Below, piece after piece: positions 1 through 64,000 of a stretch of DNA of 64,000 nucleotides. Positions within the stretch are counted from its first letter, which is position 1. Each line of letters begins with the position of its first letter. Position numbers and translations under genes: made by a program. The notes beneath the pieces are model-generated. The model was given only the letters and a program-made list of their open reading frames with translations. It was not told the DNA's origin and searched no databases. The DNA comes from a virus: positions 1 through 64,000 of the IMG/VR virus record IMGVR_UViG_3300047494_000107; one strand, written 5' to 3'.

Positions 1-137
1 GTTCGTAATCTCCATTGGGGTTGTCCGTCTCAGTGAGCAAAGATTACCGTGACTAACGGTGTAGCGCAAGCCTTATTTTGGGCTTTGAGCGGAAAAATCC
101 GTATCAAGACCATCGGATGCGGCGGCGACGTGTCAGG
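1..137. other. Left edge, no gene seen
   Basis: No convincing reading frame. The only structure noticed is a weak stem, AAGCC pairing with GGCTT across TTATTTT near 70-87. It lies just downstream of the minus-strand gene ending at 138 and could be a weak terminator, but there is no clear U-run. Confidence 0.3.
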
Positions 138-392
138 CTAGGCCAGTGCGGATTCAAGTGATCCGTAACGCACGATATCTCGGGCGAGCTGGGTGGGCCT
201 GTAGTCGACTATTGCGTCGCCTTCGCGGTTGGTCCAGAGAATGTTGCGCCCGACTAGTGCCTTGATTGTGCGCACACCCTGCATCGCAGTCTTGAAGTGT
301 GCATCGCCTGCGAAAGTAAAGCCTGATTGCACAGCCTCTTGAACGGTTCGCATCTCAATCTTGGTTAGTTCTTTGGTCCTGTAGTGTGTCAT
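138..392 (-). CDS. Hypothetical protein, 84 aa
   Basis: Not recognised. A soluble, basic 84-residue protein starting MTHYRTKELTK and ending in a short acidic/aliphatic tail; no membrane segment or Cys motif. It is the last visible gene of the minus-strand accessory block. Its first 14 coding bases are the same as those of the next upstream gene (start at 775), so the two genes share a duplicated initiation region. The Shine-Dalgarno is weak (GGA about 15 bases upstream). Reality rests on intact frame, same orientation as neighbours and the shared start. Confidence 0.6.
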   Translation of the reverse strand: MTHYRTKELTKIEMRTVQEAVQSGFTFAGDAHFKTAMQGVRTIKALVGRNILWTNREGDAIVDYRPTQLARDIVRYGSLESALA

Positions 393-433
393 GGCTTGTC
401 TCGTTTCCAGGGGTTTGAGGGGGCGGCGAAGTG

Positions 434-775
434 CTAGAGAGTGACGTGAGTCAGTTCAGCATTAATACGGGTGAAGTGTTCATCCCGGAGTCTCGCCGAC
501 AAGCCGACATGGTCAAACGCCTTGAACGCTTTGCGCGCCTCGGTCAGTGAAGTGTGATAGCTGGTGTTTTCTCCACGAATCCACCGGCCGCCACCCGACA
601 CGCGATAGACGCGGTAAATGCTTGGCGCGCGCTCAAGCGTGACATAGCTTTCGGCGTTGACAGCGTGCGTTCCGCGGAATTCGACAAGTCCGCGCGCCAT
701 CCCATACGCCGTGAGAGCGCCGCGCGTGGTGTAAATCTTACGCTCGCCGGCTTTGTTATCGCTGTAGTGTGTCAT
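434..775 (-). CDS. Hypothetical protein, 113 aa
   Basis: Not recognised. Starts MTHYSDNKAGER and contains a stretch rich in Tyr, Arg and Gly around residues 50-72 (YRVYRVSGGGRWIRGE), then a helical segment TEARKAFKAFDHVG. No signal peptide or membrane helix. AAGGA nine bases before ATG supports the start at 775. It sits between the integrase and the 84-aa gene on the same strand, probably a small accessory or early gene. Confidence 0.6.
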   Translation of the reverse strand: MTHYSDNKAGERKIYTTRGALTAYGMARGLVEFRGTHAVNAESYVTLERAPSIYRVYRVSGGGRWIRGENTSYHTSLTEARKAFKAFDHVGLSARLRDEHFTRINAELTHVTL

Positions 776-861
776 GGGCGTAATCCTTTGGTTGCTTGCT
801 GAAAATGAGACTACGCAGGATGCGGGGTCAGGTCAAGCGCAGGTGTATCAAGAGCTAGTTA

Positions 862-901
862 AGAATCGTTCGCAACTGGGCGTCTAATTGCGAACGATTC
901 T
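862..901. repeat. Perfect 14-bp inverted repeat downstream of integrase
   Basis: AGAATCGTTCGCAA (862-875) and its exact complement (888-901) are separated by 12 bases. The pair lies 15 bp past the integrase stop codon. No U-run follows on the minus strand, so it is not a standard intrinsic terminator; it could be a transcription end, an attP core-type site or a regulator-binding palindrome. Confidence 0.7.
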
Positions 902-915
902 CAATTGCAATTGGC

Positions 916-1818
916 TCACTCGGGCAGTCTCATACCGCTCGACTCTCCCGGCCTTGCATGCACGTAACGGCTTGTAGTTACTAGACTTTCATGGCCCAAT
1001 GTTGCCTGTAGTGTTGCAATCGGCGCACCTCGGTCAAGCGAATGGCTTGCATGGGCGTGCCGCAACCAATGGGCTGATACCGTTTCGGGTAGGCCAGCTA
1101 ATGATACAGCCTGCTTCACAATTCTGTGTATTGTAGAGCTAACAGGTTGTCCACCACTTGCGTTTCCGAATACATAATCGGTAATCTTGCAATTTGCATG
1201 TTGCAGTGCACAAATTTTCTGCCATGCCTTGCCGTAGACCAGCACAACCCGCCCTTTGCCGCCCTTGCCGTGCACCGAGATCTGACCGCGACCATCGCCT
1301 CGGTCTGTCAGGTCACACCAACGAATCCCCGCCAGCTCGGAGATTCGGAATCCCCCGCTATACAGCGTTCGGACGATGGCCGAATGCCGGTCACCAAGGC
1401 TATCAGCCGCAGCCAAGAGGCGGAGCATGTCGGACTCGCTCATGATGCGCGCCGCTCGATCATTGCGCACGGTGGGCAGGCTGATGGCCGTCGCCACGTT
1501 GGCGAGCGTGCCGCGAGCTTGCAGGTAACCCGTCGTGTGGGCGTAGCTGTATAGTGACTTGATGGCCGCGAGCCGCTGAGCACGGGTTGCTGGCGCGCCT
1601 TGCATGCCGTCGGCGTAGTCCTGCAGCGCCACCGCGGTGACCTGGTGCAGTGGCAGCCGCACCGCCGCTCGGAACGCCGCCACGGCGTCTCTGTAAGCCC
1701 GCCACGTGGCCGGCGAGCCGCTATGTCGCCTGAGCCATAGGTCGACCATGGCATCGTCTGTTGCCGCCCCTGACCAGTCTGCCGGGCTCGGTGCCCTATC
1801 AACCACTGCTAGGTCCAT
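916..1818 (-). CDS. int: Tyrosine recombinase / phage integrase
   Basis: A 300-aa XerC/D-like site-specific recombinase. The N-terminal SAM-like core-binding domain spans about residues 20-110 (ATWRAYRDAVAAFR). The catalytic domain follows: Arg158 in GGFRISELAG, Lys in the GKGGKG turn near 188, His250 and Arg253 in HWLRHAHASH, His276 in LGHES and nucleophile Tyr285 in RYVHA. All catalytic positions are present, so it should be active in integration or excision. The start is fixed by GGAGG eight bases before ATG. It lacks the long arm-binding domain of lambda Int, so its attachment sites may be simple; inverted repeats at 862-901 and 1910-1945 flank the gene. Excisionase-like genes lie far away at 44.9-45.3 kb. 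Confidence 0.95.
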   Translation of the reverse strand: MDLAVVDRAPSPADWSGAATDDAMVDLWLRRHSGSPATWRAYRDAVAAFRAAVRLPLHQVTAVALQDYADGMQGAPATRAQRLAAIKSLYSYAHTTGYLQARGTLANVATAISLPTVRNDRAARIMSESDMLRLLAAADSLGDRHSAIVRTLYSGGFRISELAGIRWCDLTDRGDGRGQISVHGKGGKGRVVLVYGKAWQKICALQHANCKITDYVFGNASGGQPVSSTIHRIVKQAVSLAGLPETVSAHWLRHAHASHSLDRGAPIATLQATLGHESLVTTSRYVHARPGESSGMRLPE

Positions 1819-2128
1819 TGCCTACCCTCCTCGGTGCCACCATGGCACACGCAATATAATGCTAATTGTCTTGCGTGGTTCAAGGGGCAAAGCGCGCTCG
1901 ATGCAACCTGACTACGCGCCATGCGGACCCGCATCGTGCGTAGTCATATATCTAGCGATATCAACGGGTTAGCCCGATGGGGGCGGCAGGTGCGGGACTT
2001 GTCGGACAATCCTCGGCGATACGGCTTACCACCCCGCGAAAAATTTAGCTAAATATATGGTTTTCAAGTGTTTTTACGTTGACACTTCGTAAAGCCGTCG
2101 TATCTTGATTATGCGGTCAGGTTTTAGC
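1819..2128. other. 310-bp non-coding region upstream of integrase
   Basis: No reading frame looks real here. It holds the 1910-1945 palindrome and an AT-rich patch at 2038-2115 containing ATATATGG and TTTTACG tracts, unlike the GC-rich surroundings. It would carry the integrase promoter (minus strand) and the end of the gene at 2129, and is a reasonable place for attP. No core sequence can be assigned without a host junction. Confidence 0.5.
1910..1945. repeat. 17-bp imperfect inverted repeat upstream of integrase
   Basis: Left arm GACTACGCGCCATGCGG (1910-1926) and right arm CCGCATCGTGCGTAGTC (1929-1945) are separated by only two bases and match at 15 of 17 positions. The centre is too tight for a recombinase core with a 6-8 bp overlap, so a cruciform or regulator site is more likely. 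It lies 92 bp upstream of the integrase start. Confidence 0.7.
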
Positions 2129-2590
2129 TTATATTGCAGTGTAGTCTAAACCCTCGGGGTCGGGTCCGCGCATCACGCACGGTATATGCTCGCCTGGCTT
2201 AAACGAGCGACAGAGCGCCGGACGGTTATCGTAGTCGCCGCATTTACCGTCGCGCGTAAGGTTCGGGCACCACAAAACCCATGCGCCGCTCTGGCGCCGG
2301 TATAGCGGCATGAACGGAAGCCCTATCGCGGCACAGTCGCCAGTAAGGCGGTCTCCGTTGCCGGCAACGTATGGCTGACCGTTTTCCAGGTACGTCGGTA
2401 TCGTGGCGAGTTCGACCAGCAAGTCTAAATGCAAAGCGCCCCGTTTGAAGTCGCCTGCAGCCAGCACAATGTTGCGGCAGCAGAACCCAGGCGCGAAGCA
2501 CGAACCGCAGTCTACTGCGACTTTCGGTTTGCGCGGTCGGTCTGGGTCTACGTGCTTAGGGTATTCGCATTCGTCGTCGGGTTTGTTCAT
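2129..2590 (-). CDS. YkgJ-family cysteine-cluster protein
   Basis: A 153-aa protein with the Cys layout of the YkgJ / putative zinc- or iron-chelating family (PF03692-type). An N-terminal cluster CGSCFAPGFCC is followed, after a long spacer, by CPNLTRDGKCGDYDNRPALCRSF, matching the family signature of a Cys, then Cys and a tyrosine, then RP..CR.F. Function is unknown in general; some members are tied to oxidative modification or metal binding. Soluble, no signal peptide. It is alone between two non-coding stretches and transcribed leftwards. The Shine-Dalgarno is weak. Confidence 0.8.
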   Translation of the reverse strand: MNKPDDECEYPKHVDPDRPRKPKVAVDCGSCFAPGFCCRNIVLAAGDFKRGALHLDLLVELATIPTYLENGQPYVAGNGDRLTGDCAAIGLPFMPLYRRQSGAWVLWCPNLTRDGKCGDYDNRPALCRSFKPGEHIPCVMRGPDPEGLDYTAI

Positions 2591-2657
2591 CTGCTTGCCG
2601 TCCGTGTATTGCAGTGTGTAAGGGGCGCCGTCACGCAGAGTAGTTCAGGACGGCGGA

Positions 2658-2692
2658 GAACCGCCAGGAACCGAGCGGAACCAACAAGAACC
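2658..2692. repeat. Four GAACC repeats at exact 10-bp spacing
   Basis: GAACC begins at 2658, 2668, 2678 and 2688; a fifth lies off-register at 2704. On the minus strand this reads GGTTC every helical turn. Ten-base spacing rules out a coding repeat and suggests a protein bound along one face of DNA. Confidence 0.6.
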
Positions 2693-2813
2693 CGTTCCCT
2701 GTGGAACCGGAGGTTGTCGGTCTCTCCCGACTGTCACGCCGTCTCTCGGTAGGGCGTTCCCGGCTGGCTGGTCCAGCAACCATCCCCGCGCGCGGCAGGG
2801 ATTTCGTAGGGTG

Positions 2814-2841
2814 CCCCGATCCAGCAAAGGATCGCTCGGGG
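2814..2841 (-). other. GC-rich hairpin
   Basis: CCCCGA (2814-2819) pairs with TCGGGG (2836-2841), with a nested TCC/GGA pairing around AGCAAA. No U-run follows on either strand, so it is not a standard terminator. It is about 64 bp upstream of the gene ending at 2906 and could end that unit by another mechanism or structure the leader of the YkgJ-like gene. Confidence 0.4.
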
Positions 2842-2905
2842 CCACACAATCTCGTAAGTTAGCTTCCGCTATCCCCTCTGCTGGAATCTCGTGGCGCTTA
2901 CTTGT

Positions 2906-3271
2906 TTAGTAGCTGGGTGACTGCATTTTGAAGGTATCTGTTTTGCACGTATACATCTCGCCCTTGGCGCCGCGGATGATCCAGTCGCCGGGGCACACTA
3001 CGTGGCCGTTTTCTAAGGTGTCGATCCATCCGTGATCGTGCATCACATTGCCGCAACGCTCGCACTGACGTGTTCCAGAGTCATCAGGTCGGCGATAGTA
3101 TCGGACGACGCTGCCTTCCCGCCCGCGTTCGCGCCGGTATTCACCAGAGAAAACGGTCAGTTCTCCGTCCTCAAAGCCGTATTGATCTTCGGAGTAGTCT
3201 GCGGGGTGATCGCCGTTACGGAACCATTGCGTCGCTTCAATTACGACCGACTTTTCGCGGGATAACGCCAT
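2906..3271 (-). CDS. Conserved phage protein with CxxC and PGDWI motifs
   Basis: 121 aa from the ATG at 3271 (AGGGG just upstream); a longer frame to 3394 is rejected because its extra residues overlap the next gene and look like out-of-frame Arg-rich sequence. Contains VVIEATQWFRNGDHP, a single CERCG knuckle, HDHGWIDTLENGH and CPGDWIIRG, a pattern I know from small accessory proteins of many tailed phages. Its function is not known. The two Cys and nearby His residues could bind a metal. Part of a minus-strand run with the next three genes. Confidence 0.8.
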   Translation of the reverse strand: MALSREKSVVIEATQWFRNGDHPADYSEDQYGFEDGELTVFSGEYRRERGREGSVVRYYRRPDDSGTRQCERCGNVMHDHGWIDTLENGHVVCPGDWIIRGAKGEMYTCKTDTFKMQSPSY

Positions 3272-3291
3272 TTTAGCCCCTGTGTTGAAAG

Positions 3292-3609
3292 CTACAAATA
3301 CCCTGCAGACGTGGCCGCCATGACGAGGTCGGCGCGGGCGCAGTTGCCGTTGTCGGTCGCGTCTTGTATCAGATCGCCGTAGCATGGCCAGCACTCATAG
3401 CGCGGCAGGCATTCATAGACGTACCACTTGCGGATACCTGCGCACGCGAGGCACGTCTTGAACGAGGCGCCTTGGTTGTCCCACACGCCTGACACATACT
3501 CGTATGTGTCGCCGACCTTGATCGTCCCGTCGCACTCGCAGCAGCGGTGCTCCCTGCGAGCCCTGCGGATGGTTGTCGTCATCGTGGCTGGCGGGTCGCA
3601 GTCACACAC
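3292..3609 (-). CDS. Cysteine-rich phage protein
   Basis: About 105 aa. Begins MCDCDPP from a GTG at 3609, with GACGAG as ribosome site. Motifs: HRCCECDGTIKVGDTYEYVSGVWD, then FKTCLACAGIR and ECWPCYG, a set of paired CxxC knuckles expected to bind zinc. This layout (CECG..I..G..YEYVSGVWD) recurs in small phage proteins of unknown role. The start overlaps the end of the 35-aa gene just upstream on the strand, giving a compact minus-strand cluster. Confidence 0.75.
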   Translation of the reverse strand: MCDCDPPATMTTTIRRARREHRCCECDGTIKVGDTYEYVSGVWDNQGASFKTCLACAGIRKWYVYECLPRYECWPCYGDLIQDATDNGNCARADLVMAATSAGYL

Positions 3610-3614
3610 GGCAG

Positions 3615-3722
3615 TTACTCGTCCGGCTGTGTGAAGACGATGACTACGCCGTCCCGAGCAACGACGCCCGACGCGATACACTCTTGGGGTTTCTTGGTGG
3701 CGTCACCGTCATAGTCAGCCAT
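3615..3722 (-). CDS. 35-aa peptide between Fic and Cys-rich gene
   Basis: A short frame MADYDGDATKKPQECIASG... ending FTQPDE. GGAG lies eight bases before its ATG, and it begins one base after the Fic stop codon, so translation is probably coupled to Fic. Not recognised. Its position next to a Fic enzyme makes a small partner or regulator conceivable, but no antitoxin motif is visible; the Fic protein already has its own inhibitory helix. Confidence 0.5.
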   Translation of the reverse strand: MADYDGDATKKPQECIASGVVARDGVVIVFTQPDE

Positions 3723-3723
3723 C

Positions 3724-4194
3724 TCATTTCTCCATAACAATCGGTTGCGACTTGTTCGCCGCCAGTGTCTGGTAGTACCAGCGGTGCAGGAACGGCAAGC
3801 TGAACGGGTCTTGCCTGTGTGCTTGCATGCTCCAGGCCCAGATGATGCGCCCGGTTCGACCGTTGCCATCCATGAACGGGTGCAGGGTCTCGAACTCGAC
3901 GTGGGATTGCCACGGGTCGGCGCCTTCGGACACCCAGGTCGCCAGGCCCCGCAGTTGCCCGCGCATCATGGGACCGCCCGGAGGGGCGATGTGATTGGCG
4001 ACACGGACGTTCATGCCTCTGCGTGTGCGGAGCGGCATGCCGGGTGCGTAGACGGCTTGCACGGCGCAGATGCTGTCGACGTCGAGCTGCTCCAAGCCGA
4101 GGAAGTGCTTGGACGCGGCGAACTCGTCAGGCGTCACCTCACGGTGAATACCTTCGATCGCGTTGCTCTCTGTGAGGAAGGCGAGGAGTGCCAT
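3724..4194 (-). CDS. fic: Fic/DOC family enzyme with built-in inhibitory helix
   Basis: 156 aa from the ATG at 4194 (AAGGA eight bases upstream, within the end of rtcB). The canonical Fic motif HPFMDGNGRTGR spans residues 105-116 with all catalytic and anion-hole residues. Residues 10-15, SNAIEG, match the (S/T)xxxE(G/N) inhibitory motif, here N-terminal as in class II Fic proteins. Fic enzymes usually transfer AMP to hydroxyl side chains; the target here is unknown. It starts five bases after the RtcB stop, so the two are probably one operon. In a phage it could act on host translation or signalling, or belong to a toxin-like exclusion function. Confidence 0.92.
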   Translation of the reverse strand: MALLAFLTESNAIEGIHREVTPDEFAASKHFLGLEQLDVDSICAVQAVYAPGMPLRTRRGMNVRVANHIAPPGGPMMRGQLRGLATWVSEGADPWQSHVEFETLHPFMDGNGRTGRIIWAWSMQAHRQDPFSLPFLHRWYYQTLAANKSQPIVMEK

Positions 4195-4198
4195 GACA

Positions 4199-5551
4199 CT
4201 AGTCCTTGAACGGGTCGAACTCGCCGTTTCCCGCCATGACGACGGCAAACGGCCGAAGAGTGTGCAGCACCTTCACCGACCCGGCATGGTGCGCCAGCAC
4301 GTCCGGTAAGCGACGATACGCCATCGGGCTTTCATCAAGGTCGCCGCCGATCAGCGTCACGCCGCGCTCGGTCAGCCATGCGTCCATCTGAGCGCGTTGG
4401 AAAGTGCGGATCGCTTGCTTGCGGCCGAACAGCCGGCCCGCGCCATGAACGGTCGAATAGAGGGCGAACTTCGCCTTCGGGCAATCGACGCCTTCCAGGA
4501 TCACCGCGTCGTCGCCCATGCTGCCGCCGACGAAGCCGCGCTGGCCCGGGAACGCCGGCGTCGCGCCCTTGCGTACCACCCATAGATCGCGCCCGTCGTG
4601 CGTCTCGCGCCACGCATAGTTGTGGTGGTTGTGGATCATGTCGGTGACCGCGCCTCCGATGATCTGGCGCACACGCTCAACCACCCATTCCCGGCCGGCG
4701 TAGGCGTAGCGCCCGGCAAGTTTCATGGCGGCGATGTACCGGCGGCCAATCTCGCTATCCTCGTCGACCACGGCCGGCGGGACGTGCATGCCATCCTTGC
4801 CGCCTGACAGTTTGAGATATTTCGTGGCGCTGGTGTGGCCCAAGCCTCGGCTGCCGAAGTGAACGCCGATCCACACGAACCCGCCGTCATCGCGCATCAG
4901 GTCGACGTAGTGGTTGCCTGATCCGACCGTCCCGAGTTGACCGGCCGCCTTGGCGCGGTAGTCCGTCATGTCTGCCGCGCGCCAAGCGTCCGCGTCGTCC
5001 AGCAGTTCGTGTTCGACCCGATCGGCATTCGTGCGGCCCACGCCGAACGACACGGCGCTTGCTATGTCGCGGGTGATTTGGCTCACGCGGTCGGCGATGT
5101 CGGTGAACGGCACATCGAGCCGGACCGCCATGTTGCCGCAGGCGATGTCGAACCCGACGCCGCTGATACTGATCTGGCGCTCGTAAGCGACGACGCCGCC
5201 GACCGGCTGGGCATATCCCAGATGCCCGTCAGCGCAGATGACGCCGGCCACAGCGTTGCCGACGCTCATGCAATTGCGCATCTGGGCAATCGTCGCTTCG
5301 TCATGTTCGCCCATCACCGTGAGCGGACTGTTCTGATACGCCATATCCTGCGGGCGCATGTTCACGATCTCGGCCGCAAACTTGGCAGCTTCGTCCGCAT
5401 TTTGTTGCGCCCGCGCCTGATCGCGGAACGAACACCACGCGGGCATCGTGCGGTCGCTGCCGGGGATGGCGATGCGTTCGTCGGGCTGCAGGCCGGCGGC
5501 GGTCGCCATGTCTCGGCAGCGCTTTTCTAGCGGGTCTACACGACGCGGCAT
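4199..5551 (-). CDS. rtcB: RtcB-type RNA ligase
   Basis: 450 aa, close to full length for the RtcB 3'-phosphate/5'-OH RNA ligase family. Seen in order: ADGHLGYAQPVGG, GVGFDIACGN with the metal-binding Asp and Cys, GTVGSGNHYVDL, VHFGSRGLGH, MIHNHHNYA, KGATPAF...GSMG and STVHGAGR with the guanylylated His. All key residues are present, so it should be active with GTP and Mn2+. RtcB repairs tRNA or rRNA cut to 2',3'-cyclic phosphate ends. No archease gene is seen. A phage copy could reseal host tRNAs cut by anticodon nucleases during defence (inference). Transcribed with fic. Confidence 0.95.
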   Translation of the reverse strand: MPRRVDPLEKRCRDMATAAGLQPDERIAIPGSDRTMPAWCSFRDQARAQQNADEAAKFAAEIVNMRPQDMAYQNSPLTVMGEHDEATIAQMRNCMSVGNAVAGVICADGHLGYAQPVGGVVAYERQISISGVGFDIACGNMAVRLDVPFTDIADRVSQITRDIASAVSFGVGRTNADRVEHELLDDADAWRAADMTDYRAKAAGQLGTVGSGNHYVDLMRDDGGFVWIGVHFGSRGLGHTSATKYLKLSGGKDGMHVPPAVVDEDSEIGRRYIAAMKLAGRYAYAGREWVVERVRQIIGGAVTDMIHNHHNYAWRETHDGRDLWVVRKGATPAFPGQRGFVGGSMGDDAVILEGVDCPKAKFALYSTVHGAGRLFGRKQAIRTFQRAQMDAWLTERGVTLIGGDLDESPMAYRRLPDVLAHHAGSVKVLHTLRPFAVVMAGNGEFDPFKD

Positions 5552-5554
5552 CAG

Positions 5555-5950
5555 TTACCCTCCCATTCCTCGGACAAGCCCTTTCAGTGCCAGTGCGTGC
5601 ATGTGGTCGGCAAGCGTCTTCGTGCCCATGCCGTTGAGGCGCTGAGCGAACAGTTCGACCAGCGACAGTTCCGAGTCGTAGATCCTGTCATCGGCCAGCG
5701 GCGGTATGCAGGCGTAGACGGTGCCCGAGCCGGTGCTGTCGGCGTAGCTTTCGAACGGAACAGCCGTGGCGCATTCAGTGTTGGGCGGCGGCCCCATGCT
5801 GTTGAGCCGCGTCGACATGAGGCTGTACCACAGCGTCTGGTCGGTCTGAGCTTGGCTGGCGGCGAGGACGCTGCTTTCACCGCAGTCGATGTTGGACACG
5901 CCGAGCGTTGCGCAGATGACGAATGCGCCAGGCAGTAGGATGCTAGACAC
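5555..5950 (-). CDS. Putative exported small protein
   Basis: 131 aa from the GTG at 5950, chosen because a strong GGAGGT lies just upstream; a longer frame to 6007 has no ribosome site. The N-terminus VSSILLPGAFVICATLGVS is a weak signal peptide or membrane anchor. The rest is Ser/Thr-rich with three Cys. Ends three bases before the rtcB start, so it is likely co-transcribed with rtcB and fic. Not recognised. Confidence 0.6.
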   Translation of the reverse strand: MSSILLPGAFVICATLGVSNIDCGESSVLAASQAQTDQTLWYSLMSTRLNSMGPPPNTECATAVPFESYADSTGSGTVYACIPPLADDRIYDSELSLVELFAQRLNGMGTKTLADHMHALALKGLVRGMGG

Positions 5951-6020
5951 GCCACCTCCTCGCGTTTGATACAGACTCCTTGATACGCGTTGCCGCCGTT
6001 GTGTCAACGATTATCTGGCG

Positions 6021-6494
6021 TTACAGTGGCTCTGTGACGACAGGACTTGGGTGTCGCACCGTCTTAGCCACGGCCTTGAAGATGATGTAGGTTGACTTCG
6101 GGTCTGACATAGCCGCGCTACGTTCGGCGAAGGCTTTTGCGGCCTCGAAAGTTGGGTGGGTCATTTGGGTTTCGCCGAACATAACGGCGTCCGACCCGCT
6201 CTTTAACCCCACCAAGAAAGGGCCACCAGTGGTGTCTACGAGACGCATTTTCATGCTCGTATCTCCTGGAGGAGTGGAGTTATCCGGGAAAGACTGGGTG
6301 GAGTTCGCCCATCCTATGAGATTATATGAGTTTGGTATCGGCTTTAAGTCACCGTCAATATCCGCGTACCACTTGTCCTTGGTGGTAAACCAAGTGCATT
6401 TATTAAACCAAACAATAGGTAACGGCCCTGAGACACGTGATGCGAATATGGCTATTGCGCGTCCGTCTTTAGGTGCGGTTTTCATTGGGTTCAT
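6021..6494 (-). CDS. DUF551-like protein
   Basis: 157 aa. Start fixed by GGAGGACGC directly before ATG 6494, overlapping the stop of the preceding gene (ATGA). Residues 1-60 resemble the DUF551 pattern common in phage accessory regions: MKTAPKDGRAI, then aromatic residues and IGWA. The C-terminal half (VDTTGGPFLVGL..., then EAAKAFAERSAA) looks like a second small domain. Function unknown. Third gene of the coupled run 7041-6021. Confidence 0.7.
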   Translation of the reverse strand: MNPMKTAPKDGRAIAIFASRVSGPLPIVWFNKCTWFTTKDKWYADIDGDLKPIPNSYNLIGWANSTQSFPDNSTPPGDTSMKMRLVDTTGGPFLVGLKSGSDAVMFGETQMTHPTFEAAKAFAERSAAMSDPKSTYIIFKAVAKTVRHPSPVVTEPL

Positions 6495-6658
6495 GCGTCC
6501 TCCAATATCTTCGCTGCGGCAGGCGCCAACGGTCGAGGCTTCGGTGCCGCGACGACCGTACAAGGCTCATCAGGCGGCCTGCGGTTCTTCGGGTTGTCAC
6601 GTAGCGTCGAACGGCGAATGGCCTTGGTTTTGACCAGTACTGCGCGGTTCACCGGCAT
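6491..6658 (-). CDS. 55-aa basic, proline-rich protein
   Basis: MPVNRAVLVKTKAIRRSTLRD... ending AAAKILEDA; rich in Arg, Lys and Pro. Its ATG overlaps the stop of the gene ending at 6658 and its TGA overlaps the ATG at 6494, so it is translationally coupled on both sides. That arrangement is the main evidence that it is a gene. Not recognised. Confidence 0.6.
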   Translation of the reverse strand: MPVNRAVLVKTKAIRRSTLRDNPKNRRPPDEPCTVVAAPKPRPLAPAAAKILEDA

Positions 6659-7041
6659 CAATGCACCACGGCGCCCGGCGGCGTCCCTTTGTCCATGGCG
6701 CCTGGGATCACCTGAAGCCCGAGCGCGGACAGTTCGTCTGCGTTGAGGCTTGAGATCGACACCTTCCCTTTGCTCGTCGCGATCAGCGGGGCGTAGAAGG
6801 GAAGGTCGCTGGTCAGCGCCGCCCATCGAACGGCCAGCGCCTCAAACGTCCGGATGATCGCGTCTTCATTCGGGACCTCTAGAAGGTACAGAGTGTTCGG
6901 CTTGATCGACAGCACCTCTAGCTGCGCCATGATATGCGTCTCGACAAGGATCGCGGCTTCGATCAGCACGTCCCGGTTGGCGACGCTGCGGTTTTTCTCC
7001 GCCATGCTGCGAAGACGATCCGAGATTTGGCTAGGTGTCAT
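6658..7041 (-). CDS. Hypothetical protein, 127 aa
   Basis: Start at 7041 is preceded by GGAGGGG. Mixed helical protein (MTPSQISDRLRSMAEKNRS, later DELSALGLQVIPGAMDKG), no membrane segment. First gene of the three-gene coupled run reading leftwards from the divergent promoter region at 7042-7193. Not recognised. Confidence 0.7.
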   Translation of the reverse strand: MTPSQISDRLRSMAEKNRSVANRDVLIEAAILVETHIMAQLEVLSIKPNTLYLLEVPNEDAIIRTFEALAVRWAALTSDLPFYAPLIATSKGKVSISSLNADELSALGLQVIPGAMDKGTPPGAVVH

Positions 7042-7065
7042 GCAACCCCTCCGTTGGAGCGGTCA

Positions 7066-7084
7066 TGATACACGCGCTGTATCA
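7066..7084. promoter_or_regulatory. Palindrome TGATACA-N5-TGTATCA in divergent control region
   Basis: A perfect 7-bp inverted repeat around CGCGC, between the leftward gene (start 7041) and the rightward cluster (start 7194). Two further TGTATCA heptamers lie at 7148-7154 and 7185-7191. The arrangement suggests an operator controlling both directions. Confidence 0.6.
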
Positions 7085-7164
7085 TCCGTCAACAAATGGC
7101 TGAAAGCGACGCGAACGGCCCCGTTTTCGGCGTAGAACGGTCAAAACTGTATCAAAAGCAAGGC

Positions 7165-7192
7165 TTGACCGACACACGCCGAAGTGTATCAT
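7165..7192 (+). promoter_or_regulatory. Probable promoter for the 7.2-8.4 kb genes
   Basis: TTGACC (7165-7170) and TATCAT (7187-7192) are separated by 16 bp. The -10 ends one base before the ATG at 7194, so transcription would begin about at the in-frame ATG 7200, giving a leaderless message. TGTATCA of the recurrent motif overlaps the -10. Confidence 0.5.
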
Positions 7193-7193
7193 A

Positions 7194-7424
7194 ATGGCCA
7201 TGTCGGATACGCCGCTTACCAACCGCGCCAAGTCGCTCATGGTGTCATTGCAGAAATTCGGGCCGATCGGCACCGGGGTCGCGGCGTCTCTTGGGGTCGA
7301 ATCCGTGATGTCGGCCTTGTCGAACCGCGGCTATGTGTCGCTGCAGGCGGTCGAGGACGCGCGGTTGGCGATCTGGGAGTTGACAGCGTCTGGCTTGGCG
7401 ACCGTGGCGTCGTTCAAGCTGTAA
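7194..7424 (+). CDS. Hypothetical protein, 76 aa
   Basis: First gene of the rightward small-gene run. MAMSDTPLTNRAKSLMVSLQK..., a small soluble helical protein with conserved-looking Gly/Ser turns. ATG 7194 or 7200 may be used; neither has a Shine-Dalgarno, and the promoter -10 abuts the start, consistent with leaderless translation from ATG 7200. Not recognised. Confidence 0.6.
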   Translation: MAMSDTPLTNRAKSLMVSLQKFGPIGTGVAASLGVESVMSALSNRGYVSLQAVEDARLAIWELTASGLATVASFKL

Positions 7425-7450
7425 ACACTCTGGTACAAGGGCTACACGGA

Positions 7451-7654
7451 ATGATCAAAGCGATGGCGGCGTACTGGCTGGTTGGCTGTCTGCTGATCGG
7501 CTGGCTGCTGGGAAGAAGCCCAGGGCTCAATTTGCCGCTCACGCAGACCGCGGCAGCCGTTGTGGTGTGGCCGGTCGTGGCGATCGACCTTGGGTATCGC
7601 CTTGTCAGCCCTGTGCCTGTCCAGGCGCCCCAAGCGGCGCCCGTTAAGAAGTGA
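7451..7654 (+). CDS. Small two-helix membrane protein
   Basis: 67 aa from the ATG at 7451. Hydrophobic stretches at residues 5-20 (AAYWLVGCLLIGWLL) and about 30-45 (TAAAVVVWPVVAIDLGY), with a Pro/Ala-rich tail. Stop overlaps the next GTG (GTGA). Could be a small envelope or exclusion protein; no family recognised. Confidence 0.6.
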   Translation: MIKAMAAYWLVGCLLIGWLLGRSPGLNLPLTQTAAAVVVWPVVAIDLGYRLVSPVPVQAPQAAPVKK

Positions 7655-7839
7655 GCGACGGAGTGACAAGCTACACCGACTTGGCGACTTGGACGGATGT
7701 GCAGCTCGCCAGGGAGTTGTTCCACCTCAAGCAGGAGTTGGAGGAGGCGCATTTGATCGTCGACGAGAATGATGCGGATATCCTGGCGATTCGCGGTGAG
7801 TTGGCACGCCGAGCCGAAGAGCGCGGAGCCGTTCGGTGA
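7651..7839 (+). CDS. Hypothetical helical protein, 62 aa
   Basis: GTG start overlapping the previous stop. Residues 15-60 form an acidic/Leu-rich helical run (LARELFHLKQELEEAH, then ELARRAEERG), likely a coiled coil. Its own stop overlaps the next GTG (GTGA). Not recognised. Confidence 0.6.
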   Translation: MSDGVTSYTDLATWTDVQLARELFHLKQELEEAHLIVDENDADILAIRGELARRAEERGAVR

Positions 7840-7991
7840 GTGATCTTCCGCCCATTGACTGGCGCAACGCGACACTTGCGTTCGCTAAGCTCGCCGACGA
7901 AAGGACAGACGCGTTGAGGGAGATTGCCGAGGCGCCAGACGAGATTCCGGCTGATGCGTTGCGCGAGATCGCGCGGCAGGCGCTGCTATGA
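7836..7991 (+). CDS. Hypothetical protein, 51 aa
   Basis: GTG at 7836 overlaps the previous stop and TGA at 7989-7991 overlaps the next ATG. MSDLPPIDWRNATLAFAKLADE..., two short amphipathic helices. Both overlaps and the protein-like composition support it. Not recognised. Confidence 0.6.
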   Translation: MSDLPPIDWRNATLAFAKLADERTDALREIAEAPDEIPADALREIARQALL

Positions 7992-8440
7992 CAGTCGCGC
8001 AGCACGCCTACGCCGAACTGGTCGACGCCGGCCTCCACGACACGATGATCGCTGATCATGTGCTGGAACTGGCGCGAACGTACGACGCACAGCGGCACAA
8101 TGACGGTAGCCGGGTGATCGACGTGTTCACGCGCGTGGCGGCAGGGTTGCCGTTGACGCATCTTCTTGGCGGGGATGATGAGTGGTGGCCGCCGCTGAAT
8201 GGGATTGAGCAGAACAAGCGCTGTGCGTCGGTGTTTCGGGATGCGACTGGTCAAGCATATGACACGATGGCGTTCGTGTTTGAGAATCCGACGACGGGCG
8301 CGCGGCATGTGTCGGAGCGGTCGCACCTGAAAGTGACGTTTCCGTACTATCCGCGTCCGAGGATCGTGCAGATGTCACCTCCGGGGGCTGTTGATGGCCC
8401 GTTGCCTGTTGCGGGTCAGCCGGCGCCTGAGATAGAGTAG
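7988..8440 (+). CDS. Conserved phage hypothetical, 150 aa
   Basis: Coupled to the preceding gene by ATGA. Recognisable pattern: SRVIDVFTRVAAGLPLTHLLGGDDEWWPP, then QNKRCASVFRDATGQAYD and a C-terminal VTFPYYPRP, which I associate with small accessory proteins of other tailed phages; function unknown. Soluble, mixed alpha/beta. Last gene before the hairpin-bearing intergenic region. Confidence 0.7.
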   Translation: MTVAQHAYAELVDAGLHDTMIADHVLELARTYDAQRHNDGSRVIDVFTRVAAGLPLTHLLGGDDEWWPPLNGIEQNKRCASVFRDATGQAYDTMAFVFENPTTGARHVSERSHLKVTFPYYPRPRIVQMSPPGAVDGPLPVAGQPAPEIE

Positions 8441-8445
8441 TGTGC

Positions 8446-8502
8446 AATCAAGGCCGGGCCACGACGCGGTTACAGGCACTGCCCTCTTGCCCGATCTTGG
8501 TT
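8446..8502 (+). ncRNA. Guide-like stem-loop 1 (29-nt loop)
   Basis: Arms 8446-8459 and 8489-8502 give 13 pairs of 14 (two wobbles, one mismatch). The loop 8460-8488 starts with C, ends with T and carries GGTTAC at 8468-8473, leaving 8 nt before and 15 nt after. Flanking sequence TAGTG.GCAATCAAGG and CTTGCCCGATCTTG is shared with stem-loop 2, while the loop flanks of GGTTAC differ. Confidence 0.6.
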
Positions 8503-8556
8503 CCACATTACTGCCAATAGTCGGTTGATATTCAACGAGGTCATGCGGTAGTGCGC

Positions 8557-8614
8557 AATCAAGGTCGGTCCCGCCCCGTGGTTACTAACACCTATCCCTT
8601 GCCCGATCTTGATT
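8557..8614 (+). ncRNA. Guide-like stem-loop 2 (30-nt loop)
   Basis: Arms 8557-8570 and 8601-8614 give 13 of 14 pairs (one wobble). Loop 8571-8600 has GGTTAC at 8580-8585 with 9 nt before and 15 nt after. Compared with stem-loop 1 one stem T-G becomes T-A and one C-A mismatch becomes T-A. It ends 16 bases before the TTG of the next gene. Confidence 0.6.
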
Positions 8615-8630
8615 TATAGGTGATACACAC

Positions 8631-9146
8631 TTGGAAGACTATGACCGACTGCGCGTGATCGCCCGTGTCTGTCTGACTGACAACAAGACCTGGGACGGGG
8701 CGAAAGACGCCTTTTTCAAGGCCGTTCGAGGTGACGCGGGGCTGCTATGGGTCTTGTTCGCGGGCCAGCGGCTTCATGTCGTCCAAGCGCTTTTGACCGA
8801 AGTGTCTGCTGCGATGCGCGTACCTGCAGGCGCGGCTCCGAAAGTAGCGCCTGACTCCAAGGCCGTCATCAAGGACGACACGGCGTACCGGAATGCCGCG
8901 CTGGCATCTAGGTCGAACATGGCAAAGAAGTCACTGCTTGATACGTTCCGAGTAGGCGGCCGAGCGATCGGGGATGTGACGCCGGAAGTGGCGAGGAAGT
9001 GGGCGGCGGCGAAGCGTGTCGACGCGGCATTCGTTGACGCGCTTACGGCTAATCTGCCTCCGACGGAGCCGATACGGAAGCACAGGTCGGCCGATGATAC
9101 GCAGAAGATCTTTGACGAGGTTGTCAGCGCGGCGAAGGTGGAGTAG
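8631..9146 (+). CDS. Hypothetical protein within the guide-RNA-like locus
   Basis: 171 aa from a TTG at 8631 (AGGTG eight bases upstream). Helical: residues 1-60 (YDRLRVIARVCLTDNKTW... GLLWVLFAGQRLHVVQALL), a linker with Pro/Ala, then a Lys/Arg-rich half (SNMAKKSLLDTFRVGG, EVARKWAAAKRVDAAF) and IRKHRSADDT near the end. The basic second half could bind nucleic acid. Not recognised. It lies between hairpins 2 and 3 and in line with the IS110/Nop-like gene, so it may be a partner of that protein or RNA (inference from position only). Confidence 0.65.
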   Translation: MEDYDRLRVIARVCLTDNKTWDGAKDAFFKAVRGDAGLLWVLFAGQRLHVVQALLTEVSAAMRVPAGAAPKVAPDSKAVIKDDTAYRNAALASRSNMAKKSLLDTFRVGGRAIGDVTPEVARKWAAAKRVDAAFVDALTANLPPTEPIRKHRSADDTQKIFDEVVSAAKVE

Positions 9147-9149
9147 ACA

Positions 9150-9218
9150 AAGGGTGAGATGCGGGAGGCCCATTTACGGTTGAGATCAGAAAGTGGTTGC
9201 CTTTCGCGTCTCACCTTT
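9150..9218 (+). ncRNA. Guide-like stem-loop 3 (20-bp stem, 29-nt loop)
   Basis: Arms 9150-9169 and 9199-9218 pair at all 20 positions, 16 Watson-Crick and 4 G-U. The wobbles are valid only in plus-strand RNA. Loop 9170-9198 begins C, ends T, with GGTTGA at 9178-9183 (8 nt before, 15 after). Longest stem of the set. Confidence 0.65.
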
Positions 9219-9220
9219 CA

Positions 9221-9274
9221 CGTGATACAGGCCGATGTCTCGCTGTATTTCACAACGGAAGTGCCTGTATCATG
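9221..9274 (+). ncRNA. Guide-like stem-loop 4 (30-nt loop)
   Basis: Arms 9221-9232 and 9263-9274 form 12 pairs including one G-U; the stem contains TGATACAGGC and its complement. Loop 9233-9262 begins C, ends T; the central hexamer position (9242-9247) reads GCTGTA, followed by 15 nt. Confidence 0.6.
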
Positions 9275-9275
9275 C

Positions 9276-9337
9276 GAAGGGTGAGACGGGCCATCTCCAG
9301 GGTGATCGCCGTAACCGAAATGCCTGTCTCGCTCTTC
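9276..9337 (+). ncRNA. Guide-like stem-loop 5 (16-bp stem, 30-nt loop)
   Basis: Arms 9276-9291 and 9322-9337 pair continuously (13 Watson-Crick, 3 G-U). Loop 9292-9321 begins C, ends T, with GGTGAT at 9301-9306, 9 nt before and 15 after. The start is 59 nt after that of unit 4, with similar edges (GTGAkACrGGCC and AAC.GAA.TGCCTGT) around a variable 17-nt core. Confidence 0.65.
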
Positions 9338-9350
9338 ACCCGAACCTCCG

Positions 9351-9386
9351 CGAGAAGCCCCGTCCTTTAGGGTGGGGATCATGACG
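9351..9386 (+). ncRNA. IS200/IS605-type end hairpin (omega-RNA-like), no TnpB
   Basis: GAGAAG followed by CCCCGTCC (9358-9365), loop TTTA and GGGTGGGG (9370-9377), then ATCATGAC. The GAAGCCCC-stem-TTTA loop-GGGG-ATGAC arrangement resembles right ends of IS605-family elements, which are also the 3' end of TnpB guide RNA. No tnpA or tnpB is present in the window. It may be a relic or a co-opted RNA scaffold. Confidence 0.4.
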
Positions 9387-9454
9387 CCTTGTAGACCGCT
9401 GTCCCGGCATAGACAAGGCTACCACTCAACTACTGACGGCGGCCTACAAGGCGT
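9384..9454. repeat. 16-bp inverted repeat with 39-nt spacer
   Basis: ACGCCTTGTAGACCGC (9384-9399) and GCGGCCTACAAGGCGT (9439-9454) pair at 15 of 16 positions. The single mismatch is A-C on the plus strand but U-G if the minus strand is RNA. It begins directly after the IS605-like hairpin, where a guide sequence would lie in a TnpB RNA. Confidence 0.6.
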
Positions 9455-9545
9455 GGCGGCCTGCGCTTGCGTGCGAACCAAGGATGGCCCTGCCGTCACG
9501 CTGACTTCCTTCTTGACACATTGTATCGAGCCTTCGATGATACAG

Positions 9546-9588
9546 GCGGGGCCATTCCAATCATTACCGCCAGGATAGTCTGCCCCGC
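9546..9588 (+). ncRNA. Guide-like stem-loop 6 (29-nt loop) before the effector gene
   Basis: Seven G-C pairs, 9546-9552 with 9582-9588, close a 29-nt loop (9553-9581) that begins C and ends T like the others; an outer ATGA/TCAT pairing extends it. The central hexamer position reads TCATTA. It ends nine bases before the AGGAG ribosome site of the gene at 9607. Confidence 0.5.
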
Positions 9589-9606
9589 AACTCATTAGGA
9601 GAACTC

Positions 9607-10530
9607 ATGTCGGTCGCTGATCTTTGTGCTCAACTCGTCGACCTCCAGCGCCAGCGCGTGTTCTGCATCAAGTCGCAGAGTCGGTGTGACCGTTCGACTG
9701 AGGCGTTCATCGCGCGTGTCCTCGGCTACCGAACCGACATGCCGGAAGACGAGGGCAAAGCCTTCTGGAAGAAGGTCGTCGCATTCCGCAAGGCGGTCGA
9801 GAAACACAAAGGCATTCCGAACGACTCGGAGTTTGACGTGCTCGACGCGATGCGACCGTGCGTGCCGATCATCTTGAACAATGTCGTCGCGCGCGGGGTG
9901 TGGGACAAGCACCGGGAGAACGTCGAGGGCGGCATGCGGGCCGCGGCCAAGCAGTTGCCGGTCGGCGCCTTCGTTGACAGCGTGAAGGGCTTCGCGCTGC
10001 TCGGGCTCGGCGTCATCGTCGGCGAGGCAGGTGACCTGTCGAACTATGCCACCAAGGAGCGGCTTTGGAAGCGGCTTGGACTGGCAGTGATCGACGGGTT
10101 CCGGCAGGGCAACCCTGGCGGCTGCCGCGAGCCTGGCGGCCCAAAAGCGAAGGCCGAGGACTGGATCGCGCACGGGTTCTCGCCGAACCGCCGAGCGGAG
10201 ATTTGGGCGATCGCGGATTCGATGTTCCGGCATCAGTGGCGCGGCGAGAAAGAAGAGACTGTTGAGGCGTCCAATGACGATGGCGACCGGGTAAAGGTGA
10301 CGTCTATCGTTCCTGCCCACCCGACCGGCAAGTACGGTGCGGTCTACGGCGCTCGCAAAGAGGCGACGGCATCTCGTGAGGGTTGGACCCTCAAGCGCCG
10401 GGAGAATGACGCACGACGAGTTATGTCGAAAGCGTTGATTGAAGACCTCCACAAGGCATGGCACAAAGCTGCCAAGGGCGTTGAGCCGGTCAGCTTGCCG
10501 GCGTGGGAGTTGCAGAAGGAGGCGGCGTGA
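9607..10530 (+). CDS. IS110-transposase C-terminal / Nop-like protein, no nuclease domain seen
   Basis: 307 aa, ATG after AGGAG. Residues 1-120 are helical and basic (LVDLQRQRVFCIKSQSRCDRS, FWKKVVAFRKAVEKHKG), possibly a coiled-coil arm. Residues 122-165 (VKGFALLGLGVIVGEAGDLSNYA, then ERLWKRLGL) match the helix-hairpin-helix start of the IS110 Transposase_20 domain, which is structurally akin to Nop RNA-binding domains. Residues 190-210 and 262-290 (KRRENDARRVMSKALIEDLHKAW) fit the following helices. I see no RuvC-type DEDD domain at the N-terminus, and the loop after GLAVIDGFRQGNPGG has no serine where IS110 enzymes carry SGG. I infer an RNA-guided DNA-binding protein without cleavage activity. 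Preceded by six guide-like hairpins. Confidence 0.7.
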   Translation: MSVADLCAQLVDLQRQRVFCIKSQSRCDRSTEAFIARVLGYRTDMPEDEGKAFWKKVVAFRKAVEKHKGIPNDSEFDVLDAMRPCVPIILNNVVARGVWDKHRENVEGGMRAAAKQLPVGAFVDSVKGFALLGLGVIVGEAGDLSNYATKERLWKRLGLAVIDGFRQGNPGGCREPGGPKAKAEDWIAHGFSPNRRAEIWAIADSMFRHQWRGEKEETVEASNDDGDRVKVTSIVPAHPTGKYGAVYGARKEATASREGWTLKRRENDARRVMSKALIEDLHKAWHKAAKGVEPVSLPAWELQKEAA

Positions 10531-10709
10531 GTACAACCGAGGGCGTTTGGATGTTCCTGGCCTACGTAGCGTCGTTTGGCGTTGTGTCAGGCGTCCTGTG
10601 CGCGCTCGGTATCCGTCGTATCATCTACGGCGTTGGTATCATCCTGGCCCTCGTGTGCTTGGCTGGCGTGATCGGGGCGGCGATACCTGACGCCTGGGTG
10701 CCTCGTTAA
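10527..10709 (+). CDS. Small two-helix membrane protein
   Basis: 60 aa, GTG overlapping the stop of the IS110/Nop-like gene (GTGA), so the two are coupled. Two hydrophobic spans, about residues 7-25 (VWMFLAYVASFGVVSGVLC) and 30-50 (IIYGVGIILALVCLAGVIG), short C-terminus. Unknown; it may be an envelope effector of the upstream locus or an unrelated small membrane protein. Confidence 0.6.
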   Translation: MSTTEGVWMFLAYVASFGVVSGVLCALGIRRIIYGVGIILALVCLAGVIGAAIPDAWVPR

Positions 10710-10771
10710 ACTATTTCGCCGCTACTTACGGTGACTACCTTTACTGGAACGTAGAGTTGCAGCCGTAGGGC

Positions 10772-10804
10772 AAAAAGAAGGGGTCGCCAGTTAAGTGCGA
10801 CCCC
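10772..10804 (-). terminator. Terminator of the leftward ExbB/ExbD-like operon
   Basis: GGGGTCGC (10780-10787) and GCGACCCC (10797-10804) form a perfect 8-bp stem around nine bases. Read on the minus strand it is followed by TTCTTTTTG, a good U-run. It lies 73 bp beyond the last gene of the operon (end 10877). Confidence 0.8.
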
Positions 10805-10876
10805 AGAGTTAAGGGAGGAACCGACCGTGTATGCCCTCTTCGGGCAAAGACTTGATACAACTCCTGCGTTAAACCG

Positions 10877-11380
10877 TCAATCGCTGTTTTTCGGTGCTTG
10901 CTCAGGGGGTGCCAGTTTACCCCATGCACCGAAACTCTCGTTGTCCTGGTTACCGTCTGGGGAGCCATCGTGAGGTTCGGGCGGTTTGACCATGCACATG
11001 ATCTTCAGCGGCTCTCTATGCATCGCTACTCGCATCTGCGCCTTGTCGGCGAATGCCGCCAACTTGTCCGAATAGGGTGCCGCATACGTCAGGGTGTCTA
11101 GGCCGTCCTGTGTCAGCAGTATCACGGTGTCTTGGCCCTCGTCGGCGTAGGCGCCTAGGATCGTGACGATCTCGCCGATAGCACAGGAACCAAGGTCAAG
11201 TGTTCGCGGTCGCCCCATCGACCCAAGGTACTGTATCGCGAACAGGCCAATGAGGACTGCCGTCGCCACTGCGCCCCCGATCCGCTGGCTCGTCGTTTTC
11301 GACGCGTAGATGAACCACAAGCCGATGCCGGCGACGACAAGCCCGAGCATGGCGGCGAGCGCCAGAGAGTAGTGGGTCAT
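10877..11380 (-). CDS. Membrane protein of the ExbB/ExbD-like operon
   Basis: 167 aa. Two membrane helices at about residues 6-24 (LALAAMLGLVVAGIGLWFI) and 34-51 (GGAVATAVLIGLFAIQYLG), then a soluble domain of about 80 residues (LDLGSCAIGEIVTILGAYADEGQDTVILLTQDG...) and an acidic/Pro-rich tail. ATG overlaps the stop of the ExbD-like gene. No family recognised. Membership in a tightly coupled operon suggests it is a third subunit, perhaps with its soluble domain in the periplasm (inference). Confidence 0.7.
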   Translation of the reverse strand: MTHYSLALAAMLGLVVAGIGLWFIYASKTTSQRIGGAVATAVLIGLFAIQYLGSMGRPRTLDLGSCAIGEIVTILGAYADEGQDTVILLTQDGLDTLTYAAPYSDKLAAFADKAQMRVAMHREPLKIMCMVKPPEPHDGSPDGNQDNESFGAWGKLAPPEQAPKNSD

Positions 11381-11979
11381 CCGGCCGATCCTCCGTACAG
11401 CTTCTTGAAGGCGTGGCCGAGGTTCTGCGTGTCGATGACACGGTCATGCGCCTTGAACCGCACCAGTGTGATTTCCTGGCCGGGCTCGGTCAGTTCGGCC
11501 GTCCCTGAGTCGATCACTTGCGGCCCGTTGTTCGCGCCGATCCTGGCTTTCGCGGCCCATTTGACCGCAACGGGCGGCTTGTCGCCGCCTCGGATGCTGT
11601 ACAGCATGATGTTCATGACGTACTCGCCGTCGCGGATGCCGCGGCAGAACGCCGTCTCGTAACGGGCGTCGATCGGGCTGTCGCTCTCGCCCATGTCGTC
11701 GCGCACGAGATTGCACGATTGACCGTTCTTGTTGGAGTAACCGACAGGCTGCTGCCCTGGCGGCTCTATCCAGAGATCGACGTCAATGTGCGATCCGGCA
11801 GCCCACTGGATCTCGAATGTCAGGGTGTTCTGATCCTGGTCAGGCGTTGCGGCTGTGACATCTGTCTTGTGGATGTGCGTGAACGCCAGGACGAACACGA
11901 TGAACACGGCTCCGAGGAGCATCGTCAACATGTCGCGGTTGAGGAAGTTGTTGGCTTCGTCGTCATCAAGGTGGTGCAT
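11377..11979 (-). CDS. ExbD/TolR/MotB-like single-pass protein
   Basis: 200 aa. Short acidic cytoplasmic N-terminus, then FLNRDMLTMLLGAVFIVFVLAF (residues 12-33), one membrane helix with an Asp at its cytoplasmic edge, as in the proton-relay Asp of ExbD, TolR and MotB. The remaining 160 residues form a soluble beta-rich domain (LTFEIQWAAGSHIDVDLWIEPPG; NIMLYSIRGG), not the usual ExbD or peptidoglycan-binding fold as far as I can see. ATGA-coupled to both neighbours. Assigned by topology, Asp position and the ExbB-like gene next to it rather than by strong sequence match. Confidence 0.65.
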   Translation of the reverse strand: MHHLDDDEANNFLNRDMLTMLLGAVFIVFVLAFTHIHKTDVTAATPDQDQNTLTFEIQWAAGSHIDVDLWIEPPGQQPVGYSNKNGQSCNLVRDDMGESDSPIDARYETAFCRGIRDGEYVMNIMLYSIRGGDKPPVAVKWAAKARIGANNGPQVIDSGTAELTEPGQEITLVRFKAHDRVIDTQNLGHAFKKLYGGSAG

Positions 11980-12071
11980 CAGCCGCCCCTTACCCAGCGT
12001 ACGAGGTGAATTGTGGCGTCGGTGAGCATGTGCGCGATCGCCGCGGTTGCCAGGACGAGCAGCACGGTCAT
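11979..12071 (-). CDS. 30-aa single-helix membrane peptide
   Basis: MTVLLVLATAAIAHMLTDAT... then IHLVRWVRGG. ATG overlaps the stop of the ExbB-like gene and its TGA overlaps the ATG of the ExbD-like gene, so the frame is locked between two coupled genes. It may be a small accessory subunit. Its reality rests on the two overlaps and its membrane-helix character. Confidence 0.55.
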   Translation of the reverse strand: MTVLLVLATAAIAHMLTDATIHLVRWVRGG

Positions 12072-12622
12072 CCCACCATCTGTCCCTTGGTCTGTCGCGC
12101 CAGGAGGAGCAGCGACGCGGTCTTGAGCATGTGGAAATTGTGCTTGGTCCACATGCTCAACACGATGGCTATAAGGGACAGGGAGAAGGCCGACCCGATG
12201 CCGGCCATCGTGTTGCCGATCATGGCGGTTGCCTGAGACGCATCGGCCGCGCCGCTTGAGGCTACGGCCCGCATGGCCGTGATCACCCCGAGCGCGGTGC
12301 AAGCCAAGCCGGACATGGCCAGCGTGTTCGCGACGTAGAGCACTGTACCGATCTTCGCTGTCATCTTGGTTTCAAGGCTGAAGGCCCCGACGTCCTTTTG
12401 GTCCAGCGCTGGGTTGTCGAGCCGTTTCGCCACGTCCCAGACTTTGGCGGTCGCCAGCCCGAGGCCGGTGAGGAACAGCCCTGCTAGCGGGATGGACAGA
12501 TGAACGGGGTCAAGATCCCACAGGAGGGTCAGGCCCCCTTTCCAGGCACCGATCGCGACGGCCCCTACAGCAAGTGTGTTGAAGGCAGCGAACTGGATTT
12601 TAACACTCCACGCGGCGTCCAT
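12068..12622 (-). CDS. MotA/TolQ/ExbB-family proton-channel-like protein
   Basis: 184 aa from the ATG at 12622 (AAGGAGAG upstream). Four hydrophobic segments near 12-30, 42-60, 92-118 and 135-157. The last two resemble the MotA/TolQ/ExbB core: MSGLACTALGVITAMRAV corresponds to the GLLGTVxGM helix, and NTMAGIGSAFSLSLIAIVLSMW to GIxxALxxTxxGLxxAIP. These proteins form a pentameric proton channel with an ExbD/MotB partner, matched by the gene at 11377-11979. Shorter than ExbB and without ZorA's long tail. First gene of a four-gene coupled operon. Confidence 0.75.
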   Translation of the reverse strand: MDAAWSVKIQFAAFNTLAVGAVAIGAWKGGLTLLWDLDPVHLSIPLAGLFLTGLGLATAKVWDVAKRLDNPALDQKDVGAFSLETKMTAKIGTVLYVANTLAMSGLACTALGVITAMRAVASSGAADASQATAMIGNTMAGIGSAFSLSLIAIVLSMWTKHNFHMLKTASLLLLARQTKGQMVG

Positions 12623-12639
12623 CGGGCTCTCCTTCTCTA

Positions 12640-12659
12640 TGATACACAATCATGATACA
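12640..12659. promoter_or_regulatory. Paired TGATACA sites upstream of the ExbB-like operon
   Basis: TGATACA at 12640-12646 and 12653-12659, 13 bp apart, between the divergent ExbB-like and terminase genes. Read leftwards each gives GTGTATCAT, which could serve as a -10 (TATCAT). Same heptamer as at many other start regions in this window. Confidence 0.45.
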
Positions 12660-12688
12660 CGCCGCACTGCAGCACAAGCATTTTACGG

Positions 12689-12722
12689 TTGACCAGTGTC
12701 TCGCCCTATGAGACATGTATCA
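12689..12722 (+). promoter_or_regulatory. Late control element before terminase
   Basis: TTGACCAG (12689-12696), 11 bp, ATGAGACA (12708-12715), then TGTATCA (12716-12722). This copies the spacing found before genes at 25908, 45495 and 59913. TGTCTC-N7-GAGACA is also a palindrome. The GTG at 12725 follows two bases later and has no Shine-Dalgarno. Confidence 0.5.
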
Positions 12723-12724
12723 CT

Positions 12725-14653
12725 GTGAGCGACCCGTTTGTCCCGAAAATTGAATTGGCGGCTTTTTACAACGCGGTTATGCGGGCGCGCGGGTTCTCTC
12801 TAGCCGCTCATCATCTGCCGATCTGCACGGGGCTGCAGGACCGTCGTATCAAGATGTTCATGGTCGTGACCGGACCTGGTAACGGGAAGTCGACCGTCAC
12901 GTCCACGGTCTATCCGGCATGGGAACTCGGTCACCAACCAGACACGACGATCCTCGGTATCGGTGCCGCCGAAGACCTGATGCAGAAATTCGCCCGCGGC
13001 ACGGCCGAGATCATCAAGGACAACCCGGTCTTTCACCGGATCTTCCCGAACGTGCTGCCGGACAAGACAACAGGATGGTCCCCCGCTGGCGGCTACAACG
13101 TCACAGGGCGGCCACCTGGTGACCCTGACGCGTCGTATCTCGCGGTTGGTCTTGCGTCCAAGGCGCTGACTGGTAAGCACGCCAAGATCATTCTTTTGGA
13201 CGACTTGCACGACAAAGAGAACTCGGCCAACAAAGCCTCGTGCGATAAAGTCTATGAGACATATTTTGATACTATTCTCGGCCGGGGTGACCCGGCAACT
13301 GCCCGGTACATACTGTCTGGACGCCGGTTTAGCGTCGACGATATCTACGGACGCTTCATTGAGTCGGGTGATTGGGTCGTCATAACCTTGCCTGCTGAGC
13401 GCAAAGGCGAGACGCGACTTTGGTGGGATGTCATCGTGCCGCGGCATCCCGACGATTCCAGCAAGCCGATGGAGTGCGTGTATTCCGAGACGCTGACGCC
13501 GAACGAGGTGCAGGACGACAGCAAGCCATACATAAAATACCGCGCCTATTACGGCATAGACCCGGCGAAACAGGGGTTCTACTGGCCTGGAAACGAGTCG
13601 AAGCGCCGTGAATACTTTCTCGTCAAGCGCGGATCGCCGTATACGGCCGAGTCAACCTACCAGTGCAACCCGAGTAGTCGCGATAATGCTGTCTTCGTTG
13701 AGGACGACTTCTGCTACGACAGCCCGTTCGCCGGCATGAACCTGTCGGGCGGCATCCTTGATCCTGCCGTGAAGCGCGTCGTCGAAAATGCGGGCGGCCG
13801 GATCGTCCAGGCCTGGGACACTGGCTTCGGCAAGTCGGCCGACAGCGCGTACAGCGTGTGTATCACGGCCATGATGGTGTCATCCGAGCGCTATTGGCGC
13901 GGCGAGGACCCTGCTCTCGTCGGGCCGGCTGAGCGGCACAACCGCGTCTACATCATGGACGTCCGGCGCGAGAAGCTGGACTTCGCTGGGCTGAGCGGCG
14001 CGTTTCGCCAGGAATACCGAAAGTGGGACCCTGAGATGGTCCTCGTCGAGAACCGGGCGTCGGGCATCAGCCTGATCCAGACGATGAAGACGTCAGGCAT
14101 CCCGTTGCGGGCTGTCGAGGCCAAAGAGGGCAAAGTCCAGCGCGCCACGGACAGTGTGGGTGGCGGCGCGGGTAGCGTGCAGGGCTGGTTTCGCCAGCAC
14201 CGTGTCGTTGTGCCGCAAGGTGCCAAGTGGCTGCCGGACTTCAAACAGGAATTCCTCGACTTCACGGGGACGAACAGCGGCAAGAAAGACCAAGTCGACG
14301 CTACGGTCTACCTCGTCGCGCATGCCATCAACTCGTCGATCGGCTTGGTGCGTATTCCGTCCGACACGGTGATGGCCGAGGCGAACCAGGACGCTCAGGA
14401 CAGCGGCTACCAGTCGGACAACATGGCGGCACTTCTGGCAGCGTTCGCGCAGCCAGCGATTGACCCGTTCGAGACGACGTGCGGGCGGTGTGTCAACTGG
14501 GAAGGTAACACATGGAAGTCGGACGGTACCTATAATACGGGGACGCGTCAGTGGTGCGGGTTTCACAACCGTGCAGCATCAGCGGTCGACTCTTGTAGTT
14601 ACTTCGCGCCGCCGATCATCGGGGGCCGGGGCTCGGCCCTGGTGCTTAGGTAG
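12725..14653 (+). CDS. terL: Terminase large subunit
   Basis: About 642 aa from GTG 12725; an upstream TTG at 12689 lies inside the control element. DNA-packaging ATPase-nuclease. Walker A VVTGPGNGKST near residues 48-58, Walker B IILLDDLHD near 160. The C-terminal RNase-H-like nuclease shows AWDTGFGKSADSAYS (first Asp), MVLVENRASG (Glu) and KKDQVDATVYLV (final Asp). A Cys-rich tail (CGRCVNWEG... QWCGFH) extends beyond the nuclease, which is unusual and may bind zinc. No small terminase is seen nearby. The portal starts seven bases after its stop. Confidence 0.9.
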   Translation: MSDPFVPKIELAAFYNAVMRARGFSLAAHHLPICTGLQDRRIKMFMVVTGPGNGKSTVTSTVYPAWELGHQPDTTILGIGAAEDLMQKFARGTAEIIKDNPVFHRIFPNVLPDKTTGWSPAGGYNVTGRPPGDPDASYLAVGLASKALTGKHAKIILLDDLHDKENSANKASCDKVYETYFDTILGRGDPATARYILSGRRFSVDDIYGRFIESGDWVVITLPAERKGETRLWWDVIVPRHPDDSSKPMECVYSETLTPNEVQDDSKPYIKYRAYYGIDPAKQGFYWPGNESKRREYFLVKRGSPYTAESTYQCNPSSRDNAVFVEDDFCYDSPFAGMNLSGGILDPAVKRVVENAGGRIVQAWDTGFGKSADSAYSVCITAMMVSSERYWRGEDPALVGPAERHNRVYIMDVRREKLDFAGLSGAFRQEYRKWDPEMVLVENRASGISLIQTMKTSGIPLRAVEAKEGKVQRATDSVGGGAGSVQGWFRQHRVVVPQGAKWLPDFKQEFLDFTGTNSGKKDQVDATVYLVAHAINSSIGLVRIPSDTVMAEANQDAQDSGYQSDNMAALLAAFAQPAIDPFETTCGRCVNWEGNTWKSDGTYNTGTRQWCGFHNRAASAVDSCSYFAPPIIGGRGSALVLR

Positions 14654-14659
14654 CGTAGC

Positions 14660-16327
14660 ATGGAAGTCAGCGGCGAACTCGTACCGTTTCGCATTAACGA
14701 CCCGGTAGAAGACGGCGTCCACAAGGCGCAGCTGCCCAACCCGCCGGGTTTCGTCGGTGCGGGCATCGCGAATGTCGATACGTACGTCGGGGTATGGGAA
14801 GGGTTGGCGAAGTCGCTGGTGACGCCGCCAGAGGCGCTACCTTACGACAAGATTTCGTTTCTGCCCGATCCGAGCCGCGGCGGAATTGTCCAGCCTCCAG
14901 GATTGGCGCCCGAGAGCATCGCCAAGATTTTTCGGGAGAACGTCGGCCCGCAGATGATTCTGCAGATGCGTCTGTTGGACGTTGAGCGGTATTCCGTGCC
15001 GAGCCAGCGCCCTGAGACGCCTGGTTGGCGGGTTGTGATGCGTAACGGCCTGAAGCATCCGACCAAAGACGACTTGATGGATATGCGGCGCTGCGAGCGC
15101 TACTTGCAGAACTGCAATTTCGAGACCGGCTACGCTGATTCGCGTGAGCGCGATGCGAGCGGCGTTGACAGCTTCGGCCAGTTTTTGCGGCGTATCGTGC
15201 GCGACACGATGCGGTTCGATGGTATCGCGATCTGGACGCAGATGGATGCGGCTGGACGGGTTGTATCGTTCAAGGCGTTGCCGGCCGGCAATATCCGGCT
15301 GTGCGGCCGTGACGGCTACATGGGTGTCAAGGAGAACTTCGCCGTCCTGGTCGATGATTCCGGGTCGGTGCAGAGCGTGTTCACGCGAGACGAACTGGTT
15401 TGGTACGTCCGAAACCCAAGAAATGACACTGGAGTACTTGGCTACGGGTACCCAGAGGCAGAACAAGCTATTAAAATAATTATGGGGATGTCAAACGCGA
15501 TAGACCTGAACGTCTCTACGTTTGATAAAAACGGCATACCGAACGGCATTCTCAAACTAAAGGGTGACGGCTTCTCCGACAAGCCGCTGGACGCGCTTGC
15601 GCGTATGTGGCTGAACATGAAGCGCGGTATTTCCAAGTACTGGTCGTTGCCCGCCATCAATGTGCCGAAAGACTGTGACATTGAGATTCTTGATTTGAAC
15701 GATCTCAAGGGCACCGATATTCGGTACAAGACCCACATCAATATGATGGAGGGCATCCTCTGCGCGTTGATGGGCTTTCCTGTTCGTCGTCTTGGCTACC
15801 ATACGTCGGGTGAACGCCGTGACAGCGAACCTACCCCCGACGGCTCAACGGACATGGTCGGTGACGACGACCCAGGTTTGGCGCCGCTGCTGACGGACCT
15901 TGAGTCGGTCATCAACCCGTATTTGGTGTGGAATCGCTGGCCTCATCTGTCGTTGGAGTTCAACGCAAAGACGCCGAAATCCGACGCCAGGCGGTTTGAA
16001 AGCGCGATGACGTCAATGACTTGGGGGGAAAAAAGGGCCATAAACGACATGGTTCCTCTATCAGAAATTGAAGGTTTGGACCCCAAACTGAAGCCGCTCG
16101 CTGACTTCATGTCGCTGTGCCCCGTCGACTCTAACCTCGCCGCTACGTACCAGACCATAGGTCCCATTTTTCTTGAAGTCTTGTACGGCACTGGCGAAGA
16201 AACCGGCGGTAAAGACCCGAAGACGCCTGGCGCTCGCACAGGCGAGAAGAAAGACCCCGCGATATCAGAATCTAAAGGTGCGCTGAGCGGCGTGCGTCGC
16301 AGCGCTGTACGGAGTAAAGACAGATGA
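14660..16327 (+). CDS. Portal protein
   Basis: 555 aa directly after the terminase, the standard portal position. Pattern fits: an N-terminal domain with FRENVGPQMILQMRLLDVERYS, a central FLRRIVRDTMRFDGIAIWTQMD and LPAGNIRLCGRDGY, a stem region with NDTGVLGYGYPEAEQAIKIIMGMSNAIDLN, then GMMEGILCALMGFP and a charged C-terminus (GARTGEKKDPAISESKG). Forms the dodecameric vertex through which DNA is packed. Stop overlaps the next ATG, so a glycosyltransferase is translationally coupled to it. Confidence 0.85.
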   Translation: MEVSGELVPFRINDPVEDGVHKAQLPNPPGFVGAGIANVDTYVGVWEGLAKSLVTPPEALPYDKISFLPDPSRGGIVQPPGLAPESIAKIFRENVGPQMILQMRLLDVERYSVPSQRPETPGWRVVMRNGLKHPTKDDLMDMRRCERYLQNCNFETGYADSRERDASGVDSFGQFLRRIVRDTMRFDGIAIWTQMDAAGRVVSFKALPAGNIRLCGRDGYMGVKENFAVLVDDSGSVQSVFTRDELVWYVRNPRNDTGVLGYGYPEAEQAIKIIMGMSNAIDLNVSTFDKNGIPNGILKLKGDGFSDKPLDALARMWLNMKRGISKYWSLPAINVPKDCDIEILDLNDLKGTDIRYKTHINMMEGILCALMGFPVRRLGYHTSGERRDSEPTPDGSTDMVGDDDPGLAPLLTDLESVINPYLVWNRWPHLSLEFNAKTPKSDARRFESAMTSMTWGEKRAINDMVPLSEIEGLDPKLKPLADFMSLCPVDSNLAATYQTIGPIFLEVLYGTGEETGGKDPKTPGARTGEKKDPAISESKGALSGVRRSAVRSKDR

Positions 16328-19300
16328 ACCGGCCGCCTTTTATTCTTGCATTTGCCGCCGATTCTCAAGGTTGCGGCTGGTACCGTATCGTTCTTCCTCT
16401 TGCAGCGATCGTATCGGCTGGCGTTGTCGAGGGACGACTTGAAGATAAGCATCAGTCTGACGAGTGGCTAAAGGCAGTAGACCCCGACGTCGTCGTGTTC
16501 CAACGCCAGACCGAGCCCGCTCAAGTGGAGTCTATGCGGCGGGCACGTGCCTCGTTGCCTAATAGCTATTTCATTTATGAGATTGACGACTTGCTTTCCG
16601 CTGTCCCGACCAAAAACCATCACCGAGGCGCTATACCGCCAAACACGGAAAAGCAGATCGCCGAGGCGCTGACCCTTTGTGACGCCTGCACGGTCACGAC
16701 GCCATTGCTCAAGACGTGGATCGAAGGGCTGGGCGGCAAGAACGTTCGTGTCATTCCCAACCTCGTCCCCGGCGACAAAGTGCGTCCGCGCAAGGTCCGC
16801 GCGGAGAACAGCGCACGTAAGCTCCGCATCGGCTGGGCCGGTGGCATGAGCCACGCGGGCGACCTGGAACTTATCAAGCCGGCCATGGCCGAGATCGGCG
16901 ATGCGGTCGAGTGGGTATTCTTTGGCGCCAAACCGGAAGGCGAGGACGCCGCGCCGATTGAGTTCCATGAATCGGTCCTGCCGACCGAGTATCTTGATAA
17001 ACTGTACGCGCTGGACGTCGACCTGTTTCTCGCGCCGTTGGAAATGAACAAGTTTAACGAGGCGAAATCCTCGTTGCGCATGGTCGAGAGTGGGGCGTGC
17101 TGCGGCGCCGTCATCGCCCAGGATATCACGCCGTACCACGAGAACTCGCCACCGGTCTTCGCCCATTGCGTCACGTCTGACGATTGGACACGCGAGATCA
17201 AGCGGTTCATGGCGTTAACGCCGAAGCGGCAGGCCCAGTTCGGGGTGGCTATGCAGGCGTGGACGAAAAGCCGCTACACCTTCGAAAGCCGGCTTGCTGA
17301 ACGCGCAAGGGTGTGGCTGCCGAGCGGCACTGACATCTGGTCGCCCACTCAGGTCAAGCCGTCCGGCAAGGTCATGACGGTTAGCGACCCGCTGAAGCTG
17401 GAAGTCGATTGCGCGCGGGCCGTCAAAACCGGTGACCATGTGCTGTGGCTCCGTCCAGGTGCCACGATCGACGAGGGCGTCAAGAAGCACCTCGTGACGG
17501 GGTTTCTCGGTTCCGACCCTGTGGCGGCTGTCACGCCCCTTGCTACGGACGGTTTGAACGCCTTCCCACGCGCTGGCGTCTTCACGCCGATTGACGCGAC
17601 GACAGCGGAGGACATTCAGGGCGCCGTGTCCGAAGCATGCAACGGCGTTCGGTTGCGGACTTCGCTGGCGTTCGGGCCGTGCGTGTTGATGCGTGCAGAG
17701 GTGCTGAACGCGATCGGCTCGCCTAACCCGTTGGCGCATGATGGCGACATGGACGCGGCGATGATGGAGTGGACGGCGCGGGCGGCGATGCGGCGTATGC
17801 ACTGCTTGCAGCTCGCCGACATCTACGTCGGAAGTGTCACGCCGCCCATGGCGATCAGCCAGAAGTCCAAGACGCGGTTGGAGGCGCGCGGTTATCTTCA
17901 GATGGCGGGCATGCCGAGTGACAACTTGGCGCCGCAGTATCGCGAGCAGATCGAACTGGGATTCTTTCGGCGGCGCTGGGACGGCCTGCGCCCAGGTCTG
18001 AATGATCTGCCGGACAATTACCCGACGTGGTCGTGTCTGAAGCCGGCGTTTGACGGTGTTCATGACCCGCTCGTTGTGCAAGAGGTCAAGTTCGGCGACC
18101 CTATCCCCGCAGCCGAATGGATCGTCTTCACCGACGAGAAGACGACGCTGAAGCCTGGGGCGTTGGCGAAGCTTACTGACTACCTGCGCGGTGTAACCGC
18201 TGATGCTCAGGTCGTCTATGCTGACCACGAGATGAACGACTTTCAGGGCGCCAATCTTATACCTTGCTTCAAGCCGGATTTCGACCTTCGGTATTTCCAA
18301 GGTCATGACTACGTGACGCCTGTGTGTGCTGTGCGGGCACGCTATGCGATTGATTGCTGTTCCGGTCGTGAGAGCCTGTTTGCAGCAATCGTGGCGTTGA
18401 TTGGCAATACCGATGCTCCGCCCCGTGATGTCATACGCCACACCCCCGAAGTGCTGGCGACTGTCCTCGACGAGCGTAGCCGCGCCGAGCGGACGACTGA
18501 TTTGGCGGAGAGGGCCAAGGTCAAATGTGAACAGTGGCGGTTGTTCTCTGACCCCGACAAGGTCACCTTCGAGCCGCACCCTCAACTAGCGCCGCTGGGT
18601 ATGCTCAAGGCGACGTACGCGCCGGTCGACGGCTTGGTGTCCATCATCGTGCCGACGATTGGCGACGAGGAGCTGATCCAGACATGCGTTAATATGATCC
18701 TGCAGCATACGACGCACCCCGACTACGAGGTTCTTGTGGTCGCCACGACGGATAAGGACCCCGAACTCGGCGCCGCGCTGCACGATCGCCGAGTACGAGT
18801 GCTGCGGTGGAAGGGCGATTTCAACTGGTCGGCGGTCAACAATTTCGCCGCGGCTCAGGCGAATGGCAGTTACCTCTGTTTCATGAACGACGACGTGCAG
18901 GTAGCCCGCAAGGACTGGCTGACCAACATGCTGTCGAACTTCCAGGAGTTAGACGTCGGCGTCGTAGGCGCCCGGCTGCTGTTCCCGCATGGGCCCGTGC
19001 AGCACACAGGCGTCGTTGCGACCGATGGTATCGTGGCAATGATCCACCGGAACGTGCCGCCCAGCAGCCCTGGTTACCAAGGCTTGGCGGCGTTGTCGCA
19101 TGAAGCCTCGGCGGTCACGGGTTCCTGTATGCTGGTCAAGACCGAGATCTGGGACAAGATCCGGTTTGACGAAAAATTGGCCTGCAATTTTAATGACGTG
19201 GCGTTCTGCCATCGTGTGCGTGAAGCGGGTTATCGTATCGTGGCGGAGATGCAGGCTGAACTGCACCACCGCGAAGGCGCCACTCGGGCTGCGGTCGAGC

Positions 19301-19998
19301 AGAACGCGGCGCAGCGGGCGTTCCAGGAAGGCGTCTATTTCCGAGAAGTCTACGGCGCCGCGCCTGACACGTACTGGAGCCCGAATTGCGAGATTCGCAT
19401 CGTCGATGGTGCCGTGGTTGGCACGTCCTATGACCGTCCACGCTGGAAATCGAGAGTGCCGCCCGAGACGGATTACCGGGTTCTGTTCATCAATGACCGC
19501 ATTGGCCGCACGAAATACGGGCTAGTGTCCAAGGCGATCATCGCTCAGCAGTCGGGCATGATACCGTTGGTAGCGGATCTGTCTGGGACGGAACTGACGC
19601 TCACTGCGCCGAGTTTCGCGGGCGGCGTCACCTGGGATATCCGCAACTGGCGCAATATCGACCGTGTCTTGCGGACGCTTGGCGTCAGTGAGGTGATTCT
19701 CTGCAGCCTGAGTGGGGCGCGTTTTCCGGCTGCCGCAGGTGACACGCTCCGGGCGCTGTCGCATCTGACAACGAAGGTTGGCTACGACCCGTTTGACGCT
19801 GAGTCGGTGTGCCCGCGGCGGGACATGCTGGTCGAAGGCAAGCTGTGCGGCGACGGATACAAGCAGGGTTCCGCGCATTGCCAAGTGTGCATTGACCAGC
19901 ATGGATCACCGTTCGGCCAAGTCGACGTGAGTGCTTGGTGGCGCTCGTGGGGTGATTTCCTGGCGGAGGACAGCGATGTCGCGGACGCCGCTGACTAA
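16324..19998 (+). CDS. Giant multidomain glycosyltransferase
   Basis: 1224 aa, ATGA-coupled to the portal. N-terminal about 340 residues look like a GT-B enzyme: FAADSQGCGWYRIVLPLAAI, RKLRIGWAGGMSHAGDLELI and ESGACCGAVIAQDITPYHENSP. A middle section of about 350 residues (VLWLRPGATIDEG; WIVFTDEKTTLKPGAL) looks like further degenerate GT-A units. Residues around 760-1010 are a clear GT2 domain: VSIIVPTIGDEELIQ, FNWSAVNNFAAAQANG and FMNDDVQVARKDWL with the DxD-type motif, then VTGSCMLVKTEIWDKI and HHREGATR. The last 200 residues contain a Cys set near VCPRRDMLVEGKLCGDG...CQVCIDQHG. It could glycosylate capsid or fibre proteins or host surface glycans. No signal peptide. Confidence 0.85.
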   Translation: MNRPPFILAFAADSQGCGWYRIVLPLAAIVSAGVVEGRLEDKHQSDEWLKAVDPDVVVFQRQTEPAQVESMRRARASLPNSYFIYEIDDLLSAVPTKNHHRGAIPPNTEKQIAEALTLCDACTVTTPLLKTWIEGLGGKNVRVIPNLVPGDKVRPRKVRAENSARKLRIGWAGGMSHAGDLELIKPAMAEIGDAVEWVFFGAKPEGEDAAPIEFHESVLPTEYLDKLYALDVDLFLAPLEMNKFNEAKSSLRMVESGACCGAVIAQDITPYHENSPPVFAHCVTSDDWTREIKRFMALTPKRQAQFGVAMQAWTKSRYTFESRLAERARVWLPSGTDIWSPTQVKPSGKVMTVSDPLKLEVDCARAVKTGDHVLWLRPGATIDEGVKKHLVTGFLGSDPVAAVTPLATDGLNAFPRAGVFTPIDATTAEDIQGAVSEACNGVRLRTSLAFGPCVLMRAEVLNAIGSPNPLAHDGDMDAAMMEWTARAAMRRMHCLQLADIYVGSVTPPMAISQKSKTRLEARGYLQMAGMPSDNLAPQYREQIELGFFRRRWDGLRPGLNDLPDNYPTWSCLKPAFDGVHDPLVVQEVKFGDPIPAAEWIVFTDEKTTLKPGALAKLTDYLRGVTADAQVVYADHEMNDFQGANLIPCFKPDFDLRYFQGHDYVTPVCAVRARYAIDCCSGRESLFAAIVALIGNTDAPPRDVIRHTPEVLATVLDERSRAERTTDLAERAKVKCEQWRLFSDPDKVTFEPHPQLAPLGMLKATYAPVDGLVSIIVPTIGDEELIQTCVNMILQHTTHPDYEVLVVATTDKDPELGAALHDRRVRVLRWKGDFNWSAVNNFAAAQANGSYLCFMNDDVQVARKDWLTNMLSNFQELDVGVVGARLLFPHGPVQHTGVVATDGIVAMIHRNVPPSSPGYQGLAALSHEASAVTGSCMLVKTEIWDKIRFDEKLACNFNDVAFCHRVREAGYRIVAEMQAELHHREGATRAAVEQNAAQRAFQEGVYFREVYGAAPDTYWSPNCEIRIVDGAVVGTSYDRPRWKSRVPPETDYRVLFINDRIGRTKYGLVSKAIIAQQSGMIPLVADLSGTELTLTAPSFAGGVTWDIRNWRNIDRVLRTLGVSEVILCSLSGARFPAAAGDTLRALSHLTTKVGYDPFDAESVCPRRDMLVEGKLCGDGYKQGSAHCQVCIDQHGSPFGQVDVSAWWRSWGDFLAEDSDVADAAD

Positions 19999-20530
19999 GG
20001 CGCTGGTGGTTGAGGTCGTGTCGCCCCCAGTCAGGGGGGCGCTCGACCATCACGACGCGTTCCCTTCGACGGCGTGTTCGTGCCGGTACTGCTCTGACTA
20101 CAACATGACCAAGGCCGCCCTGGAGTCAGTGCTGAAGGTCATGGACGATGCGCCTTGTGACTGTGAACTCTGCCAGCAGAAGATACCGGGCACGATATGG
20201 CCGCACAGCCGAGGTTGCCCGTGCGATGTGTGTCGGCAGGCGGAGAAGGCCAACACGGCGTTCTGTGCTGCGGCGAACCGTCGGGACTTCTGGTCTGAGA
20301 TGTCGTATCACGCCGTGCATGACCCAGATTTGACGCGGAGCCACCAGAGCGAAGCGCTCATGGCGTGGGCGGCGGCAGAACTGAACGCCGAAAGGGCGAG
20401 GGGCCTTACAGGGTTCTGGTCGGTGATCGCGAACCGATACTCCATAGGCCACTGGATAGATCGATTTGAGACGGTTGCGTTGGCGGCGATCGCAGCGTCG
20501 GGTATGTCACTGGCTAAGGTGCGAGGATAA
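19976..20530 (+). CDS. Cysteine-knuckle protein, 184 aa
   Basis: Starts at ATG 19976 with GGAGGA upstream, overlapping the glycosyltransferase end by 23 bases. Three close Cys groups, CSCRYC, CDCELC and CPCDVC (residues about 34-90), should bind zinc. The rest is helical (HQSEALMAWAAAELNAERARG). Not recognised. It sits among head genes and might be an accessory or regulatory protein. Its 3' end overlaps the convergent gene below by 17 bp. Confidence 0.65.
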   Translation: MSRTPLTKALVVEVVSPPVRGALDHHDAFPSTACSCRYCSDYNMTKAALESVLKVMDDAPCDCELCQQKIPGTIWPHSRGCPCDVCRQAEKANTAFCAAANRRDFWSEMSYHAVHDPDLTRSHQSEALMAWAAAELNAERARGLTGFWSVIANRYSIGHWIDRFETVALAAIAASGMSLAKVRG

Positions 20531-20918
20531 ACTCGCGGATTGCAAGACCGAACCCGCCATAGTAGCCGTTGTGCTCGTTGTGATTGGCTATTGTGATGAA
20601 ACCGCCGTCGGTTCGTATTTCTAGGAACACAACTTCGTGGTATCCGTATTCGCCCGGTTCGTCCGGGGCATCTGTTGCCTCAATCGCAAGCAGTTTATGG
20701 CCGACTAGTGAAGATACATCGTCGTCAGTTCGCATGTAGCGATATTCGCAACACGATTGTCCGTTGTCGAATATTTCGATTCCTTTGCCGTTATCAAACG
20801 CGAGCGACAGTCGATCCTCTTCAAGTTTGGCGCCGGCTATGGTGTGCCCGACATGTTTTGAGGGGCTGTGTTCTGAGCCGTCGCGTAACTGATGGAGCAT
20901 AGCGCCTATGCCTAGCAC
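20514..20918 (-). CDS. DUF7448-like protein
   Basis: 134 aa, GTG at 20918 (AGGA upstream) or ATG at 20900. Recognisable pattern: LVGHTIAGAKLEED-type start, LSLAFDNGKGIEIFDNGQSCCEYRYM, DDVSSLVGHKL, HEVVFLEIRTDGGF and a final ANHNEHNGYYGGFG. This family is common in phage and actinobacterial genomes and has no known function. It is the only leftward gene inside the head cluster, an inserted moron-like gene. Confidence 0.75.
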   Translation of the reverse strand: MLGIGAMLHQLRDGSEHSPSKHVGHTIAGAKLEEDRLSLAFDNGKGIEIFDNGQSCCEYRYMRTDDDVSSLVGHKLLAIEATDAPDEPGEYGYHEVVFLEIRTDGGFITIANHNEHNGYYGGFGLAIREFILAP

Positions 20919-21217
20919 TGTGTGAAGTTCCTATGGGCCGGGGTTGAGGATAGAAGGGGTCCAGCAGTACCCGCTGCCAGACCCCCCTTAGCCAGCGGTA
21001 ACCGTCCTTTCCTCTACGTTTTACGGAGGCTAGGTTTATGCACTGCGCAGGGCGCTAATCTATGGACCCAGGCGCTTAGCAAGGACAGCTCTCGCAGTCT
21101 CCCGCCGAAGACTGTGGAAACGGCTCCAACCAACTCGAATAAGGCGTATGGATCAGGCGGCAACGAGATTACGATACAACCCTGCCGATCAGAGCGTCAA
21201 GCCATTTATGCTACACC
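20919..21217. other. 299-bp non-coding region with hairpins
   Basis: No frame is convincing. Seen: a GGGGTC...GACCCC stem with inner GCAG/CTGC pairing (about 20957-20983), CTTAGCC pairing with GGCTAGG around 20987-21034, and CAGTCT/AGACTG at about 21094-21113. None has a U-run or matches the 29-30-nt loop family. It must carry the divergent start signals of the 20918 gene and the 21218 gene. Confidence 0.4.
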
Positions 21218-21877
21218 ATGGACTCATCTTCGTGGAATGGCGAGCGGCTGCGGGTTGTTGTGGCGAAGAGTCGCCCAGCACTGGTTCTCGTGGAGTGGAT
21301 TGAGGACGGTGTATCAAAGTCGGTCGTCAAGTCGGCGCCGGACGGTGTCGGTGTCTACGATATCCCGACTCTAGGCCGCCCGACGGCGGTCGAGGTGAAA
21401 TCGTTGCCGTTACCCGACCTTGGCCCGCATGACACACTTTATGTCAATCGGCCAGTTGAGAACGCCGCGGATATCATCCAGTGGTTCAAATCACAGGGTC
21501 TGCGCACGTTGCTTACCCCGGATGACATGCACGTTACAGTGGCTTTCAGCAAAAGCCCCGTTTACTGGAACGCAGCTGGCCCGTCGTACGAGCGCATCGT
21601 GGTCCCGACCTGCAAGTGGGACCGCTATGTCTGCCATCTCGGACCGAAAGCGGCGCTAGTCCAGAAATTTGACAGCCCGTATCTGACCGAACGATGGGAG
21701 TTGTTCCGGCTTATCGGAGCCTCGTGGGACTTTCCCGGGTATCAACCGCACGTCTCTCTTACCTATGACGGGGCCGACATTGACCCTGCGGGTTTGATGC
21801 CGTGGGTCGGTAAAATCGTCCTCGGCCCGGAGATATTCGCCCCGGTCAATACAGACTGGACGGCGAAGGAGTCTTAA
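21218..21877 (+). CDS. 2H phosphoesterase, Acb1-like anti-CBASS protein
   Basis: 219 aa. Two HxT/S motifs typical of 2H phosphoesterases: HVTVAFSKSP with His105 and Thr107, and PHVSLTYDG near residue 189. Context motifs match phage proteins grouped with anti-CBASS Acb1: LYVNRPVENAADIIQWFKSQG, LTPDDMHVTVAFS, RWELFRLIGASWDFPGYQPH and KIVLGPEIFAPV. Acb1 from T4 cleaves cyclic nucleotide signals and so blocks CBASS. An extra about 65-residue N-terminal domain precedes the enzyme domain. Next to the protease and capsid genes, where this family often sits; might alternatively be a virion-associated RNA 2H enzyme. Confidence 0.75.
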   Translation: MDSSSWNGERLRVVVAKSRPALVLVEWIEDGVSKSVVKSAPDGVGVYDIPTLGRPTAVEVKSLPLPDLGPHDTLYVNRPVENAADIIQWFKSQGLRTLLTPDDMHVTVAFSKSPVYWNAAGPSYERIVVPTCKWDRYVCHLGPKAALVQKFDSPYLTERWELFRLIGASWDFPGYQPHVSLTYDGADIDPAGLMPWVGKIVLGPEIFAPVNTDWTAKES

Positions 21878-21878
21878 G

Positions 21879-22691
21879 ATGAACGACGCCATTGTCGCGA
21901 TGCTCCCCTGCATCGTCAAATCGTATACGTCTGGCGGCAAGCGCCTCGTAACAGTTGGCGCAAGCACGACCGAGGTCGACCTTGATGGCGACGTAATCCT
22001 TCAGCAGGCCCTCCTCGGCGCCGCGCCAGAGTTCATCGCCCGCGGCCATCTCGACCTGGACCATAAGTCCGAGTTCGGCGAGCGCATGGGCATCCCTAAC
22101 CCGTCCAGTTATATCGTCGGTCGCCCGCTCGAAGTCAAAGACGCTGGGAACGGCTGCACAGAAGTCGTCGGTGAAATATCTCGGTCAAGGGACGACAGCT
22201 TCGACCCCAAGAAGAACAAGTACGACGAGTTGTGGGCCTCTCTACAGTCAGAGCCGCCGGTTCAATGGTACTCCAGTGTGTACGGGTATCCTATCGACCT
22301 GGATGTTTGCAAGAGCCAGGACGACAATCCTTACGGCGCCCGTCGCTATATTATTAAATCTATGGACTGGCGTAGCTTGGCTTTCACACGGACGCCGAAG
22401 AATACGGCGATCAAGAACGCGGCGCGCATAGTTTCTGCCAAGTCGTACATGTCGGCTCTCATGAGGGGGCTTGACCCCTACGCGAGTGTTCCGCCTCTCA
22501 CTGTTACTGGCATGGGTGATTTGTGGGAACGCCGGTTCTGTATTAAGTGCGCCGTCCATGAGGCCCCCACCACGGTCGGGTATCGCCGCCACTTTGAGAA
22601 GTGCGCCGGTATACTGCCAGGCGATGCCGACGTTTTCGCTCACGCCCTGATGCATAAGGTCAATCAGGTCAAGGTGGCGGGTCTCAAGTAG
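21879..22691 (+). CDS. Prohead protease-like protein
   Basis: 270 aa, one base after the previous stop. STTEVDLDGDVILQQALLG followed by GHLDLDHKSE fits the start of HK97-type prohead proteases, with the catalytic His in the LDLDHK segment; YIVGRPLEVK and WRSLAFTRTPKN would supply later core strands. Position just before scaffold and capsid supports maturation protease. The catalytic Ser is not obvious by eye. An unusual C-terminal extension has CIKCAVHEA...RRHFEKC, a Cys2-His-Cys zinc-finger-like segment. An alternative is a structural protein of similar fold. Confidence 0.65.
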   Translation: MNDAIVAMLPCIVKSYTSGGKRLVTVGASTTEVDLDGDVILQQALLGAAPEFIARGHLDLDHKSEFGERMGIPNPSSYIVGRPLEVKDAGNGCTEVVGEISRSRDDSFDPKKNKYDELWASLQSEPPVQWYSSVYGYPIDLDVCKSQDDNPYGARRYIIKSMDWRSLAFTRTPKNTAIKNAARIVSAKSYMSALMRGLDPYASVPPLTVTGMGDLWERRFCIKCAVHEAPTTVGYRRHFEKCAGILPGDADVFAHALMHKVNQVKVAGLK

Positions 22692-22794
22692 TGGCTCGTG
22701 GAACCCTAGGTCGCCGTTATGTCTCGAATGTAGTGTGCGCCTGTATTGATTTCGCGGCGTTAACTCGTCGCGCCATAGGAGAGGCGATACACTG

Positions 22795-23958
22795 ATGAGC
22801 ACTGCGCCGTCGAACGTTGAGCCGGCTACGGCCAAGCTCATTGCCGCACTTGTGGCGAAATCGACCAACGAGGAGATTCGCTCGCTGCTGGCTGACGGAG
22901 CCATCGACAAGTCGCTCGGTGAATCGACCGTCCGTACACACCAGACGATCTCGGATCAGTGGTCGAACGGTCCGATGGACAAGATTGCCCCCGCAGACGT
23001 CCCGACCGGTGCCCCGCTCGCCGCTTCCGGCGGCAACGCCTATCGACAGACTCAGATGTATTCCGACAATGCGCCGCAGAGCGGCATGACGGCGCTGGCT
23101 GGTGAACTTGGCGCCTCGTTGGCCCGCATGGAATCGATGGTCAAGTCGTTGACCCACGAGAACAGCATCATCAAGGCTGTCCTGCTCCGTGTCGTCGACG
23201 AGAACGCGTCGATCGCCAAGTCGATCGAGCTTCTGAAAGCGGCGCCGACCGTTGCTGCTCCGACTGTCGCAGCCAAGGCCGAGGACGACAAGGAAGAGAA
23301 AAAGAAGATGGACGACGAGGACGAGAAGTGCGCGTCCATGTTGGACACCGCGCATGCCGTCTTCAAGGCCGGTGTGTCTGACGGCGATCTCGGCAAGGTG
23401 ATGCGGGCGCTCTCGCTCGCCAAGTCACTGACCGGCGAGTTCCCGAAGGCGCCTCGTCCCGCTGCCCTGCTGAAGTCGATCGAGGCGTTCGCGGCGAGCC
23501 TGACCAAGTCCGACGACCAGGGCGAGTGGCCGGCCGACAAGAAGGGCAAGAAGGACGACGAGGACGAGAAGGCGGCGGCAAAGGCGGCCAGCATCGGCTT
23601 GAACTCCGAGCAGCAGGCCATGCTGAAGAGCGCGGTCGACGGCAACGGCGTCATCAACATGCGCCTCAACCAGTTGTTCGACATCCTGGGCAAGTCCGTT
23701 CCGGCAGCCGGCGTTCGCGCCGTGACTCCGCCGGCCGTGTTCAAGGCGGTTGATCGCAACAGCGTTGTCGAGAAGGCCGCGGCTATCAGCGATATGGAAG
23801 ATGAAGGTCGTTTCAGCCCGGAGGCCGCTCGTTCGGCTCGCACCGCGCTGAGCCTTTCGAAGGCCGTGAGCGAAGGCGCGCTGACTGAGGACATCCTTCA
23901 CAAGCATCTCGCGACTGCACCGAAGAGCGTGCAGGATTTCTTCGCTGCGGCGGCGTAA
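22795..23958 (+). CDS. Scaffold-like head protein
   Basis: 387 aa, ATG after GGAGAGG. Ala/Lys/Asp/Glu-rich, low in aromatic residues. A coiled-coil-type run (LGASLARMESMVKSLTHENSII) near residues 105-140, then highly charged tracts with DDKEEKKKMDDEDEK and KKGKKDDEDEKAAAK. Composition and position immediately before the major capsid gene suggest an internal scaffold or decoration precursor. No sequence family recognised. Confidence 0.6.
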   Translation: MSTAPSNVEPATAKLIAALVAKSTNEEIRSLLADGAIDKSLGESTVRTHQTISDQWSNGPMDKIAPADVPTGAPLAASGGNAYRQTQMYSDNAPQSGMTALAGELGASLARMESMVKSLTHENSIIKAVLLRVVDENASIAKSIELLKAAPTVAAPTVAAKAEDDKEEKKKMDDEDEKCASMLDTAHAVFKAGVSDGDLGKVMRALSLAKSLTGEFPKAPRPAALLKSIEAFAASLTKSDDQGEWPADKKGKKDDEDEKAAAKAASIGLNSEQQAMLKSAVDGNGVINMRLNQLFDILGKSVPAAGVRAVTPPAVFKAVDRNSVVEKAAAISDMEDEGRFSPEAARSARTALSLSKAVSEGALTEDILHKHLATAPKSVQDFFAAAA

Positions 23959-23988
23959 CGGCACCGTTCAGGAACAGAGGACACAAAA

Positions 23989-25806
23989 ATGAGCGGCGCT
24001 GGCAGCATGGTTATTGAGAACCCGGACTTCGTCCCAGATCAGGTGAAAGCCCACGCATACGAGCGCGGCAACTTCGCTTTGTCGAAGGCGATCCAAGGGT
24101 TCGGGGCTTCGGACTACCGTGGCGCGTTGATGGAGATCGTCAACCCGAACCCGTCGACCGCCATTCAGAAGATGCGTGACAACCAGGCTGTCGCGATGGC
24201 ACCTGTCAACGCGATCGCCAAGGCGTTCCGCGCCAATCCGCGTCTGTATCAGGGCGGCGGTCATGGCCGTGCGCAGCCGCTTCCGACTGGTCGTGAACTG
24301 GTCGCCAAGGGCGAGATCGCCAAGTCGGTGCTGGACGTCGGCTCTCTGACCAACTTCGCGTCTATCACAGGCGGTCAGGCTCTCGGCTACGTATCACTTG
24401 ACACCGACGTGGCCCGCGGCACTGTGCGCCCGAGCAGCTTCACGCTGTATCAGGCCCTGCACAAGAGCGCTGCGTTCCAGATCGTCGACTACTGGGCGTA
24501 CATCAACGACCTGGGCGGCGCTATTCCCGGTGCGGCGTTCGGCAGCTATTCAAGCGTTTCGTCCGGCACGCTGAATACCAATGTCGGCCGCTACGCGCTG
24601 GAGAACGTCACCCTCAAGCTGATGTTCGATGCTCGTGCGATGACCGTCGCGCTGGCCAGCCAGAACAGCTTCATCGACATCCCGACGCAGGAAAGCGCCA
24701 ATGCCGCGTTGACCATCCTGCAGACGGCGAACTACGCGTCGTACTATGGCGACAGCGCCATTTACGCCAACCAGTTCGACGGCTTGGTGCGCCAGATCCC
24801 GGCCGCCAACGTCGCCGACTTCCAGCCGTTCTACAACGGTATCGGCCAAGCGGAGTCCTGGAGCAAGGCGCAGGCGGCCTATAACCTCATCTATGAGACG
24901 GCGGCGAACGTCACGAGCTGGAACACGTTCGGCCAGATCACTCATGCGTTCATGTCTCCGAAGATGAACGCATCGTTGCAGGGCCTCGTTACCACCACCC
25001 TGAACAACCTGCTGAACGTCGACGTCGGTCGCAGTTCGGCTTCGCGCCAAGGCATCGTCGTCAACGGCGACTTGCAGGGTATGCGGACGCGCTTCGGTGA
25101 GATCCAGTTCGTCTTGGACCTCTTCATCAACGCGCGTCTGGCGCCGCAGCAGTCGTTCCTACGCGCGGACGGAACCAACCCGGCGACGATCAGCGCGCCG
25201 ACTCCTCCGTCGGGCGTCACCGCGACAACCATCGCGGCAAGCTCGGTTGTCGGCACCAGCTACTGGACGGCCAGCTTCGCGCCGACCGGCGCAACCAACT
25301 CTTATGTCTACGCCGTCGCCGGCATGGGCCCGAATTCGGAAGAGTCGGTGCTTGCTTACTCGGGTGTCGTCACCGGCATCGCTGTCAACGGCGGTGTCGC
25401 GTTGAGCATCGCGCCGGCTTCGGCGAACGATATCACCGCGGTTCGTATCTATCGCTCGGGCCTCGGCTACAGCAAGACCACGACCGGCAACACACCGTAC
25501 TCGTTCCGTCTGATCGCGACCGTGGCGGCGACTGGCACGACCACGATCGCCTACAACGATCTGAACGCGGACATTCCTGGCGGCGAGAACATCTTCCTGC
25601 TCGACCTCGCCGAGGAAGACAACGCTCTGGACTGGCGGTTCTTGCTGCCGCTGTCCAAGATCGAGCTGTTCGCCCAGAACCTGTATATGCCTTGGGCGGT
25701 GGCGATGATCGGCGCCCTCCGCGTGCGTATTCCGAAGTTCCATGCGCGTATCAAGAACGTGGTCCCGGATGAGCCGGACTGGAACCCGCTGGCGCCGAAC
25801 AACTAA
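23989..25806 (+). CDS. Major capsid protein with inserted Ig-like domain
   Basis: 605 aa; position after protease/scaffold and before a strong terminator supports the major capsid, the most expressed gene. The HK97-like body is split: residues about 1-395 (LGYVSLDTDVARGTVRPSSF, ASQNSFIDIPTQESANAALTI) and 535-605 (LDWRFLLPLSKIELFAQNLYMPWAVAMIGALRVRIPKFH). Between them, about 398-530, is a Thr/Ser/Ala-rich beta domain (PTPPSGVTATTIAASS... VYAVAGMGPNSEES) that reads as a fibronectin/Ig-like fold exposed on capsids for surface binding. No family hit could be run, so fold is inferred. Confidence 0.75.
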   Translation: MSGAGSMVIENPDFVPDQVKAHAYERGNFALSKAIQGFGASDYRGALMEIVNPNPSTAIQKMRDNQAVAMAPVNAIAKAFRANPRLYQGGGHGRAQPLPTGRELVAKGEIAKSVLDVGSLTNFASITGGQALGYVSLDTDVARGTVRPSSFTLYQALHKSAAFQIVDYWAYINDLGGAIPGAAFGSYSSVSSGTLNTNVGRYALENVTLKLMFDARAMTVALASQNSFIDIPTQESANAALTILQTANYASYYGDSAIYANQFDGLVRQIPAANVADFQPFYNGIGQAESWSKAQAAYNLIYETAANVTSWNTFGQITHAFMSPKMNASLQGLVTTTLNNLLNVDVGRSSASRQGIVVNGDLQGMRTRFGEIQFVLDLFINARLAPQQSFLRADGTNPATISAPTPPSGVTATTIAASSVVGTSYWTASFAPTGATNSYVYAVAGMGPNSEESVLAYSGVVTGIAVNGGVALSIAPASANDITAVRIYRSGLGYSKTTTGNTPYSFRLIATVAATGTTTIAYNDLNADIPGGENIFLLDLAEEDNALDWRFLLPLSKIELFAQNLYMPWAVAMIGALRVRIPKFHARIKNVVPDEPDWNPLAPNN

Positions 25807-25832
25807 GGCGTTTCGGATAAACGAACCCTACG

Positions 25833-25864
25833 AAGGCCGTGTCGCAAGATGCGGCCTTCTTTTT
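25833..25864 (+). terminator. Intrinsic terminator after major capsid
   Basis: AAGGCCG (25833-25839) pairs with CGGCCTT (25852-25858), followed by CTTTTT. It ends the head transcript. Confidence 0.9.
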
Positions 25865-25908
25865 GAGACATCTTCCAAATGTTGAGACACTCTGCTATTC
25901 GTGATACA
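25863..25908 (+). promoter_or_regulatory. Late control element before connector genes
   Basis: TTGAGACA (25863-25870), 11 bp, TTGAGACA (25882-25889), 12 bp, TGATACA (25902-25908) whose last base is the A of the ATG. Twenty-three of 29 bases match the element at 59847. It overlaps the terminator U-run and restarts transcription for the connector and tail genes. Confidence 0.6.
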
Positions 25909-26285
25909 TGGAATTTCGCGCTCGCGTACGTCCTCTGTCTTTGACTGCTCGCAGATGGCGAACAGAAGGTAAAACGGGTGGTCTGCTAGCGTCTGTCGCA
26001 TTCCGGTGGGACGGCAAGAATTATTCGACGGATGTCTTGGGTTCCAGCGAGGTCGAAGCGCTCTATCAGCAAGGGCATGTCGAACTTATATTCACCGAGA
26101 CATCTGTTCCCATCCCTGTGCTTGCCGAACCTTCGCCGGAACCAGTCGTTGAACCGGTACCTGAGCCCGCGGTCGAAGCCCCTGTCATCGTAGACGTACC
26201 TCCGCCAGTTCGTCGACCTGATAGACCCCTGTCTTTGGCGCAGCTGACGAAGATGGCGCCGCACAAAAAGACGACGCGCCGATGA
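25908..26285 (+). CDS. Small head protein, proline-rich
   Basis: 125 aa. Basic N-terminal half with SVAFRWDGKNYSTDVLGSSEVEALYQQG (a small beta domain), then a Pro/Glu/Val repeat tract (VLAEPSPEPVVEPVPEPAVE) and a basic tail. The ATG overlaps a TGATACA motif and has no Shine-Dalgarno. Just downstream of the capsid, it may be a minor head or connector protein; not recognised. Stop overlaps the next ATG. Confidence 0.6.
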   Translation: MEFRARVRPLSLTARRWRTEGKTGGLLASVAFRWDGKNYSTDVLGSSEVEALYQQGHVELIFTETSVPIPVLAEPSPEPVVEPVPEPAVEAPVIVDVPPPVRRPDRPLSLAQLTKMAPHKKTTRR

Positions 26286-27244
26286 GTGGTCAGGTTACGA
26301 CACCGACACGCGCGTTGTGGTCCTGGGCGAATACGGGGGCAGCGACAACGGTCGTCACGGGTTATCCGCCAAATGGGCAGCCAACCAAGACAGGCTTGAC
26401 GCCGACCGACCTCGCCAACTACCTCGGCGTGCCGCTGACGATTGGAGGCGGCCTTTACGCCGCGTCAACACCTGTGCCGTCGAGTGTGATTACGCAGTGG
26501 ATTCGGTGGGCGGAAGACCTCGTTGAGCAGGAGACCAACGTTCGGCTCTGCCAGACGTGGATCGCAGCACCCGCAACGAAGACCACCCAGGACACACGCA
26601 ACACTGAGCTTGGTACGGTGTCCGGCAAACAGGTTCTCGGTGTCGACTACGACATGGAGGAGCCGCCCTACGATTTCCGGTTTGAAAACTCGCAGGACGA
26701 CGGCTGGATGATGCAGCGACTGCGTTGGAGGCCCGTTCAGGGCCCCGCGTATTCCGACATCACCGGCTTGAAAAGCCTGTCCTACATCTATCCGCTGCTC
26801 AACAACTATTTCGGGGTATCGCCGACGTGGTTCGTGGTCGACAAGGATTACGGGATCGTGCGCCTTGTCCCGAACCAGAATGTGCAGATGCTGCCGTTGT
26901 TCGCCATGCAATTGGCTTTTCAGGGGTTTGCCAACAGCGTCCCTGGAGGGTTGTGGTTCCAGTATGTCGCCGGCCTGACGGCAAATGACTACGTGTCTGA
27001 ATACAGTTTCATGCAGCAATACGTCCTTGCCGTGGCGGCAATGACCGCGCTGGGAATCCTCCAGGGGTCGCTCAACCTCGGGGTGACCGAGTTCAGCACG
27101 ACGGTGGATGGTTTGCTGACGAAGGTCGCCTACTCAGCCAAGGGACCGTACAGCGGTTTGATCGCCGCGCAGAAGGACCAAGTCGCTATTCTTCGCTTGA
27201 TGGTGCGCACCCGTATGGGTGGTGTGTCGATGATCACGCTATGA
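26282..27244 (+). CDS. Head-tail connector protein
   Basis: 320 aa, ATGA-coupled at both ends. N-terminus LTPTDLANYLGVPLTIGG, then SVITQWIRWAEDLVEQETNVRLCQ, reminiscent of gp6-type adaptor proteins that begin with a helical bundle. Followed by beta-rich segments (PYDFRFENSQDDGWMMQRLRW, YGIVRLVPNQNVQMLPLF) and a helical C-terminus (LAVAAMTALGILQGSLNLG). Assigned by layout and position between capsid and tail-completion genes; larger than the usual adaptor. Confidence 0.55.
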   Translation: MSGQVTTPTRALWSWANTGAATTVVTGYPPNGQPTKTGLTPTDLANYLGVPLTIGGGLYAASTPVPSSVITQWIRWAEDLVEQETNVRLCQTWIAAPATKTTQDTRNTELGTVSGKQVLGVDYDMEEPPYDFRFENSQDDGWMMQRLRWRPVQGPAYSDITGLKSLSYIYPLLNNYFGVSPTWFVVDKDYGIVRLVPNQNVQMLPLFAMQLAFQGFANSVPGGLWFQYVAGLTANDYVSEYSFMQQYVLAVAAMTALGILQGSLNLGVTEFSTTVDGLLTKVAYSAKGPYSGLIAAQKDQVAILRLMVRTRMGGVSMITL

Positions 27245-28008
27245 ATCTACCGCCGTTCTTTCCTGGCGCGTTCGACAGCGTCATCGCCGCAAACGGTGTG
27301 CGGCTGTCTTGGGCGAAAGCTCAGGTCTGCCCTTGCACGTACCAAGGTTACGACACGGGCGGCTACCAGATTGATGGCGGCGGAGTGGAAACCTGCAATA
27401 GTTGCCACGGGCTTGGCGTCTATTGGCGCGCGTTTAGCGACCCGTTCATGGGTCTCGTCACATTCGCCGCTTTCACACCGTCGCCGAGCGAGCCGGGTAC
27501 GCAAGTGAACGAGAAGTGGGGCCCGCTCGGAGGCGGCACGCCCATGGTGACGCTGTCCTACACAGCAAACCCAACAGCATGGGCCGAAGCGTCGACCTAC
27601 GATCAAATCGTCATTATTGATTCCATTACTCGATACAGTGCTGTGTTGCGCGTCGGCATTCAAGAGTCGCTGCCCTATGTCAACAATCTATCGGTGCCTC
27701 CAATCGGCGCGGCGATGATATGGGACCCGCTGAAAATGGTCGCGACTTTGCCGACCAGTTACAGCGTGAGTGGATCAACGGTGCAGCTGCCGAGCAGCTA
27801 CGAGTACGGCACGCCGTACAATGTCGAGTTCTACGCATCACAAACTTACGTTCTCTATAAGCCCGCAGGCGGTCTTCCGCATGCGCGGCCGTTTGGCGGC
27901 GGTGTGGCCAACTATCCGAGACGTTTCACGGCCAGCAATCTTGACCTTTGGCTGCGCCAACGCGCCGGAAACGCGACGCCTCCAACTTGGCCGGCGCCGG
28001 GGACTTGA
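27241..28008 (+). CDS. Head-tail completion-like protein with zinc knuckle
   Basis: 255 aa. LSWAKAQVCPCTYQ and ETCNSCHGLGVYWR give CPC...CxxCxGxG, a small zinc-binding knuckle seen in phage head-completion proteins that begin with a similar sequence. The rest is beta-rich and ends in a Pro-rich tail. ATGA overlap with the previous gene. Function inferred from position and motif. Confidence 0.55.
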   Translation: MNLPPFFPGAFDSVIAANGVRLSWAKAQVCPCTYQGYDTGGYQIDGGGVETCNSCHGLGVYWRAFSDPFMGLVTFAAFTPSPSEPGTQVNEKWGPLGGGTPMVTLSYTANPTAWAEASTYDQIVIIDSITRYSAVLRVGIQESLPYVNNLSVPPIGAAMIWDPLKMVATLPTSYSVSGSTVQLPSSYEYGTPYNVEFYASQTYVLYKPAGGLPHARPFGGGVANYPRRFTASNLDLWLRQRAGNATPPTWPAPGT

Positions 28009-28011
28009 GTT

Positions 28012-28158
28012 GTGGAAGATACCCCGTATCTCGCGCCGGTCCTTCGCCGGCAACCCGATTTGCCGCGTCTTTCACGCTGGTGGTGCGACGAGCGAAAGGT
28101 GGTGGTCAACGTTGATTCACAACCCGAGCCTTCACCGAAGAAAGAACCGGTGTCGTGA
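28012..28158 (+). CDS. 48-aa protein in connector operon
   Basis: GTG at 28012, three bases after the previous stop; TGA overlaps the next GTG (GTGA). Sequence begins MEDTPYLAPVLRRQPDLPRL, contains two adjacent Trp and ends PEPSPKKEPVS. It fills an otherwise empty 146-bp gap in a fully coupled operon. Not recognised. Confidence 0.55.
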   Translation: MEDTPYLAPVLRRQPDLPRLSRWWCDERKVVVNVDSQPEPSPKKEPVS

Positions 28159-28679
28159 GCGGCGCACTCGGCAAAGCGACAGTCAAGAAGAACGGTCAGG
28201 GCGACTACGTCGTGCGGACCAACCTGCCACCGGACAAGCTGAGCGACCTGTCCGTGATGGTGTTTTCGGCGTGGCTGAAGTTCGCGATGGGTCGCGACAC
28301 GCTCGGGGGCCGCATGTTGTTGCATCCGACTGGGAAGTACGCATCGTCCTTGCGGTACCAAGCGAACCCTTCAGCCAATACGATCGCGATTTTCGCGGAT
28401 GACAGCGTGGCTCCAGAGGCGTCGATCCTGGAAACAGGCCACAAACTATTCGACTTGAAGACGAAGTTTCAATCAGGTCGCGCGTACCCCATGCACCGCG
28501 ACGGCCCTGGGGCACCGAGCGGGTCGCCAGCCATCTGGGCTGAACGGCGCAACGGCAGTTTCAATGGGCTCTCCAGGGTTGGCGGCTCGGGCTGGATACT
28601 TCCGGCGATGATGGCGTACGCGCCAGCCAAGATCTTGGCTGATTTGGCGGCTCAAGCCGCTCGGATGAACAACCGTTGA
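28155..28679 (+). CDS. Tail completion-type protein, 174 aa
   Basis: GTG coupled to the small gene before it. Mid region HPTGKYASSLRYQANPSANTIAIFADDSVAPEASILETGHKLFDLK followed by WAERRNGSFNGLSRVG. The order in the operon (connector, completion, this, terminator-like) suggests a tail-completion or neck protein of the HK97-gp10 kind, but the sequence match is weak. Basic overall. Confidence 0.5.
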   Translation: MSGALGKATVKKNGQGDYVVRTNLPPDKLSDLSVMVFSAWLKFAMGRDTLGGRMLLHPTGKYASSLRYQANPSANTIAIFADDSVAPEASILETGHKLFDLKTKFQSGRAYPMHRDGPGAPSGSPAIWAERRNGSFNGLSRVGGSGWILPAMMAYAPAKILADLAAQAARMNNR

Positions 28680-30001
28680 CCGCGAAGTTCACTGTCGGCG
28701 TGTATCCTCTGCCTACCGGCGGCGCGGTTATGCTTGATTTCTCAGGGTCGAACGGTGTCTCAACATTGACGGGCGCAGTGACGATTGAGCGCGCTCCGAC
28801 GACACCAACGCCGTACGCTTACACGACGATCGCGTCGGGCAACGCTCCCGACATCATTTTCTGGCTTGATGTCAACGACGGACAACCTGGAGCGCTGAAC
28901 AACGCCCTTCAGTATGTCTATCGTATCACTGACTCTACCGGGCAGACTGTAACGCCGCCGGTCAGTGTCGGCGGTGCTATCACCGTCATCACGAACGGTG
29001 AGACGGCCCTTCTTGCGAGGCTCTTTGAGGCGGCTGTCAATAACGTCACGCTGCCGCACGGTATCGTCAAGCGGCCGAGTGTGTCGACAGCGATGCCGAT
29101 TGTCGGACTGCCGCCGTTGCCCATGATCGTCATTAACCGCGAGCTGCTGCAGCAGTCGGAAGTGCCGATTGGCCAGCAGACCCCCGATGTGAACTCGGAC
29201 AATACACTGACTTTCGGCGGCTACGCGAAGACGATGTGGCGCGTCTCGGTGTTGACGCAGGACCCCGCCAGCCGAGATTTTTGGTCGGACGCTACCATCG
29301 CGATTTTCATGTCAATCTGTGCATCCGTGGCGGCGCCGCTCGGGAAGAACAACAGCCACTCGTTCCAAACGGCTCACTACCAAGTCGCCAAAGACCGCGA
29401 GGTTCCTGGCTTCTACGGCGCCGACATCATGTTGGACCTGGAGGGCGTGCTCGCGACGACCATTCAGACGAATTACGGTCTGATTGAGACGATCACGTTC
29501 ACGACGACAGAGACAGACACCTCAACGCTGTTCAACAGCGGCCTGCCTTACAACCTCGCCAATATCGTGTTCCAAAACGTGCCCGTATCAGCAGCGGGTC
29601 TTCCTATCGGAGCGTTGTGGAGCAACAGCGGATTCTTGTGCCTCGTGGGACCGTCGACTTTTACCCCGCCATCGACGACACAGAATCCTTTTGGGGCAAA
29701 CAACCAAGATACGGTGATCGTAGGTTACGGCAATTTTAACTACACTAAGAACCTCGCCGTAAACGGCCTCGTCGCTACAGGATTACCGAGCAGCCCAACG
29801 GGTTTGCCTATTGGTGCGGTATACCTGAACGGGTCGTATTTTTGTGTTGTCGACGATAGTACGTATTCGCCGCCGGTTACCCCTGCCTCGTATCAGATAA
29901 TTGATGCGACCGGCTTCTTGTTCCAGGGGCTGCCTGAGTCGTCTACGGGCCTCGCGTCGCAGTCGGTGTGGGTCAATGGAGACTTTATCAACACGGTGTA
30001 A
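28676..30001 (+). CDS. Tail/neck structural protein with C-terminal repeats
   Basis: 441 aa from TTG 28676, overlapping the previous stop. Residues 1-280 are a beta-rich domain (TLTGAVTIERAP, then VNRELLQQSEVPIGQQTPDV and MWRVSVLTQDPASRDFWSDATIAIFM). The last 150 residues have three imperfect repeats of the type GLPxSxTGLPIGAVYxNGSYFCVVDxSTYSPP, a surface-exposed module also hinted at in the fibre genes. Likely a neck or collar protein that displays accessory domains. Confidence 0.55.
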   Translation: MTAKFTVGVYPLPTGGAVMLDFSGSNGVSTLTGAVTIERAPTTPTPYAYTTIASGNAPDIIFWLDVNDGQPGALNNALQYVYRITDSTGQTVTPPVSVGGAITVITNGETALLARLFEAAVNNVTLPHGIVKRPSVSTAMPIVGLPPLPMIVINRELLQQSEVPIGQQTPDVNSDNTLTFGGYAKTMWRVSVLTQDPASRDFWSDATIAIFMSICASVAAPLGKNNSHSFQTAHYQVAKDREVPGFYGADIMLDLEGVLATTIQTNYGLIETITFTTTETDTSTLFNSGLPYNLANIVFQNVPVSAAGLPIGALWSNSGFLCLVGPSTFTPPSTTQNPFGANNQDTVIVGYGNFNYTKNLAVNGLVATGLPSSPTGLPIGAVYLNGSYFCVVDDSTYSPPVTPASYQIIDATGFLFQGLPESSTGLASQSVWVNGDFINTV

Positions 30002-33000
30002 GTCTCTCGTTCTACTCGCGTCTACCGCGCTGGCGCTTGTCTTTACATCTACCGTCTATGCTGGTTCGCCTACCGTCGACACGCCGCCGCTCAGTGATAC
30101 ATCCAATCACGCAGTGAACAGCATCTGGGTGCGCGGCCAGAACTATCTGGCATCTCAAGGTGCGCTAACCCAGACGCCTGTTGTCTCGGTGAACGTCAAC
30201 GGTCAGCTGACCGCGGCGATGGTGCAGGGCACCAACAACGTCGTGCAGATGGCGGACGGCGCGGGCATTGCCGGCCGTTGCATGCAGTACGATGCGAACC
30301 TCAACACGACGCCGGCCGCGGCCCCGTGTGGAACAGGGTCTGGGAACATACCGGCTGCTTCTGACCTGACCGGTAGCAATGGCACGGCCTTTACAGGGGT
30401 GCATGTCTATACCGGCTTGTCGCTGAACGCCGGTAATCTGGCGGTTCAGTTTGGCACCACGGCAGGCACGGCCACGCAAGGCAATGATAGCCGCGTCGTT
30501 GGTGCCGAGCAGACAGTCAACAAAGGCGCAGCAAGCGGCTATGCTCCGCTTGACACGAATGCGCTGGTGCCGATCGCTAATGTGCCCACCGGCACGACCA
30601 GCGCCACGGTGGCTATCGGTAACGACAGCCGTATCGTCGGGGCCGAGCAAACTGCCAACAAGGGTGTTGTGGGCGGGTATGCTCCGCTTGATTCGAGCGC
30701 CTTGGTGCCGATCGGGAACATCCCGGTGGGGACGACGAGCGCCACGGTCGCTGCGGGAAATGACAGCCGTATTACAGGCGCTGAGCAAACCGCGAACAAG
30801 GGTGCTGTGAGCGGTTACGCACCGCTGGACTCGAGTGCTCTGGTGCCAATCGCGAATCTGCCAACCGGGACGTCAGGCACGACGGTCGCCGCCGGTAATG
30901 ACAGCCGCATCACAGGCGCGTTGCAGAGTTCTACCGCTGCGGCGACATATGCACAGCTTGCAGGTGCGGCGTTCAACGGGACAGTCACCGTTCCAACTCC
31001 GTCCGGTAGCGACAACTCGACGAAGGCCGCGAACACGAACTGGGTGCTAAGCCAAGGATTTTCTACGGTCGCTGGCCAGCATTATATCGGGACTTGGAAT
31101 GCGTCGACTAACACGCCGACATTGACGTCGGGTACCGCGCCGACGGGCGGCGCTGGCGGCTACTATATCGTGTCTGTCGCCGGTACGACCACGCTGGACG
31201 GTAACTCAAGTTGGCCTCTCGGGTCGGAAGCGCTGTTTAGTGGGTCAAGCTCGACCTGGACCTTTGTTCCCGCTATTGCGCCGGTTACCCAGGTAGCCGG
31301 CAAGACGGGGGCTGTCTCACTTGTCGTCACCGACATCACCGGGGCGGCGCCTTCCGCCAGCCCCGTATTCACCGGCACGGTCACTGTGCCGACCCCGGCG
31401 ACCGCGGATTCGAGCACTGCGGCGGCGAGCACGGCGTACGTTCAGGCGCAGGGTTACATCACCTCGGCAGGCGTCAACAATACGACGGTTCGCGCAGCAC
31501 TGGGGTTCACGCCGCTTAACCCTTCGAACAACCTGTCTGAACTAACGGCTACGGCAGCGACGGCTCGCACGAACCTCGGCGTCGCCTACGGTACGATAGC
31601 GGGCACAGTCGCGCAGGGTAACGATAGCCGTATTGTCGGCGCAGAGCAGACTTCGCACAAAGGTGTAGCCAGTGGCTACGCCCCACTCAATGCGTCGTCG
31701 CAAGTTCCGGTCGCTAACCTGCCGGTAGGCACGACCAGTACGACAGTCGCTGCGGGCAATGACAGCCGGATTGTTGGCGCGCAGCAGACGTCCCAGAAGG
31801 GTATTGCGAGCGGCTATGCGCCGCTTGACACGAGCGCTCTCGTTCCAATCGCTAACGTCCCCGTGGGTACGACCGGTAGTACGGTAGCCGCTGGTAACGA
31901 CAGTCGGATCACAGGTGCCGAGCAGACGGCCAACAAGGGCGCTCCTAGCGGCTACGCGCCGTTGAACTCGTCGTCTCAGGTGCCGATCGGCAACATACCG
32001 ACTGGGACGACCAGCGCTACCGTAGCCATCGGCAACGACAGCCGGATCACAGGTGCCGAGCAGACGTCCAATAAGGGTGCTCCCAGCGGTTACGCAGGCT
32101 TGAATAGCGCCCAGCAGGTGGCGGTCGCCAACCTTCCCGTTGGCACGGCAGCAGGGACTGTAGCGGCCGGCAATGACAGCCGCATCTCTGGAGCTGAGCA
32201 GACCTCGCACAAAGGTGCAGCAAGCGGCTACGCCCCGCTGAACGCGTCCTCGCAGGTACCGATCGGGAACATCCCAGTCGGCACAACCAGCACGACGGTC
32301 GCTGCGGGTAACGACACGCGCATAGCGAATGCGGAGCAAGTCGGCAACAAGGGCGTCGCGAGCGGGTATGCGCCGTTGAACGGTTCCGCTAAAGTCCCGG
32401 CAACCAACCTGGATGTTGCGGCGATCACCACGCCTGGTGTTGTTCAGGTGCCGACCACGGGTCTTATCGTCGATTCGTCCGGCAACGTCCAGGTCAGCAA
32501 CCAAGTTCTATTCGCGATGATCGACACGGCGTTGCGGTCACTCGCAACGTCACCGACAAATCCAGGTGAGTACTGGAACAATGGCGGCGCTCCTGCGCGC
32601 GTGCCTGGGACGTTCGTGCCCGCGAATGCGACGAGCCAAGCGCAGATTTTCCTGCAGACCGTCTTCACGGCACTCCCGACCACACCAGGCGCGGCCGGCA
32701 CGTACTGGATGAACGGCGGTTTGCCGACGAAAGTTCCAGGGACGCTTGCGTCGCCTGCCACAACGACCCAAGACGCGTCGACCGCACTGTTGAATTTGGC
32801 GCAAACGACGGGCGGTTCCGCGTCTGAGTGGAACAACGGCGGCGGTATATCTATCCGTAACACACCGGGCGTCATAGCGCCGCCAGTGGCGACGACCGCT
32901 TCAACAGGTGTTGTCGCTGTGCCGGCGACCAGCCAGTTGGCGGTTGATACGTTCGGCAACATCGGCGTGAACAATCAGATTCTGTTCACCATGATCGACA

Positions 33001-33338
33001 CTGCGGTTCGGTATCTCCCGACGACGGTACCGAACGTCGGCGAGTACTGGGTCGACGGCGGCAAGCTGGCGCGACGACCGGGAGCGTTTGTGCTTGCGGC
33101 GGCATCAAGCCAGGCGCAGATCTTTTTGGTCGGCACGTTCGGCGCACTTCCAAATGCACCCGGCGGGGCAGGCACTTGGTGGAATAACGGCGGTTTCCCG
33201 ACACGTGTGCCAGGAAATCTCGTCACCTATGTGTCCGCCACACAGGACGTCTCCACCGCGCTTACGAACCTCCCCTTCAGCCCGGGTCGGTCAGGAACCG
33301 AGTGGGTCGACGGCGGCAGGTATGTCATCGTCAACTAA
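29976..33338 (+). CDS. Long repetitive tail fibre, predicted signal peptide
   Basis: About 1120 aa from ATG 29976 (overlaps the previous gene by 26 bases). Residues 1-29 (METLSTRCKSLVLLASTALALVF...VYAG) look like a Sec signal peptide, which is odd for a fibre. Residues about 155-310 and 530-820 are 46-residue repeats with GNDSRI.GAEQT..KG..SGYAPL and VPI.N.P.GTTS.TV. A VRAALGFTPLNPSNNLSEL motif near 510 is typical of phage fibres. The C-terminus contains two about 150-residue homologous copies (NQVLFAMIDTALRSL / NQILFTMIDTAVRYL), each with NNGG or DGG tips. Likely the main host-range fibre or an exported adhesin. Confidence 0.7.
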   Translation: METLSTRCKSLVLLASTALALVFTSTVYAGSPTVDTPPLSDTSNHAVNSIWVRGQNYLASQGALTQTPVVSVNVNGQLTAAMVQGTNNVVQMADGAGIAGRCMQYDANLNTTPAAAPCGTGSGNIPAASDLTGSNGTAFTGVHVYTGLSLNAGNLAVQFGTTAGTATQGNDSRVVGAEQTVNKGAASGYAPLDTNALVPIANVPTGTTSATVAIGNDSRIVGAEQTANKGVVGGYAPLDSSALVPIGNIPVGTTSATVAAGNDSRITGAEQTANKGAVSGYAPLDSSALVPIANLPTGTSGTTVAAGNDSRITGALQSSTAAATYAQLAGAAFNGTVTVPTPSGSDNSTKAANTNWVLSQGFSTVAGQHYIGTWNASTNTPTLTSGTAPTGGAGGYYIVSVAGTTTLDGNSSWPLGSEALFSGSSSTWTFVPAIAPVTQVAGKTGAVSLVVTDITGAAPSASPVFTGTVTVPTPATADSSTAAASTAYVQAQGYITSAGVNNTTVRAALGFTPLNPSNNLSELTATAATARTNLGVAYGTIAGTVAQGNDSRIVGAEQTSHKGVASGYAPLNASSQVPVANLPVGTTSTTVAAGNDSRIVGAQQTSQKGIASGYAPLDTSALVPIANVPVGTTGSTVAAGNDSRITGAEQTANKGAPSGYAPLNSSSQVPIGNIPTGTTSATVAIGNDSRITGAEQTSNKGAPSGYAGLNSAQQVAVANLPVGTAAGTVAAGNDSRISGAEQTSHKGAASGYAPLNASSQVPIGNIPVGTTSTTVAAGNDTRIANAEQVGNKGVASGYAPLNGSAKVPATNLDVAAITTPGVVQVPTTGLIVDSSGNVQVSNQVLFAMIDTALRSLATSPTNPGEYWNNGGAPARVPGTFVPANATSQAQIFLQTVFTALPTTPGAAGTYWMNGGLPTKVPGTLASPATTTQDASTALLNLAQTTGGSASEWNNGGGISIRNTPGVIAPPVATTASTGVVAVPATSQLAVDTFGNIGVNNQILFTMIDTAVRYLPTTVPNVGEYWVDGGKLARRPGAFVLAAASSQAQIFLVGTFGALPNAPGGAGTWWNNGGFPTRVPGNLVTYVSATQDVSTALTNLPFSPGRSGTEWVDGGRYVIVN
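30451..30925 (+). repeat. Tandem 138-bp coding repeats, first block
   Basis: Three to four copies of a 46-codon unit centred on GGNAATGAYAGCCG (GNDSR). Units are similar in protein but moderately diverged in DNA, so the array is not very recent. Confidence 0.8.
31590..32430 (+). repeat. Tandem 138-bp coding repeats, second block
   Basis: Six copies of the same 46-residue unit, the last diverged (GNDTRIANAEQVGNKG). The two blocks are separated by a unique domain with the FTPLNPSNNLSEL motif. Confidence 0.8.
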
Positions 33339-33416
33339 GGCGTAGGCGCAACCCTGCGGCCTTCTTGGCGCCCCGTAGTAAGACAGGTCACGTCTCATTG
33401 CCGGGTACTGAGGTAA

Positions 33417-36233
33417 ATGCGCGCTTTCAATTTCGTCTTTAGCGCCCTCGCGACGCTGGCTGTATCATCGCCGCTGTTCGCGCAGACGCCGCCTGATTCG
33501 TCTTTGCCGTTCGGCGCGCTGCTTCAGACTCAGAACGCGACAAACTCCGACACACGGCTTGAGGCCACTCAGGGCTATGTCCTCGCTCACGCGTCGGCGG
33601 TTTCGGTGCCGGTGGCGAGTGTGCTGGCCGGCGTCACTTCCGGGTCTACTACCGTTCTGCAGGCCGCCACGGCGTCGGGCATTGAAAGCGTCCTCGGTTT
33701 CACGCCGCTTAGCCCCGCGAACAATCTGTCTGAACTGACGTCTACGGCAGTGACGGCCAGGTCGAATCTTGGTGTGCCGCCTGTTCCGACCAACGCCACT
33801 GTCCTAGGTTGGAATTCGGGCGCTTGGTACGCTCCTGCGCTATCGGGTAGCGGTACCACTGTGATGACGTCTAGCCAGACGTCATTCACGCTCGGCGATG
33901 TGTTGACGCCGTCCGGTTCGGGCGATCTTGCCGACCTCGGCGTGATGAATTTGTCCAGCACCGTGGTCACGATGCAGGGTGCTCAAAACAACATTTATTT
34001 CACGCCATCTGCAGCCGCCAACACCCAAGACGTTATCGGGACCAGCGGGACGGACACGAATGTTAACCTGCGGTTCACGATGCAGGGCGCGGGTGCGGCG
34101 CAGTTCCAGAATGCCGGGGCGACATGCCCCGTCAATATCGGCTCGGTGAACGGTGGGTCTCCCTTCATCAACACAGGCGGTGTGGCATGCGACCTGTATG
34201 TGTCGGCGGGGACCTCCGCCGGTGCGAATAACATCCATTTTCAGCCGGCCGGTCTTCAGGTTCTTGAACTGAGCGTCGCGAGCGGGTCACCGACTGGCGG
34301 CGTGCAGATTACGAGCGGCGCTGGCCAAGCCAAAATCGGTGTCATTGATGGCACGAACGCTAACTCGAATCTGATCTTGGCGGCCAAAGGCACTGGCACT
34401 GTCCAGGCGCCGACGAATTCGTCCGCTATCGATTCCACGGCGCAGGTGGCGACGGATAAGTTCGTGCAAAACGCCATGGCGGCGGTTGTGCCAAATATCC
34501 CCGCGGTGTCGCCGATCTGCAGCACGACGATGGCGACGGGCACAACTGGCAACCCAGGCGGCAACGTCTACGGCCGCAAGGTGTTTTATTGCCCCCAGGG
34601 CGGCAGCCCTCTTCAGCTTCTGATTCCTAGTTTTTACGTCAGCGGGTCTCAGGTTGAGACGCCGTTGACCTCAGTTATCATGGTCAATCTGTCGGTGCAG
34701 CCGAACTTGCCGGCGCCGTGGAATCCAGCAACGACCTATACGAGCGGACAAAGTGTCACGTACACGCCGACGGGCACGTCCAGCGCGCCGACACCATACG
34801 TCTATACGGCGACGACATCTAACACGAACAGTCTGCCGACTCCTGGCAACAGCAACTGGTCGGCCGGCACGGAACCAGCTCGCGTTTCGGTCACGTGCAA
34901 TCATTCGCAGACATGCATCATCCCGGTGACGTTGACCGGGGCCGGCGTCTATCAGACCGCAGCCGACGTCCTGACCGATCCGATTCCAGTCGCGGTCTCT
35001 GCTGGGTCGTACCTTGGCGTCTACACTTGGATGCCGAAGACCAGCGCCAACAGCCAGTACGCAGGCACGTCGCAGGGTTTCGTTGAACTCGGCGACAGCC
35101 TGCATGTGTCGCAGTTCGGGGTCGACCTCACGGCGTCTGGGGATACGAACACCAACACGGCTGGTGGTTTTCCCGTCACCGCGATCGTCGGTGTGCGCAC
35201 CACGCCGGGCCCGAGCGCTTGCGTTATCGGGACGAGTCTTGACGACGGGTTCTCTGAGGCGGGCGGCGGTCTGAGCAGCTTCACTTTCGTGAGCGCCGGA
35301 ACTGGACACACATCGGCGGAAATTGGGCATCGACTGCGGATGAACAACGCGGGCGCCAGTACCCACGCTGTCGGCCAGGTTGTGGCAGGTGCGGGGAACG
35401 GTGGTATCGGCACGGGCACCGTCGACAACGGCGCAGAGTTCATTATCTCGTCCGTATCAGGCGGCGCTGTAACGCTGACGACAGCCTGGAACGGTATCTA
35501 CAGTTCCGGTCAAGGGGAGACGGTACCGAACGGCACGCAAGGTTTGTACGATCTGGATTCGTCGACCCCTACGACCTTGACCAACATCACGATCACACCG
35601 AACTTCGGTTTGGCAACGTACGACAACTACCACCAGTTCTTTCAGCGCGGGATGCTTGCTCGCGGTCTCAACGATGCCGACATCCCGACGGTCATGCTGG
35701 CGCGCAGCGGCGATACACTCGTCGGCTTTCTGTCTCGCGCCGTTGACCGGTTGGCGGAAATTCAGCGCGTCGGCTGCAGCACGGTCATCATCGACAGCGG
35801 CTACAACGATCTATCGGCGGGCACGTCTGCGTCCGTAGTAGAGGGATATATCACGTCGGTTGCGCAGGAAGTCGCGCTTATTCCGGCTGTAAAGTCGGTC
35901 CTCGTGGCGACGATCAAGCCGTTGGCGATCACGACGACGGACGGTTTTGAGACGACCGCCAACATGACGGTCAGTGCAAACAACGCCAATGTCCAAGCCG
36001 TCAACGCCTGGATGCGTACGAATTTCGCCGGGGCCGCAGCGCCACCTACGCAGACCGCTCCGATCACCGGCTACTTGGAGATATCGGACACGCTGTCGCC
36101 GAACCGCGACGGCAAGCTGATCCCAGGAACCGGTGTCGTCTGCCAATACACCGCTGATGGGGTGCATTTGACGCCGGCCGGTTACGCGAAAGTCGAGACG
36201 GCTGTTGCCGCACAAGCGGGGAAGATCCTGTGA
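33417..36233 (+). CDS. Fibre with C-terminal SGNH/GDSL-type hydrolase domain
   Basis: 938 aa. Residues 1-22 (MRAFNFVFSALATLAVSSPLFA) are a signal peptide with cleavage after FA. A fibre-type N-terminal half follows (FTPLSPANNLSELTSTA, LEATQGYVLAHA, VQAPTNSSAIDSTAQVATDKF). From about residue 590 there is an SGNH hydrolase layout: ACVIGTSLDDGF (block I with GTS in place of GDS), IDSGYNDL (block III GxND) and DGVHLTPAGY (block V DxxH). The domain probably removes acyl groups from host surface glycan. N-terminal half is paralogous to the gene at 36716. Confidence 0.75.
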   Translation: MRAFNFVFSALATLAVSSPLFAQTPPDSSLPFGALLQTQNATNSDTRLEATQGYVLAHASAVSVPVASVLAGVTSGSTTVLQAATASGIESVLGFTPLSPANNLSELTSTAVTARSNLGVPPVPTNATVLGWNSGAWYAPALSGSGTTVMTSSQTSFTLGDVLTPSGSGDLADLGVMNLSSTVVTMQGAQNNIYFTPSAAANTQDVIGTSGTDTNVNLRFTMQGAGAAQFQNAGATCPVNIGSVNGGSPFINTGGVACDLYVSAGTSAGANNIHFQPAGLQVLELSVASGSPTGGVQITSGAGQAKIGVIDGTNANSNLILAAKGTGTVQAPTNSSAIDSTAQVATDKFVQNAMAAVVPNIPAVSPICSTTMATGTTGNPGGNVYGRKVFYCPQGGSPLQLLIPSFYVSGSQVETPLTSVIMVNLSVQPNLPAPWNPATTYTSGQSVTYTPTGTSSAPTPYVYTATTSNTNSLPTPGNSNWSAGTEPARVSVTCNHSQTCIIPVTLTGAGVYQTAADVLTDPIPVAVSAGSYLGVYTWMPKTSANSQYAGTSQGFVELGDSLHVSQFGVDLTASGDTNTNTAGGFPVTAIVGVRTTPGPSACVIGTSLDDGFSEAGGGLSSFTFVSAGTGHTSAEIGHRLRMNNAGASTHAVGQVVAGAGNGGIGTGTVDNGAEFIISSVSGGAVTLTTAWNGIYSSGQGETVPNGTQGLYDLDSSTPTTLTNITITPNFGLATYDNYHQFFQRGMLARGLNDADIPTVMLARSGDTLVGFLSRAVDRLAEIQRVGCSTVIIDSGYNDLSAGTSASVVEGYITSVAQEVALIPAVKSVLVATIKPLAITTTDGFETTANMTVSANNANVQAVNAWMRTNFAGAAAPPTQTAPITGYLEISDTLSPNRDGKLIPGTGVVCQYTADGVHLTPAGYAKVETAVAAQAGKIL

Positions 36234-36688
36234 AATATCTGACACGCCTACTTGTCGCGCTGGCCGTCGCGTCGCTGCCGTTCTGTGCTTTCGCGCAGAT
36301 GCCGCGGATTCCTGGCTCTTATATCGGCTGGGCGACTGGCGTGAACATGGCGAGCACTGCTGATCAGCTCGTTTTCATCAATATCGGGGTACTGAACGTT
36401 CTGCCGACCCGCATGGTGTTGAAGAATTGCAGCGCGACGAACAGCGCCGCGGTAGGTGGCCTGTACACGGCGTCCAGCAAGGGCGGCACGGCGATAGTGT
36501 CGGCCTCTCAAACCTATTCGACGACAGTGGGTACAGGTGTTTCCCAGAGCGTCTCCATCAGCGGATCGACGATTTACACCGTGGGTCCGGGTGGCACAGG
36601 CAACTGGTTTTACTTTTCGTTGAGTACGGCAGGGTCCGGCACCTGCGACATCGTTTTGTTCGGCGATGACTACACGGCGCCGCTGTAA
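36230..36688 (+). CDS. Exported fibre-associated protein
   Basis: 152 aa, GTG overlapping the previous stop. Clear signal peptide (MKYLTRLLVALAVASLPFCAFAQ), then a Ser/Thr/Gly-rich beta protein (VLKNCSATNSAAVGGLYTASSKGG). Two Cys could form a disulfide. Similar small Ser/Gly-rich proteins cap or trimerise fibres. It sits between two paralogous fibre genes. Confidence 0.6.
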   Translation: MKYLTRLLVALAVASLPFCAFAQMPRIPGSYIGWATGVNMASTADQLVFINIGVLNVLPTRMVLKNCSATNSAAVGGLYTASSKGGTAIVSASQTYSTTVGTGVSQSVSISGSTIYTVGPGGTGNWFYFSLSTAGSGTCDIVLFGDDYTAPL

Positions 36689-36715
36689 ATCGCCGCACCA
36701 AAGGTTAGGTATAGT

Positions 36716-38692
36716 ATGCGTACGTTTCTGACTGGTTTGGCAGTTTCGTTCGGGGCGCTCCTTGCCGCTGCGACGGCTTTCGCGCAGACGCCGCCTGACT
36801 CGTCGTTGCCCGTCGGGTCGCTTCTGCAGCCTCAGCCGTACACCAATTCTGACACCCGTCTTCAGGCTACTCAGGGGTACGTGCTTGCGCATGCTGGCAC
36901 TGTCCAGGTGCCGACCGCCAGTGTATTGGCCGGCTCGGGAAACGCGCTGGTTGCGGCGACCGGCACTGGTATCGCAAACGTCCTCGGTTTCACACCGCTT
37001 AGCCCCGCAAACAACCTGTCTGAGCTGACGTCGACGGCCTCGACTGCTCGGTCGAACCTCGGCGTTCCACCTGTTCCGAGCGCTGCGGCGGCAGTGCTGG
37101 GTTGGAGCACGTCGACCGGGTGGACGTCGTCGTCTATCTCGGGGTCCGGCTCGACTCTTATGAGTTCGGCTCTGACGGCTTTTACGGCGGGCGATGTTCT
37201 CACACCGTCAAGCACAGGCGACCTTGTTGACGTCGGGCTGCTGAACCTCAACAGCGCCGGAACGCTAGCGCTCATCAAGGGCGCGCTTCATGTCCAGTCG
37301 TCTGGCGCGACATGCCCTGTCAACATTGGGTCTTCGAGCGGTGGCGTTCCCTTCATCAACACGGCTGGGGGCGCCTGCGATCTAGCCGTCACAGCTGGTA
37401 CGTCGGGCGGCACCAACAACCTCAAATTTTATCCGGACGGCCTTCAGGTTCTTGAACTGAGCGTGTCGTCCGGCACGCCGACAGGTGGCGTGCAAATCAC
37501 CGGAGGTGTCGGTCAGGCGAAAATTGGCGTCATCGACTCTGGGGCCAACTCCAATCTGGTTTTGGCGGCCAAAGGTACTGGCACTGTCCAGGCTCCGACG
37601 AACTCGTCCGCAGCAGACAGTACAAATCAGGTGGCCACTGACGGCTTCGTTCAGTCGGTGGCTGACGCGTTGGCGCCGAGCAGCACTACAGTCAACCCCA
37701 CGACACCCCCGTCTCTCGTCGGCCTGACAAGCACGGCCGGCAGCACCACGCCGATCACACTGGGCACGGGACTGACGCTAACGGGCGGTGTTTTGAGTTC
37801 CACTGGCAGCGGGTCGGGGTCTGGATCAGTCGCTAGTGGCGCGCTAGGCACTATTGCCTACTACGCTGCAGCCGGTACGTCGGTCGTTGGCGGTACGCCG
37901 TCTACGATCGGTATTGCTTCACTGTCGGCCACACAGACCTTCACCGGAAATAACACGTTCACTGGCACGGTGACGCTTCCTGGTGGCTACTTGCCTTCGA
38001 ACTTCAACGGCTGGACGACCGGCAGCCCTGTTGCGGTAACCAATTTAACGACGAATGACGGTTCGACTGATATCGCCACTGATGCGTTCGTCCAGGCAAA
38101 TGAGGCGCTTATTTCGCCGCAGGTGGCCGATAACACGCACTATCTGCTTGCACCTACGAGCACACTCGGTGCCACGCAGGTAATCACACTCGGCAGTAAC
38201 CTGTCCATTGCGAGCGGCGTTCTGAGCGCTACAGGCGGTGGCGGCTCTGGTTCGGGAACTGTCGGAAACGGAAGCCAGTATCAGGTCGCGTATTACAACG
38301 GCACAGGGACGACACAATCGGTCATTGGCGGCTCTCTTTCCACCATAGGTGCGGCGCCGATCGCCAGCCCTTACTTCACAGGTGTAATGGCGTTCAACAA
38401 CGCTGGTTCTGCGCCGATCATCAAGACAGCGAGCGAGACTTTAGCTGCCACGTATCAGTCTGTGCGCGAGTACAAACCGACCGCTAGCGGGTTGACAGTT
38501 ACGCTGTTTACGCCGTCAGGGGGAGCCCCCTACCCGAACTTCATTCTGCATAATTCCGCAAATTTCAGCCCTTCAACGGGCGGTTTCAATGTCACAGTTT
38601 TGGCACCGGATGGTTCTACCGTCATTGCCACCGAAGCGCCTGGTGGTACATGCGGCGCCAAATACGACGGCACGACATGGGAGTGCTGGTAA
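36716..38692 (+). CDS. Fibre paralogue, signal peptide
   Basis: 658 aa. Signal peptide MRTFLTGLAVSFGALLAAAT with FAQ cleavage. Residues 24-360 are strongly similar to the gene at 33417 (QTPPDSSLP, TNSDTRLQATQGYVLAHA, FTPLSPANNLSELTSTA, VQITGGVGQAKIGVIDSG, QAPTNSSAADSTNQVATDGF). The C-terminus differs: no hydrolase; Gly/Ser repeats and a terminal domain with ATYQSVREYKPTASGLTVTLF. A duplication with exchanged tip domain, typical of fibre diversification. Confidence 0.7.
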   Translation: MRTFLTGLAVSFGALLAAATAFAQTPPDSSLPVGSLLQPQPYTNSDTRLQATQGYVLAHAGTVQVPTASVLAGSGNALVAATGTGIANVLGFTPLSPANNLSELTSTASTARSNLGVPPVPSAAAAVLGWSTSTGWTSSSISGSGSTLMSSALTAFTAGDVLTPSSTGDLVDVGLLNLNSAGTLALIKGALHVQSSGATCPVNIGSSSGGVPFINTAGGACDLAVTAGTSGGTNNLKFYPDGLQVLELSVSSGTPTGGVQITGGVGQAKIGVIDSGANSNLVLAAKGTGTVQAPTNSSAADSTNQVATDGFVQSVADALAPSSTTVNPTTPPSLVGLTSTAGSTTPITLGTGLTLTGGVLSSTGSGSGSGSVASGALGTIAYYAAAGTSVVGGTPSTIGIASLSATQTFTGNNTFTGTVTLPGGYLPSNFNGWTTGSPVAVTNLTTNDGSTDIATDAFVQANEALISPQVADNTHYLLAPTSTLGATQVITLGSNLSIASGVLSATGGGGSGSGTVGNGSQYQVAYYNGTGTTQSVIGGSLSTIGAAPIASPYFTGVMAFNNAGSAPIIKTASETLAATYQSVREYKPTASGLTVTLFTPSGGAPYPNFILHNSANFSPSTGGFNVTVLAPDGSTVIATEAPGGTCGAKYDGTTWECW

Positions 38693-38693
38693 G

Positions 38694-40094
38694 GTGCTTA
38701 TCCAGCGTCGCAGGAGCATTCTGCGGACTATCCCCGCTGTTGCGATGGCGGATTACTTCCGCCGCATAGAATGGGCACGGGCGAACGGCGCAAGCACGCT
38801 CGGGGATTCTGGTTTCGCGTGCGACTGGCGTGACATCACTCGTCAAGCCTACGCGCTGAACAGCCCGTGGAACACGCCGATCGGGAAGGGCGCGCAGTAC
38901 GGTCTGTCGACTGACGCTGACGTCCTGGCGCTTCAGGCACTCGGCAGCGCAAGCTACACGAATGGGTCGTCGACGAAATCTCACGTCCATTCCGGCGACA
39001 ACAACGCCCAGCTATGGGTCGTGTCGACGGCGTCCGATCCGCTCATTCCCGTGACGGACATATCCAACTCGTCGAGCCCTGACTGGGCGGGTTCATCGAC
39101 CCCTGTGCATATCCCGCTGGGGACTCGCCCCTATGGGGGCACAGAACATCTTAGTGTCATTGACACCGCGCAGAGTATCGTCTGGCATGGCTATTTGTGT
39201 CAGGTATCCGACGCAAGTGGCAGCAACTATCAGTACTACAATCCGGTTGTCTCGAACAGTAAGATACAGTTCAAAGGCGGCCGGTTTAACGATCTTTACG
39301 GCAACGCTGTTAGCCCGTGTACAGCGCCCGGCATCCCGTCAACCGAGTTGAACCGGCTGGGCTGGGGTGACTGCGCGCTGCGGGTCGAAGATGTCCTAGA
39401 CTTCTACGGCCCGAATAACCAGCGGATGGATTCAATCCGCCACGTTCTTCGCTTTGCGTTGAGCGTAGCCGAGATGAACGGCTACCTGGATACCGCGCCT
39501 AACACCCCAGGTTTTCATTGGCCAAACGTTGCGGTCGACTACTGCTACAACAAAGCGGGGAGCGGCACGGCGGGCGTAACGGCGGCATACGTTGGCAGTC
39601 AATACACCTCGGCGTGCGGCGCAACGGGCAACAGTCTGTATTCGGCCGGCGGTCAATTGGGAATCTCGACGGGGGGTATCGACCCCTGCTTGCTGTTTGC
39701 CATACCTACCATTGAGCAGAATGGCCCGGACATCCGGACAATCCGCACTCCGGACAATAACCTGCTTACCCCGGAAGCCATGGCGGTCGCTTGGACATTG
39801 CAGAATTTCGGCATGATGTGGCGCGACAGCACAGGCGGCGATCAGATCGCGCTGAAGTGCGATCCACGGCTCACCTCTGCCGCAGCGACTGGCGGGTGGC
39901 CGTATCGCCCAGCGTACAGCGCCGCGACTCAGCAGTTCTACAATGCGATCGTCTACGCATTCCCGACGCTGATGACATACATGTCGATCGTCCGAAACTA
40001 CTCCAACGGCTCGGATGGTTTGTTCCCCTATGCGGGTGGCGGCGGCCTCTACACTCGTCCTGCCGCACCGTACGGACCGGGAGATTGCCTGTGA
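38694..40094 (+). CDS. Putative virion appendage or surface enzyme, 466 aa
   Basis: GTG at 38694 with GGAG eleven bases upstream; ATG 38745 is an alternative. No signal peptide. Motifs: HVHSGDNNAQLWVV, GTRPYGGTEHLSVID, WGDCALRVEDVLDFYGPNNQRMDSIRHVLRFAL and YCYNKAGSG, with several Cys and a His/Asp/Trp-rich centre that could be an active site. Resembles, in feel, secreted polysaccharide-active proteins in fibre clusters, but I do not recognise a family. Its GTGA-coupled neighbour is a 56-aa Gln/Pro-rich protein. Confidence 0.55.
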   Translation: MLIQRRRSILRTIPAVAMADYFRRIEWARANGASTLGDSGFACDWRDITRQAYALNSPWNTPIGKGAQYGLSTDADVLALQALGSASYTNGSSTKSHVHSGDNNAQLWVVSTASDPLIPVTDISNSSSPDWAGSSTPVHIPLGTRPYGGTEHLSVIDTAQSIVWHGYLCQVSDASGSNYQYYNPVVSNSKIQFKGGRFNDLYGNAVSPCTAPGIPSTELNRLGWGDCALRVEDVLDFYGPNNQRMDSIRHVLRFALSVAEMNGYLDTAPNTPGFHWPNVAVDYCYNKAGSGTAGVTAAYVGSQYTSACGATGNSLYSAGGQLGISTGGIDPCLLFAIPTIEQNGPDIRTIRTPDNNLLTPEAMAVAWTLQNFGMMWRDSTGGDQIALKCDPRLTSAAATGGWPYRPAYSAATQQFYNAIVYAFPTLMTYMSIVRNYSNGSDGLFPYAGGGGLYTRPAAPYGPGDCL

Positions 40095-40261
40095 AACTCC
40101 GTTATTGGATTCTTGTGTGCGGACCTCTGATCTACGGCGATATGCCGTCGCCTGACCAGTTCGCGCAGAACGATGTGGTCCAGACAGATGCCTCGCAGCC
40201 AGTGACACAGCCAGCCGCGCAGCCGACCACCCAGTCCGCGCCAGAGGCGCCTGCCCGGTGA
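40091..40261 (+). CDS. 56-aa membrane-anchored or exported small protein
   Basis: GTG overlapping the previous stop. N-terminus MKLRYWILVCGPLIYG is short and hydrophobic; the rest is Gln/Pro/Ala-rich (QPVTQPAAQPTTQ). Stop overlaps the next GTG/ATG region. A lipobox is not convincing because the residue before Cys is Val. Not recognised. Confidence 0.45.
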   Translation: MKLRYWILVCGPLIYGDMPSPDQFAQNDVVQTDASQPVTQPAAQPTTQSAPEAPAR

Positions 40262-42009
40262 ACAAGCGCTGCAGTTTGATGGCGCTCGTGGCCGCGTTCG
40301 CGGTCCCTGCGGTTGCCGATGCGACCACTTGGTATGTTGATCCGCTTCATGGCAGTAACAGCCACGCAGGAACGTCGCCGTCTACGGCGTTTCAAACGGC
40401 GAGCCACGCGTATAGCCATACAGGCGGCGGGGTTTCACCGGGCGACACCGTTGTTCTGATGGCCGTCACCAGCAGCGGAGCGGTTGTCCCGCTGGCTAAT
40501 ATCGGCATCTACGGGCCACGAGAGCAGAATGGCACGGCGGCACATTTCGGAACGTCAAGTAATCACGTTCACTGGGTTGGTGGCGACGCGAACGGAAACC
40601 CGCTTACCCCGAATACAGACATATCCACTTCTCTGTGCAGCAATTCTAGCGGCGGCAGCAGCTTGCTGCCTATTTTCAGCATGCCATCCGGTGCGGGCAC
40701 CAATGTCGTTGTTCAGATCAAAGGGGGTAATACGGGGTCTACTCCAGGGTCTGGAATAAACGGTATTTTCATGGATTTTACCTGCATAAGTTTTCAGGGT
40801 ACGACAACACCAGGTTCACGGTACTTGCCATCGCAGCGTGGCAGTAAGGGCCCGATATCCGGCGTGTATATCAACACAAGTTCCGATATATGGTTTCAGA
40901 ACGTCGAAGTTGCCTACACAGGCGGGGACGGCTTGGGTACGGAAGCCACTGAAAATATATTTGTGGACCACTCGTGGTTTCACGATAATGCCTATGATAT
41001 CCCCTTCTACGATGGCGTTGAAGCGTACGGCTCCGCGCTCTCGTATTTGCGAGGATATGATTGGTACAACTACACAAGCGGGGCGTCGGTATACAGCACG
41101 CAAGTTGCGTTTGGCATAACCAACAGCCGTTTTTGGAATAACTATAATGACACGAGCACTTGTACGTCAGGAGAGCCCTGCAGCCCGACAGACGGTGAGG
41201 CCATTGAGCTTGACCGCAACGACGGGTCTTGTGAAGGCGATTTGGGGCCTTGCACGTCTGACGACCCCGGTACAGGCGCGGACAACCATCTGCCGCCGTT
41301 CACGGCGAAAATTCTCGTCGCCAACAACCAGATATGGCAGTCGGGTGGTCCAGGCATCAACTCGTACTTGACCGCCGGCCTCGTCGACATACTCGGCAAT
41401 TCGCTCTATTTGAACAACTTCAAGTCGACGAACTCCGGGTCAAACCAAGGCGAGATCAGTCTTAGCGGCGCCGCTGCGCCCCCTACGACGACAGGCGGCG
41501 TCGCATCGCCGCTAGCGTCTCAAAACTATGGCGCTCGGGTTATCGGCAATATCGGGTATTTCAACAGCAGTTTTGTGCGCTCAAATAATTCTAGCGCCCA
41601 TGCACGGTGTATTCAGGTTGAGAATAACGGTCAAACGTCGTTAAATGGAACCTACACTCCAGTCGGTTCGCCAAGTATATTGAAGAACAACCTATGTTAC
41701 GACGTGGCGGGTAGCACGTCTTACACCACGTACTTTACAAGCAACAAGACGACTCCCGCGCTGAGCACCGTAAACGGTAATGGCACGACGAGTGCGATAC
41801 TTCTCGGCAATCCGCTGTATACCTCGCCGTCGACGTCAAGCAGCGCGAACTTTCAATTGTCGCCTACCTCACCGGCTTTCGGGTTCATCGCCGCTAGTAC
41901 AAGCGAATATCTATCTCCCGACACGCTTGGTGTTGCGCGTGTGCAATCAGACCTGACGGCAGGCGCTTTTCAGGGTTCTTCGTCCACTACGTCGCTTTGC
42001 CATCGGTAA
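40258..42009 (+). CDS. Exported right-handed beta-helix protein
   Basis: 583 aa. Signal peptide MNKRCSLMALVAAFAVPAVA. Then TWYVDPLHGSNSHAGTSPSTAFQTASHA and SPGDTVVLM, the hallmark start of pectate-lyase-like beta-helix proteins (DUF1565 type). Successive beta-helix turns follow (GVYINTSSDIWFQNVEVAY, NIFVDHSWFHDNA, KILVANNQIW, VDILGNSLYLNN). Phage proteins of this fold are often depolymerases or fibre shafts. The final residues (LGVARVQSDLTAGAFQ) match chondroitinase-B/PbH1-type ends. Last gene of the fibre cluster. Confidence 0.75.
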   Translation: MNKRCSLMALVAAFAVPAVADATTWYVDPLHGSNSHAGTSPSTAFQTASHAYSHTGGGVSPGDTVVLMAVTSSGAVVPLANIGIYGPREQNGTAAHFGTSSNHVHWVGGDANGNPLTPNTDISTSLCSNSSGGSSLLPIFSMPSGAGTNVVVQIKGGNTGSTPGSGINGIFMDFTCISFQGTTTPGSRYLPSQRGSKGPISGVYINTSSDIWFQNVEVAYTGGDGLGTEATENIFVDHSWFHDNAYDIPFYDGVEAYGSALSYLRGYDWYNYTSGASVYSTQVAFGITNSRFWNNYNDTSTCTSGEPCSPTDGEAIELDRNDGSCEGDLGPCTSDDPGTGADNHLPPFTAKILVANNQIWQSGGPGINSYLTAGLVDILGNSLYLNNFKSTNSGSNQGEISLSGAAAPPTTTGGVASPLASQNYGARVIGNIGYFNSSFVRSNNSSAHARCIQVENNGQTSLNGTYTPVGSPSILKNNLCYDVAGSTSYTTYFTSNKTTPALSTVNGNGTTSAILLGNPLYTSPSTSSSANFQLSPTSPAFGFIAASTSEYLSPDTLGVARVQSDLTAGAFQGSSSTTSLCHR

Positions 42010-42079
42010 TGCTTCGCTACCCTATGGGGTGAGACAGGCCGCGCGATATTGTGCGTGCAGTCTGGAGGTTTGGCTGAGA
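42010..42079 (+). promoter_or_regulatory. Short leader with GGTGAGACAGGCC motif
   Basis: GGTGAGACAGGCC at about 42026 copies the edge motif of stem-loops 4 and 5 and the first half of the late control element; the second half is weak here (ATTGTG). GGAGG at 42064 is the ribosome site for the next gene. Confidence 0.35.
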
Positions 42080-42337
42080 ATGAGCGAGACAACTGAAGGC
42101 CAAACGGAAATCGTCGAGGCTAGCACCGTCGCGATTAATACGCCTGTCCATATCTCGGCGTTCATCAAGTCTCTCAACGGCACGGCGAACGCCATCTACG
42201 GCAAGCTGCTCTCAGCCCGTTTCGGCAAGCGCGCATTTCCGCGCGCCCAGTGGGACCAGAATCTGGCTGACATCGCCGCTGAGTCGCTCCCGGTGACGAA
42301 CCACGGCCATTCGGTCGGCCGGTCTCGCGGTCGCTAA
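42080..42337 (+). CDS. Small protein before tail sheath, 85 aa
   Basis: ATG 42080 with GGAGG 11 bases upstream. MSETTEGQTEIVEASTVAIN..., then SAFIKSLNGTANAIYGKLLSARFGKRAFP and a basic C-terminus. Position just before sheath suggests a tail completion or sheath-accessory role; not recognised. Confidence 0.6.
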   Translation: MSETTEGQTEIVEASTVAINTPVHISAFIKSLNGTANAIYGKLLSARFGKRAFPRAQWDQNLADIAAESLPVTNHGHSVGRSRGR

Positions 42338-42350
42338 AGGGACCTGAATC

Positions 42351-44186
42351 ATGCCAAACATGGACGTCCCGTTCCAGGGTTCCACGCTCATCATTCCGGG
42401 TGCCTATTACGCTGACAACGTCAGTGCCGCGCTGCCCGCCAACGCGCCCGTCACGCCGCCTCTGCTGTTCGTCGGCTTCGGCTACGGCCCAAAGCCGTTG
42501 ACGATCAACCAGTTCAGCAGCACACAGGACCTGCAGACGGCGCTTCGTGGCGGACCTGCCTCGGCTTTCATCCCCTTCATCGCCACGCCTTCGCCGCAGC
42601 TCAATGGCGCGCAGATCGTCACGTTCATTGATGTCAGTTCGAACACCCAGAGCACCATCAACCTGACCGGCGGCACGGGTGCGACCAACGTCCTGGCGTT
42701 GACGTCGGACCTTTATGGGTTGCCGTCGAACCTGTTGCAGACCAGCGTATCCACCTCGTCGTACGGCGCGGTCTACACCGGCAACACGAATGCCGCGGCA
42801 TCGCGCCTTCTGACGATCTACGACGGCTATACCGGCACAACGGTTCAGCAAGACAACCTCGGCATTCCGTTCCAAGTCGCTTACACGGGCGCTGCGTCAG
42901 CCGCGAGTTACACCGTCACGGCTACGGGCGGTGTTGCCACGAAGATCGTGCTGACGAGCAGCAATCCGGGCGAGAGCGTCACGGTTCCGATCAGTTCGGG
43001 TGCTTACCAGACCATTTCTCAAGTCGTCAGTTACATCGAAGGCACAGGTTTCTGGACAGCGAACACGCTGACCAACGGCGATTTGCCCGCGACGAACCTC
43101 GACGCTGGCAGTGGTGTTCTTCCGGTCCCGTCGGGCAGTACGCTCACGTATGGCTATCCGTCGGCCACACTCGGCGATGTCGTTTGGTGGATCAACAACC
43201 ACGCCGGCAATCTCGCCACGGCGTCTGTTAGCGGGTCGCCCACGGCTGGTCCTGCGAGCGCTCTGACGGCGCTGCCGTTGACGCATTTCACGGGCGGCCA
43301 GAGCATTCCGCCGACGACTTCCAGCTACGCCAGCGGTCTGACTGTGGCGCTGTCCACGGCGGCTTGGACGGTTATCACGGACACCGCGGCTCCAGCCGCC
43401 CAGCAGCTCATGGCGCAGCACGCCTTGCTGGCGTCCGAGCCTGGCTATGGCAAGTGGCGGCGCGCGGTCACGGGTTCGAACCTGGGTGATAGCGTCTCGA
43501 CGACGCTGACGAACGCCGCGGCTTTGAACGTCGTTGAGGCGACCTACGTCTACCCGGGCATTCAGCGTGCTGATCCGGTGAGCGGCCAGATCATCAACCG
43601 ACCTGGTCTCTACGCCGCGGCGGCTGTGGCGGCGATGATGACGGGCAATGGCGCCAATGTGCCGCTGACGAACAAGGCGCTCGTCGCGTCCGGCATGGAG
43701 TTGAACAACAACCTGCCAGTTAGCTTGACGCTGTCGCAGATCGACCAGCTTCAACAGGGCGGCGTCATGCCGATCGCTGTGCTGGACAATACGCGTGTGC
43801 CGAAAGTCGTGTCGGATTTCACGACCTGGCTGATCGACGACAATCCCGAGAACGTCTTCAACCAGCAGATCGCCGAAAGATTCTACCTCGCCTACACGAT
43901 GGTGAACACGCTGCAGCCGTACGTGGGGACCACTGCTGACCCGTATGACGAGATGAAGATCTTGAATGCGGCGAAAGCGGCGTTGAACAACGTCACGTAC
44001 AGCCAGGGTAACCCGACTGGGGTGATCTCGTCATGGGACCCCAGCACATTGGCGCTGGTCTACTCGGGCAGCAATCAGGTCGCGGCGATCACGGTGAACG
44101 CGGTGTTGGTGGGCCAGAACAGGTTTATCACATGCGTCGTTAACGTACTGGCGCTGAATATCTCCATTACTGCGTCTTCGACCTAA
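42351..44186 (+). CDS. Contractile tail sheath protein
   Basis: 611 aa, AAGGGA before ATG. N-terminus PFQGSTLIIPGAYYADNV and LLFVGFGYGPKPLTINQFSSTQDLQTALRGG fits the start of Mu-type sheath proteins. The C-terminal domain (PKVVSDFTTWLIDDNPENVFNQQIAERFYLAYTMVNTLQPYVG, then VGQNRFITCVVNVLAL) matches the conserved sheath arm. Followed by a 174-aa tube-like protein, as expected. It defines the phage as myovirus-type. Confidence 0.8.
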   Translation: MPNMDVPFQGSTLIIPGAYYADNVSAALPANAPVTPPLLFVGFGYGPKPLTINQFSSTQDLQTALRGGPASAFIPFIATPSPQLNGAQIVTFIDVSSNTQSTINLTGGTGATNVLALTSDLYGLPSNLLQTSVSTSSYGAVYTGNTNAAASRLLTIYDGYTGTTVQQDNLGIPFQVAYTGAASAASYTVTATGGVATKIVLTSSNPGESVTVPISSGAYQTISQVVSYIEGTGFWTANTLTNGDLPATNLDAGSGVLPVPSGSTLTYGYPSATLGDVVWWINNHAGNLATASVSGSPTAGPASALTALPLTHFTGGQSIPPTTSSYASGLTVALSTAAWTVITDTAAPAAQQLMAQHALLASEPGYGKWRRAVTGSNLGDSVSTTLTNAAALNVVEATYVYPGIQRADPVSGQIINRPGLYAAAAVAAMMTGNGANVPLTNKALVASGMELNNNLPVSLTLSQIDQLQQGGVMPIAVLDNTRVPKVVSDFTTWLIDDNPENVFNQQIAERFYLAYTMVNTLQPYVGTTADPYDEMKILNAAKAALNNVTYSQGNPTGVISSWDPSTLALVYSGSNQVAAITVNAVLVGQNRFITCVVNVLALNISITASST

Positions 44187-44202
44187 GTAGAGGATCAGGA
44201 CA

Positions 44203-44727
44203 GTGCCCGGGTTTGGCGCCAAGCAACTTAACTACGCGGCCCTAAACGCTAACAGCGTTGCCGTTCTTATCGGTGACATTGTTGTTGCGTTCGCCCAGAC
44301 CGCGTCGTACTCGTTTGGGTTCGGCACCGAGGCGTACTACGGTATCGGATCTGCCATGCCGCAGGAGATTCAGCAGCTGCGCGTCGGGCCCGACATCAGC
44401 ATCGACTCGATCGTCTTGACGGCAGCCGGCACGACACTTCTGCAAGGCGGGACAGACATCAGCACCCTGCTTGCCAACAACGCTGTAGACCTCCACGTAA
44501 CCTCGGGAACCACTAACCCGCAGGTTCTGTTTACTTATGTCGGGTGTGTCGCGTCGAACTTCTCCGAGTCCGTGTCGGCCAACCGTCCCGTTACGAGGAC
44601 GATTTCGTTTATGGCGCTCGATGTTTTGTCAAAGGACGGGACCTCGATTCTTAACAGTGGAAGCGCCTTCACTGTGACGAGCGCGGTGGCTGGCGGGTCT
44701 GCAGCACTCGGGCTAGTGACAAGCTAA
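44203..44727 (+). CDS. Tail tube protein
   Basis: 174 aa from GTG 44203 (GAGGA upstream), directly after the sheath. Beta-rich, with MPQEIQQLRVGPDISIDSIVLTAAGTTLLQGG and SFMALDVLSKDGTSILNSG. Size and position match inner-tube proteins of contractile tails. Confidence 0.7.
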   Translation: MPGFGAKQLNYAALNANSVAVLIGDIVVAFAQTASYSFGFGTEAYYGIGSAMPQEIQQLRVGPDISIDSIVLTAAGTTLLQGGTDISTLLANNAVDLHVTSGTTNPQVLFTYVGCVASNFSESVSANRPVTRTISFMALDVLSKDGTSILNSGSAFTVTSAVAGGSAALGLVTS

Positions 44728-44826
44728 ATAGTCCTTGCGCTATGTACCGAGCATCAGGTAAACTGACGCTGCATAAAGCGGCCAAGCAGGCGGCGTCGTA
44801 GCGCCTCGCTATACTCTCTTTCGAAG

Positions 44827-44854
44827 TGACCCCGTCGTTGGTGCGGCGGGGTCA
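44827..44854. terminator. Hairpin between convergent genes
   Basis: An 11-bp stem, 44827-44837 with 44844-44854 (TGACCCCGTCG and complement, one wobble), loop of six bases. T-runs are weak on both sides. It separates the rightward tail genes from two leftward regulators and probably stops both. Confidence 0.65.
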
Positions 44855-44861
44855 TAAACTA

Positions 44862-45113
44862 TCACGCAGCCGGCCGGATTGAGGCTGGTGGTAGCGCCTC
44901 CATGAACTCCTGCAGACTGTCAGACGGTATCAGCGTACGTGAGCCGAACTTCACGGCGCGGATCTGTCCAGCGGCGATGATCCGATTGACTTGAGACCGG
45001 CTGGAGTCGAGCGCATCCACCACGTCTCGAATACTCAACATTCGATGCGTAGGCGGCGTGCGCCTGTCAGGAGACAGGGCGGCTCGATTTGCGGTTCGGG
45101 TGTCTGATGTCAT
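44862..45113 (-). CDS. Excisionase-like MerR-type DNA-binding protein 1
   Basis: 83 aa. Residues about 27-78 form the helix-turn-helix/excisionase pattern: LSIRDVVDALDSSRSQVNRIIAAGQIRAVKFGSRTLIPSDSLQEFM. Such proteins act as Xis or small regulators. Paired with a second copy just upstream on the strand (one base between genes). Odd location inside the tail gene cluster. Confidence 0.75.
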   Translation of the reverse strand: MTSDTRTANRAALSPDRRTPPTHRMLSIRDVVDALDSSRSQVNRIIAAGQIRAVKFGSRTLIPSDSLQEFMEALPPASIRPAA

Positions 45114-45114
45114 G

Positions 45115-45321
45115 TTAACGCGCCTTATATGCTGGCATCGAATCCAGCAGGCGGTTCAGTTCGGCAACTGGGATCAACGTCCGACGGCCGGACTTTATTG
45201 CCCGCAGCTGTCCGCTGGAGAGATACTCGTACAGCTTCGTCGTTTTGATCCCGGTGAATCTGACGGATTCACTAACAGTAAGATTTGCAGGCTTTATCTC
45301 GTCTGAAACAACGGCGGTCAT
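45115..45321 (-). CDS. Excisionase-like MerR-type DNA-binding protein 2
   Basis: 68 aa. LTVSESVRFTGIKTTKLYEYLSSGQLRAIKSGRRTLIPVAELNRLLDSM is a complete excisionase-type domain, similar in layout but not close in sequence to the neighbouring 83-aa protein. The pair may repress or excise, or regulate the tail operon promoter next to it, since they read away from the control element at 45400-45456. Confidence 0.75.
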   Translation of the reverse strand: MTAVVSDEIKPANLTVSESVRFTGIKTTKLYEYLSSGQLRAIKSGRRTLIPVAELNRLLDSMPAYKAR

Positions 45322-45339
45322 ATCTATACCTCATCTATG

Positions 45340-45456
45340 GCGTATACGATGGCATACGCGCTTGCTCGCACTGATGTGCAGTATCGTGCAGTCATGTGTC
45401 TCATGTCAAGACAAATCTCCCCGCATGAGACAACTCTTGACGGGTGAGATGTATCA
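45340..45456 (+). promoter_or_regulatory. Divergent control region before tail chaperones
   Basis: Contains GCGTAT/ATACGC (about 45340-45360), GTCTCAT/ATGAGAC around 45396-45430, the element TCAAGACA-N11-ATGAGACA, TTGACG, and TGTATCA (45450-45456) inside GGTGAGATGTATCACC. Likely start of the rightward tail transcript and possibly a target of the excisionase-like proteins. Confidence 0.5.
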
Positions 45457-45494
45457 CCTGTAGCATACGGCCATTCAGCATACTGGGTGGTCGC

Positions 45495-45959
45495 GTGAGC
45501 GGTACGGTCTCGGAGTCCCAAGAGAAGCGCTGGGATTTTCTCAACAATCAAATCGTCATCCGGGCGAAGTCGGGCGAGACCTTTACGTTCAAGGTCCCCA
45601 GCATGATGCAATTCGCGGCGATCGGCTGCGCTGCTGCGGCGATGCGGCGCTCTCTGTCGCCCGACGGTATTGGCCTGATCTCCACGCTCGACCGCGGCAC
45701 TGCCGACGCTGTGTGGGGCTTCGCCATGTTCGAAGCCCTGCTCGTCAAGGCCAGCGTCGAATGGCCGTTCTCAAAGGACGCCGACGGCAAGCCAGTCGTC
45801 AAAGCCGCGAACTTCGGCGCCGAGCACACCGTGGAGTTCGAGGAGGTAGTCGCCCTTCTGGACGACGCGCTGTTTCAAGTTAGAAGCGGACGGGTTGCCA
45901 ACGGATCATCCAACACTCAACAAGCTGTGGATGGCGGCGGAAATACAGGGGCACCGTGA
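45495..45959 (+). CDS. Tail assembly chaperone, short form
   Basis: 154 aa from GTG 45495. MSGTVSESQEKRWDFLNNQIVIRAKSG... with FTFKVPSMMQFAAIGCAAAAMRRSLSP, VWGFAMFEALLVKASVEWPF and HTVEFEEVVALLDDALF. Layout fits the gpG-type chaperone that lies before the tape measure. Its last 30 codons are out of keeping (polar, Gly/Asn), as expected for the tail of an unshifted product. A second frame overlaps this end. Confidence 0.7.
   Translation: MSGTVSESQEKRWDFLNNQIVIRAKSGETFTFKVPSMMQFAAIGCAAAAMRRSLSPDGIGLISTLDRGTADAVWGFAMFEALLVKASVEWPFSKDADGKPVVKAANFGAEHTVEFEEVVALLDDALFQVRSGRVANGSSNTQQAVDGGGNTGAP
45873..45882 (+). other. Candidate programmed frameshift site
   Basis: In the unshifted frame the codons read CTG TTT CAA GTT; the other frame reads TTC AAG TTA GAA. 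Moving +1 at TTT or -2 after CAA gives ALF(Q)KLEADGLPTDHPTLNKLW, joining two helices in one continuous-looking protein. The second frame is open from 45850 (stop at 45847). The exact slip is not determined by reading alone. Confidence 0.5.
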
Positions 45960-46281
45960 CCCCTTTCATCCGAGGCTTCTCGGCCTGACACTACCTCAAC
46001 TTGACTTCGTCCTTGAAAAAGCGGCGCTGTCTGAGCCGGACAAATACCGGTTTAGCCGCGGCAAGCCTCCGGAGCCTGTATCAAACGCGACCGCCGCATG
46101 GTGGAGTGTCTTCGAGGGCGGGGCGTTGCAGCGTCTCATGTCTCGCACTCTGAACATGTCCGTGATACGAAAGCGAAAAGCGGAAGCAACTCCTCCGCCA
46201 GGACTTGGATTGCGCGGAAAGGGCTTGAAGGATGGTGTCGCGGATACTGCTGACGGGCCCGACACCGGGCGGGGCCAATAG
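45895..46281 (+). CDS. Tail assembly chaperone, downstream frame
   Basis: 129 codons in the +1 frame; a TTG at 45895 could start it alone, but continuity of sense upstream to 45850 supports fusion to the chaperone. HPTLNKLWMAAEIQGHRDPF, LLGLTLPQLDFVLEKAAL and a basic C-terminus. As a gpGT-type extension it would recruit the tape measure. The end overlaps the tape measure start by 50 bases. Confidence 0.65.
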   Translation: MPTDHPTLNKLWMAAEIQGHRDPFHPRLLGLTLPQLDFVLEKAALSEPDKYRFSRGKPPEPVSNATAAWWSVFEGGALQRLMSRTLNMSVIRKRKAEATPPPGLGLRGKGLKDGVADTADGPDTGRGQ

Positions 46282-48718
46282 GCGCGCGGCGAACGGCAAG
46301 ACCGTCGGGGACAATATCAGGGACGCTGCGGCTGATACGAACGCTCGCCAAGCCGGCGCTGAAGACTCCAAGCTATCAGGCAACGGCATCGCCGGCATAG
46401 CAGATGCCATCAAGGCGTCCATGGCGTCGCAGATGGGCGTGTTGACGAGCATCGCGTCCAACACGGCGGCGATCGCGACGAACACCGCGCAGGCTAACAC
46501 ACACCTCGCCGCTATAGCCGGGAAACTAGGCGGCGCGATCGGAGGTGGTTCTGGCGGCGGGAGCGGTGGGGGTGGCGCGCGAGCAAGAGGCAGTCGCGCA
46601 AGCCCCGCAGCATCAGCGGGTGGCCCTGCAAGCGCATATCGTTACGGCGCTATGGCGAACGGTCTTGCTCCAGGTATGGGCGGCTTCAACGCGGCTGGTT
46701 CGCTAGGACGAGGCCGTAGCTTCACGCCACGCGGTATGACTGCGGGAGCGCCGCTCGGGACAGGTGGCGGAGGTCGAGGAGGCACCCCGACGACGCGATC
46801 CTTCGGCGGTGGCGGAGGCTGGGGCTGGGGAGGGGGTGGCGGTCTAGGCGCTGGCGCCAGCATGGTAGCCCGATACGCTGGTATGGGTGAGGCTGCGGGG
46901 CTTATGCGCCTTGCAGGCGCCGGTCCTCTAGGCGCCGTGGCGGGACTAGGCGTGGCGGCTGTCATGGGCCCCGAACTCCTCCATGGCATCGGCGGGTTCA
47001 TCGTTGATAAGACGGACGTCTACCGGGATTACGCGAAGGGTGTCGCCAACCTCGGAAATGCGGGCGGCTACGACTCGTCTATGCTGAACGGGATGTTCAG
47101 ACCAGGCAGCGGACTACCGACAGGCTGGATGCGCCAAACCGGTACGAGCGCCACCGACGCCGTGTCCAACTTGAACAAATACGGAATTGTTCAACGTAGC
47201 GCTCAAGGCGCCCACATGACAGCGGCGGCGCTCGCGGGCATTCCGCTTATGCAGGGTACGTCGGGCATGGACCCGAGCACCATCATCGCTTACGCGCGTA
47301 TGAGGGCTGGGCTTAGCGACGAACCGAACGTCGCCATGGGTGGATCTGCGTTCGGTTACGGCATAGGCACGGACGACTCTGGCGACTACAAGACCGCAGG
47401 CGGAGGCAGCGCCGCTGGTCGCATCCTGGGGCGGCTTGACACGGTGCTGAGCCGTGCTGTTGCGCAAGGTCTTGACCGCGCTACGGTCTTGCGATCAATC
47501 GACGCCAACATTCAGTATTCTGTTCGAAGCGGCGGCAACATCGTCGGCGGTCAAGCCGAGAGTTTCGTCAGCAGTATGATGAGTGGAAAATCGGCCGCGT
47601 CGCGATCAGGAACTCTTGCCGCGGATTTCCAGGCCGGCATTGGAAACTATCTTCAGGACCCCACCGCTAGCCCGACCTCGATGTTTTTCAGTACGGCTAT
47701 GATCCGAAAATACTCAACCAGGGACGCGCTTAAAGCTCTGAACCCTGAAACTTACAACAGCATTATGGCTGACCCACCTAAGAGACAATTGCTGGAGGAC
47801 CATCTTCGCCTAGCGGCAAACCCTGCGCAAGACACGACGTGGCCAGCAGTAATAGCTATGTACAGCGCCGCCGACCAAGCAACGGCGTTTGAGAGCGTGG
47901 CTAGTGGAATGCTGGGCGGCCTTGATACGCCGATCGGGCGAGCACGCTACTCGACAATGACAAACACGAAACCCTTGGCGACCGCGCAGTACGTTACAAC
48001 CCGCGGCCAGCGCAACAACAACCCACTGAACTTAACGTACGCGCCGGGCCAGGGCACGATAGGGCGCGACGGCAGGTTCGGTCGGTACTCGACCATGGAA
48101 GAAGGCGTCGCCGCAGCAGAGCGGCAGTTGCTGATTGATCAAGACAAGTACGGTTTTCGTACGCTGGCAAGCCTTATCGGTGACCCAGATCACGGGTGGT
48201 CTCCCGCCAAAGACGGCAATGACGTACCCGGCATTCTTGCCGACCTGAAGACCCTGTCTGGATACGGTCCGAACGACCCGATAAATATGCGCGATCCGGC
48301 CACGGCGCGAAAAGTCATCAACGCGATGGGTCGCCGTGAATCAGGGTTCAACGATCCGGCCGTCGTGAATCGTGGCGTTGCACAAGCGCTGGGTATTCCT
48401 GAGTCCGGTATTCCGACTGCCGCTGGGCCGGCTACTCGTCAAAAGATCGCCATGTTCGACAACACAGCCTCTGGCGTCCGAAACACCGAAGCGCTGAACG
48501 GTCAAGCCGCCCTGTCGACGTCGGAGGACGCATTCAAGAAGCTCTCGGCCGTCGCTGATTTGTCCAACACGGCGTCAATCGAGTTCGCTACGGCCACACG
48601 CAGCTTCGCCACGGCGGTCGACAAGCTCGTTGCCGCGGTCACGCCGATCATGGCGGGTAGAGCCGGCCGTGCTTATGGGCCTGGAGGCACTCCACTCGCC
48701 GAGCCGGGCAACCGCTAA
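46232..48718 (+). CDS. Tape measure protein with peptidoglycan-hydrolase-like domain
   Basis: 828 aa, after the chaperones. Residues 1-100 helical; about 100-215 very Gly-rich; 220-270 hydrophobic (AGPLGAVAGLGVAAVMGPELL), possibly membrane-active on injection. Around residue 590, GQRNNNPLNLTY starts a domain (GRFGRYSTMEEGVAAAERQLLIDQDKYG, TLASLIGDP) of the kind found in virion-associated transglycosylase-like proteins (RNNNPxN signature). This suggests local wall digestion at entry. Short coiled-coil content is unusual, so the ruler role is inferred from gene order. Alternative: a tail lysozyme-type protein. Confidence 0.65.
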   Translation: MVSRILLTGPTPGGANRRAANGKTVGDNIRDAAADTNARQAGAEDSKLSGNGIAGIADAIKASMASQMGVLTSIASNTAAIATNTAQANTHLAAIAGKLGGAIGGGSGGGSGGGGARARGSRASPAASAGGPASAYRYGAMANGLAPGMGGFNAAGSLGRGRSFTPRGMTAGAPLGTGGGGRGGTPTTRSFGGGGGWGWGGGGGLGAGASMVARYAGMGEAAGLMRLAGAGPLGAVAGLGVAAVMGPELLHGIGGFIVDKTDVYRDYAKGVANLGNAGGYDSSMLNGMFRPGSGLPTGWMRQTGTSATDAVSNLNKYGIVQRSAQGAHMTAAALAGIPLMQGTSGMDPSTIIAYARMRAGLSDEPNVAMGGSAFGYGIGTDDSGDYKTAGGGSAAGRILGRLDTVLSRAVAQGLDRATVLRSIDANIQYSVRSGGNIVGGQAESFVSSMMSGKSAASRSGTLAADFQAGIGNYLQDPTASPTSMFFSTAMIRKYSTRDALKALNPETYNSIMADPPKRQLLEDHLRLAANPAQDTTWPAVIAMYSAADQATAFESVASGMLGGLDTPIGRARYSTMTNTKPLATAQYVTTRGQRNNNPLNLTYAPGQGTIGRDGRFGRYSTMEEGVAAAERQLLIDQDKYGFRTLASLIGDPDHGWSPAKDGNDVPGILADLKTLSGYGPNDPINMRDPATARKVINAMGRRESGFNDPAVVNRGVAQALGIPESGIPTAAGPATRQKIAMFDNTASGVRNTEALNGQAALSTSEDAFKKLSAVADLSNTASIEFATATRSFATAVDKLVAAVTPIMAGRAGRAYGPGGTPLAEPGNR

Positions 48719-50358
48719 TGATCAGCATCTCCCAATGCTTCATCGAGGTATACCCGTTCGAAGGCACGCCCTACGCCATCTCCTCGCCGAACATCCTCGC
48801 CGTCACAACCTCACGCAACATCCGCGAACCGGCTGGGTCTTTCTCTTTGTCATTGCGACCTGGCGGTCCTGGCGGTGTCGACGCCATCCCAACGTGGACA
48901 CAAATCATCACGCCGATGTCGCTCGTGCTGATCGGCATGCGGCGCGGTACGCATTCTCAGATCGTCATGATTGGTCTCGTGAGCGCTACGGCCGAAGACC
49001 AGGTTTGGCAGACGGGACGCGGCGCTCAGCGCGCCACGGTCGTCTCAGGCGGCGACTTTGGCTACTACTTCTCGCTGATGAACTACTACAGCTTGGGCTT
49101 CCTGGGCATGACAGCCGGCGCCGTGGCAGGAGAGGGGAGCCTGCTTCATACCGCAGTGGCTTTCCCGTCCATCTTGACCGGCAACGCCTACCAGTTCGGG
49201 CCGCCAGATCAGATTGGGCTGGCGTTCTACAACAACATCATGGTCGGGCCTGACGGGCTTCTGGCCAACAGCTTCGTGCCGTACCAGAACAACGCGCGCA
49301 TCCACATACGCGACGTGATCGGGACCTTCGTCGAGAAGTTCTACGACCTGATTATCCCCAACAACTCTGTCTTCATCACGACGGAAGGGTCGTGGCTGTC
49401 CAAGTTCTTCAACCTGTTCATGTTCCCGGTCTACGAGTTTTTCGTCACGACAGCGCCGCTGAACTACTACGGGACAGCGTCAGGGCAAAGCGCCGGCTAC
49501 TCTTTCACGATGAAGAGCATGCCCGAGGCAAAGGCTAGCGCGCCTGTCATGGTGGCACGGCTCAACCCGACACCGACGTTCACGACGACCTCCAACGGGT
49601 TCAACCAGGCGTTCAAATTGACCGGCATGGACATGTCACGCTGGAGTGCTCTGCCGGTGTTCACGCCGGAAGCCGGGTTCATTCAGTCGCATGTCGGGTT
49701 CTCCATGGACGAGGTGCGCAACTTCTACATCTTGAACCCTGTCGCCATGCGCAGCCTGACCGGCGACACGAACACCCAGACGAACATATTCGCATTTTCG
49801 ACCTACGGCATGGTCGACCCAGCGAGCGTGGTGCGGTACGGCTATAGGCCAGAGATCACGGCGACAGACTACTTCTCTGATCCGAACGGTTTGTACGCCC
49901 AAAAGGGCACCGTCGATGCGTCGCAGACCTTGTCCGTTATCTTGGCGCGAATTGCGGCGCACTACCACCCGACGCAGTTCATGGCACGGGCCGAAGTGAC
50001 GCTGCCGCTGAGGCCAGACATCATGATCGGCAATGTGTTTCGCTACGCGCCGTTCAAGGGGCAGCCGACGTGGGACTTCTACATCGAAGGCATTTCGCAC
50101 GTCTTTGACTTTGAACACGCGCAATCGGTGACGACGTTGAACCTGTCCCGCGGTCTTCCGTCGTCGATCTACGCTGACAGTTCAAGCGCTGGGCTGTTGA
50201 TGAGCGTCCACACGGGGAACGCGCAGAGAGTCGACGGAGTCTACGAGGCGGGGCTGCCGGCTGGAACAGGCCCCGCTCTTGAGTCATTCACACCCGGACC
50301 GCAGATCAATCAGTTCCTGGGGCAGATCTCCCCAGGTTTCACACAGCCGCAGTTTTAG
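48718..50358 (+). CDS. Tail hub / late control D-like protein
   Basis: 546 aa; ATG shares one base with the previous stop. Residues 1-110: SISQCFIEVYPFEGTP, TTSRNIREPAGSFSLSLRP, ITPMSLVLIGMRRG and QIVMIGLVSATAEDQVW, RATVVSGGDFGYYF, the pattern of gp27/gpD-type hub proteins. Further beta-rich segments contain YGYRPEITATDYF and YIEGISHVFDFEHAQSVTTLNLSRG, again hub-like. Ends in Gly/Pro-rich sequence. Last gene of the rightward tail cluster; its 3' end overlaps the convergent gene by four bases. Confidence 0.65.
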   Translation: MISISQCFIEVYPFEGTPYAISSPNILAVTTSRNIREPAGSFSLSLRPGGPGGVDAIPTWTQIITPMSLVLIGMRRGTHSQIVMIGLVSATAEDQVWQTGRGAQRATVVSGGDFGYYFSLMNYYSLGFLGMTAGAVAGEGSLLHTAVAFPSILTGNAYQFGPPDQIGLAFYNNIMVGPDGLLANSFVPYQNNARIHIRDVIGTFVEKFYDLIIPNNSVFITTEGSWLSKFFNLFMFPVYEFFVTTAPLNYYGTASGQSAGYSFTMKSMPEAKASAPVMVARLNPTPTFTTTSNGFNQAFKLTGMDMSRWSALPVFTPEAGFIQSHVGFSMDEVRNFYILNPVAMRSLTGDTNTQTNIFAFSTYGMVDPASVVRYGYRPEITATDYFSDPNGLYAQKGTVDASQTLSVILARIAAHYHPTQFMARAEVTLPLRPDIMIGNVFRYAPFKGQPTWDFYIEGISHVFDFEHAQSVTTLNLSRGLPSSIYADSSSAGLLMSVHTGNAQRVDGVYEAGLPAGTGPALESFTPGPQINQFLGQISPGFTQPQF

Positions 50359-50699
50359 AAGTGCGTCGTACCGTCAGGGTCGATCGTCTCACCATCGACA
50401 GGCGGTGTTGAGTCGGGGGACGACGTGGTTGCCGGCGCCGACCCAGGTTTCGTGTCGTCGGTCTTAAGCGTGATGTGTGTGTTCGGGAACAGGTCGCGCA
50501 GGGCGTAGCAGCGATGGTCGACGATCTGAAGATGCGCCTTGGTTGCCTTTTCGGAATTGACTTTGTAGTATTTGTCGCACTCGACAACCGTCATGAGCGT
50601 CGGCTGTTCCACGCTGGCGACGTGGCAGGTTGCGGCTGAGGGGGCTTGACCCGCCGCGCAGACTGTCATCAGAAGTCCGAAGATCGTAGGCGCCGCCAT
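50355..50699 (-). CDS. Exported small protein, 114 aa
   Basis: N-terminal signal peptide (MAAPTIFGLLMTVCAAGQAPSAA), then a small domain with Cys in ATCHVASVEQP, VVECDKYYKV and DHRCYAL and a Pro/Asp/Thr-rich tail. Likely periplasmic. Last gene of a leftward run of small accessory genes. Not recognised. Confidence 0.6.
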   Translation of the reverse strand: MAAPTIFGLLMTVCAAGQAPSAATCHVASVEQPTLMTVVECDKYYKVNSEKATKAHLQIVDHRCYALRDLFPNTHITLKTDDTKPGSAPATTSSPDSTPPVDGETIDPDGTTHF

Positions 50700-50700
50700 G

Positions 50701-50967
50701 TCAGGTATCCTTCTGGGTTGAAAGTCGGTTCAGTTTTCGCTCGTCACGCTGGAAACCCGCCACGCTGAGCAGGATGGCGGGGTCCATGGCCAAGGCCGTC
50801 GCCATGTCGGCAAAGAAAGTGTCATGCGGGACGCGCTTGCCGGCGACGACGATGGATATGTACGCAGGGCTTTTGCACATCACTTGCGCCAGCTTTGACT
50901 GGTTCCAGCCAAGCTCGGCGAGGCGCGTTCGGATGACGTGGCCGATCGTAGGCATGTAGCCGTTCAT
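50701..50967 (-). CDS. XRE-family helix-turn-helix regulator
   Basis: 88 aa. A full HTH-XRE domain: GHVIRTRLAELGWNQSKLAQVMCKSPAYISIVVAGKRVPHDTFFADMATAL, then a short charged tail. Could be a phage repressor or regulator of its own operon. Start at 50967 overlaps the stop of the upstream gene; ATG 50955 is an alternative. Confidence 0.8.
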   Translation of the reverse strand: MNGYMPTIGHVIRTRLAELGWNQSKLAQVMCKSPAYISIVVAGKRVPHDTFFADMATALAMDPAILLSVAGFQRDERKLNRLSTQKDT

Positions 50968-51296
50968 TCGTTGTCACCGTTTTCAAGATACTCGCAGTGG
51001 AAATGCTCGTCGTCTCCTTCGACGCCCCAGACCATGACACAGGGGCCGTTCACGTCGTCAATCAGGTCGGCGTGGTGGAATATCAGGCTGGACGGTTTTC
51101 CCAGACCCCAGAGGGTTCGAATGTCTGCAATCGTCCTCTCGACGATGTCGTCCAACGGGACAGGCCCTTTCCAGGCCAGCGAAATAGGGCCTTCGTATCT
51201 CGGGTATCGCTCTTTGGCTTTAAGCATGGTGATTTCGTCCGTGATGTCGACGGGGTCCAACGCGACGTATCCGAGTTTGTCTGTCACAGGAACCAT
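50964..51296 (-). CDS. Hypothetical protein, 110 aa
   Basis: From ATG 51296. MVPVTDKLGYVALDPVDITDEITMLKAKERYPRYEGP..., then IVERTIADIRTLWGLGKPSSLIFHHADLIDDVNGP and an acidic end. Soluble alpha/beta protein. Overlaps neighbours on both sides. Not recognised. Confidence 0.6.
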   Translation of the reverse strand: MVPVTDKLGYVALDPVDITDEITMLKAKERYPRYEGPISLAWKGPVPLDDIVERTIADIRTLWGLGKPSSLIFHHADLIDDVNGPCVMVWGVEGDDEHFHCEYLENGDNE

Positions 51297-51448
51297 CTCG
51301 CCAAACTGGCAAGTGCTAGCAGCCCGATTACGCAGAAGCCATGAACCACCCCGTTGCAAGCGGGACAGTCTTCAAACGGCCAATGGATAAACCAGGGGCA
51401 GCCACAGTCTCGCTTGCGGCTCTGAGCACCCTCGCCGTCATTCGACAT
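51284..51448 (-). CDS. 54-aa Cys-rich membrane peptide
   Basis: ATG 51448. MSNDGEGAQSRKRDCGCPWF..., DCPACNG, then a membrane helix VVHGFCVIGLLALASLARWFL at the C-terminus. The CGC and CPAC pairs could bind metal. Overlaps the gene upstream and the next one, as is usual here. Not recognised. Confidence 0.5.
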   Translation of the reverse strand: MSNDGEGAQSRKRDCGCPWFIHWPFEDCPACNGVVHGFCVIGLLALASLARWFL

Positions 51449-51620
51449 CAACACAGTCCTCCGGTGAATACGCCTCGCAAGCCAGATCCAGCTTAGCGAA
51501 AGCGCCGGGCAGGCCGCAGTCGCCGACCTTCCCGTTAGTTGCTCGGACAAGAGACCAACGCGCCAGGACTTCCTCGGCAGCGTCAAGTAGCTTGGCTTCT
51601 CGGTTGGCTGGCTCAGAGAT
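51438..51620 (-). CDS. 60-aa protein, probable ATC start
   Basis: The frame reads SEPANREAKLLDAAEEVLARW..., then GKVGDCGLPGAFAKLDLACEAYSPEDCVDVE, a convincing small protein. An in-frame stop lies just upstream and no ATG, GTG or TTG is available, but GGAGG sits six bases before an ATC (51620-51618). An unusual ATC initiation is the simplest reading; a sequencing error is the alternative. Confidence 0.5.
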   Translation of the reverse strand: MSEPANREAKLLDAAEEVLARWSLVRATNGKVGDCGLPGAFAKLDLACEAYSPEDCVDVE

Positions 51621-51837
51621 CTGAAGCCTCCATCCGGTCTAACGCACGTGTCAGGTTCGCCGTCATGTAGCCCACCACAGATTCGGCATTCAAATTCATT
51701 CCGTGAAGCGTACCGTCTACGTATAGATGAAACCGCACACCCCTTTCCGGGTGGTTTTTCCACGTGAAAGCCGAGACCTTGAAGGACTCACCGAGGATTG
51801 TGCCTTCGGCTACGTCAGTCTCATGCACGTCAGACAC
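51613..51837 (-). CDS. Hypothetical protein, 74 aa
   Basis: GTG 51837 with AGGAGG eight bases upstream. MSDVHETDVAEGTILGESFKVSAFTW..., FHLYVDGTLHGMNLNAESVVGYMTANLTRALDRM: a small alpha/beta protein. Overlaps the previous gene by eight bases. Not recognised. Confidence 0.65.
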   Translation of the reverse strand: MSDVHETDVAEGTILGESFKVSAFTWKNHPERGVRFHLYVDGTLHGMNLNAESVVGYMTANLTRALDRMEASDL

Positions 51838-52339
51838 GCTCAACCCTCCTCGTGATCTCCTGAACAGAAAACGGAAGGCCGCCGGTCAAGTGCCCAGCCG
51901 TCACAGCATCATGAATCGTGTCCATGACGGCGATGCACTGTGCATTGCGATAGAGCGCGAACTTGCCGGTATAGTTCGGCTCTAGCCTGTCAAGGTCGGC
52001 GAGGAACGCCTTGTGGTTAGCGTCGACCTCAGTCTGCTGCGCCTTCGCCTCGTCAACCGCGGTATCGCGCCGCCAACCAAACGGCAAGAGATCGGCGTGC
52101 GGCACGGGCTCGCCGGCTGCAGCCGCGGCTAAGTTGTCCAGCAGTTTGGTGATTTGATGCTGGCCCGGCTCATCGGGCTTCATCTGCCAGTAGCCGAGCA
52201 AGTCGGCGAGAAAGCCTACTGCTTGATACACCTCGGCGCAGACGTCTTGCGCGTCGGACAGAGTGGCGACATGTGTCGGCCACGGGCTTATCCGGCTGTA
52301 CGGCTGGGACCTGATGTCACGGTAAGCTGTATCACCCAA
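51830..52339 (-). CDS. Hypothetical protein, 169 aa
   Basis: Start taken at TTG 52339 (GGAG eight bases upstream); ATG 52381 is possible. Helical: VCAEVYQAVGFLADLLGYWQ, then ITKLLDNLAAAAAGEPVPHADLLPFGW and HKAFLADLDRLEPNYTGKFALYRNAQCIAVMDTIHDAVTAG. Not recognised. First gene of the small leftward cluster. Confidence 0.6.
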   Translation of the reverse strand: MGDTAYRDIRSQPYSRISPWPTHVATLSDAQDVCAEVYQAVGFLADLLGYWQMKPDEPGQHQITKLLDNLAAAAAGEPVPHADLLPFGWRRDTAVDEAKAQQTEVDANHKAFLADLDRLEPNYTGKFALYRNAQCIAVMDTIHDAVTAGHLTGGLPFSVQEITRRVERV

Positions 52340-52443
52340 GCGGGCGTCTCCTCGCAGCGTCTCGCTACAAGGTGTCAACATCCCCCAGGTGTGTCAAGCG
52401 GATTGTATCAAGGCAGATTAGCCGACCCACTCTATGATACACA
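52340..52443 (-). promoter_or_regulatory. Control region between tip fibre and small gene cluster
   Basis: On the minus strand: TTGACA at two places (in CTTGACACACC and GTTGACACCTT), TTGATACAA and GTGTATCATAG. It could carry the promoter for the cluster ending at 50355. The heptamers (TGTATCA) at 52405 and 52433 belong to the window-wide motif. Confidence 0.4.
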
Positions 52444-53632
52444 GACCGTCAGCGCCGTTGCCGCCTCCGTAGCCGTTGCCGCCCGCGCCGTTGCCGCCCA
52501 TGCCGGGGTAATTTCCGGGCGAGCCTGCGCCGCCCAAGTTACCTGTTCGGCCGCCGCTGCAGAACGACCCGCCGCCCACGCCACCTACGATAGCACCTGC
52601 AGCTATTCCAATGGAGAACCCGCCGAAGTTGCCGGTAAAGGCCAGACCGCCTGTGGCCGAACCTGGCGTTCCTCCCGAGTTCCCGTTGCCTGCCCCCGCG
52701 CCACCACCATAAGCGATGAGCGTCCCAAACACGGACGCGTTTCCGGCCGCACCATTCGCAGCCGCTCCGCCGCCCGCGCCGCCCGCGCCCACCGAGAAGC
52801 TCAGCACCTGCCCCGACGACACGGTGATGATGTTCTCAACATAACCAGCGCCTCCGCCACCCGTGCCACCCGCCGCCGAGCCGCCGCCACCACCGCCGCC
52901 ACCGCCGCCCCAAAGTCTGATTTTTGCGTAATTTACGCCTGCTGGGACGGTCTGCGTACTACTGCCCGGCCCGAAAATGAGCAGTGCTTTCGGAACCGCG
53001 GAGAAAGTCGGACGACCGTCCGCGTCAACGGTTACCAGACTGCTGGCATATGTCCCCGACGGAATATCAAGCTGAGCCCCGGCACGAACTTGGAAGGCTG
53101 TGGAGAAGTTCGTAACCGTCGTACTGCCGTGTGTGAGCGTCCCTCGCGCAATCTCCAGACTGCCGGCCGGCGTCGTCGTACCAACGTTCAGCGAAAAGCT
53201 ATCGACCACATTCGAATACGCCACGTATGGTATGAAGTTAGGGTCATACGAAGGGTGCCCCTGGGGCGGTCCGATCACCGTGAACGGACCTTGCTGCACC
53301 GTGGTCGGCGTCGCGTACCAATAGACGCTCAGCGTCCCACTACTCGGCACCAGCGACGTCGCGTTCACGACGTAGGTCTGCGTGTCCGACCCGTTCGTCG
53401 CCCCGTGCGCGCGAGCGGCGAAGTCTCCGTAGATCATCTCAAACGGCGCCGGGAATGTGGCCGTCAACGTCAACCCGCTGAAATTGTAAGTCGCGACACT
53501 CTGGTTTAGGAGCCCAATCTTGTTGGACCCGCGCTGCCGTTCAGCGATCGACGCCGTGACGGCTTGAAAAGCGGCGTCAAGCACAACGGACGAGACGTAT
53601 TGTTTATTTGAGAAGTTCGGTGTCGACGACAT
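52418..53632 (-). CDS. Tail tip fibre with glycine-rich adhesin
   Basis: 404 aa. N-terminal domain (PNFSNKQYVSSVVLDAAFQAVTASIAERQRG) anchors to the baseplate; middle beta domain with YWYATPTTVQQGPF. From residue 245 on it is dominated by Gly: GGGGGGGGGG, then FSVGAGGAGGGAAANGAAGN, ending LCIIEWVG. This resembles Gly-rich receptor-binding tips in which polyglycine helices are packed. First in gene order at the distal end of the leftward baseplate operon. Confidence 0.7.
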   Translation of the reverse strand: MSSTPNFSNKQYVSSVVLDAAFQAVTASIAERQRGSNKIGLLNQSVATYNFSGLTLTATFPAPFEMIYGDFAARAHGATNGSDTQTYVVNATSLVPSSGTLSVYWYATPTTVQQGPFTVIGPPQGHPSYDPNFIPYVAYSNVVDSFSLNVGTTTPAGSLEIARGTLTHGSTTVTNFSTAFQVRAGAQLDIPSGTYASSLVTVDADGRPTFSAVPKALLIFGPGSSTQTVPAGVNYAKIRLWGGGGGGGGGGSAAGGTGGGGAGYVENIITVSSGQVLSFSVGAGGAGGGAAANGAAGNASVFGTLIAYGGGAGAGNGNSGGTPGSATGGLAFTGNFGGFSIGIAAGAIVGGVGGGSFCSGGRTGNLGGAGSPGNYPGMGGNGAGGNGYGGGNGADGLCIIEWVG

Positions 53633-53642
53633 AAGGCACCTG

Positions 53643-54284
53643 CTAGCTAGAAGGATTCAAACCTGGGTCAGTCAAGTAGATGTCAGGCAAAAGCGGCTGC
53701 GCGTTCTGCGTCGACGCCGACACCACGAGAGGAACAGCCGTCACACTGTCGTCGAGGTAGCTGCCTTCGACGCGATGCGTGTCGGTGTAGTTGATAGTAT
53801 CCAGGAACAAACCGCCGTCTTGTTGCACTAGGTTGAACGGGACACCGGCTGGCCGGATACGAGAGAGGCTCACGACGAAAGCGTTGATCGCCGCTGTTGT
53901 TACACCGTTCGGAAGCGTGATCGTATAGCCTACCGGCGTCCTATCCGAGACGGTTACCGGCTGGCCGAAAACGAACTGACCCCAGATCTCAATGGCCGGC
54001 GTTGTGCCGACAAAAGCCAAAACCGTGGCGACGATACGCGTTGAATACGAGCTGTCAGCTTCGTTCTGCGCCCGCTGAATACCGAGCAGCAATCCCCACA
54101 CGTCTAGCCAACCCCACTGGGCGCTCGAAAACGAGTTGATCTGAGCGGCGATCATGTCAGCGCTGCTCGTGAAGTCCGCCGCCGGCACCGCTGATGTATC
54201 CGACAACTGCGCGAACGTCGTGCCTGGGCGAAGATAGGTCGCCGGCTGGTCCGCCAGTTGTTTCAGGACATCAAAGAAGTTCAC
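53643..54284 (-). CDS. Baseplate protein, DUF2612-like
   Basis: 213 aa from GTG 54284, GTGA overlap with baseplate J. NFFDVLKQLADQPATYL, then SSAQWGWLDVWGLLLGIQRAQNE and a C-terminus with DGGLFLDTINYTDTHRVEGSYLDD. DUF2612/gpI-type proteins occupy this place after baseplate J. The full frame to 54335 is rejected because its extra residues overlap J and look out of frame. Confidence 0.7.
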   Translation of the reverse strand: MNFFDVLKQLADQPATYLRPGTTFAQLSDTSAVPAADFTSSADMIAAQINSFSSAQWGWLDVWGLLLGIQRAQNEADSSYSTRIVATVLAFVGTTPAIEIWGQFVFGQPVTVSDRTPVGYTITLPNGVTTAAINAFVVSLSRIRPAGVPFNLVQQDGGLFLDTINYTDTHRVEGSYLDDSVTAVPLVVSASTQNAQPLLPDIYLTDPGLNPSS

Positions 54285-55444
54285 GAGACGGAGACCGTGA
54301 GCGTGCTGAGAATGACGCGGTTTGGCGGCCCGCACGTGATACTCGGCACGGACGAGCCGCCGCTCGCGTAGGTCAGCGACACCGTGAGGGACGAGAAATA
54401 CCCAAGGCCAGCGTCAGCCGCCGCTGCGGCGATCTGTGATTGAGCGGCGGTGTTCGTAATCTGCAAGGCGGCAAAATAGTTCTGCACCTGCGTCTGCACC
54501 GCGACCGCAACCTGAGACGGCGACGCGCTCGGCAGAAGGGTTCCCGTCACGCCAACGTTCGCGTAGATAGGCGTAACCCCGCTCACGGTGTACGGGACAC
54601 CGGCTGGACGGTACCCCGACGTGTTTGTCGCCGCGCTCCCAAGCAGATAGGCCGCGCAGGCGCTTATCAGGTCCGGCTGAGCGCCGCCCGACCCGTCATC
54701 AATGAAGACAGTGAATCCTGCTGTGCCGCTGCCCGATCCAGACCCTGCGGTGATCCAAGGCTCCCAGCATGACGCGAACTGACAGACCGTGCCGCCTGAC
54801 CCTCTGACACCCACGCACGCGTTCGCCACAGCCGTTGGCGAGCAAAGGCCGAGTTTGGCCTGCGCCGCGGCTAGGCGGGCTAGCGTGACGCTTGGCGCCT
54901 CTGCCGACGCCCCGTTCGTGATCGGCGCCGCGTTGTTCACGTAGAGCGGGTAGCCGATGTTGCTCAGAATTTGCGTGACGGAATCAGCTGGCGCGTTGCC
55001 TGCCGCTCCGCCGATGAGCGCGGAGATCGACGCTGTGGCACCCGTGCCGCCGACAGATATCGTCGTGTCGATCGTCGTCTGATATTGCGCGCCGCCCGCC
55101 GTGGCGACGATTGTGCCGGACGGAATGTCGATGTCTTGCGACGCGGCCGGCGGCGAACTCGTGAACGACGTCGCGAACGTCACGCTTCCTGTAGCTTGCT
55201 GCGCGGGGTAAGCGGCGATCCCATACGCGGACGCAGACCCATACGCGAGGGCTTTCACGGCTTGTGCGGTCGTCGCAACACCTTCAAAGTCAAGCACACT
55301 ACCGAACGCTTCGGCCATGGTGCGCACTTGCGACCCAACGTTGTAGTCGGTCGGCTGGCCACTGAGCGCCGCAATGGTCGTGAGAGTACGCTGAGCGACG
55401 CTTGCGGTTGTCGGAGGCGCTGCGAGAGATGTCGTGCCAGACAT
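54281..55444 (-). CDS. Baseplate J-like protein
   Basis: 387 aa. PTTASVAQRTLTTIAALSGQPTDYNVGSQVRTMAEAFGSVLDFE is the typical gpJ start; then TGSVTFATSF, DIPSGTIVATAGGAQYQTT, GGAAGNAPADSVTQIL, and a late conserved ASCWEPWITAGSGSGSG / FTVFIDDGSGG. It forms the baseplate wedge. Start ATG 55444, downstream of the gp25-like gene. Confidence 0.9.
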   Translation of the reverse strand: MSGTTSLAAPPTTASVAQRTLTTIAALSGQPTDYNVGSQVRTMAEAFGSVLDFEGVATTAQAVKALAYGSASAYGIAAYPAQQATGSVTFATSFTSSPPAASQDIDIPSGTIVATAGGAQYQTTIDTTISVGGTGATASISALIGGAAGNAPADSVTQILSNIGYPLYVNNAAPITNGASAEAPSVTLARLAAAQAKLGLCSPTAVANACVGVRGSGGTVCQFASCWEPWITAGSGSGSGTAGFTVFIDDGSGGAQPDLISACAAYLLGSAATNTSGYRPAGVPYTVSGVTPIYANVGVTGTLLPSASPSQVAVAVQTQVQNYFAALQITNTAAQSQIAAAAADAGLGYFSSLTVSLTYASGGSSVPSITCGPPNRVILSTLTVSVS

Positions 55445-55462
55445 GAGACTGTTCCTGGTGGG

Positions 55463-56926
55463 CTAGCCCGGTCCTACCGGGGTAAATGTCTGGTTCACGC
55501 TGATCGGCTGCGTACCAAAGCCGACTGGCTGGACCGTGGCGCTGAAGGTGACCAGCGAATTGCCGCCGCTTGGCGCCGTGGCTGTCGCTGATACGACGCT
55601 GCTGACACGACCGTCGCTCAGCAGGGCGGACTCTCCATATGCGGAGATACGCTGCAGCTCGTACGCCGCCTGCACGCTGCCGACTTCTGGCGGTATCCGC
55701 GAGCCGAACTGCGTATGGTAGATCAGGTCGCCGATCGTCGTTTGGAGGCGACGCCCGAGCGAGAACGCCAGATTGGCGTAGCCTGTGATCGTCTGAAAAT
55801 CGCCCGTCCATGGCGGCATCGGCGCGTTCATCGGGCCGAGATAGATGTCGACACCGAGAATGTCGGTCACGTAGGACGGCACCGGATAGCCAGCGACATA
55901 GTTGCTGCCAAACGACGGCGGCAGAAGGATGTCGTTGCCATAGTTCGCGATCGTCGTGCTGTCCGGCGCATACCCCGTCCAAGGCGCTGACAGTCCGTTC
56001 AGGGCGGCGATGTTCGACCACTGGCTGTAATCGCCGAGATTACGGGCGGCAACGTCCATCAGACTGTCGTTCGTGCGCACCTGCGCGAGGTTGATCGTGC
56101 TGGACACGGACTTGCGCAGCGTCAACAGAAGGAGCGCCAAGTTGTCGGCCAGCAAGCCGAGCGTGTGCTTGATCGCGCCACATTCCTGGTTGATGAAGAC
56201 GTGCGGCGGCGAGAACAGGAGGCTTGCCAATGTCGTGAGCGTCGGCAGCGACACCATCTGATTCCAGAGAGTTGACGGGTCGCTGGCGCCCAGGACGTCC
56301 CGAGAATCGAACGGCCCCGATTGCAGGCTGGCCAAGCCGTTTGCGATATACGCAGACGAGGCCAGCATCCTCGCGGGGGCGTCTTGCGCCTGCGTGGCAC
56401 CCATGCCTTGGACCGTCACCACCGCGTCGAACACTTCCTGCCACGCAGCAACTTCGGCGTTGGCGTTTGCAACCAGACTAGCTGCGGTCAAGCCACTCGG
56501 GACAGCCTCGTAGGCGGATTGCAGCCAAGATTCGATGAGGCTGCCATAGGCAATGCACGGCTGGCTGGCCGTTAGGAGCGCGATAGCGTTCGTGGGTGTG
56601 GCAGCCGGTATGGCATAGGCGATGCCGGCTATTGCGGCTTCGAGCGCGGCGATGCGCGCATCGAACAGGATCTGCGTGGGCGTTGACAGCGACAGGTCAA
56701 GCGCCTGCGTCTCATTCAGGAAAATGAGTTCACCCTGCCACGCGTTCTGAGTTTGCCACGCCTGTATGGCGTACATGCCGTTACGAAGAGACGTATAAAC
56801 CGCCTGTATGGCGCTCGCGGAGTTGATGGGGTTGGTTGTGTCAAGAGTCGACGACAGCCACTGGACCGCGGCGTAGCAACAACCCCAGACCGCTCCAGGA
56901 TAGCCGATGTAAGCGCGACTGCTCAC
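55463..56926 (-). CDS. Baseplate protein with LysM-like and gp25-like domains
   Basis: 487 aa. N-terminal about 280 residues helical (AALEAAIAGIAYAIP, VANANAEVAAWQEVFDAVVTVQG), similar in layout to DNA-circulation/gpN-type proteins. About 285-340: SSTINLAQVRTNDSLMDVAARNLGDYSQWSNIAALNGL, a LysM-type segment. About 360-470: DFQTITGYANLAFSLGRRLQTTIGDLIYHTQFGSRIPP, the gp25/W lysozyme-like baseplate domain. The combination in one polypeptide is notable. ATGA-coupled to the gene upstream. Confidence 0.7.
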   Translation of the reverse strand: MSSRAYIGYPGAVWGCCYAAVQWLSSTLDTTNPINSASAIQAVYTSLRNGMYAIQAWQTQNAWQGELIFLNETQALDLSLSTPTQILFDARIAALEAAIAGIAYAIPAATPTNAIALLTASQPCIAYGSLIESWLQSAYEAVPSGLTAASLVANANAEVAAWQEVFDAVVTVQGMGATQAQDAPARMLASSAYIANGLASLQSGPFDSRDVLGASDPSTLWNQMVSLPTLTTLASLLFSPPHVFINQECGAIKHTLGLLADNLALLLLTLRKSVSSTINLAQVRTNDSLMDVAARNLGDYSQWSNIAALNGLSAPWTGYAPDSTTIANYGNDILLPPSFGSNYVAGYPVPSYVTDILGVDIYLGPMNAPMPPWTGDFQTITGYANLAFSLGRRLQTTIGDLIYHTQFGSRIPPEVGSVQAAYELQRISAYGESALLSDGRVSSVVSATATAPSGGNSLVTFSATVQPVGFGTQPISVNQTFTPVGPG

Positions 56927-57645
56927 GGATCGGCAATCGAGAACGACGGCACATTGTTGCCCGCTATGAAGTCGGTCAACCCGGAGCCTGTGTAAAGCGT
57001 CGCGAAAATGTTCAGGTTGTTGGCGACGTTCGCCGCGGTAGCCGTCGCCGACCCGCCGAACACATTGGCCAAAGCGTCAAGAACGCCGGTTATGGGGGCG
57101 CTGACTTTCTTGATCGCCACCAGCCGAAACCGGTAGTTGACGTAGAGCGGCCGGTCTTTTGACTGGTATAGCCCTTGCGGTCCTTCTGGCGCCACCTGCC
57201 AGTAGTCGTTCCGAAAATAATCGTAGAACTCCAGCGTATAGAGCGGCGCTTGCTGGGCGATCTGCGTCTGGTTAAGTCTGGCGAATTTCGCAAAGAGCAG
57301 TTCGACGGCCTGGACAGACGCGAGACCAGTGAACAAATAGCCGTCCGTCTGGTGGCGTTTGTTGCCGGTCGACCCTTCTATCGTGAAGACGGGCGGCGCT
57401 TGGCCGAACATGTCAACTTCGCGGTCCACGCCGCCTTGGAATGGTTGTCCCTGCGTATCGTAGACAGCCGTCATGGCCGTCCACTCTTTGCGGAGACTTT
57501 CAGGCGACATGGGAAACGTGTAGGTCAGGTATTCAGAACGCAGTTCGCCGGGTCCGCGAATCGACAGTGCGTAAATCGCCGCTTGGTAGTTTGGGTTGTC
57601 GATCGTCCTGAACGACATCCCTGTCGTGGAGATGAACTCGCTCAT
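56923..57645 (-). CDS. Baseplate/tail protein, 240 aa
   Basis: ATGA-coupled at both ends. YALSIRGPGELRSEYLTYTFPMSPESLRKEWTAM resembles baseplate proteins that precede LysM/gp25 proteins in contractile tails; later LEFYDYFRNDYWQVAP and a hydrophobic C-terminus. Assigned by position. Confidence 0.6.
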   Translation of the reverse strand: MSEFISTTGMSFRTIDNPNYQAAIYALSIRGPGELRSEYLTYTFPMSPESLRKEWTAMTAVYDTQGQPFQGGVDREVDMFGQAPPVFTIEGSTGNKRHQTDGYLFTGLASVQAVELLFAKFARLNQTQIAQQAPLYTLEFYDYFRNDYWQVAPEGPQGLYQSKDRPLYVNYRFRLVAIKKVSAPITGVLDALANVFGGSATATAANVANNLNIFATLYTGSGLTDFIAGNNVPSFSIADP

Positions 57646-59369
57646 GACAGCTTAATCAGCGCGCCAGTCATGCTGGTCGAGACGTATGTGACAGCACCAC
57701 TGACCAGGATGCCGCTAGTACCGAGAGGCACGTTTTGAGGCTGACCAGACTGTTGGGCCACAACACCCGAACTGACTATGCCGCTCGGCGCGACAGTGTA
57801 GAGATTGTTGTTAGTCGTCGTGACGTAGGCACTGCCTGATCCCGTATCAGCGATGGCGGTCGGCACATTGTCAGGGCCCAGAGGGACACTCGTCCATCCC
57901 GACGTCGAAAAATTGTAGAACGAGACTTCGCCGCCCCTAACAGGCACGACAGTATAGGGGGCACCAAAGTTGTAGAGCGCCGTGTCAGACGAGCCGTAAC
58001 AAAATAGAGTTTCATTCACGAGCAACAAGCCGTGGCCACTACCGACGGCGGTCGTAACCGAAGACTGCTGTGACCAAGTGCTGCTCGCGGATGGGTTACC
58101 TATGACGTGCAATTGAGCCGACGTCGGATACTCTAGCAAAGATACTTGACTATTGAACGCCGCCATAGCTGTACATGCGCCGTCCAGAGTCCCGTATTTC
58201 ACCTGCGCGCCGTTGATTGCCGCGAAATGCCCTGTCGCAGCGGCGTAAACCGTGCCCGTGTTGTCAAGCGCGAGCTGCGTCGGCGTGAATGAAAGCGCCG
58301 CCGTTGATGTCACCGACCAAGTATTGACGACCAGCGATAGTTTCGCCACGCCGCTCGTCGTCGTCGCGACAGCGGTGGATGGCGTCGTCAGCAATACAGC
58401 AGACGAGTTCGCCAGTACGATGTCGTTGGAGGGATTGGTCGCCCACGTGCCTCCCGTCTGAAGAAGAGGAACGATCGTGCCGCCTGTGCAGACTAACGCG
58501 TGCGTGTTGTCCGCTACTGCGAGCATACCGGCGGCGCCCAATGACGCCGTCTGCGCCACCGACAGCGCACCTGCCGAGTAGCCGAGGACTTTAATGAGGT
58601 TGTTGGCCGTATCGGAGATCAAAATCTGCGTGCCGTTCGGCGTCCACGCGCAGCTCACCGGGCTTGACGACAGACCTGTCAACGTCGTCACAGGCGTCCA
58701 TAGGTTCGTCCCAGTCGATGCCGCCGAGTAGACGGTCGCGGAACCCGCCGTCACCGCCACGATCTGGATAGCCGCGGCATCGGCTGCCATCGTCGCGTAA
58801 CCTGACCCAAGACTGTACGGCGCGTAGCCTGCAGCAGCCATGAAGCCTGATACTGACGCAGCACATGTCACATTCGCCACGCCAGACGGGAGCGCCACAT
58901 AAGAAGGTGTGCCACTAGGCGGTACCGACAGCCCCATGCCCGAAGCGCCGAACGCTGCGATATAGCCGCTGACCGCATAAGCCGCGCAGGCTGTCGGCGC
59001 CACGAACGTCGTCTCAAGCGTGCCCGACGCGTTTACGAGTTGACCGCCGTATTGCAGAGCGTAGACCGCGCCCGAGGCGTAAATCGCGTCGCTATAGACG
59101 CCACTGGGCAGCGTCACCTCGCCGTTTGGTCCGTAGAGAAGTCCTGCGGTGTTCAGCGCGTACAGGTTGCCGCTGCCATCGTTGACCATGGCCGCGATTG
59201 AGCCGCCGTCCGTGGTGCTGAACGCAACGGGCGACCCGCCTGCCGTCGGCGTAAACTCCCATGCAACAGGGTTGTAATCGTCGCCGACCACGATGTTGGC
59301 GCCCGACGTCGCCAGTGACTGGCCGCGCGCCGCCTGTCCTGATACGGGCCAAAGATACGTCGTGGTCAT
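57642..59369 (-). CDS. Beta-propeller-like tail protein
   Basis: 575 aa, first gene of the baseplate operon. Repeats of Thr/Ala/Gly-rich beta strands with SNIL/AVADNTHALVCTGGTIVPL, QLALDNTGTVYAAATGHF and NVPTAIADTGSGSAYVTTTNNNLYTV, similar to NHL/propeller blades. No signal peptide. It probably decorates the baseplate or binds a ligand. A distinct function is not recognised. Confidence 0.6.
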   Translation of the reverse strand: MTTTYLWPVSGQAARGQSLATSGANIVVGDDYNPVAWEFTPTAGGSPVAFSTTDGGSIAAMVNDGSGNLYALNTAGLLYGPNGEVTLPSGVYSDAIYASGAVYALQYGGQLVNASGTLETTFVAPTACAAYAVSGYIAAFGASGMGLSVPPSGTPSYVALPSGVANVTCAASVSGFMAAAGYAPYSLGSGYATMAADAAAIQIVAVTAGSATVYSAASTGTNLWTPVTTLTGLSSSPVSCAWTPNGTQILISDTANNLIKVLGYSAGALSVAQTASLGAAGMLAVADNTHALVCTGGTIVPLLQTGGTWATNPSNDIVLANSSAVLLTTPSTAVATTTSGVAKLSLVVNTWSVTSTAALSFTPTQLALDNTGTVYAAATGHFAAINGAQVKYGTLDGACTAMAAFNSQVSLLEYPTSAQLHVIGNPSASSTWSQQSSVTTAVGSGHGLLLVNETLFCYGSSDTALYNFGAPYTVVPVRGGEVSFYNFSTSGWTSVPLGPDNVPTAIADTGSGSAYVTTTNNNLYTVAPSGIVSSGVVAQQSGQPQNVPLGTSGILVSGAVTYVSTSMTGALIKLS

Positions 59370-59601
59370 ATTGACGCTTGTAGCACGCGTCTTGAGACAG
59401 GCGGAGGGCTAGAACCCTGCCGCTCGCCGGCTGTCCGGTAGTAGACGTAAAGGTAGTATTTTGAGTACGGCGCCGAGCCTGGAGGCCAACCAGACCCGGC
59501 GCCTGACCCATCGCTCACAGGAGCTTCGCCATGGGCTACCGAGACTCTACACCGCTTCATCTAGGCCGGCCTGGAACAAAAACGTCAACAGGATCGGTTT
59601 C
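59370..59601. other. Non-coding divergent region
   Basis: Between the leftward baseplate operon and the rightward lysis cassette. Contains CTTGAGACAGGC near 59390, the same decamer edge as the hairpins at 9.2 kb. A frame crossing it on the plus strand (from 59461) has no ribosome site and is not called. Confidence 0.4.
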
Positions 59602-59829
59602 GTGAGCGAGCACAACGACATCGTAGCTGACTGGTCCGGCTGGATTGTCGGCCACATCTTGGTGGTTATGAGTCTGTTCTCCACCGCGCTGGTCGGGATC
59701 ATACGGTTCGCATTCGGCGCTTCGAAGCTACTCACCGAAGTCAAAGGGCTGAGCGACCGGATCGACCGCCAAGGCGACCAACTCAACCTCATCATCGACA
59801 AGCTGAAGTTGCCGATCGCGGACAGGTAG
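59602..59829 (+). CDS. Small membrane protein, possible holin
   Basis: 75 aa from GTG 59602 (AGGA nine bases upstream). One membrane helix (WIVGHILVVMSLFSTALVGIIRFAFG, residues about 12-37) and a C-terminal amphipathic helix (VKGLSDRIDRQGDQLNLIIDKL). Immediately upstream of the endolysin gene, so a holin or holin-like role is plausible; only one helix is clear, unlike class I and II holins. Confidence 0.5.
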   Translation: MSEHNDIVADWSGWIVGHILVVMSLFSTALVGIIRFAFGASKLLTEVKGLSDRIDRQGDQLNLIIDKLKLPIADR

Positions 59830-59846
59830 CTTTATATTCTCCGCTC

Positions 59847-59889
59847 TTGATACATCTTGCGATTCTTGAGACATTCGTGGTATGATACA
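59847..59889 (+). promoter_or_regulatory. Late control element before endolysin
   Basis: TTGATACA (59847-59854), 11 bp, TTGAGACA (59866-59873), 9 bp, TGATACA (59883-59889). Similar to the element before 25908. Confidence 0.6.
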
Positions 59890-59912
59890 CGTCGACACGG
59901 CGAGATGGTGCG

Positions 59913-60479
59913 ATGGCCTCGGTTGACCGTTTCATGGCGTTGATGCGCGAGGTCGAAAGCGACACACTCGACCTGGACCCGAATGACAGCGGCAACTACC
60001 CGAGCGGACAAGTCGGCGTGGGGCCACTCGTCGGCAGCAAATGTGGCATCAGCGCCGCGTCCTACCCGACCCTGGATATAGCCAATCTGTCCGATGACGC
60101 CATTCAGGCTATCTACCAGCGCGACTACCTTGACCCGATACAGTTCTCGGCGCTGCCCGACGCGACCGGTATTATGGTAGCGGATGAAGCCGTCAACCAA
60201 GGCGTGGCCGCGGCGAAGATCACACTGCAGCAGGCGGTCGGTGTGACAGCTGATGGCTGGATCGGGCCGCAAACTTTGGCGGCGGCGGCGGCAGCGGATG
60301 ATGCGTCTCTCGCGGCTGAGATCTGGGCTCGTCGCGCGTTGAAATACGCGACCACGAACCGCTTCAGCCTTTACGGATTGGGCTGGATGCGCCGCATCGT
60401 CAAGGCGTTCACATCGGCGGTCCCTGCGGCATTGCCGTTGAGTGTCAAGTTCTCTGGCAAAACACCGAAGTCCGGCTGA
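59913..60479 (+). CDS. Endolysin, GH108-type with peptidoglycan-binding domain
   Basis: 188 aa. Residues 1-85 resemble the glycoside-hydrolase 108 N-acetylmuramidase pattern: MALMREVESDTLDLDPNDSGN (catalytic Glu at 13 or 15), GSKCGISAASYPT and AIQAIYQRDYLDPIQF. Residues 90-160 match the GH108-associated peptidoglycan-binding domain: AVNQGVAAAKITLQQAVGVTADGWIGPQTLAAA. No signal peptide, so a holin would be needed. TGA overlaps the next ATG. Confidence 0.75.
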   Translation: MASVDRFMALMREVESDTLDLDPNDSGNYPSGQVGVGPLVGSKCGISAASYPTLDIANLSDDAIQAIYQRDYLDPIQFSALPDATGIMVADEAVNQGVAAAKITLQQAVGVTADGWIGPQTLAAAAAADDASLAAEIWARRALKYATTNRFSLYGLGWMRRIVKAFTSAVPAALPLSVKFSGKTPKSG

Positions 60480-61519
60480 TGCGTGCCGACCTTCTTCATG
60501 TCGTGACGGCTATCTCCAATCCGGTTCGCTGGAAGAGCCGCTTGTCGCTCTACAAAGACTTTGAGCAGCACATGCTCGAAAGTGGCGTCAAACTCTATAC
60601 CGTCGAGTGGGCTTTGGGTGATCGGCCGTTCGAAGTGACATGCGCCGACAACCCAATGCACCTGCAGATCCACGGCAATGACCTGCAAGAGATCTGGATT
60701 AGGGACGCTCTGATCAACGCGGGTGTCCGCACGCTGCTGCCGAAAGAAGCGAAATATATCGCCTGGATCGACGCCGACATCAAGTTCTTGCGGAGGGACT
60801 GGGCGGCTGAGACCGTCCATATGCTCCAGCACTACGCCGTTGGTCAGGTGTGGACGAACAGCATCGACGTGGCGCCCAACGGCGACATCGCACCGAACGA
60901 GTGGAACAACTCGGCGGATCGCTCCTTTTGCGCAGCGTGGCAAGCCGGTGACCTGGACGACCCGTGTGAAATCGGCAAACAGATCGCAGCCGGTTCAAGT
61001 TCACCGCCTCCAAGCGCGTTGGCGGCCCGACCAAAGTCGAGCGTGTTCAAGCGCCCGGACGGCAAAGAGAAAGACTGGAGAGCACACACCGGCTACGGCT
61101 GGGCGATCCGCAAGGACGTGTTCTCCGAGATGGGCGGCCTTCTTGACTGGATGGTGACGGGTAGCTGCGATTGGCACATGGCGCGTGCATTCGTCGGGCT
61201 GCCGGAGCCGAACGACCAGCGGATGACACCGGCCTACAACAGGCGTTTACAGGAGTTCTGGCTGCGGGCTGACCGCGCTGTGAAGCAGAACGTCGGCGTG
61301 GTGCCGGGGACCGTCGTGCATGGCTGGCACGGGCGTAAGAAGGATCGCCAGTATTTCACGCGGTTCGACGTGCTGATCGACAGCAAATTCGACCCTGACC
61401 TCGACCTTTCGTACGACTGGCAAGGCATCCCTCAGATCACAGGCGACAACCGTCAGCTCCGCGACGGGCTGCGCAAGCTAGCGCGCAACAAGAATGAAGA
61501 CTCCGTCGATATCGCCTAA
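60479..61519 (+). CDS. Glycosyltransferase-like protein (GT-A)
   Basis: 346 aa, coupled to the endolysin by a shared base. HVVTAISNPVRWKSRLSLYKDFEQHM, then YIAWIDADIKFLRRDWA with a DxD motif (about residues 98-100), MVTGSCDWHMARAFVG and HGWHGRKKDRQYFTRFDVL, as in GT-A folds acting on nucleotide sugars. Different from the giant GT at 16324, so this phage has two. Could modify host surface glycan or virion proteins. Confidence 0.7.
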   Translation: MRADLLHVVTAISNPVRWKSRLSLYKDFEQHMLESGVKLYTVEWALGDRPFEVTCADNPMHLQIHGNDLQEIWIRDALINAGVRTLLPKEAKYIAWIDADIKFLRRDWAAETVHMLQHYAVGQVWTNSIDVAPNGDIAPNEWNNSADRSFCAAWQAGDLDDPCEIGKQIAAGSSSPPPSALAARPKSSVFKRPDGKEKDWRAHTGYGWAIRKDVFSEMGGLLDWMVTGSCDWHMARAFVGLPEPNDQRMTPAYNRRLQEFWLRADRAVKQNVGVVPGTVVHGWHGRKKDRQYFTRFDVLIDSKFDPDLDLSYDWQGIPQITGDNRQLRDGLRKLARNKNEDSVDIA

Positions 61520-61538
61520 CACCACAGGACCCAACACC

Positions 61539-62072
61539 GTGAACAAGACTGCTCTTTTCGCCGCTACCATCCTCGCCGCGTCGACGCCGCTGTTCGCACA
61601 CGCTGCGGATATCGTCGTCAGTGCGGCGCCGATCACGGACTACCTGCAGCCGGCTGTCGACGCCATGAAAGCGGGGCTGGTTGCGGCGCTCAGCGCGTGG
61701 CTCATCAAGCATGTGCGCAATCAGCTGCTTCGCGCGGCGCTGCAGAAAGCGATCGTGTCGGCCGGGGCAGGCGTCTACAGCGCCTTGGTGATCGGCGGCA
61801 AGACACTACTTGATGGCGGCTTGGTCGAAGGCGCCGTGGCGTCGAAGACGAACGCGCTCATCGCCGCTTTTCCCGACACGATGAAGACGCTCGGCGTGAC
61901 ACCGGCCGACCTGCACAACGCTGTCGCCAATGCGTTCGGGCTGCACCTCGCCGCCGACCCAACCGTGACACTGCCGAAAGTGGTAGCGACGAAACCCGCA
62001 ACCGCTAACGCGGACACGACGAACACTACCCCCGCTACGACCGTCTCAGGCGGCACCGTAGCCGTTTCGTAA
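61539..62072 (+). CDS. Exported/membrane protein, 177 aa
   Basis: GTG 61539 with AGGA nine bases upstream; the longer start at 61494 overlaps the previous gene. Signal peptide MNKTALFAATILAASTPLFAHA, then a second hydrophobic stretch (MKAGLVAALSAWLIKHV; VSAGAGVYSALVIGGKTLL). C-terminus Thr/Ala-rich. Resembles membrane-associated accessory proteins near lysis genes. Not recognised. Confidence 0.6.
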   Translation: MNKTALFAATILAASTPLFAHAADIVVSAAPITDYLQPAVDAMKAGLVAALSAWLIKHVRNQLLRAALQKAIVSAGAGVYSALVIGGKTLLDGGLVEGAVASKTNALIAAFPDTMKTLGVTPADLHNAVANAFGLHLAADPTVTLPKVVATKPATANADTTNTTPATTVSGGTVAVS

Positions 62073-62092
62073 CCACAGAAGGACCAATAAAC

Positions 62093-62614
62093 ATGCGCGT
62101 TCTCATCGGCGGTGGCACTGCTGGCCGCCGCGCATTCCTATCCGGCACCGCTCTCGTGAGCGTCGCCGCCCTGGCCGCCTGCGCCGGCACCGCGGTGACC
62201 ACACCCACTCCGACAACCCCGTCCGTCATCGCGACCAATGTGGCGCTAATCTCGACCGGCCTCTCTGTGCTGTCGACCGAAATCGCGGCTGCGGGTGTCG
62301 CCGTGCCGGCCGCTGTCACCAAGGACCTGGCGACGCTCCAGGCACTTGCGAAGGCCGCCGCGGCTGCCACAGTCAGCGACTCGGTCACGACAGTCCAGTC
62401 GGTCATCACGACCGTGCAGGACATCGCCTCCATCGTTCCTGCGCTCGTCCCAGGCTCGGCGACGATCATCGCACTGGTTCAAGCGGCGCTATCTCTGCTG
62501 CCCGTCCTGAAAGCGGCTCTCCCGGCCAGCGTCAAGCTGAGCGCGCTGGCGCCGCCGAAGTACACACCGGACCAAGCACGTCTCATCCTCTCTGGCGCCG
62601 TACTGGCGCGCTGA
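62093..62614 (+). CDS. Tat-type lipoprotein
   Basis: 173 aa. Twin-arginine motif GRRAFLSG (residues 11-18) in a signal ending in a lipobox LAAC, with Cys near residue 31. The mature part is helical and Ala/Val/Thr-rich (VQSVITTVQDIASIVPALVPG, IIALVQAALSLLPVLKAAL). A lipoprotein exported folded via Tat is unusual in a phage. Role unknown; superinfection exclusion or envelope work is possible. Confidence 0.65.
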   Translation: MRVLIGGGTAGRRAFLSGTALVSVAALAACAGTAVTTPTPTTPSVIATNVALISTGLSVLSTEIAAAGVAVPAAVTKDLATLQALAKAAAAATVSDSVTTVQSVITTVQDIASIVPALVPGSATIIALVQAALSLLPVLKAALPASVKLSALAPPKYTPDQARLILSGAVLAR

Positions 62615-62616
62615 CC

Positions 62617-63369
62617 ATGAGGTTCGGCCGTCTGCAGCACGATCCCGACACGCTCGCAAGGGCGCCGTCGCTTCGGTTGTCGGCGGTCGAACCACCAGCC
62701 GTGCTTGACCGGTCATCGGTCAACGTCAATCTCGGCCTCTACCAGAACGACGTCTATCCGGATTGCACCGCGGCAGGCGCGTTCAACTATGTCTGCTGCA
62801 TCGCCGCGTTGAACGGCTACGGACTCCCGATCGACAACACAAAGGCCCCGACGTTCTACGCCGCTTGTATCGGTTGCGCGGACACGCCCGAAGCGATCGC
62901 CGCTACCGACGGTGCTTTGATGACCGACGTCATCGCGAGGCTCGGGAGCCATGGCCTGGATATCGGATCGCAGACCCTTGTCGGGTTCGGAGGCACAATC
63001 CCTCTACGACGTATACAGCTTGCTTTGTCGCTCGCTCAGGTCGGCGCCGGTTATTGGGGCATTGACGTTTATCAGAACGACATGGACAATGTCGGCAAGG
63101 TCTGGACAACGGACTACAGCCCTGGTCCTGTCGAAGGCGGCCATTGCGTCGTCGGGTTCGACTACGCTGGACTGGGCAACAACGACGTCGTTCGCATCGC
63201 TACGTGGGGCGCTTGGCAGATGGCAACTTGGGCGTGGGTAGACGCACGCCTTCAAGAAGCGCACGGCCTGGCGTTCCGAGATTTGACACCGGCAAGTGGA
63301 AAATACTGGTCAGGTGTGACGTACGACACACTTCTTGCCGAGGCGGGTGTGTCGCCGGTCACGGTCTGA
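62617..63369 (+). CDS. Papain/C39-like cysteine protein
   Basis: 250 aa. NDVYPDCTAAGAFNYVCC supplies a candidate nucleophile Cys50 at the start of a helix. GGHCVVGFDYAGLGNNDVVRIATWGAWQMATWAWVD supplies a His (GGH) and a TWG turn, together the pattern of papain-like fold peptidases and related phage proteins. No signal peptide. It could cleave a peptide or peptidoglycan crosslink or act as an inhibitor. Stop is before the HTH/phosphoesterase gene. Confidence 0.55.
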   Translation: MRFGRLQHDPDTLARAPSLRLSAVEPPAVLDRSSVNVNLGLYQNDVYPDCTAAGAFNYVCCIAALNGYGLPIDNTKAPTFYAACIGCADTPEAIAATDGALMTDVIARLGSHGLDIGSQTLVGFGGTIPLRRIQLALSLAQVGAGYWGIDVYQNDMDNVGKVWTTDYSPGPVEGGHCVVGFDYAGLGNNDVVRIATWGAWQMATWAWVDARLQEAHGLAFRDLTPASGKYWSGVTYDTLLAEAGVSPVTV

Positions 63370-63374
63370 CGTCG

Positions 63375-64000
63375 ATGAGCGCCGTAGACGAAGCGGACAT
63401 CAAGCGTTTCGCGGAAATATACCGCGCCGCAGTAGAATCTGGCGCTCAACCAAAAGGCGCGACATTCGGTGTAGGGCGGCGATCGGCGCTTTGGGACGCC
63501 TGCGAGAAGGGCGGCTGGAGCCGCAACGAGGGAAATTACCGGCTAGACAGAGCGCTCCGCGCTGGGCTGTTGGATGGGTTGCGCGTTGAAGTCTCATCCA
63601 TAGAAGCCTTCACGGTTCAAGAACTGCCATCAGCGGAAGGCCCGATCGAAGACCTCATCGACCGGATGGCCGTTCAGTTTCAGCGCCAAAAGGTTGCCCG
63701 CGAAGCACGGACGCTCATTCAGGTGCAGGTGAACATCGAGGGCGCCTACGGTATCTGTCATATGGGCGACCCGCATCTTGACGATAACGGATGCGACTGG
63801 ACCACACTTCGCCGCCACATAGAGGTCATCAAGCGTACCGAGGGCTTGTTCGGCGCGAATGTGGGAGACTATCAGAACGGCTGGATCGGCCGTCTAGCGC
63901 GTCTATGGGCGAACCAGTCGACGAGTTCTCGTGACGCGCAGCGCTTGGTTGAGTGGTTCGTCAATGAGGTTCGGTGGCTGTACCTTGTGGGCGGCAATCA
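63375..64000 (+). CDS. HTH plus metallophosphoesterase, 3' end cut by the window
   Basis: Open from ATG 63375 past the right edge (208+ codons). Residues 1-75 have a helical start with GVGRRSALWDACEKGGWSRNEGNYRLDRALRAGLLDGL, likely a DNA-binding domain. Then residues 120-160 begin a calcineurin-like phosphoesterase: GICHMGDPHLDDNGCDW (GDxHxD), FGANVGDYQNGW (GDxxN) and, at the very edge, WLYLVGGNQ where GGNHD is expected. Probably a nuclease-type enzyme of phage DNA metabolism. The missing C-terminus prevents a firmer call. Confidence 0.7.
   Translation, partial: MSAVDEADIKRFAEIYRAAVESGAQPKGATFGVGRRSALWDACEKGGWSRNEGNYRLDRALRAGLLDGLRVEVSSIEAFTVQELPSAEGPIEDLIDRMAVQFQRQKVAREARTLIQVQVNIEGAYGICHMGDPHLDDNGCDWTTLRRHIEVIKRTEGLFGANVGDYQNGWIGRLARLWANQSTSSRDAQRLVEWFVNEVRWLYLVGGN

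Follow-up and report, generated by a model that had tools for sequence, protein, structure and literature searches.

Why should a phage genome encode what looks like an ion-driven membrane motor, and is such a machine really the phage's own? Motors of this kind, built on a 5:2 plan, power TonB-dependent import, Tol-Pal, flagella, gliding and Zorya defence. The DNA analysed here (the window) is a stretch of 64,000 nucleotides from a 110,533-base IMG/VR virus record, and a sequence-only reading of it had claimed four leftward open reading frames at 10877-12622 that form a dedicated phage complex of the ExbB/ExbD type. We report that all four frames are present at these positions and in this orientation, and that the cassette probably encodes a membrane motor driven by the proton-motive force (PMF), belonging to an unnamed family of the MotA/TolQ/ExbB superfamily with A, C and D as its core, which phages would have acquired for action on the envelope. 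The machine type is well supported, while its role in phages is something we infer. The features of the cassette are:

12068-12622, minus strand: gene A, 184 aa; channel subunit of the MotA/TolQ/ExbB superfamily with four transmembrane (TM) helices and pore-type residues Thr109 (codon 12298-12296) and Ser149 (codon 12178-12176)
11979-12071, minus strand: gene B, membrane peptide of 30 aa, coupled to A (ATGA) and to C (TGATG)
11377-11979, minus strand: gene C, 200 aa; single-pass protein with Asp16 (codon 11934-11932) where the TM helix begins and a predicted DUF2135/PPC-like periplasmic beta-sandwich
10877-11380, minus strand: gene D, 167 aa; putative accessory subunit with two helices, predicted to form an N-out/C-out hairpin whose C-terminal part is periplasmic
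10772-10804, minus strand: intrinsic terminator, GGGGTCGC-loop-GCGACCCC-TTCTTTTT, which ends the A-B-C-D cassette (folding -17.7 kcal/mol, z -4.5)

Read leftward from 12622 to 10877 the order is A-B-C-D, and the proposed ATGA coupling applies to two of the three junctions (A/B and C/D), since the B/C junction reads TGATG. The cassette is divergent from the gene of the large terminase, TerL (TTG start at 12689; Terminase_6C and PHROG terminase matches). A motif scan of the cassette region gave neither a sigma-70-like promoter nor a terminator, and the terminator listed above came from folding; in the window the cassette is a separate transcription unit with its own terminator. Other features of the window include an integrase (916-1818), an RtcB-type RNA ligase gene (4199-5551, minus strand), a 307-aa open reading frame weakly matching a PHROG with the annotation transposase (9607-10530, plus strand) and, downstream of the portal gene, a 1224-aa protein (16324-19998, plus strand) that matches a phage glycosyltransferase family over its N-terminal 330 residues.

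That A, C and D are real genes and form one module follows from their relatives. Using tblastn against named phages, A of the window gave no match; C worked as query, matching rhizobial phages with E-values down to 5e-20, and the neighbours of these matches gave the seed alignments for A and D. When viral contigs were scanned, the C alignment gave 65 loci; a pattern scan with C of the window as a single protein found no relative. A neighbourhood survey, as the sequence-only reading had suggested, was done with profile searches of all open reading frames of the loci; A adjoins C in 72/72 viral loci and D is nearby in about 70. Because the window had been among the seeds, leave-one-out profiles were built with the window omitted, and within the window these match A (2.1e-18), C (2.6e-44) and D (2.5e-8) and no other open reading frame. 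The dN/dS values between phage pairs are mostly 0.04-0.38 (up to 0.64 for D), and A, C and D are therefore under purifying selection. Between two of the phages (loci L006 and L020) the identities are unequal, 57% for A, 77% for C and 90% for D, pointing to recombination inside the module.

For peptide B (30 aa) no homologue was detectable, and the one argument for its reality is its exact fit between two coupled junctions. As a conserved subunit it was rejected, relatives carrying unrelated inserts or homing endonucleases at the A/C junction. Seg/GIY-YIG and HNH homing endonucleases are repeatedly inserted within the A-C-D modules of rhizobial phages, in the A/C or C/D gap (L002, L003, L006, L076 and L078).

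Subunit A was proposed to be an ExbB/MotA-like channel, and profile, PDB and fold searches support its membership of the MotA/TolQ/ExbB superfamily. Specifically, Pfam MotA_ExbB (PF01618) matches 32/38 members of the A family (A of the window by itself is sub-threshold, E 0.65), the A profile finds MotA/ExbB/TolQ/ZorA structures as its top PDB matches (best 6.4e-6), and hhalign against TolQ/ExbB/MotA-type sequences gives 97.7% with an E-value of 2.5e-12. The AlphaFold2 model (pLDDT 91.6) has long helices at 3-27, 43-69, 80-122 and 128-183, and the top Foldseek matches of this model are nearly all ExbB/TolQ/MotA, with probabilities up to 0.99 and weak E-values of 0.02 or worse; the predicted fold thus agrees with the proposed one. 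Mean K+R counts are 2.95 in the TM2-TM3 loop and 2.0 in the C-tail vs 0.66 and 0.16 in the other loops, which predicts that the former two are cytoplasmic and that A has a MotA-like topology with four helices (N-in, C-in). ExbB itself is of the 3-helix type. Position 109 is Thr/Asn in 38/38 rows of the alignment and position 149 is Thr/Ser/Asn in 38/38; matched by motif, we take these to correspond to the pore threonines of ExbB. As in the rest of the superfamily, A has the TM3-TM4 signature G-x-x-G-T/N-x-x-G and A-x-x-x-S/T-x-x-G, a full-length profile match, the predicted MotA topology and an adjoining partner gene with an Asp in its TM helix. It differs in that the cytoplasmic stretch linking TM2 to TM3 has shrunk, to about 7-34 residues in the phage copies (many chromosomal relatives have a longer insert), in forming a family of its own and in the company of C and D.

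The partner gene encodes C, whose AlphaFold2 model (pLDDT 89.3) has a single helix at 6-39, a linker and a beta domain of nine strands. The aspartate expected near residue 15 is Asp16, near the cytoplasmic end of the membrane helix, and it is kept in 43/43 viral rows and in 57/61 rows of a mainly cellular alignment. Four chromosomal C proteins (L140, L143, L152 and L153) have Ala/Val in this column, with an Asp roughly a helical turn before it, and they provide a natural test of the position of the ion site. In hhalign Asp16 is in register with the Asp of ExbD/TolR, the overall similarity not being significant (8.5%), and none of the 43 C members match PF02472 (ExbD/TolR). Position, topology and the invariant Asp support C as the likely ExbD/MotB-like partner of A; like ExbD/TolR it is predicted to be single-pass and N-in, with the Asp where the TM helix begins, and it is encoded after the A subunit. 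It differs from ExbD/TolR in its periplasmic part, a DUF2135/PPC-like beta-sandwich of about 150 aa with another fold, and from MotB in being without an OmpA-like peptidoglycan-binding domain (OmpA-family Pfam models match 0/43 members, and the model is a beta-sandwich).

This soluble domain had been called novel, which is too strong, since it resembles the DUF2135 (YfaP-like), PPC and DUF4425 beta-sandwiches. The likeness to PPC and DUF2135 domains is seen in sequence, including the shared motif W-x-x-G...D-x-D-L-W...R-D-D-x-G, and in the fold search against PDB the best matches are DUF4425 proteins, with a calcium-bound entry among the top matches. C differs from these domains in its Asp-bearing helical anchor and its pairing with A, and its Pfam matches were below cut-off every time they were seen: cellular C proteins give weak DUF2135 matches (best 21.6 bits vs a cut-off of 22) and C of the window gives none. 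The domain has invariant Trp59, Asp66, Asp68, Asp94, Gly97 and Glu108 and an almost invariant Asp95, a set of residues that resembles a metal site. DUF2135-like domains related to that of C also form the end of proline-rich single-TM proteins of Alphaproteobacteria (L165, L166, L167, L168 and L170), sometimes in tandem.

D was correctly described as a two-helix protein. The loop between its helices is positive (mean K+R 2.14 vs 0.03 before), which predicts a hairpin with both ends outside (N-out, C-out) and its tail in the periplasm. No Pfam model scores above threshold with D and none for TonB or TolA matches it; it could serve as an accessory subunit, as TonB or TolA does in other systems. 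In PHROGs, A and D have no family and C has weak, partial matches to phrog_1735, to which no function is assigned there; a name for the family was found in none of PHROGs, Pfam, NCBIfam and PADLOC.

Membership of Zorya, Tol-Pal and TonB was considered and rejected. One of the closest named relatives of A is ZorA, and Zorya ZorAB is likewise an ion-driven motor in a phage context. However, A (184 aa) lacks the long ZorA tail, C lacks the OmpA-like domain, the PADLOC matches of ZorA to A are weak, partial and far below the cut-offs (with none for C or D), and effectors resembling ZorC, ZorD or ZorE were not seen among the adjacent genes examined (TerL and phage open reading frames). Tol-Pal and TonB were rejected since D has no match to TonB or TolA and genes for TolB, Pal or a receptor are absent among the neighbours examined. 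A 2025 survey of MotAB homologues reports many generic ion transporters of unknown function, and in the parts of it consulted there is no mention of a DUF2135-type partner (PMC12505986). Our literature search found no account of the A-C-D family and no experiment on its members, which is weak evidence, subscription journals being sparsely covered.

Among named phages the module is present in 16-3, AP-16-3, NV1.1.1, RHph_X2_25 and TM3_3_14B, in the 68-kb phages N3_13, N3_19 and I3_11, in the 171-kb phage I1_18 and in Pootjesviridae, e.g. P10VF and N34; none of the phage records inspected gives A, C or D a functional name ('hypothetical'). Carriers include the temperate phage 16-3, the apparently lytic Pootjesviridae and phages of uncultured bacteria. 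The surroundings differ: in 16-3-like phages the module comes after a region with lysozyme and small-TM genes and after a trypsin-like protease, and in Pootjesviridae it lies beside genes for a late sigma factor and a DNA-repair exonuclease. The protease is encoded in 21/44 viral loci, in many of them just upstream of A. As the position in the phage genome varies, no single phage role is implied. The protease, which has an N-terminal membrane segment or signal (seen among L001-L006 and L008-L049), is possibly a functional partner of the module; it was not seen beside the cassette of the window or in the chromosomal loci.

The claim of a dedicated phage version did not hold. Such a complex is indeed unusual in phage annotation, and it is not phage-specific because the A-C-D operon is also widespread in bacterial chromosomes. 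The genomes sampled were drawn around an alphaproteobacterial record (class 1; 385 genomes) and around a gammaproteobacterial record (class 2; 274 genomes). By whole-genome profile search C is present in 65/385 and 32/274 of these (about 55 and 30 stronger than 1e-20), and the chromosomal operon is found in roughly one in seven of the sampled Alphaproteobacteria and one in nine of the Gammaproteobacteria. All 40 loci fetched from cellular C matches have A, C and D together, and almost no gene families are common to 40 larger chromosomal contexts and the phage loci; a Mesorhizobium locus (L080), some neighbours of which match phage loci, was left out of the chromosomal evidence. Chromosomal neighbours include tilS, accA, a histidine kinase, cytochrome b561 and an L,D-transpeptidase, and some chromosomal carriers encode canonical TolQ/ExbB-type and ExbD-type genes besides A. 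Near D in nine chromosomal loci (L137, L138, L144, L148, L150 and L156-L159), and directly downstream in most, is a gene for a DUF3108-like probable lipoprotein, a candidate envelope partner.

The distribution in Rhizobiaceae is of another kind, as only 4/248 genomes have the module, three of them in 16-3-like prophages; rhizobial phages therefore bring a machine that their hosts normally lack. One copy has an internal stop, a TGA within the C match of a 16-3-like prophage of Rhizobiaceae (L179; G781:C38:409573-410106). An almost purely rhizobial prophage distribution, suggested by a scan confined to an LLRDDLG-type motif, was overturned by the profile searches. Phage and cell rows are intermixed in the tree of C, where well-supported branches force at least three changes of label; the placement of the window is unsure because its branch is long. 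We propose that phages acquired the family more than once, or exchanged it.

How such a machine might work can be outlined by analogy with solved members. A pentameric ring of A would surround the helices of a C dimer (5:2), protons would move past Asp16 (C) and positions Thr109/Ser149 (A), and rotation or a conformational cycle would be passed on by the beta-sandwich of C, with D alongside, to a periplasmic or outer-envelope target. The phage would thereby most likely remodel or guard the envelope of the infected cell.

What phages gain from this is best discussed as two uses, superinfection exclusion and support of the envelope, which we consider about equally likely and each a real possibility that stays short of probable. 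As an anti-phage device, the complex would be an energised exclusion or defence machine, Zorya-like and working without effectors, that detects or blocks the entry of DNA from competing phages. In favour of exclusion, the module is carried by phages that are not related to each other, both temperate and apparently lytic; among them are Pootjesviridae, whose gene content is T4-like and in which lysogenic conversion is improbable. The window has it as a transcription unit of its own, divergent and closed by a terminator, and the nearest named models of A are ZorA families, though far below cut-offs. Against this are the Zorya parts that were not seen (ZorC/D/E-like effector, long ZorA tail and OmpA-type domain on C) and the chromosomal copies, which lie among housekeeping genes and not in recognisable defence islands. 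The other use is as cargo that supports infection or benefits the host, where a chromosomal envelope-maintenance motor, with a Tol-Pal-like logic, would be carried by phages so that the envelope stays functional while they infect or lysogenise the cell. Many Alpha- and Gammaproteobacteria have the operon in their chromosomes, sometimes beside the L,D-transpeptidase or the DUF3108-like lipoprotein, and in Rhizobiaceae, with 4/248 carriers, the phage would add something the host lacks. Carriage by lytic phages is difficult to reconcile with a host benefit, unless it is the infection that is served, and no outer-membrane partner is conserved in common between phage and cell loci.

Two further roles are improbable. 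The complex might aid envelope disruption or the timing of lysis together with holin, endolysin and spanin genes, in keeping with the lysozyme and small-TM genes ahead of the module in 16-3-like phages and with the trypsin-like protease that precedes it there; this is unlikely as a general role, as the copy in Pootjesviridae has sigma factor and exonuclease genes as neighbours, that of the window lies next to TerL and chromosomal copies have no lysis genes nearby, and only in the 16-3-like group does the setting suit lysis. Even less probable is sabotage, in which the phage complex would poison TolQR, ExbBD or MotAB of the host, or act as an ungated channel through which the PMF is lost, itself performing no work. 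A and the C helix could in principle mix with host subunits, judging by superfamily membership only, but C and D are conserved along with A under purifying selection, and the complete set persists in chromosomes of cells that have the canonical TolQ/ExbB- and ExbD-type genes.

Returning to the motor acting on the envelope, the widest version, which we put forward with considerable doubt, is that A-C-D may be a new family of envelope motors, widespread and driven by the PMF, with a beta-sandwich that resembles a metal site as the output domain, repeatedly acquired by phages for energised superinfection exclusion or envelope control in both lytic and temperate growth. Each newly recognised 5:2 motor family has opened a process to study, and here an unnamed three-gene family is common to many proteobacteria and to temperate and apparently lytic phages. 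It raises the question whether, and why, phages run a PMF-powered envelope machine of their own, and with phage 16-3 (p038/p040/p042) on Sinorhizobium meliloti as a tractable model this question is directly testable.
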